Assembly: GCF_021155765.1 (NCBI RefSeq)
Contig: NC_060110.1
Location: 7,067,501 to 7,131,500, forward strand
Source of the DNA: Diprion similis
Lineage: Eukaryota; Arthropoda; Insecta; Hymenoptera; Diprionidae
Direction: 5' to 3'
Length of the DNA stretch: 64,000 nt
Shown: one piece after another, positions 1 through 64,000 of the stretch
Numbering within the stretch: the stretch's first letter is position 1
Layout: each line of letters starts with the position of its first letter
Translations under genes and position numbers: made by a program
The notes under the pieces: model-generated
Seen by the model: only the letters and a program-made list of their open reading frames with translations
Told to the model about the DNA's origin: nothing
Databases searched by the model: none

Positions 1-1062
1 ACACTTAAGTTCCAGCGTGAAAAATATGTACAAAGTCGGTTCAAGACGTGTTTTGAAGTCGCAATAACAGAATGAAACCAGAGATGAGGTTCAACGAATT
101 CAAGGTTGGAGTATACGATAAAAGCAAAAAAAAAAATTTCATTGTTGAAATGCCTTCTTATGCACCTAATTCTACAGTAGAGCTCTTTATATATAGTGTA
201 ATGCACATATTTATAATAATTGCCGTATTTTTCCTACCTACAATAATACACGTGTTCTTTCAATACGTAACACTGTAGCGAAAAAACACGTGCAGTAGCT
301 TTTGTTGGATCCTAGGTGACGGCAGCAATAAATTTCATAATAATTGGTGCTATCATTGTTTTAAATTTTACTTTTTACTTTATTCTTTCATTCTAAACTC
401 TCACAAAATTTCTATATAGCTATATAATAATACTTGGTAATCCCATCGGAACGTCACAATTGCCGCTCGTTCTATGAATTGCGGGACGATAGCAAATTTA
501 AAAAAAATGAAGCAAATAAAATTCATTTCACAACATCTTTTTTCGGTATCTATCGGCGCTAGTTCTCCTTGATCCCTGGGTATCATTTGATCCTTAGACT
601 ACGGTCGATGAGGTCGAATTGATATATAGACGAAATTATACACTTTACCTATCGACTCATCTAGCCTGCAAGTGCGTTTAGTGAGTTGTAATTACCGCGA
701 ACAGTTTGCAACAACCAGTCATGTCTGAGTAATTCCCACATTGTGTAGTTACAAGAAAAATTGTTATACCACGATATATTCGTTCAACTACTGCAAAATT
801 TGATTATTAGTGCTGCACGTCGATTATCCTTTTTGCAAGCAAAATGCTTACAGCGGTAAGGAAACAAAAATGGTACGTGCATACGATTATACATTCCTAT
901 CATCGTAAGCCACCGAGCATCATAAATTTCGTAAAATTTGCCAACCTTATTAAAGTCAGTTATATCGGAAAACAATGGAGGGAATTCCTTAGTTAAGGGA
1001 TTGAGAATTTCAGCTTTGATGGTAAGATTTATTTCAGGAAGAAGCAAATTGAGTAAAATTAT

Positions 1063-1196
1063 GGCCGCTTTCCTTTTACGGCAATTTTTTGACACAACTC
1101 AACACTGAGTGATTTCGTTGGTCGGATCTAACGGAATCCAATGAAATCACTTAGCGTCGTGTTGTGTCAGAAACTTGACGTAAAAGGAAAACGGCC
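1063..1196. repeat. Imperfect palindrome / foldback element
   Basis: Two arms of about 59 bp face each other around a spacer of about 16 bp centred near 1130. The left arm begins ggccgctttccttttacg and the reverse complement of the right arm begins ggccgttttccttttacg. The match continues through gacacaac and gtgatttc to the spacer. Mismatches are scattered, so the arms have diverged since they formed. No target-site duplication is obvious. It may be a small foldback or MITE remnant. Confidence 0.75.
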
Positions 1197-1639
1197 CATA
1201 TAAGAGTGTATAGAAAAGAGACAGAATTTTTACTTTGATCTGATACGAGGATTTTGCAACCCATTGCTTAATTCAGTTTAATTCTCTAATCCTCGTTTTC
1301 AATTGGTATTTAGCATTCCATGCGTCTCTCCGAGTCAACTGAACCTATGATTAGAAAATATCTCGTCTTTCAAGCTGTTGGTTCCGAAATCATATATTTG
1401 CCGACAATCTCGCATCTACCTATTCACATGTCTGCATGTGTCGCATTATTGAGTCGATGGCTAGTTCTGTCTCTGGCGTACATATGTACATTCATCTTTC
1501 ATTCAAGTCTCTCAGCATGCCTTATTCGGTGTTCTGATTGGCAATCGATAAGTTTAATAAATGGCAAAGTTATATTGGGGAATTAAAAAAATGCAATGCG
1601 TGAGAAAAACGTAAAACCAACTGAATTAAGGTTGGCAAT

Positions 1640-1970
1640 TTACAAAGTCGCCAATTCTTCTCACCGCAACCTTCCATCTGCTCTTCGATGTTCATGCAGG
1701 TGGAGTACAACCTACGCGTGCCCCACTTATTTCCGGTCCTGCCGCGTGCGCTGTGGTCGTTACTTTCTTGTGGTAGCAAACGGCGTCAGAGCGAAGCGGT
1801 GCGGTGGTCTGGTTGACCTCAGCATGTCCGAGTTGAGGACCTCGCCTTCATGCGTTCATGCGCCTCTCCTTGAATTAACAACGCTGCTCGTAGCCCCGAG
1901 AAATTGGCTCTGTGTACGTTGATGTAGGCCTACAGGTGCCGAGTTAAGGAACTCTGTCTAAGCCGCTGGC
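1640..1970. other. GC-richer patch, possible unannotated exon or transcribed RNA
   Basis: By eye this stretch is clearly richer in G+C and CpG than the AT-rich DNA around it. The longest plus-strand frame through it (1596-1922, 108 codons) has an arginine- and cysteine-rich composition typical of chance translation and matches no family I know. It could be a promoter or first exon, a non-coding RNA, or an inserted fragment. Confidence 0.3.
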
Positions 1971-2930
1971 GCTTAATCATATTCTATAATCCTTGCGTGT
2001 TCTTATAGAATCCATGCCTGCTATATCAAGTCTTCCTGCTCCTTGCAAGTCGTACGTTTACACAGAAAAATTAGTGAGATGTTTAGACAATTGTTCTCGA
2101 AACCTTTTCACTTTTTTTTTTTATGCTGGACTTTGTTTTCAGAGATAAAAGGAAGTGAGAATGTTATTATAATTACCTTCAGGAAATGGAAAGTTCAGTT
2201 TTCGGTATAAGATCACCACGTTTTGAGGTTTAGATAATCACCTGCGATTTTGATGGTATTTGGTCAGAACTAATTAGGTTTCGGATCTGATGAGACTAGT
2301 GGTTATCCAATCGTTCGAATAACAAAATCCAATGAAAGAAAGACAGCTTTGATGATGATCACTTGAGAAAGGGTTAATGGATTTTGATTGGTTCGGTCTC
2401 AGTCGAAACGACTTCTGTTAATAACTTACAATTAGGATCGATTAAATTTTAGATTCGCTCGGTCTACTAGTTTTCGAATTGTTGGAATAAAAAAGTTTCC
2501 AAGAAAAGAAAATCACTTTACTTAATGATTTTCATTTCTGGGCTTCTAACGCATCCGAGCGGGGATTCGCAAGTTTGCATATCGATGGAAAGCCAGATAT
2601 GATCACTTGTTTCCATTCGTTATCGCCATTCCGTTCTTCTTTTGAACTGTAAGCCTCTGGATATGAATTTGGGATAGAAAAGTGTAAAAATTTGCAAAAA
2701 TGTTTTCACAGCATCGTTTGCATGTAACTGTGCAGCACACAAAATATCGAGATCATTTCAAATCGCTAGAATGTACTATATGTCATACTTATCTCAGAGA
2801 AGTCTATCGTTGGTTAAACTTTTAAGTTGACCGGGTTGACTTGTTTGTTAGACTATGTGATGCGGAGCTTTAGTATATAATACGTGAACAGAATATCTCG
2901 CGACAATCATTCGTAAGGGTGTTTGATATT

Positions 2931-3520
2931 ACACATATTTAATTACGTATCCTAACATCTTGTAGGTATAACTATGAGTTCACTAAACGCTACATTATTA
3001 TGCTGTTACGTAACAAGCTGCGGAAATGAGAGATGAAAAATTTATCCTGAAACCTATCCAGCTCTGCGGAATTTGAATATATTCGGAATTTTTTTTTAGT
3101 ACATCCTTCATTATGGCCATAAAAGATCTCGTTTTTGCATATTATAAATATTTAATTACGCACAAAATCTTATATGTATAAGTTTGAGCTTACTAAACGG
3201 TATATTACTATGCTAATACGCTACAGGCTGAAGGAATAAGAGATAAAAAGGTTTGTCATGAATCCTGCGCAGCTATGTTGAGTTTGAATACATTCGGAAA
3301 TCTTTTTGAGTATATCCTTCCTTCTTATGGCCATAAAAGATCTCGTTTTTGCATATTGTACATATTTAATTACACACAACATCGTGTTACGCAACAACCT
3401 GCGGAAATAAGAGATGAAAAGGTTAGTTTGAATTTTGTCCAGCTATATTGAATTTGAATACATTCGGAAATCTTTGTGAGATTATCTTTGCTTCTTGTGG
3501 CAATAAGAGATCTCGTTAAA
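2931..3520. repeat. Tandem repeat, about 2.8 copies of a 213-214 bp unit
   Basis: The landmark tttaattac recurs at 2938, 3151 and 3365. In each copy it is followed in the same order by a catcttg/aaatctt-like segment, gcggaaat-agagatgaaaa, an aatttgaata-attcgga segment, and a gccataaaagatctcgtt-like end. Copy 3 is shorter because of a deletion in its first third. Copies differ at many positions, so the array is old. The unit is unrelated to the 312-bp satellite further right. Confidence 0.8.
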
Positions 3521-5121
3521 GAACTAGAGAATTTTTTTTAATGATTTTTCTACCAAAACGTGAAACTTTTATACATTTTGTAAGTTTTTTAAATAAAAAT
3601 ATTCTTGCTGATTTATCTAAACCTTCCTGCGAAAGTATGCTAAAAATATCCAATATATTCGCAACGAGGATGAATGTTATTAAGTAAAAGTAACGGGCTG
3701 TGTGCTAAATATTTAAACTGTAGTTAATTATATTCACATTGTATATCGATAGCACCAAGCATGTTGCGCGGCATTCAACCGTGATACTTTCTGAAATACG
3801 CTGAAATATAGCCGAGGGGATTTATTTCCTTCACTCTTTGGCATTTTCACCATACGTTCAGTTTTAAGATCACTGATTGGTTGAAGATGAATTCCGATTG
3901 CCTGAAGAATATGATGAAATATGAATGTATGCAACAGTGAAAGACACGTAACGACCCGAAAGTTTGAGAACGGGATCAACACACTGAGTAAATAGATTTG
4001 ATGGTAAAATTTTGAAAGCGTTTACTTAATTGAGCCAAAGAAAGTATTCCTTAATGGAGTAAATTGTGAACCGAAAATTTGTTGGAACTCGTTTTGTACA
4101 ATCTTTTTGAAAAATTGGGAAAAAAGTTTGCACCAAGCACTCGTTTATCAGTGCAATCAATGTTGTTGTTTACAATCAAATGACGCTTTTCAGATAATAA
4201 CACAGATAAAGTGGCAATTTTATGAGTAAAATTACTGTGAGTATATGTGATATAAAAGTATACATTTGCATGTTTCTTTTTTCATGACACTTTTGCAGTT
4301 GTACAAATATCGTAATAATATAATTCACCGAAGTTAATGCAACTGGTCAACATGATGATAAATTAATGTATAGTTTTCTATCTTCTATTCATTCAACGTA
4401 CTCCTTAGCTATTTCCAACACTGTCAGTCAGAAATACTTTTCCATCAAGGAACTCTGTTACCGAGCCTTGAGAATTTGCTTAAAAAAATTCGCGAAGGTG
4501 CTTTTAGATGGGATAACGAAATCCTCAAAGTCAAAAGAAATCATTGTAGCCGTCGCGGTTTGGAGGTAACCCACTTCACGTGATGTCTCTTATATAAAAT
4601 AACTAAAAAAACGACGTTGTTTTCATAAACGGTGCTGCAAGGAAGGCCTCTTATAATGGAACAAGTATACAGTCACTACGTTATAGTACAGTAAAATAAT
4701 GATGCGAATTTGTCGGTATTTGAAGTGATACATCGGATAAAATGAGTGCAAATACTATCGTATTCAAATTTCAGCCACGTGTTTGCAGTATTTATACATT
4801 GTTCGTTACGTATGTCTGGAATGTCATACACGGCAATGAAAGAATTCAATTTCATTGTCGAGATCAAATAACATCACGTCTGCACGTACTCGTTTTTTTT
4901 TCTTGCTTTTATTTTGCAGTATTGGTTCAAGTTCAATGTGTTTGATGTACGAATGTTTTTTGCGATGAGGTTTATTCTCTAAAAAATGTCTACTCATTAT
5001 CTGTAACCTTGAATACGCAAAATTGTATACTTGTCATGTAGAAGAGTGCTACGCAACAATGCTAGTTATCGCTCATGTCCGTTCTAGTAACCTAGAATTT
5101 ATAGAACAATGTACTGTATAT
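3521..5121. other. Non-coding stretch, nothing recognised
   Basis: AT-rich sequence with short frames of at most about 80 codons that look random. No repeats, splice-linked exons or RNA genes were recognised by eye. Confidence 0.5.
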
Positions 5122-5610
5122 GAGGCATTCCAACTCATTTCAACCAGTTAACGGAAATCATGCCTTCAATTTTTTTCCAAAAAATTATGTCGTAGTATCA
5201 GAGAAGAGGAGATGCTTCTGCGAATTGTAGCTCTCAATTCGAAGACTTAACAGTCAAAGATATGACCTTGTGAAAAATAGTAATTTTCTTAATTTTAAAC
5301 TTCTCAAATATCCCTCACTAACGAATGTATGAAATCTAAATGTAACAAATCTTAGAGATCAACACTTTTTTTTGTCAAATTCCTCCTGAAATTACGAATA
5401 AATATCGATGTTTACGTAATGAGGAATATTTGAAAAGTTCAAGTTTAGGATGAATGTGATTTTTCAGAAAGCATATATTTGGTAATTCTTTAAATCATGA
5501 ACTAAAATTCACAGAAATACCTCCTTTTCGATGATACTACGACGCATTGTTTTTTAAAGAAAATTGGAGACATGAGTTTCGTTATTTGGTTGAAATGAGT
5601 TAGAATTGCC
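5122..5610. repeat. Long foldback (inverted-repeat) element, about 490 bp
   Basis: The left end (gaggcattccaactcatttc, at 5122) and the reverse complement of the right end (ggcaattctaactcatttca, from 5610 inwards) match, and the match continues for about 200 bp towards a centre near 5366. Shared landmarks include atgtcgtagtatca near 5187 and its mirror near 5540, and tttcaaatat-cctca near 5305 and its mirror near 5425. Divergence between arms is moderate. No transposase frame is present, so it is best read as a non-autonomous foldback or MITE-type element. Confidence 0.75.
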
Positions 5611-8600
5611 CGTGTACGGCAGACTTTGGCCAAGTCTTTTTAATGGACTGTAAAAAATTCCGCCTAAAATATGCTGATTGGTCCACCTAGATGGATCTAA
5701 CATCCTACCGGTTTGACTGTACAATTATGGCTGACTGTAAACCGGTGATTTTCGCTCCGTAATTTATACGCAAAAAGTGCAAATCAAGAGTGGCAAGGAG
5801 AGTAGCAGACCGTCGGATCACGGTTCTTGCTGAATATTTGAGGGACTTTCTTTGCCCTGAAATATAGAGCTTGTGAATAGATATTAATTTTCATTATCCT
5901 CTCTTGAAGTTTAGATGACAGGTTTACATCCATTAAAATGTAAACGGATGTGCTATTATTGCAAAGCTATAGTGGAGTTATATAAACTGCGGATGTTCGG
6001 CAACCTGATAAAGAAAGGCCTAATGGATGGATCTACGTATCGGAAGGTTTACATTTTGGGTCAACGAAACATTCCTAGAAGTTTCAGCGAAATCTGTGAC
6101 CCGGAGATCGAATACTCTTCTTGTGAGTTAGATCAAACCTGGACGTAACGCTGTTTGAAATGATTATTACGTAAAGATCAAGCCACTAATTAATTCGCCG
6201 AAACTTGACTTTATCTAAACTTCAAACGTGGGGGTCAAAATCCTGAAAGACTAAAAAGTCGGCTGTTCAAAAACCCGAAACATGTCAGAGAATATGTTAG
6301 AAATTTTCATATCGTTTGAGAAGACAGAGAGAGAGAGAGAAAGGAAGGGGGAAGATAAAGAAGACACAGCTATCGACAGTTCCTTCTATAACTGCCAGAC
6401 AATTATTTTCATTGTAATTCCAATTTTTTTTTTTCATTTAATCTTATTTTTAAAAAGTATATTTTTGGGTGTGGAGGCTTCACCCCCTACACCCCCACAA
6501 TTTCTGCGGCCCCGAGACCCGCTCTCTCGCCCGAGCTTCCACATCCATATACCTACTAATTGTATGCATTTTTGAGAAATAATTTTTTCATTAGTAATCT
6601 ACGTTCTTAATTTTACACCCAAATTGCAAAATATATGTCGAGTCCCTTTTTTCAAGTCAATAATGTGCCCACTTTTAAAAAAAAAGGTTGGTATAAATTT
6701 ATTTATTATGTTTCCTCTAAAGTCACTAAAACAGTATTCAACCTTAAACAATCAATTGAATAACAATATTGCCATATGTTGATTAGAATCAACGTCTATG
6801 CAATGTTGCAAAATTGGATGTTCAACAATGCGAACATAATTTTTTTTTAAGTGCTTGAATGAAGTTGTAAAAGATTACGTTGTAAATAAAACAAGCCATT
6901 GTAAAATGAAATGAAACGATTGTATTTCAATTGTAGCAATTTGGAATGAAGCATCGATGTCTAAGCTTTCGTTCATGATTCCGCTATTTCATATTTTCGT
7001 TTCGTTGAATAAATTTTCATGGCTATAAACATCAAACCTCGCAGACTGCAGTCATATTCACGGAACGAATTCTTTACGATAATGTTCAAATAAATGCAGT
7101 GACGTTGAGTCATATATATATTAATTACTGTTTACTAGCCGCACCTCAGTCTTGATGGAAGTGCACGGTTATTTTGTCCTTATCTTTGAATACTGCCGCA
7201 CTTATTTTTCTATACCAGAGACGAGTATGCAGACGTATGTGTAACCTTATGGTTATGGCTTAGGCTATGTAGAAATCCCATTTGGATTAAACAAATGGTA
7301 AGCCAAACAAATTGTGCAACTTTACTCGTTGCTAATTGATGACGTGGAAAATCTTCAGCCGCGGTTATTAAATTGATGCTGGTAAAATAAGGTGCACTTT
7401 CATTGTTTTGCACGTATTGAACCATTTTCGAATTAGAAACGATACAGTCACTCCCAATGGATTATATCTATTGGCAAAAAAACTGCAGGGTGTAGTTAAC
7501 TGCAGACTATGAAGGTGCACAGAAGAATGATGAAATGCTATGATTATATCAGTGTTCATAATTTATACGTAAATATAGCGTCTTTTATTTATAATTTATT
7601 TCATACAAATATGGTCTTTTTTATCTACTGCATATATATATAGGGAATTGCGTAACGATTTCAAATTATTTGAGCGCTGAATGCTGAATATAAAAAAAAA
7701 TGAAAAATAAAAGGGTGAGTATGCCGAGATAAATATGATACTATTTTCATTCCACCTTAAAAACTCCAAGGTATACTACAAAATGTCTAATTTTTTAAAC
7801 AAAAAATTTTTTAAATTCCATTTTTTCGGCATTCTTTAATATCAACTAAAAATTTCGGAAATAAACGTATTTTGTTGCAGCTCTTGAAGATCTGCTTCAA
7901 AATGGATTTAGTGATTTTTTCAAACTAAAGATACAGCCGATCATGTATTTTTTCGACAACAGGAAGTGCCGAAATATGAAGGTAAAGATTCGATTCAAAA
8001 ACGTGATAAAATTGCTCAACGTGTTTCTCCTAAGCCTCAGGACCTAAAAATTGGAGAATTTTCATATCTTAGTATACGCAATGACATATCCAAATTGTAA
8101 CCAAATCGAAATTTTTGCTCTGAAAAGGTGGATGAAAGTTGGTGGATCGGACCATATAGATAGGTACAGGTCAAATACTCATTACTATTCTATGTATGTA
8201 CATTCTTATACATTCGCGCATGCCATTTTTTTGCGAACGGAGGTATTTTGTTTCTCTTCAATTATACATGCAATATACAATTGTATACCTACACGTTACC
8301 ATTGAAGCATGACTTTCTTGCATGAATAAAGATATGAGGATCATATAACACGTCGAAATAATACTTCACTCAGACAATAATATTTAACTTTAAGATTTTT
8401 ACCGGCATTGTTGCAATCGACTCTTGATTTCCTAGCACGTTCAAAATATTTGACTGCTGTGTAAGTAGACAATATTCCGTGAATGTGTTTTTACGTTTAA
8501 TTATCTTCACAAGTTTGACTCGTTGAATAGTATTAAATCTTTTTTTTTCACTGGTAAAATAAAAACTATTATCCTTTGCTCTCCTGACTTTCATCTTTTC

Positions 8601-10746
8601 TTTAAATCGTTGTTTCATCACTTCATCACTTTCATTGCTTGTGCGGTAAGCGACCAAAAATAAACTGAACGCGGTAAACTGCGAGTAAAGCCAATAAATT
8701 TTTCAACTTCCAATACAAGTAGCTATCTATGAAATAAATTTCCTATATCGCGTTGGTATGAACTGGAAAATGTTTACTCTAAGTAATGTTATCAACTATC
8801 TTTAAGGCGTAAAGTCCATTGTTGAATATATTATCAAGCTGACTAGTTAAGAGTGTGGAATAAATATTTAAAGGCTTGTTTATACTTTAACAAAAAATCG
8901 CCATTTTCTTTTACCTGTAATCATTCTTCTCACGAATCTATATATTAATTCGAAAGCATTTTAATAAATACTGAATTTACTTGTTTCGCATTTCAACAGC
9001 TTCGGGTATTGTAATAATAATTTTACTTTTTAATATCTACGGAGAATTATACAGGTTGCTTCAAAATTGCGGGATCCTTGGTAATTAATATGCTTCTATG
9101 AAGCCACCGCCAGCGTTGAAAATTCATTTGCTAATTGTTTTAGACACATCTTTAGCATATTATTAATTGGGTTAATTCACAGCTTCCCTACATTATTTCA
9201 CGCCGCACTATTGGATTGATGATAAAAAATCGTTGCTGCTTTATTGACTCATTAAATAAATTTGCAATCCAAAGTATTCACTTCGAATAATTCACTCGAT
9301 ACGTACAGCTGTGTACTTATGTATGCCCTCCAGAAATTAGATGTTTACGTAGTTCGATGAATGTACAGGGTACTAGCGGAACATGATTTTAGTGAAATTA
9401 TGTCTTGATAATATATTTGAGAAACCCCCTTATTTAACAGTAAATGTTCCAAGTTACGTAATTTTTTTCCATCCTCTATTAATCTATGTGGAACCAAGAT
9501 GTACATATCATATAAAGATATTTGAAAAAAAAAATTAAATCAGTTCATAAACTAAACGAGCAGCTCTGATAACGTCTTATTAATCAAATAACCGTTCGAA
9601 TTATCAGCTTTCGTGATAAATAGCAACAGATTTCCAATTAGGTCTGAACCGGACCTTCGCGCCAACATTTCAAACCTGATACGACAATCAGACGAACTTC
9701 TCTTCACTCTTTTCACTTTTGTAGCAATCGTTTGTAAATAAACACGAAAACAATTACAGCAGCTGTTTTTACTGATTCAGGTTTTACAGGATAATGAATA
9801 TCATGGTCGTGCAGGTTTTAAAATTAAAGAAACTGATTGAGAGAAAAAAAAAGTTAACCCGTCGCCTCGAATTTCAGGTTCTCTGCCAGCACTAAAATCA
9901 CAACGCAAATTGTTATATGGAATATTCCTGCAACGCAAAACCATCGGAGCGTCGGGAATCCAAATTGACCGCTATATTTCGCACAGAAACCTGCAACTTG
10001 TTACGATATCTGGTGTAATCAGAACGACAACTGGCACAGATATTTTACTTATTATTATTCATAAACATTCTCCGCAAACATTGCGAAGTTGGTGCATTGC
10101 CTACGGGATAAAAATTATATACCGACAATAAACATGCCTCGAAGATCGATACGATAAACGAGCGAGACTAATATGCAAGTATGACAAACTGGTTGAAAAG
10201 TTTATGGAATCTTCAAAACAATCTTTTGTTGTTTATAAAACTTGTAGAATTCCAGAATTATTCCTACGGCAGGACGATTCTCATACCCGAAAACGATTGC
10301 AAAAAAATTATTTTTAAATAAATACATATTTGATGAGAAGATGCGGATCTGGGCTCGTGTTTTATTGGAACAATATTCAAGTAAATAATGTTTATTAATA
10401 TATCATATACAATGGTTATATACGCGTCTACTTATATTTGTATGTTATACTGTCGTGCACTCGAGGACATCCCATCTTCGACTAGACGTGTCTACACAAG
10501 CTATGCAAAACTTTGAATAAGGCAAACATCTATAGTTTGTTGTGCTCGCGAACTTACCTTCTCCTCAACATATTTGTCTGACAAATTTCTGATACATTTT
10601 GCGGTGTACATTATTAATTTCGATGTTACCTAACTAAGGCATGGCGATATTAGTTCTATCATTAAATAATAGAGTTACCAGCCTTACTACACTTATTATA
10701 TCTATATTGATATGCTATTAACAGCGATAAAAAAATTTCTGTAAGT
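5611..10746. other. Non-coding stretch, nothing recognised
   Basis: AT-rich DNA with no supportable gene. Minor features are a short (GA)n run near 6325-6341, a GC-richer patch at about 6465-6545, and an 8-bp inverted pair accggttt/aaaccggt at 5707-5746. The open frames at 5915-6148 and 9910-10131 resemble nothing known and lack good coding composition. Confidence 0.5.
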
Positions 10747-11010
10747 GGAGCCTGTGGGTCAAAAAACAGCTCAAGTCTACTTGATTCACTTCTACAAATA
10801 CGTTGATCTTGATTTTGTGTATAATCTTACGATTAGTTATATACCCTGGCAATTCTGTATGTTTACGTCAACTTTTAATGCTGCAGTGACTAATGTGACC
10901 ATAGCCAGCGGGGCAAACACCATGCTAAAATACCGACATCTGAATCTTTACTCTTTTTTTTCCTGTCAAAACTTGAGTCGACTTGAGCCGTTACTTGACC
11001 CATAGGTTCA
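10747..11010. mobile_element. MITE-like element with about 37-bp terminal inverted repeats
   Basis: The left end contains gcctgtgggtcaa and agctcaagtc. The reverse complement of the right end contains acctatgggtcaa and ggctcaagtc at the same spacing. The match covers about 37 bp with roughly one mismatch in five, and the inner 190 bp are not palindromic. An 86-codon frame spans the element but resembles no transposase. The likely reading is an old non-autonomous DNA transposon; the target-site duplication is unclear. Confidence 0.6.
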
Positions 11011-13124
11011 ATTGAGGTAGATATGTACCGTAGTTCTGTAGCAACAGTTGTTTTCAATTTTTACGTCCTCCTCGCAGGTCGGTCATATATAGCTACATAA
11101 CGAGCATAAATCTTCATGCCGTGAACCACTATTGTTTCTCCATTTATTGTTGTCCGCAGATTATATATATCAGCTGGGGAAAAATATTCCATATTCCTCT
11201 TCACAAGACATGGCATGCATGAAATTTATCAATCATTTTTCTTTCTTATCTCCTTGCATCTCTGTAATAATCTTTTTACTGCTGTAACAATCTTATTATA
11301 TAATATAGTCGACTTGGATTTTCCAACGGAAGGTATAAATTTTATATTCTATTCACTATATTGTGCATCGAATATAGAAATTGCGTGATAACGATTCAGC
11401 GAATGAGCAATAAACGTCAGTCAAATTCGTAAATGAGTTGTCTTCGAAGTTTTACGTGTTGTTCAACGCATTAGACCGCAGTTGAAAGCCGGCCTCGGAA
11501 TAGAACTTAATTGACGCCATATTGCATATTGTTATAACTTACAAAACAATTGGTATTTCCATTTTACGATTGTTCAGTATACCACGGGCACAATAATAAA
11601 TGTTCTGATAGCTAAAGTTTATTGTCAATTTCTCGTACAGAAAATTGTAACCATTTCACATCAAATTTTGGAAACAAGAACTGAGAAGTCAGGAAGAATC
11701 ATGAATTTTCAATCTTTTGTATGGGTCCATCCACCGAGAATGTTATTTGTATACCATAATTCCGTTGGATTTGTTATATCACCTAATTGTCTATTTTGAA
11801 GTTATTCGGAAGACACATATGAGTATGTACGAATTTCCTGTTATGATGCTTGATAACATATATGATAAATATATACAGCGAGTGACGGCACACTTACTCT
11901 ATTATTACTTGATACCTGGTCTTAGGTAATCAACGTGTAATTTTGCCCGTAAGTAATCAGTAAATACATTCTGACACACGTATATTTATAAGGTATGTGT
12001 CATATTTACTATATTGTATCAAACTTACAGACAGTCAATAATTTTCCATTACGACCGTTTCCTGGAATTACAGACAACTTTGGACATACGCATTGGAGAT
12101 AGCCCTTTAGTTAGATGGACGCGTTCATCAAGCCTGTCGTTGCCAAAGTTTGTAAAAAAATTATTAAAAATGATCGAGCTTCTATTTTACTGACTTATAA
12201 CATCTAAGCCTCAGGCTATAATTGTTGATTATTTTCTTAAATTTTATATTTTAGAGTCCAGGATGAGTACAATTCATATATGAATTTATTCACGTAAGTA
12301 GTTTCTGAAGAATCTCATTGTTCGAAATGATATACGAAAAGAATAATAGCATTGAAATCGTAGTTTCAAATTGATCTTATATTTCTTTTTTTACGAACAA
12401 ATATTTATTCATAAATAAGAGAAATTTTAACCAACAATTTTTGGGAAAGATAAGTTCACTTGCAACCGGAAATTTCAAAATTGTAGTTTCGAATTAACAC
12501 CCAACTTTTGTTCATTTTATTAATCCTGAGTCTGATTATAAGGAACTACAGAGATGTTGAGTTTTCGATACGTAGATAAGCGTTCGAGATATCATTTTTT
12601 CGAAATTCCACGTACGATTAATTAGTATACATTTTCAATGTCAATGCTTCATTTTCTTCCTTGTATTTTAGATATTACTACGAGACAGGTATAATCAATT
12701 CACTCTATTGTATTAATTACAAGTAAAAACGTTAAAAAAAACAAATATTTTAAAAAACCACGAAAATGTCTTTTTTCAACACCCGCTTGAAAAGTTTGGT
12801 TTTTGATGCCTGTAGATTGTGCAGAAAGTCCCCTATTTCCGAACAGTGCGATGTAACATCGTTCGCGCATGCGCACAACTGAAATACTCGATTTTATATA
12901 CTGGGGCTTTCTTTGGTTCATACGCACTTTCGAATTACCTGATTTCACGCACTGGGTCGTGGCACGTAAGTTACCTAACCCCAATTTGACGCGCTGTCAA
13001 TGGCGGCACCTTCATTGCTTCCCAAATCAAACTTTCCTTCTCCTGTATTGGAAAAATTACGTGTTAAACACGTGTGGATGGGCAAAACAGGACTCGTGTG
13101 ATTACAGTGCTCGCCTTGACTCAG
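11011..13124. other. Non-coding stretch, nothing recognised
   Basis: AT-rich up to about 12,850, then slightly richer in G+C. No exon, RNA gene or repeat unit could be supported. Frames at 12700-12984 (-) and 12869-13204 (+) overlap on opposite strands and look random. Confidence 0.5.
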
Positions 13125-13211
13125 GCTGCGTTTACACTCAATTCGCGCGATCGCAGTATTCATTCTCTGCTCGTGCCGCCAACTTCGCACTCGTATTCGT
13201 GTAAACGCAGC
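13125..13211. repeat. Short element with terminal inverted repeat gctgcgtttacac
   Basis: The 13-bp motif gctgcgtttacac at 13125-13137 is mirrored by gtgtaaacgcagc at 13199-13211. The inside is CpG-rich (gcgcgatcg) compared with its surroundings. This looks like a very small MITE or the remnant of one. The evidence is only the inverted ends and the compositional contrast. Confidence 0.5.
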
Positions 13212-16200
13212 ACTCGCCTTCGCGCCATTTTGGACTCACACAAACTTCACACTTATCGGAAATCGCACACTTTTCGCACTAGTAATACAATACACTATGA
13301 CAATAAACCACTTATAATACGATTTTTCCTACTCAAATTTTTAAATGTAAACAAGATATACTGTAAATATTTTTCGTTCAAACAAGTATCGCCATTATCA
13401 ATTAGATTGTATCAAAAATGAATGGCCAATCATTAATTTTCCACTCAATGAGTGTTGTTTCGCTGTGAAGATAATTGTGTATCACTAGAAATTTTTCCTT
13501 TCTTTGTACAGGGTGTTTGCACATCCTACTTTATTGCGAAACTGTTAGACTATAACGAGAACAATCATACCACGGGTTTATACTCTGAAAAATAAAATAT
13601 CATACATCCGCCATTCTCCGTGAACACGTATACTTGAATTCTGAAGGTGATCTGCTACACTCGGCATATAAGTAAAACACTGAAGAACCAAATCGAAGGA
13701 TAACCACGGTGAACGGGGGATACACATTACACTAAACCCTACGCATTTGCGTAAAACGGTCAAAGAATTGCGTGCGTGCTGCTGCTGTCTATAAACATAT
13801 GTTACTATGAGAATTACGCTGTTTGAATGATCGAGAGGCTCAGAGTACATGGACTCTTAACTATTTCTTCACATTGTAGGATTACCCTGCTTAAACTGTT
13901 ATGACTTGCATCCACTGATCTCTATATATTATATGCATAGAGATCAGTGCTTGTACGTATTATGTATTTACACATCATGTGCACCATGTGCATAAACAGG
14001 GTAATGCATACACATGTGGGGAATATTCTCCAACGTCAATTGATATGCAAAACGTCGATCATAGTCACCAGCCTTGACAGTCCTTTGAAATTTAAATTCT
14101 GTTACTAGACCTCTACATATCCCATATATCTACATGTTGCGTACGACCTGATCGTGTAATCACTGACACTGACCCACTTTACCAAGTTATACCCATTTGT
14201 TCTTGCCTCACAAATTTGCGTCTTATTATCGCTATACAATATCGTACGTAGTATAATCACTATAAGAAAATTAATAACAGCGTCTTACAAAAAATTGTTT
14301 TTTTCTTTTCAAACCAAATTCCGTCTGATAAAACTACATATTTTACATCTGGATTCCATCATATGAAATATACGCCTTGGTATGAACGTATTGCATTATC
14401 ACAGAGATGCCTAATTACTTGTATGATTTTTTAAAGAGTGTATTTCAACGACCTCGATTTTTCCTACAAGTTTCTCTTTTGGCGGATACCCCATCAATCA
14501 CATATGATATCCGATGACGGCGGCTTTGTGCTCCTAGCAGACGTCTAATCCAACTCTGGTATGTAGATTAGGCTACGTATCCTTAGGCGTATCCCAACTT
14601 TCCACGTGAACATATTCTCTGTACACTAGCGTGGTCGTTATATGGAAGATCATGTTGGATGGTCATAAATCGGCTCCAAATGTAGAAAATATTGGTTTCA
14701 AAGCTCATGTCTTTTTGAAAGAATATTTCTGTATGCAGTAGATAAATAATTTTAGTTTTGTGGAGGCATCTTGATGATTCATCCAAAGTTCAAGTATTCT
14801 TGCACAGAGTTCAAAGTTTTTAACAATAAGAGAATTGAACCGTGTTCATAATAATAACAACGCAAAAGTAAAATGATTGAACAATACGGTGTACGATAAT
14901 GAAAAATACTGTGATACAAGAAAAATGGGAAGGGGTGAACGAAAAAAGTGAGATGAGTAGAAAAGTATCAGATAAGGGATATTAAATCGATTCGTTATCG
15001 TGTCTTATCAATAAACAAGTCTTAACAAGTCTTAACAAGTAATACGTCACCGATTGGCAGATAGTAACGTTGGGCTTAGACCATCCTCCATAAGGTATTG
15101 TACGACGGTTTTAACGATAACATACCTATAGTGGTATAGGTGTAGCTTAAAAGATATGTTTCGACGTAGCCTGCCGTATCGTAACCATATGCTGTTATAC
15201 CCATTCTGGGAAAAAGCAAAAGTAATGAATATTGTACCCTATTCTCTCTCATCCGTCCGATTACGATGATCCGATTTGACTTATTCACACGCTATATTGA
15301 CCTAATTTTGCTATTGAAAACGATTGTGAGCTGTCTCAAGTCGCTGCGATCAATGCTCCTTAAGTTACGTCCACCGAAGGACCGCAATATTTCAACGTGC
15401 TTTCACAGTTATTGATCCTACGATGGTGTCGTTATCTTTCCTGTATCCCCAAGGGTCAAATTAGTCAAAAAACTCTTCTACAAATCAATTCTAAGGAAAC
15501 AAGATTTTGAGCTCTCAAAATCGCAAAACCGAAATACCGACGCCTTTGAATTTTTTGGCGTTTCGGGAAATTCCAACAGATTTTGCAAAACACTAGAATA
15601 AATTCAGTCTTACGCTATATAGACTTTATTCTAAGTTTTCCGGGACCTAATTATACAGTGAAAAATTTGTTACACCAATAAGCACTTTTTTTACTAACAA
15701 TAAAAGTAGATATATATTCTCCAGCAGAGATTTCTGCTGCTTTGAGAGTGAAAAAAAATCAGAACTATGTCATATTTGACAGTCATGGAGGATATGATGA
15801 GGACTTATTTATAACGGTGTGTGCCTTTATTTCTACAATGTTCTGCATTCTTTATCCATCCAATAGCTCGAAATTGCATAGAAGGAAGCGAAACCCGTTT
15901 TTATGGTTTTTCATTTATCTTGGAATGTTGTGACCCATGGACATCAAAGTTACATAACGTAGCGAAAGCCCTTCTTGCCCCACTCTAGTCACAACGCTAC
16001 ATACATGGCACAAATTATCTTAACAATTAAGGTATACATTGTCGTATGCCGATCTATCCTCAGACATATATCGAATTTTTTTTTCGCAAATCACGAGACG
16101 TTTGAAGCATCTTCAATGTATGCCAATGATTATCTTCAATATATGTCACGCATCAAATACCACTCGTGACGTAAATTAACTTGTAACGTAAATGATAATT

Positions 16201-19000
16201 ATATGACTTGTATATGTACACTTACCTTATCAGACCACTATTAGGTGCCATAAACCTGGCAATAACGTAGCTTACAGCTATGTGTAAATAAATAATATTA
16301 ATGCATATTTGTGAAACCTGATAATGTTACAACGGACCCCGTAGAATCCTTATGCAAATTGGCTCCTGGTCGAATTGGCTGGATTTGCAGTATTTTATAA
16401 TACGTATCCTCCTGATCAAAAGTTCTTGTGGACACAGTAATTTCCGAGATACAGGCTTCGGAAGAAAGGTGTTCAGATTTTTTAACATCTATGGATTTTG
16501 TGATTTTTGTGAATCATAAAGCTTTCAGGGAACTCGAAATAAATCAAATCACTCAAAAAACTGCACGGTTGATTCTCAAAGATAGGCAGGAAGCTCTGAT
16601 TGATTATATACCTACATGAACTCGCTAGTTCACCGGAAGGTGGTGCAACGTCAGACTTCACCGGAAGAACGAGACCCTCGGTCTCTTGCAATAATCAACT
16701 TGTCCTTTTTTTATTTTTGGCAAGATTGTTCATTTTTTTGGGACTTATATCCGTGACAACTTTTGACCGGAGGATATTTATTATAACTTCCTTAATTATA
16801 ATTTCCTTAAGGATTCTGCGGGGTCCTTTCAAACACCAAAGAATATGTATCTAAAGTTTTGTTACATGCGACATAAGTATACCTATATATATGTCGTGTA
16901 TCTCGTATGTGTTTGTGATCACACACATATACATATAACAACGAATCGTATGCGTACTGGATCATCTCCTCTCGTTTCTTTTTCGATTCTGATTCAGTAT
17001 CAGACAGTATCTGTTTCAGCATGCATCCACGCAAAATATGTGCTTTATACGTATGCAGAGATTATTATCTGTAGAAAGTTGTTTCATTTTTTATACTTTC
17101 CTCTTCTCTCCACGACCCGACACGCTCTATATACGCCAAAGCCCGTGCCTACATGCCTGTTGAATGTGAAAAAATGCCCATGCATCGCATACCTCGGCAA
17201 CCGTGCACTTACAATATTGAAAACTCTAGATGTAGGTACAAGTAATTTATGAGATTCCGAATTCCACAAAAGAACGAAAAAGGAAACCAAAAAAGAAAAC
17301 AAATGACTGCTAGAATTTTTGTTAATAATTCGTCGATATGACGTCGCATTCTAAGTAATACTGATGTTACTATTTGGAATACATAATTTTTAGCTGCAAA
17401 GTCTTTGCATCTTCGCGAAGCTTTAATAGCACACCACGTACAGGGACGTAAACGAATTATCCAAAGTTCAGATCGATCGAATAATTGTAAACAGGGGCTG
17501 TAATTCATTCGCTTTCAATTACGAATTCTTTACAGCAAAAATGACTTCGAATTCTAGGTCGGCACGTCTAAGCAATTAATATTCCTCATAAATCTAGATT
17601 TGTTTTACGTAATTACACTGTGAGAATGAAAACAATGACCAAAGAGAACGATAGAATTGAATGAAAATGGTAGTAAAAACTAGCGCTACAAACTGGTAAG
17701 GCTAATGAAAGAGAAACGTGGATATCAACTAATTAGAGACACCGACGTGTTTAGCGCGAGAGTACGCGACAGTACAATATAATGAGTCTACAGCTCAAAA
17801 TTATTGTCTATTTCGAATCTCAAGTTTCTCTCAGTTCATACGACTACTATTATGTCATATTGTCATACATATGTATGGTGATCCAAAGATACCTGGCAAA
17901 TTATTTACGAAGAGTCAGAAAATTATAAAAATTTAGTTCTGTTTTCTTTTTTCTTGACAAATAAATTTTTAGTACAACAATTACAAAAACAATTACAAAA
18001 AATTTCGGGATTATTATGATAAATTTTGTAAAACTGGTTACATTTTTTAATTTATTGTTTTTTTTCCAGCTTCATCATGTTTCACTTCTGGATAACCATC
18101 TGACAGTATCCTCTGTACAGCTTTTTCGAATCAGGAAATTGTTCCGCCTCAATTACCAACAATTTCTGGGTATGTTGAAATTGTTAACATTCCAACGTCT
18201 ATACGTTGTTCTAAAAGCTCGCAGTAAAAAGCCTTAAAAAAAAAAAAAAACTTATATCCTGCCCGTATTTATACATTTTTACGATTTAATATTGCGATAA
18301 TTATCGCAGTAATTGGAGTGCCATTGTATAAACAACTCGCGGCTAGTGTTATAACGCGAGATTATGCATAGGTACCTATTCAGAAGTGAACAGATGTAAT
18401 ACGTAGGTACGAATGCTTGAGGCTGACGGAAAATTCATATCACCCATCTCTGATTACGAATAATCCGTATCTGAAGTCACATCGAAGCTCGCTTACTCAG
18501 CAATTTTATTACCCCTTTATGACAATTTAATTGTTTTCCAACGTTTAATGAGCACTTTAATCGTACCGCGGCTTTATCTTTATACAGCTGATACGGCATA
18601 GGCATACACGTATTTACACAGGTATATGAACCCACTTCATAAATTGCCGGTGTAATAATAAAAAAATGAAATTACACTGTTCTTGTATCGTTGGTTATTG
18701 TTAATTTTACTGATAAGTGCCACTATTGTGCTTTTTCTCCATTCCATTCCATCAAGCTCGTCAGAGTATCTGCAGACTCCCAGTTAAAAGGGATCGACTA
18801 GATGGCACTGCACTAGATCTAGCACTGCAGTGCATTTACAATTAGTCTACCTAATCCTCCGCTGATTATTTAGATGCATTTGATGGTCCCGCGTCGTTTG
18901 AAGCCCAACTCGTAAACCCTTGAAGGCGACAAAACAGAAGAGAATGAATCCCGAAATAATTCTAGGTGTGTTACTTGCCTAAAAGACATTCATTGTAAAC
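13212..19000. other. Non-coding stretch with small hairpins
   Basis: No supportable gene. There is a perfect 13-bp-arm hairpin at 13913-13949 (cactgatctctat, then an 11-nt loop, then its complement), nested inside a wider inverted pair attaccctg/cagggtaat at 13881-14005. A short palindromic tract lies near 16907-16930. Frames of 60-135 codons in this region (for example 16845-17252) are overlapped by equally long frames on other strands and look random. Confidence 0.5.
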
Positions 19001-21083
19001 AGAGAGATAGAAACGATTAACACAGGATTATGATTGATATAGATTTTATTACTGATCCTTTCGTCATACAAAAGCTATTATATGTGAGATTCAAAATATA
19101 CACGCAAAGACAGGAAGCCGGCTGACGCCTTCTGCAGCGCCGCGGTAATTTGAATATATTTACAATTATTATTAGATTCATTCAAATATTACAATATCAT
19201 GTGTTACATATTATACTGTAATACATCATCTTTCTACCTATATAACTTTATACACCGATCATTACATTTACGAGAATATATTCATCGCTTTTGATTCATT
19301 GGAAAATATACATAATTATATGTGACGTTTCTGTAAGTCCGCGTTTATTGTTATCATTATTACTACTACAGAGGTGTAGAAAAGCTTACATAAATAAATA
19401 ATATTACGCTAACTATAATATATAGGATACCTGCAACGCGTACGTACCAATCGAGTATTGTTATCTTTCGTCTTTACTTAGTATTCAATCAACGTGTATG
19501 TATATACAATATTAGAGATGAGAATATCATCGATATAACTATAATTCATTTTGTCATCGGATGGATTTCGAGTATTGTCAGCGAGGACTGGGACATTTAT
19601 ATAATAAAAGCTATTATCCACTTCGCCCGCGTGTTTCAATTTCATCTAACGCATATAAATTTATATTTTATAGAAAAGCACGGTACTGAGTTACGAGAAT
19701 TAAACTAAAGTCTTGTTTGTTTTTTATATGAGACGTAAAATCACCGTAGTTTTCACATGCGAGTAACATTACACAAGCATATTACAACGGGCAGAAGAAA
19801 ATACCATCAGAATTTATACGCATTCTTTTTTTTTTTGGTTTTTCCATTAACGTATACGCGATAATAAATAATAGCATTACGACCACATGTCGCGGGTATT
19901 CTATTCTACTTTCTTGCACATGGAGATGATATTATAGGTGTGGATGTTTTTCAAAAATGAGAATCAATTTCTTCTTCCTCTATCCTATGCATCTTGTACG
20001 TATATTACAATAATAATTAAATTGATAATTCATCACGAAGATCGCTGGGAAAAAATTTCTTTACGCAAAATAAGAATCGCCGTTCACATCTCTGTGGCGT
20101 TTTTACTTTAGCCATGCAGCATTTGCTAGTATTCTAAACCATTACGATAATTCCGATGATTCCGATTATTTAGGGGTATTAGCGGAGTTGATTCAACTAA
20201 CGAGTGAATATTTAATAAAAATTGCGATTTTAACACAATTCACAGCCCAACTTGAGATTTCACCTTACATATTTTACTACTAGCTTCTCAGGTTTCCAAA
20301 AGTACGAGCTTTGGTGATTTTACAAGTTCATGGATGTTTGAAAAATGCCGATTATTTTGATTTCTTTTTAAAGCACAGCATTGTAGACTGTAGGCTATAG
20401 TTTTTCACCATTAATCCTACCATTGCATGTTCAAATCTACCCCGCTACTTCCTTAGAAAATAATAAATTGTCATATACAAAAGTTACGCATTTTATTATT
20501 ATCTATATCGTATATGCAGTTTCGAACTTTATCGCTATGCAGTCGCCTGTTTTTATATGTATATAGATACCTAAAAATTTTCGAAGTCTTCGATAATAGA
20601 TTGATTAACTAATTCATCAATACCAGCAGCTTTGCACTAGTATTATAAAATTTAGCACCACCATTTACGTTAAAACAATTCAATTTTTTCGTTGCAGTTT
20701 CATTGGAAACGAAAAACATCAATTCTGTTCGTGTTATATACTGAACTCTATTATTGCCCAAGTGTCAGGGGTTGCATAACATCAAAAAACATATACTTTG
20801 AAAGTTCACACATCGATTCGCACAAAATATTACAAACATACATATCGTATTACGCTAGCCAATGTATACTTACTATTTAATAGATCGCTCCATCCATCAT
20901 TGCCACGACGAATTGTCCAATCGCCGATCTCTCGCAACCTCTGAGTTGCTATGTAATTCTTATCTCTCAAGTACATCCATTGCAAACCAGGCCATCATCA
21001 GGAATGTATTCGCTACAACGATTACAAGCTCGTAGCTGAATAGTAAGGTACGTTTAAAGAAACTGAGGATTAATGATTAAATT
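19001..21083 (-). other. 3' flank of the TBC gene, possibly its 3' UTR
   Basis: AT-rich sequence downstream of the minus-strand TBC stop codon with no coding potential. Read on the minus strand, an ATTAAA lies at 20876-20881, about 200 nt after the stop, and an AATAAA lies within 19044-19050. Either could end the transcript, giving a 3' UTR of about 0.2 or 2 kb. This is inference from hexamers only. Confidence 0.35.
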
Positions 21084-22952
21084 CTAAGATATTTGAGCCA
21101 GCATCTGTTGAAAAGTGCTGGTGCCAACGGTGGTAGACATTTGACTAATACTGTTGAAAAGGGCCTCAGCCTGGAGATTCTCAGGTAACCTAGTGAGGAA
21201 TTGAGCTCCACGTACAAAGTCCATACCGAGTAGTTCTTCCTGGTGTAAATGGAGTACCCCAAGTGCCGTCCTGAAGAGGAATTCATCTCCATCCCTCAAA
21301 AAAACATCCCAAACTCTGCAGGCAACATCCAGAGGCATTGCTTTAGCATAGACAGTGTACAGCCAGTCGAGTAGATAAAGATCAGGACTAAGACCAGCGG
21401 CAGTAAAGTGAGCATAGATTTTTGGCAACCTGTGAGCAAGTGCACTTGAATACACTTTGTAATATATGCTCATTTGTTTTTGGTCCAAGGTAAAAGCTGC
21501 CCTATGACAAGGACGATTCAGGAGGTTTGCAAAGCAGGTGAAAACGTCGACTGGGTCCATATTAAGTGACAGAACAGCACCCAGGAAGCTCATGCCTTGA
21601 ACATAGCCAACGTCTGGTCTGTATACAGCGTAGGCAGCCAAAACCCCTTGTAGACTTTCGGCGAGAGGTCCACCTTCTTGGAAAACGCACAGCGTAGGAA
21701 ATGTGCGGGATACATCAAGTTTTATGGAAGCCAGACTCTCGTTTGCTGGATGTGACATTGCTCTGTCCAGACATAAATTGTACAGATGAGGCGTTATGTT
21801 GAGCTGATTAAATATGGCCAGCTTCCAAACCCGCCCTCTTATGCTCGGTGGAAGTCCTCGCCACCATAATTCCCTGACTTTTTTAGTTTCCCTGAGTGAT
21901 TCAAACTTGGGTAAGACCTGGGTACTCCATATTAATGAATCCTCAGCAAGCCTCTCTTCCTCTTTAAGCTGAATCTCTCTCTGCTGCCTGCGCTCCTTTT
22001 CCTCCTTCAATTCCCGCTTTCTTGCAGCCTCAATAATAGCGTTATACTGTTTTCTGTGGCTCTCTTCCTCGAGAGCGCTCTTAGCTGGTAAATTAGATGG
22101 TCTAGGCTGTGGAATGAGTGCCGAGCTTCCTCCCACCTTGTCTGCGTTTCTCGACGGGCTTCCTGATGGCGTCGAGTGCTGCTGAGGTTCCTTCTGCTTC
22201 CAAGAAAACACAGTTTTGCTAAAGAACCCAGTGAGAGGCCAGCGCTTAGGTTTCTCAGGCGAGACGTGTGGCTCATCTGGGCCCAGCAAGCTCCCGGAAG
22301 GTGAGACTTCGCTCAAGGATGAAACCGTGCTACTGCAAGACCGCGGGAGGCTACTTCTCGGACTGTTGTTCAGACTGGCCACATCATTCTTGGCGATGTC
22401 TGCATCAATTCTGGCTATAATGCTGGCCGATTGATTGCTGAGGGATTCTAAATCCCCAGATTGCCGTTCCTCTGGTGATGCGTCAAGCTCATCAAGTGCG
22501 TACAGCTGTTTCGTAGTTGGATTGTATGCCAAGGCCATACTCTCCAATGCGTTGTTCAGGCTGGTGCCACTTGAAACTGCATTGGCTGCGTCATACCATT
22601 TGTTCTCGCGTATGTGAACACAGAGTGCTTTGTTTATGGCTGGAACTCCAGCGGTAACATCGCAAGCCAGTGCCTCATCCATTTCAACACTGTCGCAGCG
22701 CACCGAATCTCCATTAATCGACACTAACTGCTGCTTTCCACCATTCATCTTTGAGGTTATCGTGCTGGCAAGATAACCGCCGGGCTCTCGTCTCCCAGTT
22801 TTCAATACTTGGAAACTGTTGGCCAGATCTGTGTGGCATGATATCAAGCAAGGCGCTGCTCCCACCTGTACAGCTCCAGGGACTCCAAGTGGTCCCGGAG
22901 TCCCTGGGGAGCAGGCTGCTTCGTTTAGACGTTGCGGAACAGGGCTTTTCAT
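21084..22952 (-). CDS. TBC1D12/TBC1D14-type Rab GTPase-activating protein
   Basis: A single uninterrupted frame encodes 622 residues. TBC proteins stimulate GTP hydrolysis by Rab GTPases; the TBC1D12/14 branch acts on recycling endosomes and autophagy membranes. A low-complexity Ser/Pro-rich N-terminal half is followed by a charged, probably coiled-coil stretch (about 295-335) and a TBC domain at about 365-580. Both catalytic fingers are intact: the arginine finger in IKLDVSR (Arg416) and the glutamine finger in YVQGM (Gln452). The C-terminal FLTRLPENLQAEALF segment is typical of this subfamily. The start is well supported, since an in-frame TGA lies two codons upstream of the ATG. No introns are visible, which is unusual for this family and could reflect intron loss or an isoform model. 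It is head-to-head with AUP1. I cannot separate TBC1D12 from TBC1D14 by eye. Confidence 0.9.
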   Translation of the reverse strand: MKSPVPQRLNEAACSPGTPGPLGVPGAVQVGAAPCLISCHTDLANSFQVLKTGRREPGGYLASTITSKMNGGKQQLVSINGDSVRCDSVEMDEALACDVTAGVPAINKALCVHIRENKWYDAANAVSSGTSLNNALESMALAYNPTTKQLYALDELDASPEERQSGDLESLSNQSASIIARIDADIAKNDVASLNNSPRSSLPRSCSSTVSSLSEVSPSGSLLGPDEPHVSPEKPKRWPLTGFFSKTVFSWKQKEPQQHSTPSGSPSRNADKVGGSSALIPQPRPSNLPAKSALEEESHRKQYNAIIEAARKRELKEEKERRQQREIQLKEEERLAEDSLIWSTQVLPKFESLRETKKVRELWWRGLPPSIRGRVWKLAIFNQLNITPHLYNLCLDRAMSHPANESLASIKLDVSRTFPTLCVFQEGGPLAESLQGVLAAYAVYRPDVGYVQGMSFLGAVLSLNMDPVDVFTCFANLLNRPCHRAAFTLDQKQMSIYYKVYSSALAHRLPKIYAHFTAAGLSPDLYLLDWLYTVYAKAMPLDVACRVWDVFLRDGDEFLFRTALGVLHLHQEELLGMDFVRGAQFLTRLPENLQAEALFNSISQMSTTVGTSTFQQMLAQIS

Positions 22953-24200
22953 GGCTCAACCGCCTTTCCCTAACCTCGCTTCACATACATAACAAATTGA
23001 CCGCTAACGTCTGTCGTTTTATATTTAGTTTAATTTGATTTATTTTTCTGTTAATGCTAGGTTTTCAAATATATGTATGTATAACGTATAATAACGTGGG
23101 TGTTGGGGGTGAAGTGGGAGAAACCCTAAAACTTCTCACCTCAATGATAATTTTTTGTTCGGGTATTTTAAACAGCTTGATTGTTTCGTATCCATCGTTA
23201 AATATTTTTCATTGTATGAATTATTCTCGCTTCGATCTTTTCGACGGCAGTGTGACTCATTTTATTAATGTAATATTTATCTGCTCGTCTGTCCGCCCCG
23301 TCTGACAACACCCACCACCACATCACACGGCGTCTGTCAAAAAATCACACGCATAACATACACGCCCACTATTTTCATTCCTCATCTGTCACTTCTTAAG
23401 GGTGGATATTTTAAGCCGTATTTTTTACAGTTCATGCAATATTGATTTGTCTTCGTGGAACTTGACCGTATTTCCAGTCACGTTATTTTATTTATAAAAT
23501 TAACTATATGATTTGATTATTTACCCGAAATTCTAATAAATCTTGTTACAAACTACATTTCCCTATAAATACATTTTGTATTACAAGCATCTAGGGAACA
23601 CCTTGGACATTATGTGCCAGTTGGTAGTACTGGTATATGAGACATCAGTTTATCCAAAAGTAACTGTTATATATTCTTCAGTCAACGTCCAATGTCATCA
23701 ATTTATTATTGGAGGATCCAGCAGATTATCAGTAAGGCCACAATTTTTTTTCAAAGTTTTTATATAGATCAGTTGTCATGGAACGAATTTATAGAACCCA
23801 TATTTGTAAACTTTGACGCGACTCTAGATACGATTTCTTGAGTCACGGGTCAGCGTCTCAAAAAGTCACTGCCAAAAGTAAAATAAAACATCACCAACGG
23901 AATCCTAGTAAGAAATTGTAGTAGCCAGGGTTAGGAAGATTCGTATATCGCTATATAACAGCTGATCCAAGATAAGAAGGTCATCGTGTCGTCGAAGTGA
24001 GAGGTACATACAAGTACACAGTTAAAATTGGGAAAATATAAATCAAATGAAAAAAAACAGTGATCCAACCATAATTTAAGCAAAGTTTTAGAGAAATCAG
24101 TACCCTGGATCTGACGTAAACTGGCGACTCGACAATCTAGACCGTGGGAAATAATCTAGAACGTAAAAATTTTCAATGTAACAGATGTTTCTTGTGAGAA
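22953..24200. promoter_or_regulatory. Shared upstream region of the TBC gene (-) and AUP1 (+)
   Basis: About 1.25 kb separates two divergent start codons, so the promoters and 5' UTRs of both genes should lie here, possibly with 5' UTR introns. No coding exon was recognised. Sequence near 23280-23340 is richer in C and CpG than its surroundings. No specific binding motif could be assigned. Confidence 0.4.
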
Positions 24201-26189
24201 ATGTCACAAATTAACATCAAGGAGTTGTTTGACGAGAGCAGGTGAGTCAACATGTAACACTTTTGACCTTGATGCATAGAAATCACACAAATTAACATCG
24301 TACTATAATTTAAATAGAATTGGTAATTCATAAAATCTATTACCTATTTTTCCTCAGATTTCCAAGCGGCTGGAAGCTTGTCGCTCTTTTTCTCTACACA
24401 CCACTTGGCATAGTTCTTGTCCTACTTCGTCTATTAATCGGGCTGCAGCTCTGGTTATTTGCATCCCTTATACCGGACTGTGAGACTCTCCGAACATGCT
24501 TGAACCACGGTTTAACTCTTGCCTTTGGGATCATAGTCAAAGTGGATGTGAATGGCGAGGAAAGGGACAAGAAGTCGAGGATCATAGTCGCGAATAATGT
24601 CTCGGCTTTAGACCACTTCGCACTTCGAAGAAATGCAGAGACTGTTACTCCTAGCCTTTGGGAGCTACCCAATGCTCTAAGCCATGCAATGGGTTTGCAA
24701 GAGATGAACATGAGCAGCAAAGATGCGCTAATAGCGAACATAAAGCACTTTCTATCGTCATCCAGCTACAACATCGCTCTTCAACCTGAATTTGGTTCCA
24801 CCAATAACCGCGTAGCTCTTCTCAAGTTTAACTCTTGGCCCTTCAGCATTCAGTCTTCTATTCAGCCTGTAGTTATCAAAACCCAAAGGCCTGAGTTTGT
24901 CGGTGTCAAGTTAACGTCCGTCGCCTCGACGTGGTGGATGGATGTGTTTTGGTTTATGTTTGTACCGTATACCATATTCACTTTGAGATACCTCAAAGTG
25001 AAGAGAAATATGGACTCCGAGGTACTGGCACGTGAAGTTGAGCGTGAAATTGCTGACACTCTTGGTATCCAAACTAGTAATCACACAGTTTCTGACAAAA
25101 CTGAATATGAGAAACGCTATGTCCTGGAGAGGACTAGAAGCGGCACTCTACAAGGCGGTAGAACCATGCCGAATGCTCAGATCGTAGCCAATGCTGAAAT
25201 GAGGAGAATGGCACATCAAGTCAGCGAAGTCTTTCCCTTGGTACCTTACAATGTGATAATTAGAGATTTACGTGAGTATTCTTTGTGGCAAAATATTCAT
25301 TCATCATAAAAAAAAAAATGGCGATAAATTTTTTTTATGAGCTTTAGTTTTTTGAACTTCTGGATATTGCTTTACTTCAATTAAAATCAATTGTGAACCC
25401 GACAGAAACATTATCTCAAATCAAGTTCTTATGATTCCATCAAACATCACGCTACCTCTAAATTGGTTGTAACTATTAAACCAGGAGCTGAGTACTAATC
25501 GAATAAATTGATTTTACGAAATACTCAAGCAATTGTGTCAATATACAGGGTGATCCAGAACTATCACCCTACAGGCCTCCTCTTACAGGAATTTCTCGTA
25601 AAAATCTGTGACTGAATTGTTTTTCATATCTCGCAAGAAAATTGGTGCATGCAAATTACAGCCATTTGAATTTGGCTAATCTGGTAGCATCAGATTGCTC
25701 AGAACAGGTCTTTCGGATCATCGTTTAACGGTTATGCGCTTTACAGCTGTTCTAAGTGATCACGTGTTATTGGAGTGGCCAATTTCAAATGACTGTAATT
25801 CATGAACTACAAATTTCCTTGGGGAAGGCATCGATAGCCTATGAGGCGATAGTTCTGGGCCACCTAATATATCAGGTTCCATATCTTATAATAATATATT
25901 GGTTATGCACAAGGAAGGATGCATTAACATTTCCTGTTTCATAACTCCCTTAGTTAAAACAAGGAGTGTAGATGTCACTATATCCAACATCCTCGAAGGT
26001 ATAGTGACTTACGTGCCAGAGCCGGCGCCGACTAATGGTGCACTCACTGCGTCTGGAAGCAGAATTCAACCAAATGAACCGAAAAGTGGAAGTTCGAGCG
26101 GAACATTATCGTTCCAGGAAAGAAAAGCGAAGATGATAGCTGAGGCAAGAGAAAGGTACATCCAAAAGCATGGGTTACCAAATTGCTGA
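24201..26189 (+). CDS. AUP1: AUP1 (ancient ubiquitous protein 1), ER/lipid-droplet ERAD factor
   Basis: Three coding exons: 24201-24241, 24358-25271 and 25954-26189, joined by GT-AG introns with compatible phases, giving 396 residues (human about 410). AUP1 is a hairpin-anchored membrane protein of the ER and lipid droplets that recruits the ubiquitin-conjugating enzyme UBE2G2. Visible in order: an N-terminal LFDESRFPSGW motif; a hydrophobic hairpin at about 20-55; a PlsC-like acyltransferase domain at about 85-230, including FNSWPFSIQ; a CUE domain at about 291-336 (VSEVFPLVPYNVIIRDL, then VTISNILEG); and a C-terminal SFQERK-type helix matching the UBE2G2-binding region. The acyltransferase HX4D motif reads N94-VSAL-D99, so the histidine is replaced. 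Intron 2 carries a MITE-like element. Exon 1 is very short (13 codons) but matches the family start. Confidence 0.92.
25546..25864. mobile_element. Palindromic MITE-like element in AUP1 intron 2
   Basis: The left end begins agggtgatccagaactatc and the reverse complement of the right end reads aggtggcccagaactatc. An inner pair, attacagccatttgaat at about 25658 and its mirror at about 25782-25799, shows that symmetry continues inside. TA flanks both ends, which suits a Tc1/mariner-type insertion site. There is no transposase frame. It explains about half of this 682-bp intron. Confidence 0.65.
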
Positions 26190-27313
26190 CACTCTTGCTA
26201 CCATTATTATTGTTATGATTACTATTATTATTGCTACTACTACTTCTATTATTATTATTATACATTATTATAGTTATAAATAATTTAACTGTATATGAAT
26301 TTTCGCGCTGTATCTATTCATTTCATGATAATACAATCTTGTTTTTAAAATATAATCTTACGATTATGAGACGATATCATAAACTGCAGGAGTAGAAGGT
26401 ATAAATAGGCACAGTATATACTTATAACTCCTACATATGTATAGATATATACATATTTATGTATATATTAAGGAAGACTAGTTCAATTTGTAACAGGTAG
26501 CAATACATAATCTATATTCTATACTTTACTTTAAACATTAATTATTTCTAAACGCATACATGTATGTTAAATCAGATTAGCTCACAAAAATTGTAATTCT
26601 GGAAAATCTGGAAAACTCAGACCAATTTTAATGAAAATTAGGTTTGCGTGAATGTGAAGTTATTTCTTCCACAATACATCTGTGCAAAAGAAGAGAGATG
26701 GTAATTTAGAAATGTTTTGAAATTTAAACAGCTAAAAATTTTTTTAACACAATTCATAATTTATGTGACAAATTTCATGGTAAAATAGCCAGGAACAGAA
26801 GAAATTCAATTTCTGTTCTGCAAATCATGAAAGAGTAAAAATAGATTAAAAATTCCATTGTTTGGCCACTCTTTTATATACCTGTGTTACATATTCTTCA
26901 ATTATTACGAGTCCTATGTATCACATTGTTAAGATTCCTACAATAAGAAATGATAGATTCTATAACAACCATTATTTCATAGGTTTAATTAGGATAATAA
27001 GCAGCATACTAACTAGAACATTTTTATTAAATGGAAGACTTTGGACATTTATAATAGCACAGCTATAAATCGATCAAAGACAAATAGATCAAAAATCATT
27101 AGCTCTGTCTTATTGTTCCAAGAATAAAACCACTGAAAGTTTCCCTTCCGGATTGAAATTTTGTTTGTTCTTTTGTTTTCTTTCTTAAAAGCTCTAGCCT
27201 TAAAATCGATCGGTTTTGTAGATATTGCAAATTGAGTAAGTGAATGTGTCACGTTCTCACAGTGTCTGACTCATTGTGGAATGCTCACAAAATGCTTAAA
27301 ATAACTTTCACGC
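26190..27313. other. Convergent 3' region between AUP1 (+) and SSADH (-)
   Basis: Both 3' UTRs should lie here. Directly after the AUP1 stop there is a trinucleotide-rich tract of ATT/ACT repeats (about 26195-26272). A plus-strand AATAAA occurs at 27123-27128, and a minus-strand AATAAA (plus tttatt) at 27023-27028. If both are used, the two transcripts overlap antisense by about 100 nt or more. No coding potential was seen. Confidence 0.45.
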
Positions 27314-28828
27314 CTAATAGGTGACATTTCCTATGCAGACATATTTTACATCTACAAAATCATCGATCCCATGGTGTGAGCCCTCTCTTCCCAGTCCAGA
27401 TTCCTTTATGCCACCAAATGCAGCCTCGGTGCACGAAATAAGCCCTTCGTTTACCCCAACCATGCCTACTTCCAGTTTCCTCGCAACTCTGAAAATCTGT
27501 GATATATCCTTGGAGTAAAAATATCCTGCGAGACCGACAGGTGTATTATTTGCCTCTCTAAGAACATCCTCCTCGCTTGAAAATTTGTTTATAACAGCGA
27601 CGGGGCCAAAAATTTCTTTGTTGTAAATTTCCATTTTTTCAGTGACATGCGTAAGAACAGTTGGGCTATAAAAAAGGGGGCCCAATTCAGGTAAAGGCTT
27701 GCCTCCACAGTGGAGTTTTGCCCCTTTTGTAAGGGCATCATTGACCAGGTCAGAGACCATCTTGAGTTGCGACTCTTTGATCAGTGGGCCGTTGGTAATC
27801 CCTTCTCGCAATCCATCGCCCATCCTGATGTCAGAGTTGGCTTTGGAAATAAATTTATCGACAAACTCATCGTGCACATTCTCATGAACAAAGAATCTGT
27901 TAGCAGAAACGCAAGTCTGTCCTGTGTTACGGAATTTGCTGGCCATTGCACCAGCAACAGCGAGGTCAATATCAGCTGATTCAAAGACAACGAATGGAGC
28001 GTTTCCCCCAAGCTCAAAACTCAGCCGTTTCATTGTTGATGCACACTGCCTGTAGAGGATTTTCCCGACAACCGTTGACCCTGTGAAAGACATCACCCTG
28101 ACCCTCGCATCCTCACACAAGAGCTTCCCAACAGCTGCAGAGTTCTTGGGACTGGTGGTAACAACGTTGAAGACGCCAGCTGGAAACCCAGCCTGCTCCG
28201 CCAGGTTGGCGAGCGCTAGAGCAGTCAGTGGAGTCTCTTCAGACGGCTTGATGACACAAGTACAACCAGCAGCCAATGCCGCCCCAGCCTTCCGGGTGAT
28301 CATAGCATGTGGAAAGTTCCACGGAGTGATGAGCGCAGCGACACCGACAGGCTGCTTGAGCAACAGGATCTCCCTACCGCGCACCGGTGACTGGATCACC
28401 TCACCGTTGATGCGACGCGCTTCCTCGGCGAACCACTCGACGAATGAATTACCGTATTTTACCTCGCCCCGCGACTCCGCGAGGGACTTGCCGCTTTCCT
28501 TCGTCATTATCTGTGCCAGGTCCTCCGCGTGCTTCACCATCAAGTTGTACCACCCCCGCAGCAAGTCGCTCCGTTCCTTCGCCGTCGTCCTGCTGAACTC
28601 CCCCTCGGAGAAGGCCCGCTGCGCGCTATCCACAGCCAACTTTACGTCCGACTCGCTCATATCCGGGACCCGGCCGACCGCTGAACCGTCATACGGATTT
28701 AACACCTCGAACGTCTCGCCGTTGCCGGCATTTCGCCATTCGCCACCGACGTAGGCCTGGTTTCGCAGCATGCTCAATGCTCGCCTGCAACAATCTTGCC
28801 ACTGACTGTATCGCATTAGGGAAAACAT
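27314..28828 (-). CDS. ALDH5A1: Succinate-semialdehyde dehydrogenase, mitochondrial (ALDH5A1)
   Basis: A single-exon frame encodes 504 residues of the aldehyde dehydrogenase superfamily. The enzyme oxidises succinic semialdehyde to succinate using NAD+, the last step of GABA breakdown, in the mitochondrial matrix. Key elements are present: TPWNFP (168-173) with the oxyanion-hole Asn171, the cofactor loop FTGSTVVG (248-255), the general-base Glu272 in FELGG, catalytic Cys306 in NTGQTC, and the C-terminal FGGIKESGLGREG. The first 25 residues are arginine-containing without acidic residues before Glu30, which suits a mitochondrial presequence. An in-frame TGA lies two codons before the ATG. Human SSADH has a second cysteine two residues after the catalytic one (redox switch); here that residue is serine. 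The gene is divergent from PPIE, with 426 bp between the starts. Confidence 0.92.
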   Translation of the reverse strand: MFSLMRYSQWQDCCRRALSMLRNQAYVGGEWRNAGNGETFEVLNPYDGSAVGRVPDMSESDVKLAVDSAQRAFSEGEFSRTTAKERSDLLRGWYNLMVKHAEDLAQIMTKESGKSLAESRGEVKYGNSFVEWFAEEARRINGEVIQSPVRGREILLLKQPVGVAALITPWNFPHAMITRKAGAALAAGCTCVIKPSEETPLTALALANLAEQAGFPAGVFNVVTTSPKNSAAVGKLLCEDARVRVMSFTGSTVVGKILYRQCASTMKRLSFELGGNAPFVVFESADIDLAVAGAMASKFRNTGQTCVSANRFFVHENVHDEFVDKFISKANSDIRMGDGLREGITNGPLIKESQLKMVSDLVNDALTKGAKLHCGGKPLPELGPLFYSPTVLTHVTEKMEIYNKEIFGPVAVINKFSSEEDVLREANNTPVGLAGYFYSKDISQIFRVARKLEVGMVGVNEGLISCTEAAFGGIKESGLGREGSHHGIDDFVDVKYVCIGNVTY

Positions 28829-29254
28829 GTTTCACAGCTGCCCGATTATCGAATTATTATGATGAGATGTTTCGTCAAGTTACGTAATCCGTCTAAACCG
28901 CTAGGAACCCCAAACAATAGACCGGGGTGTTTGAATCTCAAATTTGGAAGCCTGGCGCTTCTAACTACGTAAACGACAGCAGTATTGCTCGTACTAATAA
29001 GCCGCCAGCACGACTCTACCAAGTCTACTCTCGGAATTCGACAACAGTTCAGATTGATATGGTCTTTTTATTGGAATCGAATTTAATGTAATCGCGGTGC
29101 ATGGCGACAGCTTGCAATTGCGCCACGACCAGTGCGACTTGTTGACAACACTCGGTGCGTCTTACCGGCGTCAGACAATGTTTACGAACGGGTTTTATTA
29201 ACACGTTGTTGTTTGACTTTTATCTGCAGACAGTGGACTGATTTCGACTGCACA
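28829..29254. promoter_or_regulatory. Compact bidirectional promoter region, SSADH (-) / PPIE (+)
   Basis: Only 426 bp separate the two start codons, so core promoters and 5' UTRs of both genes must fit here. The stretch contains several CpGs, for example around 29085-29150, against an AT-rich background. No TATA box or named motif can be assigned with confidence. Confidence 0.5.
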
Positions 29255-30659
29255 ATGAGTAGCAACGCCAAGAGGACTATCTATGTCGGTATGATTCGCC
29301 CTGAATTTTTTTAATCACTGTGTTGAATGAACCTAACCTCAAATATTCTCGTTCGATTGCTGTATTTTCTTGAAAGTACTAGTCATCTCGTGTATTTCTG
29401 TCTGTGCGTTATCTAAGTTCGTTTTTTTCTTCGGTTTATCATCCACTTGCTGTATAAATAGCTCTTAAATGAAATAAAGATATAAATTTATAATAGGTTA
29501 GATTATTTCTGTAAGTTATTTTTTCTTAATGTTCCTGCAAACAATGTCATTTCACATAGGTGGATTAGCTGAAGAAGTAGACGAAAAGGTGCTTCATGCA
29601 GCGTTTATACCATTCGGAGAAATCGTCGATGTTCAAATACCACTGGATTATGAATCTGAGAAGCACAGAGGATTTGCATTCATAGAGTTTGAAATAGCTG
29701 AGGATGCTGCCTCAGCAATTGACAATATGGTATAAAAAGACTAGATATCGATATAATCAGGGGCAGAAGGAGGCAAATTAATAAAATATAATTCTGATGG
29801 AATAGCCAGACGACCCAACAAACTACATTTTCAGACTTAATATTTTTGTGTTTTTTTTTCACTAGAACGACTCTGAGCTTTTTGGTAGAACCATAAGAGT
29901 GAATATAGCAAAACCGCAAAAGATAAAAGAGGGTTCATCTAAGCCAGTTTGGGCAGATGATACTTGGCTCCAAGAACATGCTGGAGAGACACTAGAAACT
30001 GATGACTCTACAGCAAAAGTTGACGGCGGACCTCCAGCAAAGAAGGGAAAGCAAAACCCTCAGGTCTACTTTGATATCAGTATAGGAAAACAGGAGCTGG
30101 GCAGAATCATCATGATGCTTAGAGCTGATATTGTTCCCAAAACTGCAGAAAATTTTCGTTGCCTTTGCACACATGAAAAAGGATACGGATATCAGGGCAG
30201 CACTTTCCACAGAATCATTCCAGACTTTGTATCCTTGACTTTGAGTGTCGGTTGAAACACCTCACATTTTTTTTTAAACCAGGTACCAATCAGAAGAGAA
30301 AACCAAAAGTTTTTTCCTGAACTAATATTTTTACAAAATAGATGTGCCAAGGCGGAGATTTCACTAACCATAATGGAACTGGAGGGAAGTCTATATATGG
30401 AAATAAATTTGATGACGAGAATTTCGAGCTCAAACACACAGGTCCTGGTACCTTGTCAATGGCAAATTCAGGTCCTAATACAAACGGTTCTCAATTTTTT
30501 ATGTGTACAGCACGTACGGACTGGCTTGATGGAAAGCATGTGGTATTCGGTCATGTTCTTAGTGGATTGGATGTATTAAAAAAAATGGAAAAATGTGGAA
30601 CTAAGGGAGGTACCCCCACTCAAAAAGTGGTCATCACAGCTTGTGGCGAGCTGACGTAA
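29255..30659 (+). CDS. PPIE: Cyclophilin E (RRM plus peptidyl-prolyl isomerase)
   Basis: Four coding exons: 29255-29288, 29560-29729, 29866-30228 and 30342-30659, all with GT-AG borders and matching phases, giving 294 residues (human PPIE 301). PPIE (fly cyp33) is a nuclear cyclophilin that binds RNA, associates with spliceosomes and acts on the MLL/Trithorax PHD finger. An N-terminal RRM has RNP2 IYVGGL (9-14) and RNP1 RGFAFIEF (48-55). A linker with the conserved [10 protein letters not shown] leads to the cyclophilin domain (about 134-293). Active-site residues are intact: Arg184 in FHRIIP, Gln240-Phe241-Phe242, Trp250 (cyclosporin-contact position) and His255. A polyadenylation signal follows at 30698. 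The 3' end runs into DHRS4 on the other strand. Confidence 0.95.
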
Positions 30660-30681
30660 TTAACTGATGAAAAAACGTTCT

Positions 30682-30687
30682 TTTATT
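30682..30687 (-). terminator. Candidate polyadenylation signal of DHRS4
   Basis: Plus-strand tttatt reads AATAAA on the minus strand, about 135 nt after the DHRS4 stop. It lies within the PPIE 3' UTR. It is supported by the hexamer and position only. Confidence 0.5.
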
Positions 30688-30697
30688 TTAGCTTTCT

Positions 30698-30703
30698 AAT
30701 AAA
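30698..30703 (+). terminator. Candidate polyadenylation signal of PPIE
   Basis: AATAAA sits 38 nt after the PPIE stop codon. Cleavage 10-30 nt downstream would place the PPIE 3' end inside the DHRS4 3' UTR on the opposite strand. Confidence 0.6.
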
Positions 30704-30821
30704 CTCGATAATACATTGTACAAATTCTAAGAGTACCCCAATGTTTTAACCGATAAAATAGCAATGATAATGAGCGCCCTCATCAATACATAATATATAG
30801 TGCATATAAATAGTAGATTTC

Positions 30822-32594
30822 TCAGAGTCTTGATAACATGCCACCAGCTCCAACAATAGTTTCACCAGTAATGTAAGAAGCATCTTCACTCGCTAGGAAA
30901 GCTGCAATTCCTGCTATTTCGTCTGTAGTTCCCAATCTTTGTAGAGGGATTTTTGACATGGCCAGGTCACGTGCTGCCTCAGATTCATAGAGCTATAAAT
31001 TGTGGTCATAAATTTTTACATTATTAATGTGATATACAAATTTTCACTGGGTAATTAATCCACGTTTAGAAAATGATTAATCAGTAATTACATTGCATAT
31101 TTGTATTGTTGATACATACCGGTGTTGAAAATTTTGTTTTTATTATCCCAGGAGCAATACAGTTGACCCGTATTGATTCCGGTGCAAGATCATCAGCTAC
31201 TGTTTTACATAGTGCAAGTAAACTTGTCTTGGTAATTGAGTAGACTCCCAGCAGCTGAATAATAAAGATGAAACACAAACAATTATTACCAATTTAAAAA
31301 TCTTATTTAACTAAATGTGAATTTAGTTTGAAAAAATTGGTGCATACAAAAGATGAGTCAGTCATTTATTAATGTCCCATTTTTCTTTGTGTCGATTTGC
31401 TTAAAAAATTCTCATCAATGTAGCGATAAAATTTTAAAAAGTTTCTCGAGTAATGCAAATGTTACATTGAAGGGCTGGTATGCTGCAACGGAAGAAACTA
31501 TAATGATAGATGAAGATTTCCGTTCTCTAAGAAGTGGCAGCGCTTCTTTCATTAGCATAAACGTGGATTTGACATTAACATCAAATATCTTGTCCCACAC
31601 AGCCTCTTGGCATTCCAAAACTGGACCCACTGCCGGATTCGCGGCTGCGTTAGACACCAGAATATCCAAACCTCCGAACTGGGCTTTAGTCTGAAAATGT
31701 ATGCTCATTGTAGTCTAAAGTTCATACTTTAATGTATAATTATTAATTTTTTAGTCTTCCAATTTGAATTAGATTTTTGGTAAGTATATTTTCATATTTT
31801 CAGTTCTCCACCTCTTCAAAGAGACGTGCTCTATCCTCCGCTTTACCGACATGACAAACTAGTCCGGAAACTTTTAATCCCTCCTTTGTGAGTATCTCAA
31901 CTGCCTGATTAACGTTCTTCTCTTTTCTACTGCTTATCATTACGTTGGCCCCTTCTTGCGCTAAACGTCTCGCAATCGCAAATCCGATCCTGAAACAATG
32001 ATATGCGATAGTCATTATTCTTTACATTCACTAGGCGGTATTAAGCACTTAAGAGGTTTGATGTATTTCAATTTTGAAAATATAAAATCTACACGTGTTA
32101 ACGATAATTCATTCGTAATTTTAGTGTTCAGTGTTTGTATATAAAATGATACACTGTCTAGTCTTGTAGCCTGTTTATTGCGCACATTTTCAACATTACA
32201 TTCAACAATCACCAACAATATACTCATGCAATTTCAATTGGTCACCTCGAGCGCTGTGTTGAAATGTCCCTAGTTTACCAGCATTCCTATTGGTTAAAAA
32301 ACCCCGGGAATTATGGCAGGCAGTGCAACCGTATTTCAAAAATGCTGTTATCATGAATGGTTGAAAATTCAATCTTTGTCACTGATGTGTTCAGTCAAAT
32401 ATTTTCAAAAGTAAACGAATTAAGATAAATCTATAAATGCCGTTCAATTTGAGTAGAAATTTCACTTGTACGCACCCGTCTGTTGACGCAGTGACAATAG
32501 CGACTTTGCCTTGTAACCGACTGCATCGTGGCGTTGTCGTCGTCGCAGTTGACGCAAATGTCCGTAGACCCTGGCCCAACGATAGACGAAGCAT
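30822..32594 (-). CDS. DHRS4: Dehydrogenase/reductase SDR family member 4 (DHRS4)
   Basis: Five coding exons in transcript order: 32594-32476, 31989-31812, 31690-31466, 31254-31120 and 30992-30822, giving 275 residues (human 278). DHRS4 is an NADPH-dependent short-chain dehydrogenase that reduces retinal and other carbonyls. The family-specific cofactor motif [16 protein letters not shown] is present. So are the SNAA motif and the catalytic set Ser166, Tyr179 and Lys183 (YSITK). CHVGKAEDR and [17 protein letters not shown] also match DHRS4 closely. The C-terminus is SRL, a peroxisomal targeting signal. The N-terminus (about 26 residues, no acidic residues, several arginines) looks like a mitochondrial presequence. 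The donor after residue 99 is the weak GTGGAG, chosen because it restores the family length. An upstream GTG in frame at 32609 is not needed as a start. Confidence 0.9.
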
Positions 32595-34104
32595 TTTTGA
32601 TCCAGCCACTAACGGTTGATACTACTGCCTACCGTAATTATACTTTTATAGAAATATTACGCACATAACTTGGATCGTAATAACTTAAACACTTATTAGA
32701 TTAACAATACTTAGTAAACAGTCGAAAACCGGCACTGACTTGTATTCCTGTGGCATCGACTACAGCGCCATGTTGTTTATATACATACCTGCTATCTCAC
32801 GGTTCAAAGATCGAGAGAACTATAATTATGTTTTACCGAGTTAGATAAGATTCTGAAGGCCGATTTTTATCCTCGGTCCGTTCGAATTACAACACCTTTG
32901 GTTAAATTGCTTGAGTCTAAATCAGAATACTAGATAAATTGCCATTTATTTGGGGGGATTAATTTTATCTGCTAGACAAAAAATCGGGCCCGAAGATGAT
33001 GTTTGCGATCAATGGTTATCGACTTATCGTTAAATCATACGTCATGATTGAAATACATATATTGGTCGCAAAAACACTTGCGCACATGTATGAATATATT
33101 ATAGTATGCACTTACATAGTATATAACTAGATATCTATTTTGTTCTGTTATCGTTACCCGTGAACATTTATCTCTAAGATATTCTTTATACAAATTATGC
33201 ACATTCAACGATTTAATCAAACACAAGTTGCTGAGGTGTAGCCAATCAAGAAGCTCTGCACCCAATTTAACAATTAAAACTAAGTCATTTTTGCAGGATC
33301 GAATTATTCAATTTGAAAAATTTAATTTTTTTTTGGTGCCGAAACTTCGATTAATGTCTTCTGATTCAATTGACACGAATATCAAACTTAATTTACGTCC
33401 ACAGCATTATATATAAAATATCTGAATTACGAATGGTAGAAAAATGCCTCTTTTGCTGCGTTTAATGGTTACCTGGAAACTTGGATCACAGTAATTTACG
33501 GTTCTTCATTATATATACGAGTATAATCACTGTATCAAATACATAATTATTGTAGTACCGGCCATTTCTGAAAAGCTGCTACCTAGGTCAACTATGCTTC
33601 GCAACCTGCGGTATACCGTAATTGCTGTTTCAAAATCTAATTATGAAATGTAGGTGATCCATCTCACGATAAGATAGTGACTGCGTGCTTAAAGCATGAA
33701 AAAAAGCAAAGAGAAACGACGAGAATAGGAAACGATAATTTCGATGAATCGAATTCAAAGACCGGCTTTATACGAGTATGAATATATATTACTTAGTTGA
33801 ATGAATGGCCAATGGACTTATATTACGCTGTAGATTTTGAGCTCCGTCTAATTAATAGTCCAACGGCTGGTGCCGAATAAGGAAACAGAGCTACAAGACG
33901 CACGTGACGGTGGCTAGATTTACGGTGGGCCAAGTTAACGCAAAAATATACACATAACTATAACGGACTGTGTCTGTGCTGTACGTCCCTGTCTGTCTTG
34001 TTACGTAACGCCGGATCGCTAACTTGTATATTCAACCGGTAAGACCGCTACGAGCAGCGAGAAACAGCATCTGAACTCAGCTGATCTTTGACGGCGGTCT
34101 GCAG
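32595..34104. promoter_or_regulatory. Upstream region between DHRS4 (-) and GDAP1 (+)
   Basis: About 1.5 kb separates the two divergent starts. Short frames here (for example 33035-33265) look random. The promoters and 5' UTRs of both genes should lie in this interval. The DHRS4-proximal part is more CpG-rich (cgtcgtcgcag near 32538). No specific site is assigned. Confidence 0.4.
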
Positions 34105-35809
34105 ATGGTGGCAACGACTGATGATTCCTCCGGGACGACCGCCTCATCCCCGGAGGCGAAAGTTCAACTGACTCTCTACTATCATCGATACTCGTTCTAC
34201 TCCCAAAAGGTATTTTGAAGAGACATATTCTTACGCCTATATAAGATATTCGGTTTATATAAGTATTCAAATATATCCTAAAGTCGCACTATCCCGAAAC
34301 TGCCATGAACATGGCAGGTTCTATTCATATAATGTAGGTATTTACACAGCTCTACGTGGGCGTGGCTTTCACGTGGTTTTTCTTTATAATAAATCGTGTC
34401 AAGCTTTAATGTCTATCTTGAAAAATGTGTATAATTAGTTTCAATAATTTTTTATGGGAAGAATCTACTTTTCGAAATTTTGTACGATTCTAAATCCACG
34501 TTGAATTCATCTGTGATTAGCAAAAAAATGCAAATTTAAGCTGATTAAAAATTTGTGATGAATTTTATCGGATTATACAGTTTAAGTTCACGTTCATTTA
34601 TCTTTTATCGAGGCTACTGCCAGTCAATTTTCCTTTATACGTCAAATTAAATCTGATTGCAACTATTGTTAATCGGTTGACAAAAATTCAATCAATAACA
34701 AACCATTGAAACAAATTCAATTAATTATTAATCCTCGTGGATTTTGATATCGATCCTCATCAGTTTCTGGAATTCCAATAATTGTAAACACAATACAATT
34801 ACTTATGAGCCTAATTTAACATTATGTATAAAATAATTTCCGTTCATTCTTTATTGAGGGATCTTCAAACGGCAACCATTGCAATTTACCCGATCGAAGC
34901 TAATTTATCTTCCATCGATTTCGATTAGTTTCTTTTTACTGTTAATCAGGAACGTAACGTGTTTAGGTTCTCCTGGCGTTGTACGAGAAAAAATTGGACT
35001 TCAAACTTCGCGAGGTTGACATAACTCGGGGGGAGCAATACGGAGCCTGGTTTCTGGGGTTGAATCCACGCGGGGAAGTCCCGGTACTCCAAGACGGTGA
35101 TAAAATAATACCAGAGTCGGTTCGTATAATCGATTACCTCGAGGATCATTTCACCGGTGACAATGTGCCATCCCTTGTTCCGTTGGAAGCCTCGAGCAAA
35201 CAAAAGATTCTCGAGTTGCGTAAGGTGCTCGATCAGCTTCCCGGAAATGTGTTGACCGTTGGCTCGTTTCATCATAAAAAATACGTCGACAAACCGAAGC
35301 TGCCGTTCATTGGACCCGTACGGTGGCTGTTGTCGCGTGCCGAAGAAACCAGCGCTGAAACTCTGCGCATAAATGCCGAAAAAATTCCAGCAGCGCGCGA
35401 AGTTCTCCTGAGAAAAGCCGCCGCCCAGGAAAAAACCCACGAAATCGTTCAGGACAATGATAAATTCAACGACGCCTTGGCCCAGGTTGAAACGGCGCTC
35501 GAAAAAGTAGAGGAAGCCTTGAAACCAGGCCCGTGGCTTGGCGGCGAACAGTTTACCGTTGCTGATGTCTCCCTGGCTGTTTTGTTAGAGAGGATGTCGG
35601 GTCTGGGTTTGGACGGGAGACTTTGGGGCACTAGGACAGAGATCAAAAATTATTACGACAGACTGCAGCAAAGGGAAAGCTTCAAGGCAGCCGTTCCAAG
35701 AGGCTGGTTACCCCTGCTCTCTCTGGCTCAATGGCAAACACCAGCCACTGTAACGGCCGTCTGTTCAGCCGTCATTGCCGGATTTTTTTTGTTCAAGAAG
35801 AGGCACTGA
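34105..35809 (+). CDS. GDAP1: Ganglioside-induced differentiation-associated protein 1 (GDAP1-like GST)
   Basis: Two coding exons, 34105-34209 and 34967-35809, joined in phase 0 by a 757-bp intron, give 315 residues (human GDAP1 358). GDAP1 is a tail-anchored mitochondrial outer-membrane protein of the GST superfamily that influences mitochondrial fission. The N-terminal thioredoxin-like GST domain shows LTLYYHRYSFYSQKV, then NPRGEVPVL and IIDYLEDHF. A family-specific insertion with a charged helix follows at about 140-190. The GST C-terminal domain contains PWLGGEQFTVADVSLAVLLERM. The last 20 residues form a short hydrophobic segment ending in a basic KKRH tail, as expected for the C-terminal membrane anchor. 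The start ATG at 34105 is the first in the exon frame. It is convergent with FITM2. Confidence 0.9.
34210..34966 (+). other. GDAP1 intron 1
   Basis: A 757-bp AT-rich intron starting GTATTT and ending TTTAG. No nested gene or clear repeat was recognised. Confidence 0.75.
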
Positions 35810-37939
35810 CGCTCTTATCTCGTTCCGCCAATCAATTAAAGATATGCATAAAATCCGATATTTGCGAATTAGGAAATAGAGTGACGTTTTAGACGTTTAT
35901 GTATGTGTGTATATATATAGATATGATATTATAAATATACTGTGCACAAAGTTCTGTGATATTCGTTGAAAACGTTTTGTCAAAGTATCCTCAGAACTCG
36001 AACAATACATTTTCCAATCTTTGCAATCCTTAGGAAACCCTATGTCCAACAATAATAATGGTAATCATAATGAAAGCAATTCGCAGATTTTAAACAGCTA
36101 TAATCTGATACCCCTAATACGTTAACGGAAGAATTTCAGGACTGTTGCTCCTGGGCAAATTTTTGTAACCAATGTTCTACCGATAAGTGAAACTAAGGCC
36201 ATAAGAAGCCGTGTTAGCGATCAGGTAGCCTCTTTACCGGTAGCAGCAGTTTAACACGAAATCACATAAGACACAAAGTTAATAGGGTTATCGTCTTTAG
36301 TCACCGATTTATGCATCATCATTATTGTCGATAAAGGTGTATCGATAATGATAATATAAAGTCCGAGTCATGTCGTATTTTCTATTAATTATTCATGATA
36401 GATGAATTGCAAAATGAAATCACCTACTACATATTCTAAATGGAAATAATTCAGATTGTATAGAAAACCTATAGACATCAGTGATAAAATAAATTTATTA
36501 TTCAAGAAAGATAGTATAGATTTATTATAGACTATCCTTAGTTACCAAACAACTAAAATAGTTTCGCATTGCCCAGTACACATTGGTTAATTAATGAAAA
36601 TCTGTCTCATAATCAGGTTCAGGAAGATCACGGGGTCGTGAATTTGTGACAATAAACAAAATTAAGAAACGTATAGAAACTAATTTTTTTTACAGGATGA
36701 AACGGACTTCTAGATGAAAGATTTATGTTCTTGTAAATTTTAACGCCCCATTTATACTTCCTAAAATACACTTGTGAATGAACTAGTTACACAGAAATTG
36801 GCCTAACATCCAATGATTATGTGATACCAAGTTTTCTGAAAGGTAATAGTATTTGTAACCAACACCCGTAATTACTTGCAAACCTGTGCGTGATAAGCTC
36901 GTCATCGTACTTGCTTAATCAGTACTGCAGAAAGTTCAAGATTGACATGTAAGTCAATATTTGAATGATAAATACTACCATTGAAAACCACCTGACATGA
37001 ATACAACAAACAAAACAACACCAATAAAAACACGTTGGTAAATTAAACTATGTGTATATGTTAATAAATAATATACTGCATTATAAGTAGCAATTGCTCT
37101 AATACAAAATTAAGGTAACAATCCAGGTAGAAGGTAGCAGATCGCCTGATACATTTGTTCACACCGGAAAAATATATTTACATGTTATCCAGTGAGATCC
37201 GCATGTAAAATTCCCTAACTTTACAAAACATTACTCCAAAAAATGCACACGATTTAGATACGTAACGTTATGTAATGTAGCGTCAAGTGAAATTGTTATT
37301 TTACAGCTTTAGAATTGGCGGAAATTCAGTAAATATTAACTATAAAGGCTGAAATAAAGTAAATTGTACTCATTTTACAACTGAGAAAAAATGTGAGTAG
37401 GATAAGATTGAATTGCTTGATGATATCATAATGGATCATCTTTTTTTGATCTGTGATGAAGTGAATGAATTTTTCTAATAAATTATGTATAATGCTTTAC
37501 GTAAGCGAATTCATTAAAATTGCAACCATAGTACTCAAAATCATTGCACACAAATTATTTAAAAAATGAGCATTCATAGAGTAATTTTAAATGCTTCTAC
37601 TTATTTTATGAAACATTTTATGTCAAGTTTGATTGTCTCGTAATTGTGAGAATACAAAATGATGGAATTGACGGAGCACTTTCACACCAGCTCTGACTGC
37701 TATATATAACAAGGCTTTTGGTCATTCCTACCTCATGCAACAAATAAATCCAAATGTAAGAATTACAAATTTTCAGTATACCCTGAACTATGGATATCAA
37801 ATTGTGTGTCATGGATTTAGCGAAATACTTCGCTCGTTATTTGGAAAGCAATACATTCCAAATTCTGTTGCAATTCCATGTTTTTTCGATGCTATGTTAA
37901 CATTATGATTTATTAGCCAAATAATTTCCGACCATAAAT
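35810..37939. other. Convergent 3' region between GDAP1 (+) and FITM2 (-)
   Basis: AT-rich with no coding potential. An ATTAAA about 25 nt after the GDAP1 stop (near 35836) is a possible early poly(A) signal. An imperfect hairpin based on atcattat/ataatgat lies near 36318-36352. The FITM2 poly(A) candidate is listed separately. The rest, about 1.9 kb, shows nothing recognisable. Confidence 0.45.
37909..37914 (-). terminator. Candidate polyadenylation signal of FITM2
   Basis: Plus-strand tttatt reads AATAAA on the minus strand, only about 26 nt after the FITM2 stop, implying a very short 3' UTR. Position and hexamer only. Confidence 0.45.
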
Positions 37940-39097
37940 TCAGTTAACTGGTTCAGCCTCTGCTTGCCTAGTCGAATTCTGAAACTCTGTGTTTTCCTGG
38001 CTAGTCCTAAGAGGCATTCCCATGAATCTGGGACCAGATCCATTTAACGTTCCACGTCTGACACGCGCCGCCGCTGGATCACGAGTGGGTTTAAGATCAT
38101 TGTACTTGAAGAGGCCTTCTGAAGGTGCGGAGAGACTCATTTTTGGCAGTTTATACCACCAGTGATACGTAATGTACCAAGTGAGGATGGCAGCAAGTCC
38201 ACCCAACAGCTTCTCTACCATGCTGTGAAAGTACAGTATAGTAGTAGACAGCATGAGGTCCCAGAGCATCTGTTGGAGGGTCATGGCTACGAAGAGGGCC
38301 CTGAGGTACGGAGTAAGTGCCTGGTGTGTTTTTTTCAAGAACGCCAGATCGGTAGTCGACAGAGTTCTGAGTGGTCTAGAGGTTGCCTCAGCCATTGCGC
38401 TCCTGTTGTGCTCCTCTCGCATGACAAGATCCGATATTCCTTCCCACCCAATGAGAGCAGATCCCTCCTCAGCGAGAATAAGGCTCGAATAGACAAGAAT
38501 GAAGGCATGCCCAGAAATGTCGAGACCACTCCAGAACCGCCCAGCTTGTAAACACATGAACCTGGATTGAAGCTGAGGGTCGCGAGTATTCAAGCATCGA
38601 CCGAAGTGGTTCTCGATCATCCGAAACGTTGTTGTCCACGTGAACCAGGCTACTGTGGCAAAAATTGCACGACCCAAATGCTTGGCCAGAATCACTCTTC
38701 GCCCACAGCCGAGGGTGTATGCGGTGAGCGTCACCCACGGGATAATGACTGAGAGAAGCCAACCCCAGGCCCACTTAACAAAGAACTGGTTGAAGAAGGA
38801 GTCTGTTCTTGAAAAGTACGTGCGAGGCATCGGGATGAAGTCCGCTACTATCGAGACGAGAAACAGTGCTCCGCAGTAAAAGGCTACTCTGAGTCGTGTG
38901 TCAAAGAGAAGCCACTTTTTACAGATATGTATCAGCATCGTCACCAGGACGAGACCCACCGACGACGGCGTCGAGGTCGGTCGCGTGCCTCCTCGGTCCT
39001 CCGTGTTCACGTTCGGACGGAAGTTCAGGTTGGCCGACGATGGGATACCCAAACCACTCGTCGACGGGTGCAGCGGGCGCCGCTTACCTGTTGCCAT
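37940..39097 (-). CDS. FITM2: Fat storage-inducing transmembrane protein (FIT/FITM2 family)
   Basis: A single-exon frame of 385 residues starts at the ATG at 39097 (MATGKRRPL...). The open frame extends 22 codons further upstream to a GTG, which I do not use. FIT proteins are ER membrane enzymes related to lipid phosphate phosphatases; FIT2 is reported to cleave acyl-CoA and is needed for normal lipid-droplet formation. About six hydrophobic segments are visible. The two catalytic histidines are present: His197 in SGLDISGHAF and His312 in ITYHWWY. The extra length compared with human FITM2 (262) lies mainly in the N-terminus, a loop after the first His region and a polar C-terminal tail. A strong donor-like GTAAG immediately follows ATGGCAACAG at the start, but reading through gives family-like sequence. 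Confidence 0.88.
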   Translation of the reverse strand: MATGKRRPLHPSTSGLGIPSSANLNFRPNVNTEDRGGTRPTSTPSSVGLVLVTMLIHICKKWLLFDTRLRVAFYCGALFLVSIVADFIPMPRTYFSRTDSFFNQFFVKWAWGWLLSVIIPWVTLTAYTLGCGRRVILAKHLGRAIFATVAWFTWTTTFRMIENHFGRCLNTRDPQLQSRFMCLQAGRFWSGLDISGHAFILVYSSLILAEEGSALIGWEGISDLVMREEHNRSAMAEATSRPLRTLSTTDLAFLKKTHQALTPYLRALFVAMTLQQMLWDLMLSTTILYFHSMVEKLLGGLAAILTWYITYHWWYKLPKMSLSAPSEGLFKYNDLKPTRDPAAARVRRGTLNGSGPRFMGMPLRTSQENTEFQNSTRQAEAEPVN

Positions 39098-39944
39098 TTT
39101 TCGAAACCCGGACGACTTACAATTGGATTTCTCGTTCCAAGGAGCTTCGGACACTCGCGTCACGTTGCCGAAAACATTGCACGTGCGACCGTTGAACTAA
39201 CTATTCGCATCAGCTCCACAGGTTATTTTTATGGAATCTATAGCTGCGCACGGAACGATTCGAGTCACGGAGCACTAGGTCAAGAAGCCTTCAGGCTCCA
39301 GCCAAATTAGCCAGCTGTCGCGGTATCGTCATTTGGACTCTACTCCTTCAATTGTTGCAGCGTCTGACCTCTGCCGGACAACTACACATTTAAGCGCGAA
39401 CCATTGTAAATCGGAAATTTTTTAAAAGTGTGCCAACACGAGTGTATGAGCGGTGACTGCTTTTGAATTTTTAAAATTTTCCTAGTCAGATTCTCTGCGA
39501 GCAGATTGTCGCACATTCTAACAAAAAAATTTCCCCGTTTGTGATGTCACGAAATATCTATACCTATGTATATGATAAGCCAGTTCAGCGCGCTGATCTC
39601 TATTATAACCTTAAAGGATTTTCACGGGCGTTGGATTGGCGCGACGGCAACTTGACACGATAAAGCCACGCCGCCGGCGGGAAAATTCGCTCATGAAGTA
39701 TTCCATGGAGCTTGTCTATAAGCTCTATAAGTAGCTGATCGAGATCTAAGGATATAATCTAATTCATTCTTATTATTCTAGAATCGTAATAGATATAATG
39801 CATTGAAACAAATCTTAGAGCATACTGTATATGCTCTAAGAAACAAATCAAGTTCGTTAACTAAAGATGTATAAAGAATGCTAGCCTGATGGAGCTTTTC
39901 GTAACTAAAGTAAAAATGAACGAGATGTTCTCATCAAAATAAAT
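39098..39944. other. Upstream flank of FITM2
   Basis: Probably the FITM2 promoter and 5' UTR, with CpG-rich sequence up to about 39400 and again near 39625-39690. Plus-strand frames at 38896-39310 are antisense shadows of FITM2. A perfect-arm hairpin (cttagagcata ... tatgctctaag) lies at 39814-39840. No gene is supported. Confidence 0.45.
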
Positions 39945-40180
39945 GTCAAAAGCAATGTTAATTCGCAAGGAAATCTTCCGCTTTTTGGCTGTAACTTTTG
40001 ATCCGTTGCTCGCAACACATTCAGACTGCGCGCAATCGGTTCCGCTCGCAAAATTATGTCGATAATGTGCATATATAACAATATAAATGTGCATGTATAA
40101 CATGATCCCAGCATTTTTCAAATCGTCAGAATTTATTCCAAAAATCTAAATGGCTTACCCTTATTTTCTTGACGTATAAA
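39945..40180. repeat. Solitary, diverged copy of the 312-bp satellite monomer
   Basis: It contains aacttttgatccgttgctcg followed by diverged forms of ctgcgct-gatcgatttc, ctcgcaaaattacgtcg and gcacttttcaaa-tcg, in the same order and orientation as the main array. It lacks parts of the unit and is separated from the array by about 560 bp of unrelated DNA. It marks an old edge or a dispersed copy. Confidence 0.75.
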
Positions 40181-40737
40181 TCTTTCATCTCAGACTCGAC
40201 TTTATAACTTGACGGATCGGGCGAATTCTAAGCAACGCAAAAAAGACATGAAAATAGCGACGGACCGACGTTTGAAGAATACACGGAAATTTGTTGATTC
40301 GTTGATTTTAATTCGGTTTGAATGTGACAATACAATGGTATACATCTCGTGTACTGTGGAGGTGAATTGCATCTATGCGCTGGGTAAAACCTAATATATA
40401 CTCACATACTTTATTACTACCTCATATTATATACTACATTTCATATGCTGCTTATTGTTAGAGTATTATGTATTGGACTCCTACATCTTAAGATAATAGT
40501 CAGCTTTGTTAGGTAATGTTCGATAATTTTTTACATTTTTTTATGTATTTTGTTATAATTCGGCTACTTATTAACGGATTATACACTGACACCCAAACAC
40601 TTGTACTAGGATTAGGGCGTGTAGTAAATATACTGAAACTACTCTCAAGCGAAACATCCTGGCGATAAATTCATTGATTCCCTTCCCAATCTCTCGAACG
40701 GCCTGTTGCAAATTATATGTTTATCGGACGCTCCTTC

Positions 40738-40990
40738 CGGAATCGATTTGTATGACCGTTTATAGTCTAATTCACATCGTAAGGAGCATAGAACCAACAG
40801 CAAAAGAGTGATGAAAAAAAAACCGGCAGCTGTGATATTACAAAAAGCATGTTTCGTCTTTCGGCCGTGACTTTTGATGCGTTGCTCGCAGCGCGTTCGA
40901 ACTGCGATCAATCGATTGCTTTCGCAAAATTACAACGGAATAAAGCCCAATAGAATTATTTGCAGCACTTTTTAGAATCGTCGAAATTTT
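40738..40990. repeat. Degenerate left-edge monomer of the 312-bp satellite
   Basis: From aatcgatttgtatgaccgtt onward this follows the monomer order (aggaccaacagcag-like, gttgctcgcagcg, cgcaaaattac, gcagcactttt) with many substitutions and small insertions. It then jumps at about 40990 into gatgaaaatctgcag, skipping part of the unit. The homogeneous array starts directly after it. Decay at the array edge is typical of satellites maintained by unequal exchange. Confidence 0.8.
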
Positions 40991-43900
40991 GACGATGAAA
41001 ATCTGCAGTTTTTTGCCTGTAACTTCTGATCCGTTGCTCGCAGCGTATTGGGACTGCGCTCGATCGATTTCTCTCGCAAAATTACGTCGGAATAGTGCCC
41101 CAAAGAATCAATCGCAGCACTTTTCAAAGTCGACGAAATTTTCGCCAAAAATCCAAAGGGGTTAGCCTTACTTTTTTTGCGATATTTGGAGCCGAAAATT
41201 TCTGGTCTCCGAATCGATTTGCACGACCGTTACTAGGCTAATTGGAACCTCAGGAACTCAAAAAACACAATAAAAAGAGCGTAGGACCAACAGCAGAGAA
41301 ATGCGGATGAAAATCTGCAGTTTTTTGGCCGTAACTTTTGATCCGTTGCTCGCAGCGTATGGGGACTGCGCTTGATCGATTTCTCTCGCAAAATTACGTC
41401 GGAATAGTGCCCTAAAGAATCAATTGCAGCACTTTTCAAAGTCGACGAAATTTTCGCCAAAAATCCAAAGGGGTTAGCCTGACTTTTTGTGCGATTTTTG
41501 GAGCCGAAAATTTCTGGTCTCCGAATCGATTTGTATGACCGTTTCTAGGCTAATTGGAACCTCAGGAACTCAAAAAACACATTAAAAAGAGCGTAGGACC
41601 TACAGCAGAGAAATGACGATGAAAATCTGCAGTTTTTTGCCTGTAACTTCTGATCCGTTGCTCGCAGCGTATTGGGACTGCGCTCGATCGATTTCTCTCG
41701 CAAAATTACGTCGGAATAGTGCCCCAAAGAATCAATCGCAGCACTTTTCAAAGTCGACGAAATTTTCGCCAAAAATCCAAAGGGGTTAGCCTTACTTTTT
41801 TTGCGATTTTTGGAGCCGAAAATTTCTGGTCTCCGAATCGATTTGCACGACCGTTACTAGGCTAATTGGAACCTCAGGAACTCAAAAGACACAATAAAAA
41901 GAGCGTAGGACCAACAGCAGAGAAATGAGGATGAAAATCTGCAGTTTTTTGGCCGTAACTTTTGATCCGTTGCTCGCAGCGTATGGGGACTGCGCTTGAT
42001 CGATTTCTCTCGCAAAATTACGTCGGAATAGTGCCCTAAAGAATCAATTGCAGCACTTTTCAAAGTCGCCGAAATTTTCGCCAAAAATCCAAAGGGGTTA
42101 GCCTTACTTTTTTTGCGATTTTTGGAGCCGAAAATTTCTGGTCTCGGAATCGATTTGCACGACCGTTACTAGGCTAATTGGAACCTCAGGAACTCAAAAA
42201 ACACAATAAAAAGAGCGTAGGACCAACAGCAGAGAAATGAGGATGAAAATCTGCAGTTTTTTGCCTGTAACTTCTGATCCGTTGCTCGCAGCGTATTGGG
42301 ACTGCGCTCGATCGATTTCTCTCGCAAAATTACGTCGGAATAGTGCCCCAAAGAATCGATTGCAGCACTTTTCAAAGTCGACGAAATTTCCGCCAAAAAT
42401 CCAAAGGGGTTAGCCTTACTTTTTTTGCGATTTTTGGAGCCGAAAATTTCTGGTCTCCGAATCGATTTGCACGACCGTTACTAGGCTAATTGGAACCTCA
42501 GGAACTCAAAAAACACAATAAAAAGAGCGTAGGACCAACAGCAGAGAAATGAGGATGAAAATCTGCAGTTTTTTGGCCGTAACTTTTGATCCGTTGCTCG
42601 CAGCGTATGGGGACTGCGCTTGATCGATTTCTCTCGCAAAATTACGTCGGAATAGTGCCCTAAAGAATCAATTGCAGCACTTTTCAAAGTCGCCGAAATT
42701 TTCGCCAAAAATCCAAAGGGGTTAGCCTTACTTTTTTTGCGATTTTTGGAGCCGAAAATTTCTGGTCTCCGAATCGATTTGTATGACCGTTTCTAGGCTA
42801 ATTGGAACCTCAGGAACTCAAAAAACACATTAAAAAGAGCGTAGGACCAACAGCAGAGAAATGACGATGAAAATCTGCAGTTTTTTGCCTGTAACTTCTG
42901 ATCCGTTGCTCGCAGCGTATTGGGACTGCGCTCGATCGATTTCTCTCGCAAAATTACGTCGGAATAGTGCCCCAAAGAATCAATCGCAGCACTTTTCAAA
43001 GTCGACGAAATTTTCGCCAAAAATCCAAAGGGGTTAGCCTTACTTTTTTTGCGATTTTTGGAGCCGAAAATTTCTGGTCTCGGAATCGATTTGCACGACC
43101 GTTACTAGGCTAATTGGAACCTCAGGAACTCAAAAAACACAATAAAAAGAGCGTAGGACCAACAGCAGAGAAATGAGGATGAAAATCTGCAGTTTTTTGG
43201 CCGTAACTTTTGATCCGTTGCTCGCAGCGTATGGGGACTGCGCTTGATCGATTTCTCTCGCAAAATTACGTCGGAATAGTGCCCTAAAGAATCAATTGCA
43301 GCACTTTTCAAAGTCGCCGAAATTTTCGCCAAAAATCCAAAGGGGTTAGCCTTACTTTTTTTGCGATTTTTGGAGCCGAAAATTTCTGGTCTCCGAATCG
43401 ATTTGTATGACCGTTTCTAGGCTAATTGGAACCTCAGGAACTCAAAAAACACATTAAAAAGAGCGTAGGACCAACAGCAGAGAAATGACGATGAAAATCT
43501 GCAGTTTTTTGCCTGTAACTTCTGATCCGTTGCTCGCAGCGTATTGGGACTGCGCTCGATCGATTTCTCTCGCAAAATTACGTCGGAATAGTGCCCCAAA
43601 GAATCAATCGCAGCACTTTTCAAAGTCGACGAAATTTTCGCCAAAAATCCAAAGGGGTTAGCCTTACTTTTTTTGCGATTTTTGGAGCCGAAAATTTCTG
43701 GTCTCGGAATCGATTTGCACGACCGTTACTAGGCTAATTGGAACCTCAGGAACTCAAAAAACACAATAAAAAGAGCGTAGGACCAACAGCAGAGAAATGA
43801 GGATGAAAATCTGCAGTTTTTTGGCCGTAACTTTTGATCCGTTGCTCGCAGCGTATGGGGACTGCGCTTGATCGATTTCTCTCGCAAAATTACGTCGGAA

Positions 43901-46900
43901 TAGTGCCCTAAAGAATCAATTGCAGCACTTTTCAAAGTCGCCGAAATTTTCGCCAGAATCCAAAGGGGTTAGCCTTACTTTTTTTGCGATTTTTGGAGCC
44001 GAAAATTTCTGGTCTCCGAATCGATTTGTATGACCGTTTCTAGGCTAATTGGAACCTCAGGAACTCAAAAAACACATTGAAAAGAGCGTAGGACCAACAG
44101 CAGAGAAATGACGATGAAAATCTGCAGTTTTTTGCCTGTAACTTCTGATCCGTTGCTCGCAGCGTATTGGGACTGCGCTCGATCGATTTCTCTCGCAAAA
44201 TTACGTCGGAATAGTGCCCCAAAGAATCAATCGCAGCACTTTTCAAAGTCCACGAAATTTTCGCCAAAAATCCAAAGGGGTTAGCCTTACTTTTTTTGCG
44301 ATTTTTGGAGCCGAAAATTTCTGGTCTCCGAATCGATTTGCACGACCGTTACTAGGCTAATTGGAACCTCAGGAACTCAAAAAACACAATAAAAAGAGCG
44401 TAGGACCAACAGCAGAGAAATGAGGATGGAAATCTGCAGTTTTTTGGCCGTAACTTTTGATCCGTTGCTCGCAGCGTATGGGGACTGCGCTTGATGGATT
44501 TCTCTCGCAAAATTACGTCGGAATAGTGCCCTGAAGAATCAATTGCAGCACTTTTCAAAGTCGACGAAATTTTCGCCAAAAATCCAAAGGGGTTAGCCTT
44601 ACTTTTTTTGCGATATTTGGAGCCGAAAATTTCTGGTCTCCGAATCGATTTGTATGACCGTGTCTAGGCTAATTGGAACCTCAGGAACTCAAAAAACACA
44701 TTCAAAAGAGCGTAGGACCAACAGCAGAGAAATGACGATGAAAATCTGCAGTTTTTTGCCTGTAACTTCTGATCCGTTGCTCGCAGCGTATTGGGACTGA
44801 GCTCGATCGATTTCTCTCGCAAAATTACGTCGGAATAGTGCCCTGAAGAATCAATTGCAGCACTTTTCAAAGTCGCCGAAATTTTCGCCAAAAATCCAAA
44901 GGGGTTAGCCTTACTTTTTTTGCGATTTTTGGAGCCGAAAATTTCTGGTCTCCGAATCGATTTGTATGACCGTTTCTAGGCTAATTGGAACCTCAGGAAC
45001 TCAAAAAACACATTAAAAAGAGCGTAGGACCAACAGCAGAGAAATGACGATGAAAATCTGCAGTTTTTTGCCTGTAACTTCTGATCCGTTGCTCGCAGCG
45101 TATTGGGACTGCGCTCGATCGATTTCTCTCGCAAAATTACGTCGGAATAGTGCCCCAAAGAATCAATCGCAGCACTTTTCAAAGTCGACGAAATTTTCGC
45201 CAAAAATCCAAAGGGGTTAGCCTTACTTTTTTTGCGATTTTTGGAGCCGAAAATTTCTGGTCTCCGAATCGATTTGTATGACCGTGTCTAGGCTAATTGG
45301 AACCTCAGGAACTCAAAAAACACATTCAAAAGAGCGTAGGACCAACAGCAGAGAAATGACGATGAAAATCTGCAGTTTTTTGCCTGTAACTTCTGATCCG
45401 TTGCTCGCAGCGTATTGGGACTGAGCTCGATCGATTTCTCTCGCAAAATTACGTCGGAATAGTGCCCTGAAGAATCAATTGCAGCACTTTTCAAAGTCGT
45501 CGAAATTTTCGCCAAAAATCCAAAGGGGTTAGCCTTACTTTTTTCGCGATTTTTGGAGCCGAAAATTTCTGGTCTCCGAATCGATTTGTTTGACCGTTTC
45601 TAGACTAATTGGAACCTCAGGAACTCAAAAAACACAATAAAAAGAGCGTAGGACCAACAGCAGAGAAATGAGGATGAAAATCTGCAGTTTTTTGGCCGTA
45701 ACTTTTGATCCGTTGCTCGCAGCGTATGGGGACTGCGCTTGATCGATTTCTCTCGCAAAATTACGTCGGAATAGTGCCCTAAAGAATCAATTGCAGCACT
45801 TTTCAAAGTCGACGAAATTTTCGCCAAAAATCCAAAGGGGTTAGCCTTACTTTTTTTGCGATTTTTGGAGCCGAAAATTTCTGGTCTCCGGATCGATTTG
45901 TATGACCGTGTCTCGGCTAATTGGAACCTCAGGAACTCAAAAAACACATTCAAAAGAGCGTAGGACCAACAGCAGAGAAATGACGATAAAAATCTGCAGT
46001 TTTTTGCCTGTAACTTTTGATCCGTTGCTCGCAGCGTGTTGAGACTGCGCTTGAATGATTTCTCTCGCAAAATTACGTCGGAATAGTGCCCTAAAGAATC
46101 AATTGCAGCACTTTTCAAAGTCGACGAAATTTTCGCCAAAAATCCAAAGGGGTTAGCCTTACTTTTTTTGCGATTTTTGGAGCCGAAAATTTCTGGTCTC
46201 CGAATCGATTTGTATGACCGTTTCTAGGCTAATTGGAACCGCAGGAACTCAAAAAACACATTAAAAAGAGCGTAGGACCAGCAGCAGAGAAATGACGATG
46301 AAAATCTGCAGTTTTTTGCCTGTAACTTCTGATCCGTTGCTCGCAGCGTATTGGGACTGCGCTCGATCGATTTCTCTCGCAAAATTACGTCGGAATAGTG
46401 CCTTAAAGAATCAATTGCAGCACTTCTCAAAGTCGTCAAAATTTTGGTCAAAAATCCAAAGGGGTTAGCCTTACTTTTTTTGCGATTTTTGGAGACGAAA
46501 ATTTCTGGTCTCCGAATCGATTTGTATGACCGTTTCTAGGCTAATTGGAACCGCAGGAACTCAAAAAACACAATAAAAAGAGCGTAGGACCAACAGCAGA
46601 GAAATGAGGATGAAAATCTGCAGTTTTTTGGCCGTAACTTTTGATCCGTTGCTCGCAGCGTATGGGGACTGCGCTTGATCGATTTCTCTCGCAAAATTAC
46701 GTCGGAATAGTGCCCTAAAGAATCAATTGCAGCACTCTTCAAAGTCGTCGAAATTTTCGCCAAAAATCCAAAGGGGTTAGCCTTACTTTTTTTGCGATTT
46801 TTGGAGACGAAAATTTCTGGTCTCCGAATCGATTTGTATGACCGTTTCTAGGCTAATTGGAACCTCAGGAACTCAAAAAATACATTAAAAAGAGCGTAGG

Positions 46901-49900
46901 ACCAGCAGCAGAGAAATGACGATGAAAATCTGCAGTTTTTTGGCTGTAACTTTTGATCCGTTGCTCGCAGCGTGTTGAGACTGCGCTTGAATGATTTCTC
47001 TCGCAAAATTACGTCGGAATAGTGCCCCAAAGAATCAATTGCAGCACTTTTCAAAGTCGACGAAATTTTCGCCAAAAATCCAAAGGGGTTAGCCTTACTT
47101 TTTTTGCGATTTTTGGAGCCGAAAATTTCTGGTCTCCGAATCGATTTGTATGACCGTTTCTAGGCTAATTGGAACCTCAGGAACTCAAAAAACACATTAA
47201 AAAGAGCGTAGGACCAGCAGCAGAGAAATGACGATGAAAATCTGCAGTTTTTTGGCTGTAACTTTTGATCCGTTGCTCGCAGCGTGTTGAGACTGCGCTT
47301 GATCGATTTCTCTCGCAAATTTACGTCGGAATAGTGCCCCAAAGAATCAATTGCAGCACTTTTCAAAGTCGACGAAATTTTCGCCAAAAATCCAAAGGGG
47401 TTAGCCTTACTTTTTTTGCGATTTTTGGAGCCGAAAATTTCTGGTCTCCGAATCGATTTGTATGACCGTTTCTAGGCTAATTGGAACCTCAGGAACTCAA
47501 AAAACACATTAAAAAGAGCGTAGGACCAACAGCAGAGAAATGACGATGAAAATCTGCAGTTTTTTGCCTGTAACTTCTGATCCGTTGCTCGCAGCGTATT
47601 GGGACTGCGCTCGATCGATTTCTCTCGCAAAATTACGTCGGAATAGTGCCTTAAAGAATCAATTGCAGCACTTCTCAAAGTCGTCAAAATTTTGGTCAAA
47701 AATCCAAAGGGGTTAGCCTTACTTTTTTTGCGATTTTTGGAGCCGAAAATTTCTGGTCTCCGAATCGATTTGTATGACCGTTTCTAGGCTAATTGGAACC
47801 TCAGGAACTCAAAAAACACATTAAAAAGAGCGTAGGACCAACAGCAGAGAAATGACGATGAAAATCTGCAGTTTTTTGCCTGTAACTTCTGATCCGTTGC
47901 TCGCAGCGTATTGGGACTGCGCTCGATCGATTTCTCTCGCAAAATTACGTCGGAATAGTGCCCCAAAGAATCAATCGCAGCACTTTTCAAAGTCGACGAA
48001 ATTTTCGCCAAAAATCCAAAGGGGTTAGCCTTACTTTTTTTGCGATTTTTGGAGCCGAAAATTTCTGGTCTCGGAATCGATTTGCACGACCGTTACTAGG
48101 CTAATTGGAACCTCAGGAACTCAAAAAACACAATAAAAAGAGCGTAGGACCAACAGCAGAGAAATGAGGATGAAAATCTGCAGTTTTTTGGCCGTAACTT
48201 TTGATCCGTTGCTCGCAGCGTATGGGGACTGCGCTTGATCGATTTCTCTCGCAAAATTACGTCGGAATAGTGCCCTAAAGAATCAATTGCAGCACTTTTC
48301 AAAGTCGCCGAAATTTTCGCCAAAAATCCAAAGGGGTTAGCCTTACTTTTTTTGCGATTTTTGGAGCCGAAAATTTCTGGTCTCCGAATCGATTTGTATG
48401 ACCGTTTCTAGGCTAATTGGAACCTCAGGAACTCAAAAAACACATTAAAAAGAGCGTAGGACCAACAGCAGAGAAATGACGATGAAAATCTGCAGTTTTT
48501 TGCCTGTAACTTCTGATCCGTTGCTCGCAGCGTATTGGGACTGCGCTCGATCGATTTCTCTCGCAAAATTACGTCGGAATAGTGCCCCAAAGAATCAATC
48601 GCAGCACTTTTCAAAGTCCACGAAATTTTCGCCAAAAATCCAAAGGGGTTAGCCTTACTTTTTTTGCGATTTTTGGAGCCGAAAATTTCTGGTCTCCGAA
48701 TCGATTTGCACGACCGTTACTAGGCTAATTGGAACCTCAGGAACTCAAAAAACACAATAAAAAGAGCGTAGGACCAACAGCAGAGAAATGAGGATGGAAA
48801 TCTGCAGTTTTTTGGCCGTAACTTTTGATCCGTTGCTCGCAGCGTATGGGGACTGCGCTTGATGGATTTCTCTCGCAAAATTACGTCGGAATAGTGCCCT
48901 GAAGAATCAATTGCAGCACTTTTCAAAGTCGACGAAATTTTCGCCAAAAATCCAAAGGGGTTAGCCTTACTTTTTTTGCGATATTTGGAGCCGAAAATTT
49001 CTGGTCTCCGAATCGATTTGTATGACCGTGTCTAGGCTAATTGGAACCTCAGGAACTCAAAAAACACATTCAAAAGAGCGTAGGACCAACAGCAGAGAAA
49101 TGACGATGAAAATCTGCAGTTTTTTGCCTGTAACTTCTGATCCGTTGCTCGCAGCGTATTGGGACTGAGCTCGATCGATTTCTCTCGCAAAATTACGTCG
49201 GAATAGTGCCCTGAAGAATCAATTGCAGCACTTTTCAAAGTCGTCGAAATTTTCGCCAAAAATCCAAAGGGGTTAGCCTTACTTTTTTCGCGATTTTTGG
49301 AGCCGAAAATTTCTGGTCTCCGAATCGATTTGTTTGACCGTTTCTAGACTAATTGGAACCTCAGGAACTCAAAAAACACAATAAAAAGAGCGTAGGACCA
49401 ACAGCAGAGAAATGAGGATGAAAATCTGCAGTTTTTTGGCCGTAACTTTTGATCCGTTGCTCGCAGCGTATGGGGACTGCGCTTGATCGATTTCTCTCGC
49501 AAAATTACGTCGGAATAGTGCCCTAAAGAATCAATTGCAGCACTTTTCAAAGTCGACGAAATTTTCGCCAAAAATCCAAAGGGGTTAGCCTTACTTTTTT
49601 TGCGATTTTTGGAGCCGAAAATTTCTGGTCTCCGGATCGATTTGTATGACCGTGTCTCGGCTAATTGGAACCTCAGGAACTCAAAAAACACATTCAAAAG
49701 AGCGTAGGACCAACAGCAGAGAAATGACGATAAAAATCTGCAGTTTTTTGCCTGTAACTTTTGATCCGTTGCTCGCAGCGTGTTGAGACTGCGCTTGAAT
49801 GATTTCTCTCGCAAAATTACGTCGGAATAGTGCCCTAAAGAATCAATTGCAGCACTTTTCAAAGTCGACGAAATTTTCGCCAAAAATCCAAAGGGGTTAG

Positions 49901-52900
49901 CCTTACTTTTTTTGCGATATTTGGAGCCGAAAATTTCTGGTCTCCGAATCGATTTGCATGACCGTTTCTAGGCTAATTGGAACCTCAGGAACTCAAAAAA
50001 CACATTAAAAAGAGCGTAGGACCAACAGCAGAGAAATGAGGATGAAAATCTGCAGTTTTTTGGCCGTAACTTCTGATCCGTTGCTCGCAGCGTATTGGGA
50101 CTGCGCTCGATCGATTTCTCTCGCGAAATTACGTCGGAATAGTGCCTTAAAGAATCAATTGCAGCACTTCTCAAAGTCGTCAAAATTTTGGTCAAAAATC
50201 CAAAGGGGTTAGCCTTACTTTTTTTGCGATTTTTGGAGCCGAAAATTTCTGGTCTCCGAATCGATTTGTATGACCGTGTCTAGGCTAATTGGAACCTCAG
50301 GAACTCAAAAAACACATTCAAAAGAGCGTAGGACCAACAGCAGAGAAATGACGATGAAAATCTGCAGTTTTTTGCCTGTAACTTCTGATCCGTTGCTCGC
50401 AGCGTATTGGGACTGAGCTCGATCGATTTCTCTCGCAAAATTACGTCGGAATAGTGCCCTGAAGAATCAATTGCAGCACTTTTCAAAGTCGTCGAAATTT
50501 TCGCCAAAAATCCAAAGGGGTTAGCCTTACTTTTTTCGCGATTTTTGGAGCCGAAAATTTCTGGTCTCCGAATCGATTTGTTTGACCGTTTCTTGACTAA
50601 TTGGAACCTCAGGAACTCAAAAAACACAATAAAAAGAGCGTAGGACCAACAGCAGAGAAATGAGGATGAAAATCTGCAGTTTTTTGGCCGTAACTTTTGA
50701 TCCGTTGCTCGCAGCGTATGGGGACTGCGCTTGATCGATTTCTCTCGCAAAATTACGTCGGAATAGTGCCCTACAGAATCAATTGCAGCACTTTTCAAAG
50801 TCGACGAAATTTTCGCCAAAAATCCAAAGGGGTTAGCCTTACTTTTTTTGCGATTTTTGGAGCCGAAAATTTCTGGTCTCCGAATCGATTTGTATGACCG
50901 TTTCTAGGCTAATTGGAACCTCAGGAACTCAAAAAACACATTAAAAAGAGCGTAGGACCAGCAGCAGAGAAATGACGATGAAAATCTGCAGTTTTTTGGC
51001 TGTAACTTTTGATCCGTTGCTCGCAGCGTGTTGAGACTGCGCTTGATCGATTTCTCTCGCAAAATTACGTCGGAATAGTGCCCTAAAGAATCAATTGCAG
51101 CACTCTTCAAAGTCGTCGAAATTTTCGCCAAAAATCCAAAGGGGTTAGCCTTACTTTTTTTGCGATTTTTGGAGACGAAAATTTCTGGTCTCCGAATCGA
51201 TTTGTATGACCGTTTCTAGGCTAATTGGAACCGCAGGAACTCAAAAAACACAATAAAAAGAGCGTAGGACCAACAGCAGAGAAATGAGGATGAAAATCTG
51301 CAGTTTTTTGGCCGTAACTTTTGATCCGTTGCTCGCAGCGTATGGGGACTGCGCTTGATCGATTTCTCTCGCAAAATTACGTCGGAATAGTGCCCTAATG
51401 AATCAATTGCAGCACTCTTCAAAGTCGTCGAAATTTTCGCCAAAAATCCAAAGGGGTTAGCCTTACTTTTTTTGCGATTTTTGGAGACGAAAATTTCTGG
51501 TCTCCGAATCGATTTGTATGACCGTTTCTAGGCTAATTGGAACCTCAGGAACTCAAAAAATACATTAAAAAGAGCGTAGGACCAGCAGCAGAGAAATGAC
51601 GATGAAAATCTGCAGTTTTTTGGCTGTAACTTTTGATCCGTTGCTCGCAGCGTGTTGAGACTGCGCTTGAATGATTTCTCTCGCAAAATTACGTCGGAAT
51701 AGTGCCCTAAAGAATCAATTGCAGCACTTTTCAAAGTCGACGAAATTTTCGCCAAAAATCCAAAGGGGTTAGCCTTACTTTTTTTGCGATTTTTGGAGCC
51801 GAAAATTTCTGGTCTCCGAATCGATTTGTATGACCGTTTCTAGGCTAATTGGAACCGCAGGAACTCAAAAAACACATTAAAAAGAGCGTAGGACCAGCAG
51901 CAGAGAAATGACGATGAAAATCTGCAGTTTTTTGCCTGTAACTTCTGATCCGTTGCTCGCAGCGTATTGGGACTGCGCTCGATCGATTTCTCTCGCAAAA
52001 TTACGTCGGAATAGTGCCTTAAAGAATCAATTGCAGCACTTCTCAAAGTCGTCAAAATTTTGGTCAAAAATCCAAAGGGGTTAGCCTTACTTTTTTTGCG
52101 ATTTTTGGAGACGAAAATTTCTGGTCTCCGAATCGATTTGTATGACCGTTTCTAGGCTAATTGGAACCGCAGGAACTCAAAAAACACAATAAAAAGAGCG
52201 TAGGACCAACAGCAGAGAAATGAGGATGAAAATCTGCAGTTTTTTGGCCGTAACTTTTGATCCGTTGCTCGCAGCGTATGGGGACTGCGCTTGATCGATT
52301 TCTCTCGCAAAATTACGTCGGAATAGTGCCCTAAAGAATCAATTGCAGCACTCTTCAAAGTCGTCGAAATTTTCGCCAAAAATCCAAAGGGGTTAGCCTT
52401 ACTTTTTTTGCGATTTTTGGAGACGAAAATTTCTGGTCTCCGAATCGATTTGTATGACCGTTTCTAGGCTAATTGGAACCTCAGGAACTCAAAAAATACA
52501 TTAAAAAGAGCGTAGGACCAGCAGCAGAGAAATGACGATGAAAATCTGCAGTTTTTTGGCTGTAACTTTTGATCCGTTGCTCGCAGCGTGTTGAGACTGC
52601 GCTTGAATGATTTCTCTCGCAAAATTACGTCGGAATAGTGCCCCAAAGAATCAATTGCAGCACTTTTCAAAGTCGACGAAATTTTCGCCAAAAATCCAAA
52701 GGGGTTAGCCTTACTTTTTTTGCGATTTTTGGAGCCGAAAATTTCTGGTCTCCGAATCGATTTGTATGACCGTTTCTAGGCTAATTGGAACCTCAGGAAC
52801 TCAAAAAACACATTAAAAAGAGCGTAGGACCAGCAGCAGAGAAATGACGATGAAAATCTGCAGTTTTTTGGCTGTAACTTTTGATCCGTTGCTCGCAGCG

Positions 52901-55900
52901 TGTTGAGACTGCGCTTGATCGATTTCTCTCGCAAAATTACGTCGGAATAGTGCCCTAAAGAATCAATTGCAGCACTCTTCAAAGTCGTCGAAATTTTCGC
53001 CAAAAATCCAAAGGGGTTAGCCTTACTTTTTTTGCGATTTTTGGAGACGAAAATTTCTGGTCTCCGAATCGATTTGTATGACCGTTTCTAGGCTAATTGG
53101 AACCGCAGGAACTCAAAAAACACATTAAAAAGAGCGTAGGACCAGCAGCAGAGAAATGACGATGAAAATCTGCAGTTTTTTGGCTGTAACTTTTGATCCG
53201 TTGCTCGCAGCGTGTTGAGACTGCGCTTGAATGATTTCTCTCGCAAAATTACGTCGGAATAGTGCCCCAAAGAATCAATTGCAGCACTTTTCAAAGTCGA
53301 CGAAATTTTCGCCAAAAATCCAAAGGGGTTAGCCTTACTTTTTTTGCGATTTTTGGAGCCGAAAATTTCTGGTCTCCGAATCGATTTGTATGACCGTTTC
53401 TAGGCTAATTGGAACCTCAGGAACTCAAAAAACACATTAAAAAGAGCGTAGGACCAGCAGCAGAGAAATGACGATGAAAATCTGCAGTTTTTTGGCTGTA
53501 ACTTTTGATCCGTTGCTCGCAGCGTGTTGAGACTGCGCTTGATCGATTTCTCTCGCAAAATTACGTCGGAATAGTGCCCTAAAGAATCAATTGCAGCACT
53601 CTTCAAAGTCGTCGAAATTTTCGCCAAAAATCCAAAGGGGTTAGCCTTACTTTTTTTGCGATTTTTGGAGACGAAAATTTCTGGTCTCCGAATCGATTTG
53701 TATGACCGTTTCTAGGCTAATTGGAACCGCAGGAACTCAAAAAACACATTAAAAAGAGCGTAGGACCAGCAGCAGAGAAATGACGATGAAAATCTGCAGT
53801 TTTTTGGCTGTAACTTTTGATCCGTTGCTCGCAGCGTGTTGAGACTGCGCTTGATCGATTTCTCTCGCAAAATTACGTCGGAATAGTGCCCTAAAGAATC
53901 AATTGCAGCACTCTTCAAAGTCGTCGAAATTTTCGCCAAAAATCCAAAGGGGTTAGCCTTACTTTTTTTGCGATTTTTGGAGACGAAAATTTCTGGTCTC
54001 CGAATCGATTTGTATGACCGTTTCTAGGCTAATTGGAACCGCAGGAACTCAAAAAACACATTAAAAAGAGCGTAGGACCAGCAGCAGAGAAATGACGATG
54101 AAAATCTGCAGTTTTTTGGCTGTAACTTTTGATCCGTTGCTCGCAGCGTGTTGAGACTGCGCTTGATCGATTTCTCTCGCAAATTTACGTCGGAATAGTG
54201 CCCCAAAGAATCAATTGCAGCACTTTTCAAAGTCGACGAAATTTTCGCCAAAAATCCAAAGGGGTTAGCCTTACTTTTTTTGCGATTTTTGGAGCCGAAA
54301 ATTTCTGGTCTCCGAATCGATTTGTATGACCGTTTCTAGGCTAATTGGAACCTCAGGAACTCAAAAAACACATTAAAAAGAGCGTAGGACCAACAGCAGA
54401 GAAATGACGATGAAAATCTGCAGTTTTTTGCCTGTAACTTCTGATCCGTTGCTCGCAGCGTATTGGGACTGCGCTCGATCGATTTCTCTCGCAAAATTAC
54501 GTCGGAATAGTGCCTTAAAGAATCAATTGCAGCACTTCTCAAAGTCGTCAAAATTTTGGTCAAAAATCCAAAGGGGTTAGCCTTACTTTTTTTGCGATTT
54601 TTGGAGCCGAAAATTTCTGGTCTCCGAATCGATTTGCACGACCGTTACTAGGCTAATTGGAACCTCAGGAACTCAAAAAACACAATAAAAAGAGCGTAGG
54701 ACCAACAGCAGAGAAATGAGGATGAAAATCTGCAGTTTTTTGGCCGTAACTTTTGATCCGTTGCTCGCAGCGTATGGGGACTGCGCTAGATCGATTTCTC
54801 TCGCAAAATTACGTCGGAATAGTGCCCTAAAGAATCAATTGCAGCACTCTTCAAAGTCGTCGAAATTTTCGCCAAAAATCCAAAGGGGTTAGCCTTACTT
54901 TTTTTGCGATTTTTGGAGACGAAAATTTCTGGTCTCCGAATCGATTTGTATGACCGTTTCTAGGCTAATTGGAACCTCAGGAACTCAAAAAACACAATAA
55001 AAAGAGCGTAGGACCAACAGCAGAGAAATGAGGATGAAAATCTGCAGTTTTTTGGCCGTAACTTTTGATCCGTTGCTCGCAGCGTATGGGGACTGCGCTT
55101 GATCGATTTCTCTCGCAAAATTACGTCGGAATAGTGCCCTAAAGAATCAATTGCAGCACTTTTCAAAGTCGTCGAAATTTTCGCCAAAAATCCAAAGGGG
55201 TTAGCCTTACTTTTTTTGCGATTTTTGGAGCCGAAAATTTCTGGTCTCCGAATCGATTTGTATGACCGTTTCTAGGCTAATTGGAACCTCAGGAACTCAA
55301 AAAACACATTAAAAAGAGCGTAGGACCAACAGCAGAGAAATGACGATGAAAATCTGCAGTTTTTTGCCTGTAACACTGATCCGTTGCTCGCAGCGTATTG
55401 AGACTGCGCTCGATCGATTTCTCTCGCAAAATTACGTCGGAATAGTGCCTTAAAGAATCAATTGCAGCACTTCTCAAAGTCGTCAAAATTTAGGTCAAAA
55501 ATCCAAAGGGGTTAGCCTTACTTTTTTTGCGATTTTTGGAGCCGAAAATTTCTGGTCTCCGAATCGATTTGCACGACCGTTACTAGGCTAATTGGAACCT
55601 CAGGAACTCAAAAAACACAATAAAAAGAGCGTAGGACCAACAGCAGAGAAATGAGGATGAAAATCTGCAGTTTTTCGGCCGTAACTTTTGATCCGTTGCT
55701 CGCAGCGTATGGGGACTGCGCTTGATCGATTTCTCTCGCAAAATTACGTCGGAATAGTGCCCTAAAGAATCAATTGCAGCACTCTTCAAAGTCGTCGAAA
55801 TTTTCGCCAAAAATCCAAAGGGGTTAGCCTTACTTTTTTTGCGATTTTTGGAGCCGAAAATTTCTGGTCTCCGAATCGATTTGCACGACCGTTACTAGGC

Positions 55901-57069
55901 TAATTGGAACCTCAGGAACTCAAAAAACACAATAAAAAGAGCGTAGGACCAACAGCAGAGAAATGAGGATGAAAATCTGCAGTTTTTTGGCCGTAACTTT
56001 TGATCCGTTGCTCGCAGCGTGTTGAGACTGCGCTTGATCGATTTCTCACGCAAAATTACGTCGGAATAGTGCCCCAAAGAATCAATTGCAGCACTTTTCA
56101 AAGTCGACGAAATTTTCGCCAAAAATCCAAAGGGGTTAGCCTTACTTTTTTTGCGATTTTTGGAGCCGAAAATTTCTGGTCTCCGAATCGATTTGCACGA
56201 CCGTTACTAGGCTAATTGGAACCTCAGGAACTCAAAAAACACAATAAAAAGAGCGTAGGACCAACAGCAGAGAAATGAGGATGAAAATCTGCAGTTTTTT
56301 GGCCGTAACTTTTGATCCGTTGCTCGCAGCGTATGGGGACTGCGCTTGATCGATTTGTCTTGCAAAATTACGTCGGAATAGTGCCCTAAAGAATCAATTG
56401 CAGCACTTTTCAAAGTCGTCGAAATTTTCGCCAAAAATCCAAAGGGGTTAGCCTTACTTTTTTTGCGATTTTTGGAGCCGAAAATTTCTGGTCTCCGAAT
56501 CGATTTGTATGACCGTTTCTAGGCTAATTGGAACCTCAGGAACTCAAAAAACACATTAAAAAGAGCGTAGGACCAACAGCAGAGAAATGACGATGAAAAT
56601 CTGCAGTTTTTTGCCTGTAACTTCTGATCCGTTGCTCGCAGCGTATTGGGACTGCGCTCGATCGATTTCTCTCGCAAAATTACGTCGGAATAGTGCCTTA
56701 AAGAATTAATTGCAGCACTTCTTAAAGTCGTCAAAATTTTGGTCAAAAATCCAAAGGGGTTAGCCTTACTTTTTTTGCGATTTTTGGAGCCGAAAATTTC
56801 TGGTCTCCGAATCGATTTGTATGACCGTTTCTAGGCTAATTGGAACCTCAGGAACTGAAAAAATACATTAAAAAGAGCGTAGGACCAACAGCAGAGAAAT
56901 GAAGATGAAAATCTGCAGTTTTTTGGCTGTAACTTTTGATCTGTTGGTCGCAGCGTATTGGGACTGCGCTCGATCGATTTCTCTCGCAAAATTACGTCGG
57001 AATAGTGCATCAAAGAATCAATTGCAGCACTTTTCAAAGTCGTTGAAATTTTCGCCAAAAATCCAAAGG
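40991..57069. repeat. Satellite DNA array, about 51 tandem 312-bp monomers
   Basis: A head-to-tail array of about 16.1 kb. Landmarks such as ttgctcgcagcg, ctcgcaaaattacgtcgg, ccaaaggggttagccttac and ctaggctaattggaacc recur every 312 bp throughout, with only two single-base deletions seen (near 43955 and 55371). Monomers differ at a limited set of positions, so subtypes can be tracked (for example gtatggggactgcgcttg versus gtattgggactgcgctcg versus gtgttgagactgcgcttg). The left third alternates two subtypes, giving a 624-bp dimer; blocks further right are duplicated. Each unit carries a minus-strand frame of about 75 codons, which I regard as incidental. The right edge ends in a diverged monomer at 56831-57069 that breaks off into unique sequence. 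There is no transposase or other known element inside. Confidence 0.97.
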
Positions 57070-59772
57070 CCTTACTTAGCCTTTACTTTTAGCTTTCTCT
57101 CACTTCTTGAAGTTAAATAAATGTGCAACAGTGCAAGGTGTAGCTATACCCTCTTCAACTTTCTGTGATGAGGAATCGCAGATTATAACTATGTATTCCG
57201 GCAAAATAGCGATGTAACAGTTGAAATGAAAGTATTATTTCACGCCCATCACAGTTTCATGTCGACCGCAATTTCGAATCGTTCTCATACATGTAGGTAT
57301 GTAGTGCGTACAGCTAACACGATAAAAATTGACTTTACGGATAACGTTACGCTAGAAACAGGATTTAATGATTTGAAAGCCAACGGATTATTCCCCTTGA
57401 AAATTAATTATTGAAAAACAACCGTTGATTTTTCGATAATATCATTTATGTAATGCTGAACATTCCAAATTCGCTCTGTGAGAAAAAGATTTTTTCCTGG
57501 TCTTTTTAGCACTTCGAAGAACCATGAATTGACAATGATCAATGTTAAGCATTTAAACAATTGAGAAAGAATATATGGTTTGATAAGCACGTCAATATTA
57601 TGCAGAAGATAAAATTAATTCCTTTAGCTACTTTTCGGCACATTCCCACAAAGTTGTATTACTGAAAGACAATTTTAACACCTTAAAAAAACTTAAAATA
57701 AATTCACAAGCCTTTTATTCTTCATTCCAGTTAATTGGCAACGAACGTCATGATAATAGTTATTTTCATGGCAGGTACGCATTATTTTCGTGGAAAGTGG
57801 GCATAAAATAGGAATCTCTTGACAAGTGTAAAGTGCCGCACGAGTCAAGAAGCCCCTGATTGCGTACATGCATTCTGTACTGTCTTCTGTCAAAAACGAG
57901 AATCTTGTGTAGTTTCTATATGCACCAGTGCTTAAAAGTCGACCTTTAAGCACTAGTGCTATTAAAAACTAGAATGTAGTCAAGTCGTTGACGGAGGTAG
58001 CACAGAAATTCATTTTTATATTTATTCAAGGACCTGCGTCATTTTTTGCAGTTAAAACCCAAATACCGCTTCCAAATCTCGGGAAAAACCCAGAAAATAA
58101 ATTCAGCATTCAATATATCTTCAACGTGCTTCTATCAAAGAGAAAAGTGTTACAGAATTTTTCGGATGTCCTGAAAACTTGAGACATTGAATTTGTTTAA
58201 ATTCATAATTTTTAAACGGCCCAACAAATAGAAAAATCTTTCATTTAAAATTTTTTGAAACGATTGGAACTAAAAATGAAGGGGTTCCAAAATTTTCCAA
58301 AATGTTTGCAGTGCAAAGTTGACTCTGTAAAAAATGGCAAAAATAAATCAAGCATCTTATAGAGATGCTACTGTCGCACATAAAAGGTTTGATATATGCA
58401 GGTAAATATAAACAATATATATTCGTGTGTTTGATTGACGTTTATTTTTCTGTCGTATAATTTCGCCGTACATATTTCTTGTGCGAGATTTTTCAACTTT
58501 TCAATTTTACAATGACGACAGTATGTTACCACCAATTAGCACGCAATAGTTGTTGGTTATGCAGAACTTCTTTTACTAGCCCAAACCCGACCAGACCCGT
58601 CGAACTGTTACAAAAAATAACCCAGGGCTTAAATATATCCTTTACAGTCAAAGTCAAGTATTGATATGTTTATCATTATTGTAAGTTTATGGTTCAAAAG
58701 AAACGTTCTGGACGCACCGCAATACTTTCAGTATGGACTATGCGGTAATAAACGTATGAAAAGGAACCTTAATAATGCACGAGCGCGCGATTCTAGAATA
58801 ATGAGAATTAAATTATTTCCTTACCTTGAAAAACTACTACGGTTTTATTTAATTTCCATCTCGCTTCTTCAATTGATCCATTTGTTCACACTATTCTACG
58901 CCGTGGTTCACAATTCCAACTAATAATTCTAGTGCTTTCAATTTTTAGGATACAAAACGCAATTGAAAAGTACTGACGCAACCATGTAGTTCAGACTCGG
59001 GGCATTTCGCCGTTGCGATTTACCTATTGCCGTTGCGAGATACCTATTTTCATGAGCGTCTTTTTGCCGCTGAAGTCGTGGCGCTGCCGCGTTAATTTGA
59101 TGCCCGTAAATATCCAGCCATATAATGATTAGTCTGGCCATCATAGCCACAGTTATTGAGTAGCTTTATATCGTAATGTGTTTATTGTAAGCGGTAGCCT
59201 GCTTTCACAATTGTAAATCTCCCATCAGCTACACGTTATTAATTATAATTAGAAACACATGGCTCAAGCTTATAAACTATTTAATCGATCGAGTTTTCAA
59301 GTAAATGTCAATTCCTCTCATGATTACACTGACCGGTAACTGAATATAGTCAAAGATGGTTAGCCCTGGGCAAATGTTTGTGACAGTCCTGTGACCTTGC
59401 AAAAACGAATTGCAATCCCACCACACCATTCGCTACGTTTTGTCTAGACACAGCGCAATATGTCTTTCACTGTCTTTAAGATTCTTTTGTCAACGCATAG
59501 ATGCACTGATTGACTAGAACAGTCATCACAATTGGTGTTTCTGAATTGTTATTGAGAGTCCCGCATAAAATGACCAAAATAAAACAGGCCAAGATAAGTT
59601 GGCGATACTTTAGAGGCGTATACATAGGGTACTGGCACAACCAAAATCGTTAAAAGACGTCCCTGCTCTTTGAATTATTCAAACGATTTTACCAACGAGT
59701 TTACCCTGTGAACTGTCAATAGACTGAAATGAAGATCAAGTAGGAAATACCCAAGTCGATAGTCCTTTGTCC
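57070..59772. other. Unique sequence between satellite and FNTB
   Basis: AT-rich with no supportable gene. A 36-bp near-perfect palindrome (caccagtgcttaaaagtc and its mirror) lies at about 57923-57960. A minus-strand AATAAA (plus tttatt at 59181-59186) could end the FNTB transcript if its 3' UTR passes through the palindromic element. Frames of 60-90 codons here look random. Confidence 0.45.
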
Positions 59773-59773
59773 G

Positions 59774-60554
59774 TTAAGGTGCTTATAAAGTCGCGTTGTA
59801 CTCCGTGAAAATGCAGCGAGCCAAAACTCCTATACTGATCAAGCAATCATCATGTAACTTGGGTAATTGATGCCTTAATTTGGTAAAAAGTGGAGCGAAT
59901 TTTTGTTTTTGACAATATATAAAAAAAATTTACAGATCAGTTATAACTCACCGGAATTGGGAAAATTTTCAGTTGCACGAAAGGATTAAACTTCCGGTAC
60001 AATGCCACTTGGCGCTGATGAAACCAACACATTGAGCCCAGTCCCATAAGATTTAATGGTAAAATTACGAAAAGGCAGCTGATTTGTTTTTACGATTACA
60101 AAGAACACAGACATCTCATTTTGGCGACATTTTTTATCGACCTTACACGCAAGCCGGTAATTTTTTACCGAGATTACACGCATGTCGGTAAAAGATGTGG
60201 CCAAAATGAGATATCGGTGTTCTTCGTAATCGAAAACCAGATCAGCTGCCATTTCGTCAGTTTACCAACAAATCTTATGGGACTGAGCTTAAAGAGTGTG
60301 TTTCATTAGCGACGAGTGGCATCATACTGAATAGTTCGATCCTTTTGGTGCAACTGTGAAAATTTTCCCAATTTCGATGAGTGATAACCGATCTGTAAAT
60401 TTTTAAAAAATTTTCAAACACCAAAAACGTCGCTCCAATTTTTGCCAAAATAAAGTATCAATTGCCCAAGTTTCGTTCCGATCACTTGAGCAGTATAGGA
60501 TTTTTGGCCCACCCCGGTTTCGAGGTGTGCAACGCGACTTTATAAGCACCTTAA
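59774..60554. mobile_element. TTAA-bounded 781-bp foldback element next to the FNTB stop
   Basis: The left end TTAAGGTGCTTATAAAGTCG is mirrored exactly at the right end, and at least 25 terminal bases match perfectly. The symmetry continues nearly the whole way to a centre near 60165. Paired landmarks include tgatcaagcaatca-like/tgatcacttgagca, ggagcgaatttttg/caatttttgcc, cccataagatttaatgg/accaacaaatcttatggg and catctcattttggc/ggccaaaatgagat. TTAA at both ends is the signature of piggyBac-type insertion. No transposase is present, so it would be a non-autonomous palindromic element. It starts 3 bp downstream of the FNTB stop codon and so should form much of that gene's 3' UTR. Confidence 0.85.
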
Positions 60555-60557
60555 CAT

Positions 60558-62618
60558 TCAACGGCACATGGTGTCCAATTCTGGAATCTTTAACGTATTA
60601 AAGTAATTAAGAGCTGCAGATGCACAAGTTTGGACCAAGTTGTAGACTGGATGCACAGTGTCAACAGCATTGTTCCGACGGCTGCCAATGACCACAGATA
60701 CAGGCGAATTTTGGGCAACAGATAATCCACTTAGCGTGTAGCACGTGTGGTATACGTCTCTGGGCCTGAAAAAAAAATGAATTGTGTTATAGTGATACAA
60801 TTGCTAATCATGTACGCCTTATTTTTTTCTCATTACTTGTCTGGTTTGTCTAATAGCCCTCCTGATGGATGCTGACAGCAGGCTAGTAGGTACTTTTGTA
60901 GTGCTTCCTGGTCGTAGAGCCAGAAATCCGATTTGTATCCTTGTTCGCATAAAAGTGCGTGTATTAAGGGAAAGGCGCCACCTTGCCAGAAAGAGTAACA
61001 TCCATCGACGAGCTTATTAGTTCTGCCTTGAAAACCTCCTTCAAGTCGCATTTGCCTGTTCACAGTCCACCTCTGCAACAACAGTTTGGTATTTCATTTT
61101 TTTATGTCAAACCGTACTTTAGCATAGGATTCACTTTTGTGACACAAGTTTTCATCACTGTCTATGACAATAGACGTACTTTCTGGTTTTCAAATACATT
61201 TATCGTCATTTTCTAGACATGAAGTTGAGGATTCAATTGATTTTATTCCCAAGGTCATGAATCAGTGCTGTAAACTTAGAAGTGAAACAAATATACAAAA
61301 ATTGTTGGTTTTCAATCGTACCAGTAACGATGATATATCACACAGTTTGGACTTCTCGAGTAACAGTAATGCAGCCAGAGCACAAAAAGTGTATCCTCCG
61401 TGAGCTTCCATGCCTGGGCAGCCACCAAAGCCACCTTCCCATGTCTGGCAACTTGCTATCCACTCTCCGGTATTCTTGAACATTTCCGGATGATACACGT
61501 TAGTTAATCTGGCCACAGAAACGGCACAATATGCCCCTCGTATGTCAACTTCTCCCCCAATGTGCATACTGAACGCTCCCTCATCATCTCTCAAAGAAGA
61601 CAAGAATCGGCAGAGCGTCTGCCTGCGAAGGTAATTTATCAAATTGAATTAATTTAATGTTTTTTTAAATACTATTGCGGAGTTATTGTGAAGTATTTGA
61701 ATGTTGCTTAGAGTTTACCTATCTATTGTTTGATAAGCTTCTGGAGTCCCAATTGTGCAGAGAGCATTCACAGCTGCGTAGGTTGTTGCCAGATGGGGGT
61801 GTTGCCCTGGACCTCCACCAAAACCACCTTCTGGTGATTGGCATTTTGCTAAGAATCCTGCTATGTGAGAATAATCTTCGTCTTCTAATCTTTCCCCTAG
61901 TATTTGCAAAGCATGAAGTATCCAGTAACAGAGCCAAGGTCTGCTGCTATCGAGACACTATCACAAAGTAATTGCGGTTATCTTGCTTGTGGATTATACT
62001 TTTCTTTGTATTTTTGTGTTGTATTTGTGCATTTAGCGAATGGGAAAATTTGAATTGAGTGTGTCTAAAACTGCTTTGAACAAATTAAGATCTGAGACAA
62101 GATTTTGCTACAGTGAAAGTAGGCAGAACTTGGAATTCTGGTCTTTTTTGCCTCGGATGTTTACAATATTGCTTTACAGAACTCATAACTCGAATTGAAA
62201 ACTTCCGCTGTGCATAAAAAACCTACTTGGACTCTTTGATGTACAATTTGCTATATGTACAAAGAACTCATTACCTCATATGACTGCGAAAGATGCGTCA
62301 AGGAAGTTTTGAGGTAGAACACATGATTATCTCTTGCGAGTAGTGGAAGTTTACCCTCAAGGTCTTGGAGGTGCTGCATGACTTGATAAATCTTCAGTAC
62401 GGTAGTTTCAACCTCATCCTGAAGACAGAAATAAGTGTATTAGCAGTTTGAAAAATTACTCCAATGTCAGCAGCAGACACAATTCATACCTGCATGTCAG
62501 AACTGACAGTCTCAAAACCTTCAGTATCCTGTTTGTCATTAATCAAGTCCTCATACCGTTTGAATACCATTTTTTCTTCAGCCTCATCTTCGGCGTCGAT
62601 TGATTCCCAGTCACACAT
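60558..62618 (-). CDS. FNTB: Protein farnesyltransferase subunit beta
   Basis: Six coding exons in transcript order: 62618-62490, 62418-62275, 61957-61719, 61622-61322, 61072-60837 and 60765-60558, with GT-AG borders and consistent phases, giving 418 residues (human 437). With the alpha subunit this enzyme attaches farnesyl to the CaaX cysteine of Ras, lamins and other proteins in the cytosol. The prenyltransferase alpha-alpha repeats are clear: SRPWLCYWILHAL, CQSPEGGFGGGPGQ, HIGGEVDIRGAYCA, WEGGFGGCPGMEAHGGYTFC and EGGFQGRTNKLVDGCYSFW. The zinc ligands are present as Asp294, Cys296 and His356 (VYHTCY). The start ATG sits just after a possible acceptor (tttttttag), so a 5' UTR intron is possible. 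The 3' UTR begins with the TTAA foldback element. It is head-to-head with HMGCL. Confidence 0.93.
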
Positions 62619-63861
62619 AACCTAAAAAAATCGGTATGACAAGATTATGAATGATTTCGGCTGTTTTTTTCTTGGCAAAGGTTATAATGTTACGAAACAA
62701 GCAATGAGCGTCGATATGTTAAATTACGGTGTATAGCGGGTATTCTGTCCGATGGTAAAGAACTCGGTATGCTCTCGCATTAATATATCTTCAGTCAACG
62801 TTTCTTTTATGCCTGCATACTCCTTGCGTTACCCCACAACGGCACGTGAATGCCAGAAATAGAGCGTCGAAATTACTTGAATTCTTGGGTTTTTCGTTTC
62901 TGACACCCGGAGGATCCGAGAAAGTTGTGTTGGGTTAGGTTAGGTTAGGTTAGGTTAGGTTAGATCGCGTCATTACGGTCATAATTTTTATTCGAACTGT
63001 TTAAGGCTTATCAAGATTTTGACTACACGAACACATGGTTTTTTTGCATGATAAAAATCGGATCGTAATTCGAGAACTAATTTATGATAGATTAAGCTAG
63101 GTAGATGGGCTTAGGTTAGATTGGGCGATTGTGTTGATCACTGATTCCTCATGAATATATTTGACGAATGAAATTTGAGTTGCGCCAGATTTGTACTTAT
63201 GTTTATTTACTAGATAAGGGGACATTATCGTCGACCGAGTTCGCACTGACGACCTTTTATTCTCTTATCACAGTCATACAAGCTAGCCGGTTTTTCGAAT
63301 ACTTTAAATATCTGGTAAATATATTTTATTGCAGTAAGCCTTCAAGGTGTTGTAAGTATCAGAGGAATCGAATTTTCGGTATATATTTACTACAAGGTGG
63401 TATTTTAAATTGAAAACAAAAATAATGAAATAGAAATGAAAAGAATAATGAGAAAAATTCAATTTTATCATTTTTCGATAAATGTATGTAAAATAAATAA
63501 TCATGTAATATTTAGTATACGTAAAATCACGCCTTAACTCGTTCGATTAGCGTTATAATTTCAGTAATTAGCAAAATGACAAGCTGTGTTGCACAAGTCG
63601 TTAAATTTATGCAGGTATATCGATGAAAGTTTTTCTCTCTCCATTTCACCAAATATCTTTGCATCAGGCAATTATTTTCTTCACAAGTGATCCAATACAA
63701 GAAAGATAATCGATTTTGCATCTTTAAATACGATTAAGCTCAAAAAACTGTAATGCGGGTAATTATCAGTTGGTCAAGAAATGCTGCACAACATTGTCCC
63801 AACTGATGCGTACCATCAAATTAATCTTATTTTACTTTGGTACAGGACTGTGAGAACCAAA
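62619..63861. promoter_or_regulatory. Upstream region between FNTB (-) and HMGCL (+)
   Basis: About 1.24 kb between two divergent starts. It holds the TTAGG tract at 62935-62963. There is a possible 3' splice acceptor (ttggtacag at about 63837-63845) 16 nt before the HMGCL ATG, suggesting a 5' UTR intron. No coding exon was recognised; frames at 63168-63413 and 63527-63721 look random. Confidence 0.4.
62935..62963. repeat. Short interstitial (TTAGG)n tract
   Basis: Nearly six perfect units of TTAGG, the common arthropod telomere repeat, about 320 bp upstream of the FNTB start. A looser echo (cttaggttag) occurs near 63110. It is far too short to be a telomere. It may be a microsatellite, a telomere-repair scar or a promoter motif. 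Confidence 0.9.
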
Positions 63862-64000
63862 ATGTTGAATCCCAGTTGGAGGAAGATAGCGAGACACTTC
63901 AGTAACTATGTTAGAATAGTCGAAGTGGGGCCACGCGATGGATTGCAAAATGAGTCAGTTATCGTACCAGCTTTGACAAAAATCAGTTTTATAAATAAAC
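63862..64000 (+). CDS. HMGCL: Hydroxymethylglutaryl-CoA lyase, N-terminal part (cut by window end)
   Basis: The frame from the ATG at 63862 encodes 46 residues and runs off the window. After a basic, mitochondrial-type leader (MLNPSWRKIARHFSNYV) it reads RIVEVGPRDGLQNE, the start of the HMG-CoA lyase TIM barrel, whose Asp (here Asp27 of PRDGLQNE) binds the divalent metal. HMGCL splits HMG-CoA into acetoacetate and acetyl-CoA, the last step of leucine breakdown and of ketone-body synthesis in mitochondria. The only close alternative is another DRE-TIM metallolyase, but the VGPRDGLQNE string is characteristic. The rest of the gene, including the catalytic cysteine loop, lies outside. Confidence 0.88.
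   Translation, partial: MLNPSWRKIARHFSNYVRIVEVGPRDGLQNESVIVPALTKISFINK

Follow-up and report, generated by a model that had tools for sequence, protein, structure and literature searches.

The window, by which is meant the whole stretch of 64,000 nucleotides of Diprion similis DNA that was analysed, carries the FNTB gene on its minus strand and, directly beyond the FNTB stop codon, a palindromic element bounded by TTAA (Table 1). The gene was assigned by the Pfam family Prenyltrans, which was found in four of the five frames tested (62251-62439, the fifth, had none), and by the match of its last exon to farnesyltransferase beta subunits of solved structure. Seven GTTAG units, equivalent to TTAGG, the telomere unit of insects, lie at 62929-62963, upstream of the FNTB exons found. 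An open frame at 63763-63999 on the plus strand, presumably resembling the start of HMG-CoA lyase, gave no Pfam match at E 0.001. A 16-kb satellite array is located at window positions 40990-57069 (312-bp unit, 51.5 copies, 95% matches), and units of this satellite were also detected on contigs C1, C3, C4 and C8, mostly at 92-95% identity among the best 12 of 3334 candidates.

Table 1. Positions in the window of the palindromic element, the FNTB features and the candidate poly(A) signals
Feature	Position	Strand	Remark
Palindromic TTAA MITE	59774..60554	.	781 bp with both TTAA counted
TTAA target-site duplication, distal to FNTB	59774..59777	.	
TTAA target-site duplication, beside FNTB stop	60551..60554	.	
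Palindrome arm, distal for FNTB transcripts	59778..60163	.	
Palindrome arm, proximal for FNTB transcripts	60164..60550	.	palindrome centre near 60164
TATAAA	60539..60544	-	14 nt after stop; element tip, part of family tip
GATAAA	60133..60138	-	420 nt after stop
ATTAAA	60052..60057	-	501 nt after stop; second arm; family consensus ATCAAA there
First canonical AATAAA	59181..59186	-	1372 nt after stop; beyond element
FNTB stop codon TGA	60558..60560	-	3 bp from TTAA
FNTB last exon	60558..60803	-	open-frame bounds, not splice-site bounds
FNTB exon	60833..61093	-	open-frame bounds
FNTB exon	61262..61648	-	open-frame bounds
FNTB exon	61715..61957	-	open-frame bounds

The palindrome at the FNTB stop codon

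An earlier note on this DNA had described a 781-bp element with perfect ends, and the boundaries found here bear this out, as the outermost 25 bases form a perfect inverted repeat. The span given in that note, 59774..60560, begins at the correct base but runs past the end of the element, the six further bases being the TGA and an ATG; its statement that the element starts 3 bp past the TGA agrees with the minus-strand order TGA, ATG, TTAA. The near-complete internal symmetry that it proposed holds for the extent of the palindrome but not for the state of its arms, which have decayed to 81% identity (624 of 770 ungapped columns identical in an alignment of the element to its own reverse complement). 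The self-alignment score was 435, and the best of 100 base shuffles reached -5. At the centre of the palindrome, a 31-bp sequence is present twice in tandem (60129-60191).

No Pfam family was found over cut-off in the four element frames, where the sole match up to E = 1 had a value of 0.063 and was below cut-off. The viral collection contained no match to the element when searched with one 31-place pattern that included two free bases. At 781 bp, with arms 81% identical and no Pfam family over cut-off, the element is short, non-coding and bounded by terminal inverted repeats, as a MITE is. Two flank stretches searched at the insertion were single-copy in the D. similis genome. If 12,000 genes (an assumed figure) and 500-1000 insertions are taken, approximately 0.1-0.2 insertions are expected by chance in the first 3 bp beyond a stop codon, and one or two in the first 50 bp; the position of the element at the FNTB stop is uncommon and needs no special cause.

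A dispersed family and the probable source of its transposase

The species' own genome (269 Mb, 60 contigs) was searched for relatives of the element. The exact 17-nt family tip was found 607 times, and a related tip, with GCATAT for GCTTAT, another 135 times; the reversed control of the former and the control of the latter both gave 0. When the whole element was used as query, 80 matches were obtained at 40 places (the best 40 of 995 candidates), every place being matched on both strands, as must be so for a palindrome. The majority consensus of these 40 copies, the FNTB copy included, is 788 bp long; leaving aside 22 central gap columns, it is 97% self-complementary. Thirty-seven of the 40 scored copies are 777-800 bp in length, so that both copy number and uniformity of length are those of a MITE family. 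Both ends of TTAAGG...CCTTAA are preserved in 28 of the 40, the TTAA at each end being the target-site duplication, and the flanks are unrelated between copies. The copies studied are a non-random sample, comprising those ranked nearest to the FNTB copy, tips from C1-C4 and eight GTCGCG-like tips.

The proposal that this is an inserted TTAA element was therefore upheld by a multi-copy family with unrelated flanks. The element beside FNTB is a palindromic MITE, because it is a TTAA insertion without a coding domain and belongs to a dispersed family whose consensus is self-complementary. It is judged to be a further case of a known sort, an ordinary old mobile-element insertion. No description of this particular family was recognised in a literature search, and one may already exist.

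The GCATAT tips were inspected by eye among 100 of the 135 listed, and 11 of 16 inward-facing pairs were spaced 808-809 bp apart, for example C2:3197480-3198287, C4:6520871-6521678 and C6:562701-563508; this group is perhaps a recent wave. At C5:5898130-5898937 two such tips face outward over exactly 808 bp, which is the usual element length inside out.

Inverted repeats make up most of the element, as they do in the Foldback/Galileo type, and the target site of Galileo is presumably not TTAA. In the excerpts of PMC4168063 and PMC3688188 used here, the Galileo and Foldback-like elements of Drosophila resemble the present family in that their inverted repeats are very long and may constitute an entire copy, that their subfamilies are counted across the two repeats of a copy, and that one-armed copies occur; Galileo is a member of the P-superfamily and, unlike the present element, has longer, internally repetitive ends. 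The Xenopus T2-MITEs of the Kolobok superfamily, as they appear in the excerpt of PMC6004289, are similar to the present family in their TTAA target, purine-purine termini, non-autonomous nature and long life, but they end in AGGRR where this family has GGTGC, and they differ from the element studied here in that the latter is palindromic over its whole length. Coral piggyBac MITEs (CMITEs) share the TTAA target and the lack of coding sequence according to the excerpted part of PMC2872659, in which one allele with the element and one without it testify to a past insertion.

The termini of the family are GG...CC, with GGTGC following the TTAA, the end sequences of the family being GGTGCTTATAAAG or TTAAGGTGC. 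A TTAA target-site duplication is in keeping with both Kolobok and piggyBac, and TTAA is also the target of Sola3. Kolobok termini follow the rule 5'-RR...YY-3' in the excerpts of PMC9587614 and PMC6004289, which the GG...CC consensus obeys. The termini of piggyBac elements, CMITEs among them, are given as CC[C/T]T in the excerpt of PMC2872659, and the ends of bee piggyBacs as CCC, often CAC, in that of PMC10140906, and GGTGC corresponds to none of these. Because the ends fit the Kolobok rule, unlike those of piggyBac, the Kolobok superfamily is the most likely supplier of the transposase, judging by two terminal bases and the target site.

Mobilisation of the MITE by piggyBac, and not by Kolobok, is unlikely in view of the bases after the TTAA, which are GG and not CCC, CCT or CAC. 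The TTAA target does suit piggyBac, whose transposase domains gave 24 matches in the genome (some of them pieces of one gene), and bees have piggyBacs of the long-TIR type (200-493 bp; excerpt of PMC10140906). Furthermore, among 100 of the 135 GCATAT tips, the one at C10:702536 is located 3.7 kb upstream of a piggyBac transposase match in the right orientation, but such proximity may be due to chance where elements cluster.

A putative autonomous partner was sought at the tips of the Kolobok-like family. Among the first 100 of the 607 tips listed, 42 form 21 inward-facing pairs by eye, 15 of which are spaced 785-817 bp apart, and 58 are unpaired. No longer element was recognised at 34 of these 58 unpaired tips; the 34 loci consist of 14 full palindromes, six internal deletions, 13 truncated copies and one nested insertion. 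The two tips of L067, 8 kb apart, were found to belong to two separate copies, the first of which matches only part of the consensus. Sequence beyond 14 loci, compared all against all, was unshared except for matches of 103-303 bp.

The truncated loci L050, L052, L055, L057, L064 and L066 keep about one arm or less, and L049 keeps 58 bp. In L050, L055, L057 and L066 one arm is kept and the break lies at or near the palindrome centre, which is what breakage of palindromes at the hairpin would produce. At L079 (101-2074), 1.5 kb of other sequence stands between the family tip with approximately 21 bp and a further part of the arm, which looks like a nested insertion.

Age of the FNTB copy and joint change of the arms

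Arms were compared in 53 copies, namely the 40 described above except L045 and L046, which are truncated, together with 15 full copies found at tip loci. Copies were assigned to a young group if both arms were within 10% of the consensus over 355 arm columns, a cut-off set by ourselves. Forty-nine of the 53 are young, with arms 2-10% from the consensus, and the FNTB copy, L008, L009 and L013 are about 13-17% from it over the same columns. The FNTB copy is thus among the most diverged copies examined.

A tidy subfamily defined by GTCGCG tips was considered for the FNTB copy and rejected, as such tips are also carried by copies nearer the young consensus; L088, which has a GTCGCG-like tip, matches that consensus at 88-92% over one arm. 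For this reason an old group of ten arms from six copies was used instead, made up of the FNTB copy, L008, L009, L013 and the one-armed L066 and L084, and L088, L091 and L094 were placed in neither group. The consensus sequences of the old and young groups differ at 31 of 395 sites. When the old consensus was built without the FNTB copy, the arms of the latter differed from it at 42 of 390 and 54 of 394 sites, or 11-14% per arm. The FNTB copy and L008 have 16 arm-specific differences in common in the same orientation, versus one in the other, and pairs of young copies have a mean of five in common and up to 15 (1176 pairs). This is suggestive that part of the arm asymmetry of the FNTB copy may be older than its insertion.

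Arm mismatches of the FNTB copy, read on the FNTB strand, comprise 21 of G-U, 17 of A-C and 35 of transversion type, and those pooled from 39 other copies comprise 348 G-U versus 355 A-C. These counts do not clearly point to selection for RNA pairing in the FNTB copy, since under such selection a stronger bias towards G-U would be expected; a single copy leaves room for weak selection on the hairpin.

The two arms were then considered together at 22 sites diagnostic of the old versus the young group, which were selected with the FNTB copy excluded. Both arms of the FNTB copy are old at 16 of these, and of the remaining six, one is old in neither arm and five are old in a single arm. Both arms are likewise old at 15 of 20 such sites in L008, 16 of 18 in L009 and 15 of 19 in L013. 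Symmetric changes numbered 204 in the 53 copies, against a mean of 88.5 when arms were re-paired (s.d. 11.7, maximum 128, 500 trials), and 105 in the 49 young copies, against a re-paired mean of 71.0 (s.d. 7.6, maximum 92). The differences between subfamilies therefore fall at matching sites in the two arms.

Conversion of one arm by the other within single copies after insertion was not supported, because the arm tree places the two arms as sisters in only two of 55 copies (L009 and L013). In the young group, the arms of one copy differ by 7.6%, versus 8.0% between copies. A candidate case was L026, whose arms differ by 1.4% over the outer 355 columns and are 96% identical over their full length, and which matches no other copy at more than 93% (among the best 40 of 1001 candidates). 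Within-copy conversion was not supported here either, as none of its ten symmetric changes is private, and inheritance from a sublineage is an equally good reading of its symmetry. The scarcity of sister arms and the lack of private changes in L026 place any copying in source lineages between waves. It is possible, if somewhat doubtful, that the family renews its palindrome in this manner, with arms copied into each other in source lineages between waves of amplification, and that the FNTB copy is a remnant of an older wave. Such copying could proceed via hairpin- or cruciform-templated repair, and each wave would then start as a near-perfect dsRNA-coding element. In Galileo, divergence within subfamilies, taken over copies and both ends together, is far below that between subfamilies (excerpt of PMC4168063); given this like pattern, the joint change of arms is no new kind of behaviour. 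The present family, with waves that are distinguished by both arms together, offers a useful natural record of the way in which the halves of palindromic transposons remain similar.

The predicted hairpin and the ends of FNTB transcripts

The whole element, folded as RNA on the FNTB strand, has a predicted energy of -425.9 kcal/mol (z = -40.7), and none of 20 shuffles was as good. Approximately 326 pairs would form if the transcript runs through, in line with the hairpin of several hundred base pairs that had been proposed. The longest uninterrupted helices in the FNTB copy are 24, 21 and 21 bp, and in six other copies folded the longest helix is 57-285 bp, the upper value being that of L026. 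The hairpin of the FNTB copy is the weakest of the seven and is poor dsRNA among those relatives.

That the locus encodes a hairpin RNA or microRNA maintained by the host is extremely improbable, given that the family tip is present 607 times in the genome and that the arms have decayed without a clear G-U excess. Two Rfam models did score over the hairpin, MIR4208 at 47 bits (gathering 140, E 1.5e-05) and Yfr17 at 20.3 (gathering 50, E 0.79), sub-threshold values of the kind that a long hairpin may give; as both are below gathering, a microRNA identity was rejected.

Eleven poly(A) hexamers were looked for on the FNTB strand. As the earlier note had stated, there is no AATAAA inside the element on this strand, the first being at +1372. 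Its expectation that FNTB transcripts should carry the hairpin is sound as far as folding upon read-through is concerned, but 'should' is too strong, as TATAAA, GATAAA and ATTAAA (+14, +420 and +501) precede the AATAAA. With these earlier hexamers, the FNTB mRNA may contain the hairpin in full, in part or not at all, and the idea that FNTB must carry it gives way to a testable question on the FNTB poly(A) site.

A regulatory 3' UTR hairpin, in which the transcript would extend to the AATAAA and form a dsRNA stem that lowers protein output via Dicer, ADAR or nuclear retention, is suggested by the strength of the fold and by the lack of an earlier AATAAA. This is nevertheless quite improbable, as the longest uninterrupted helix is short beside those of the six other copies, any of the three earlier hexamers could end the transcript sooner, and the ratio of G-U to A-C mismatches fits neutral decay. 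A regulatory role of the element for FNTB is possible but unproven. Very probably, the element is an old non-autonomous MITE that entered a TTAA 3 bp beyond the FNTB stop in a single insertion, by means of a transposase acting in trans, most likely that of a Kolobok element, and that has since decayed neutrally. Any effect of this old MITE on FNTB would be exerted via the site at which the transcript is cut (+14, +420, +501 or +1372) and, if the element is read through, via a hairpin in the 3' UTR.

A case in which a 3' UTR MITE has been shown to matter is that of rice Ghd2, where, as here, a hairpin-forming MITE lies behind the coding region (excerpt of PMC5338036). The rice element is 217 nt long, its 3' end is mapped and repression is shown, whereas the present one is 781 bp and its hairpin is a predicted one. 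For FNTB, a transcript ending approximately 20 nt after the ATTAAA would have a predicted fold of -222.8, compared to -120 for shuffles.
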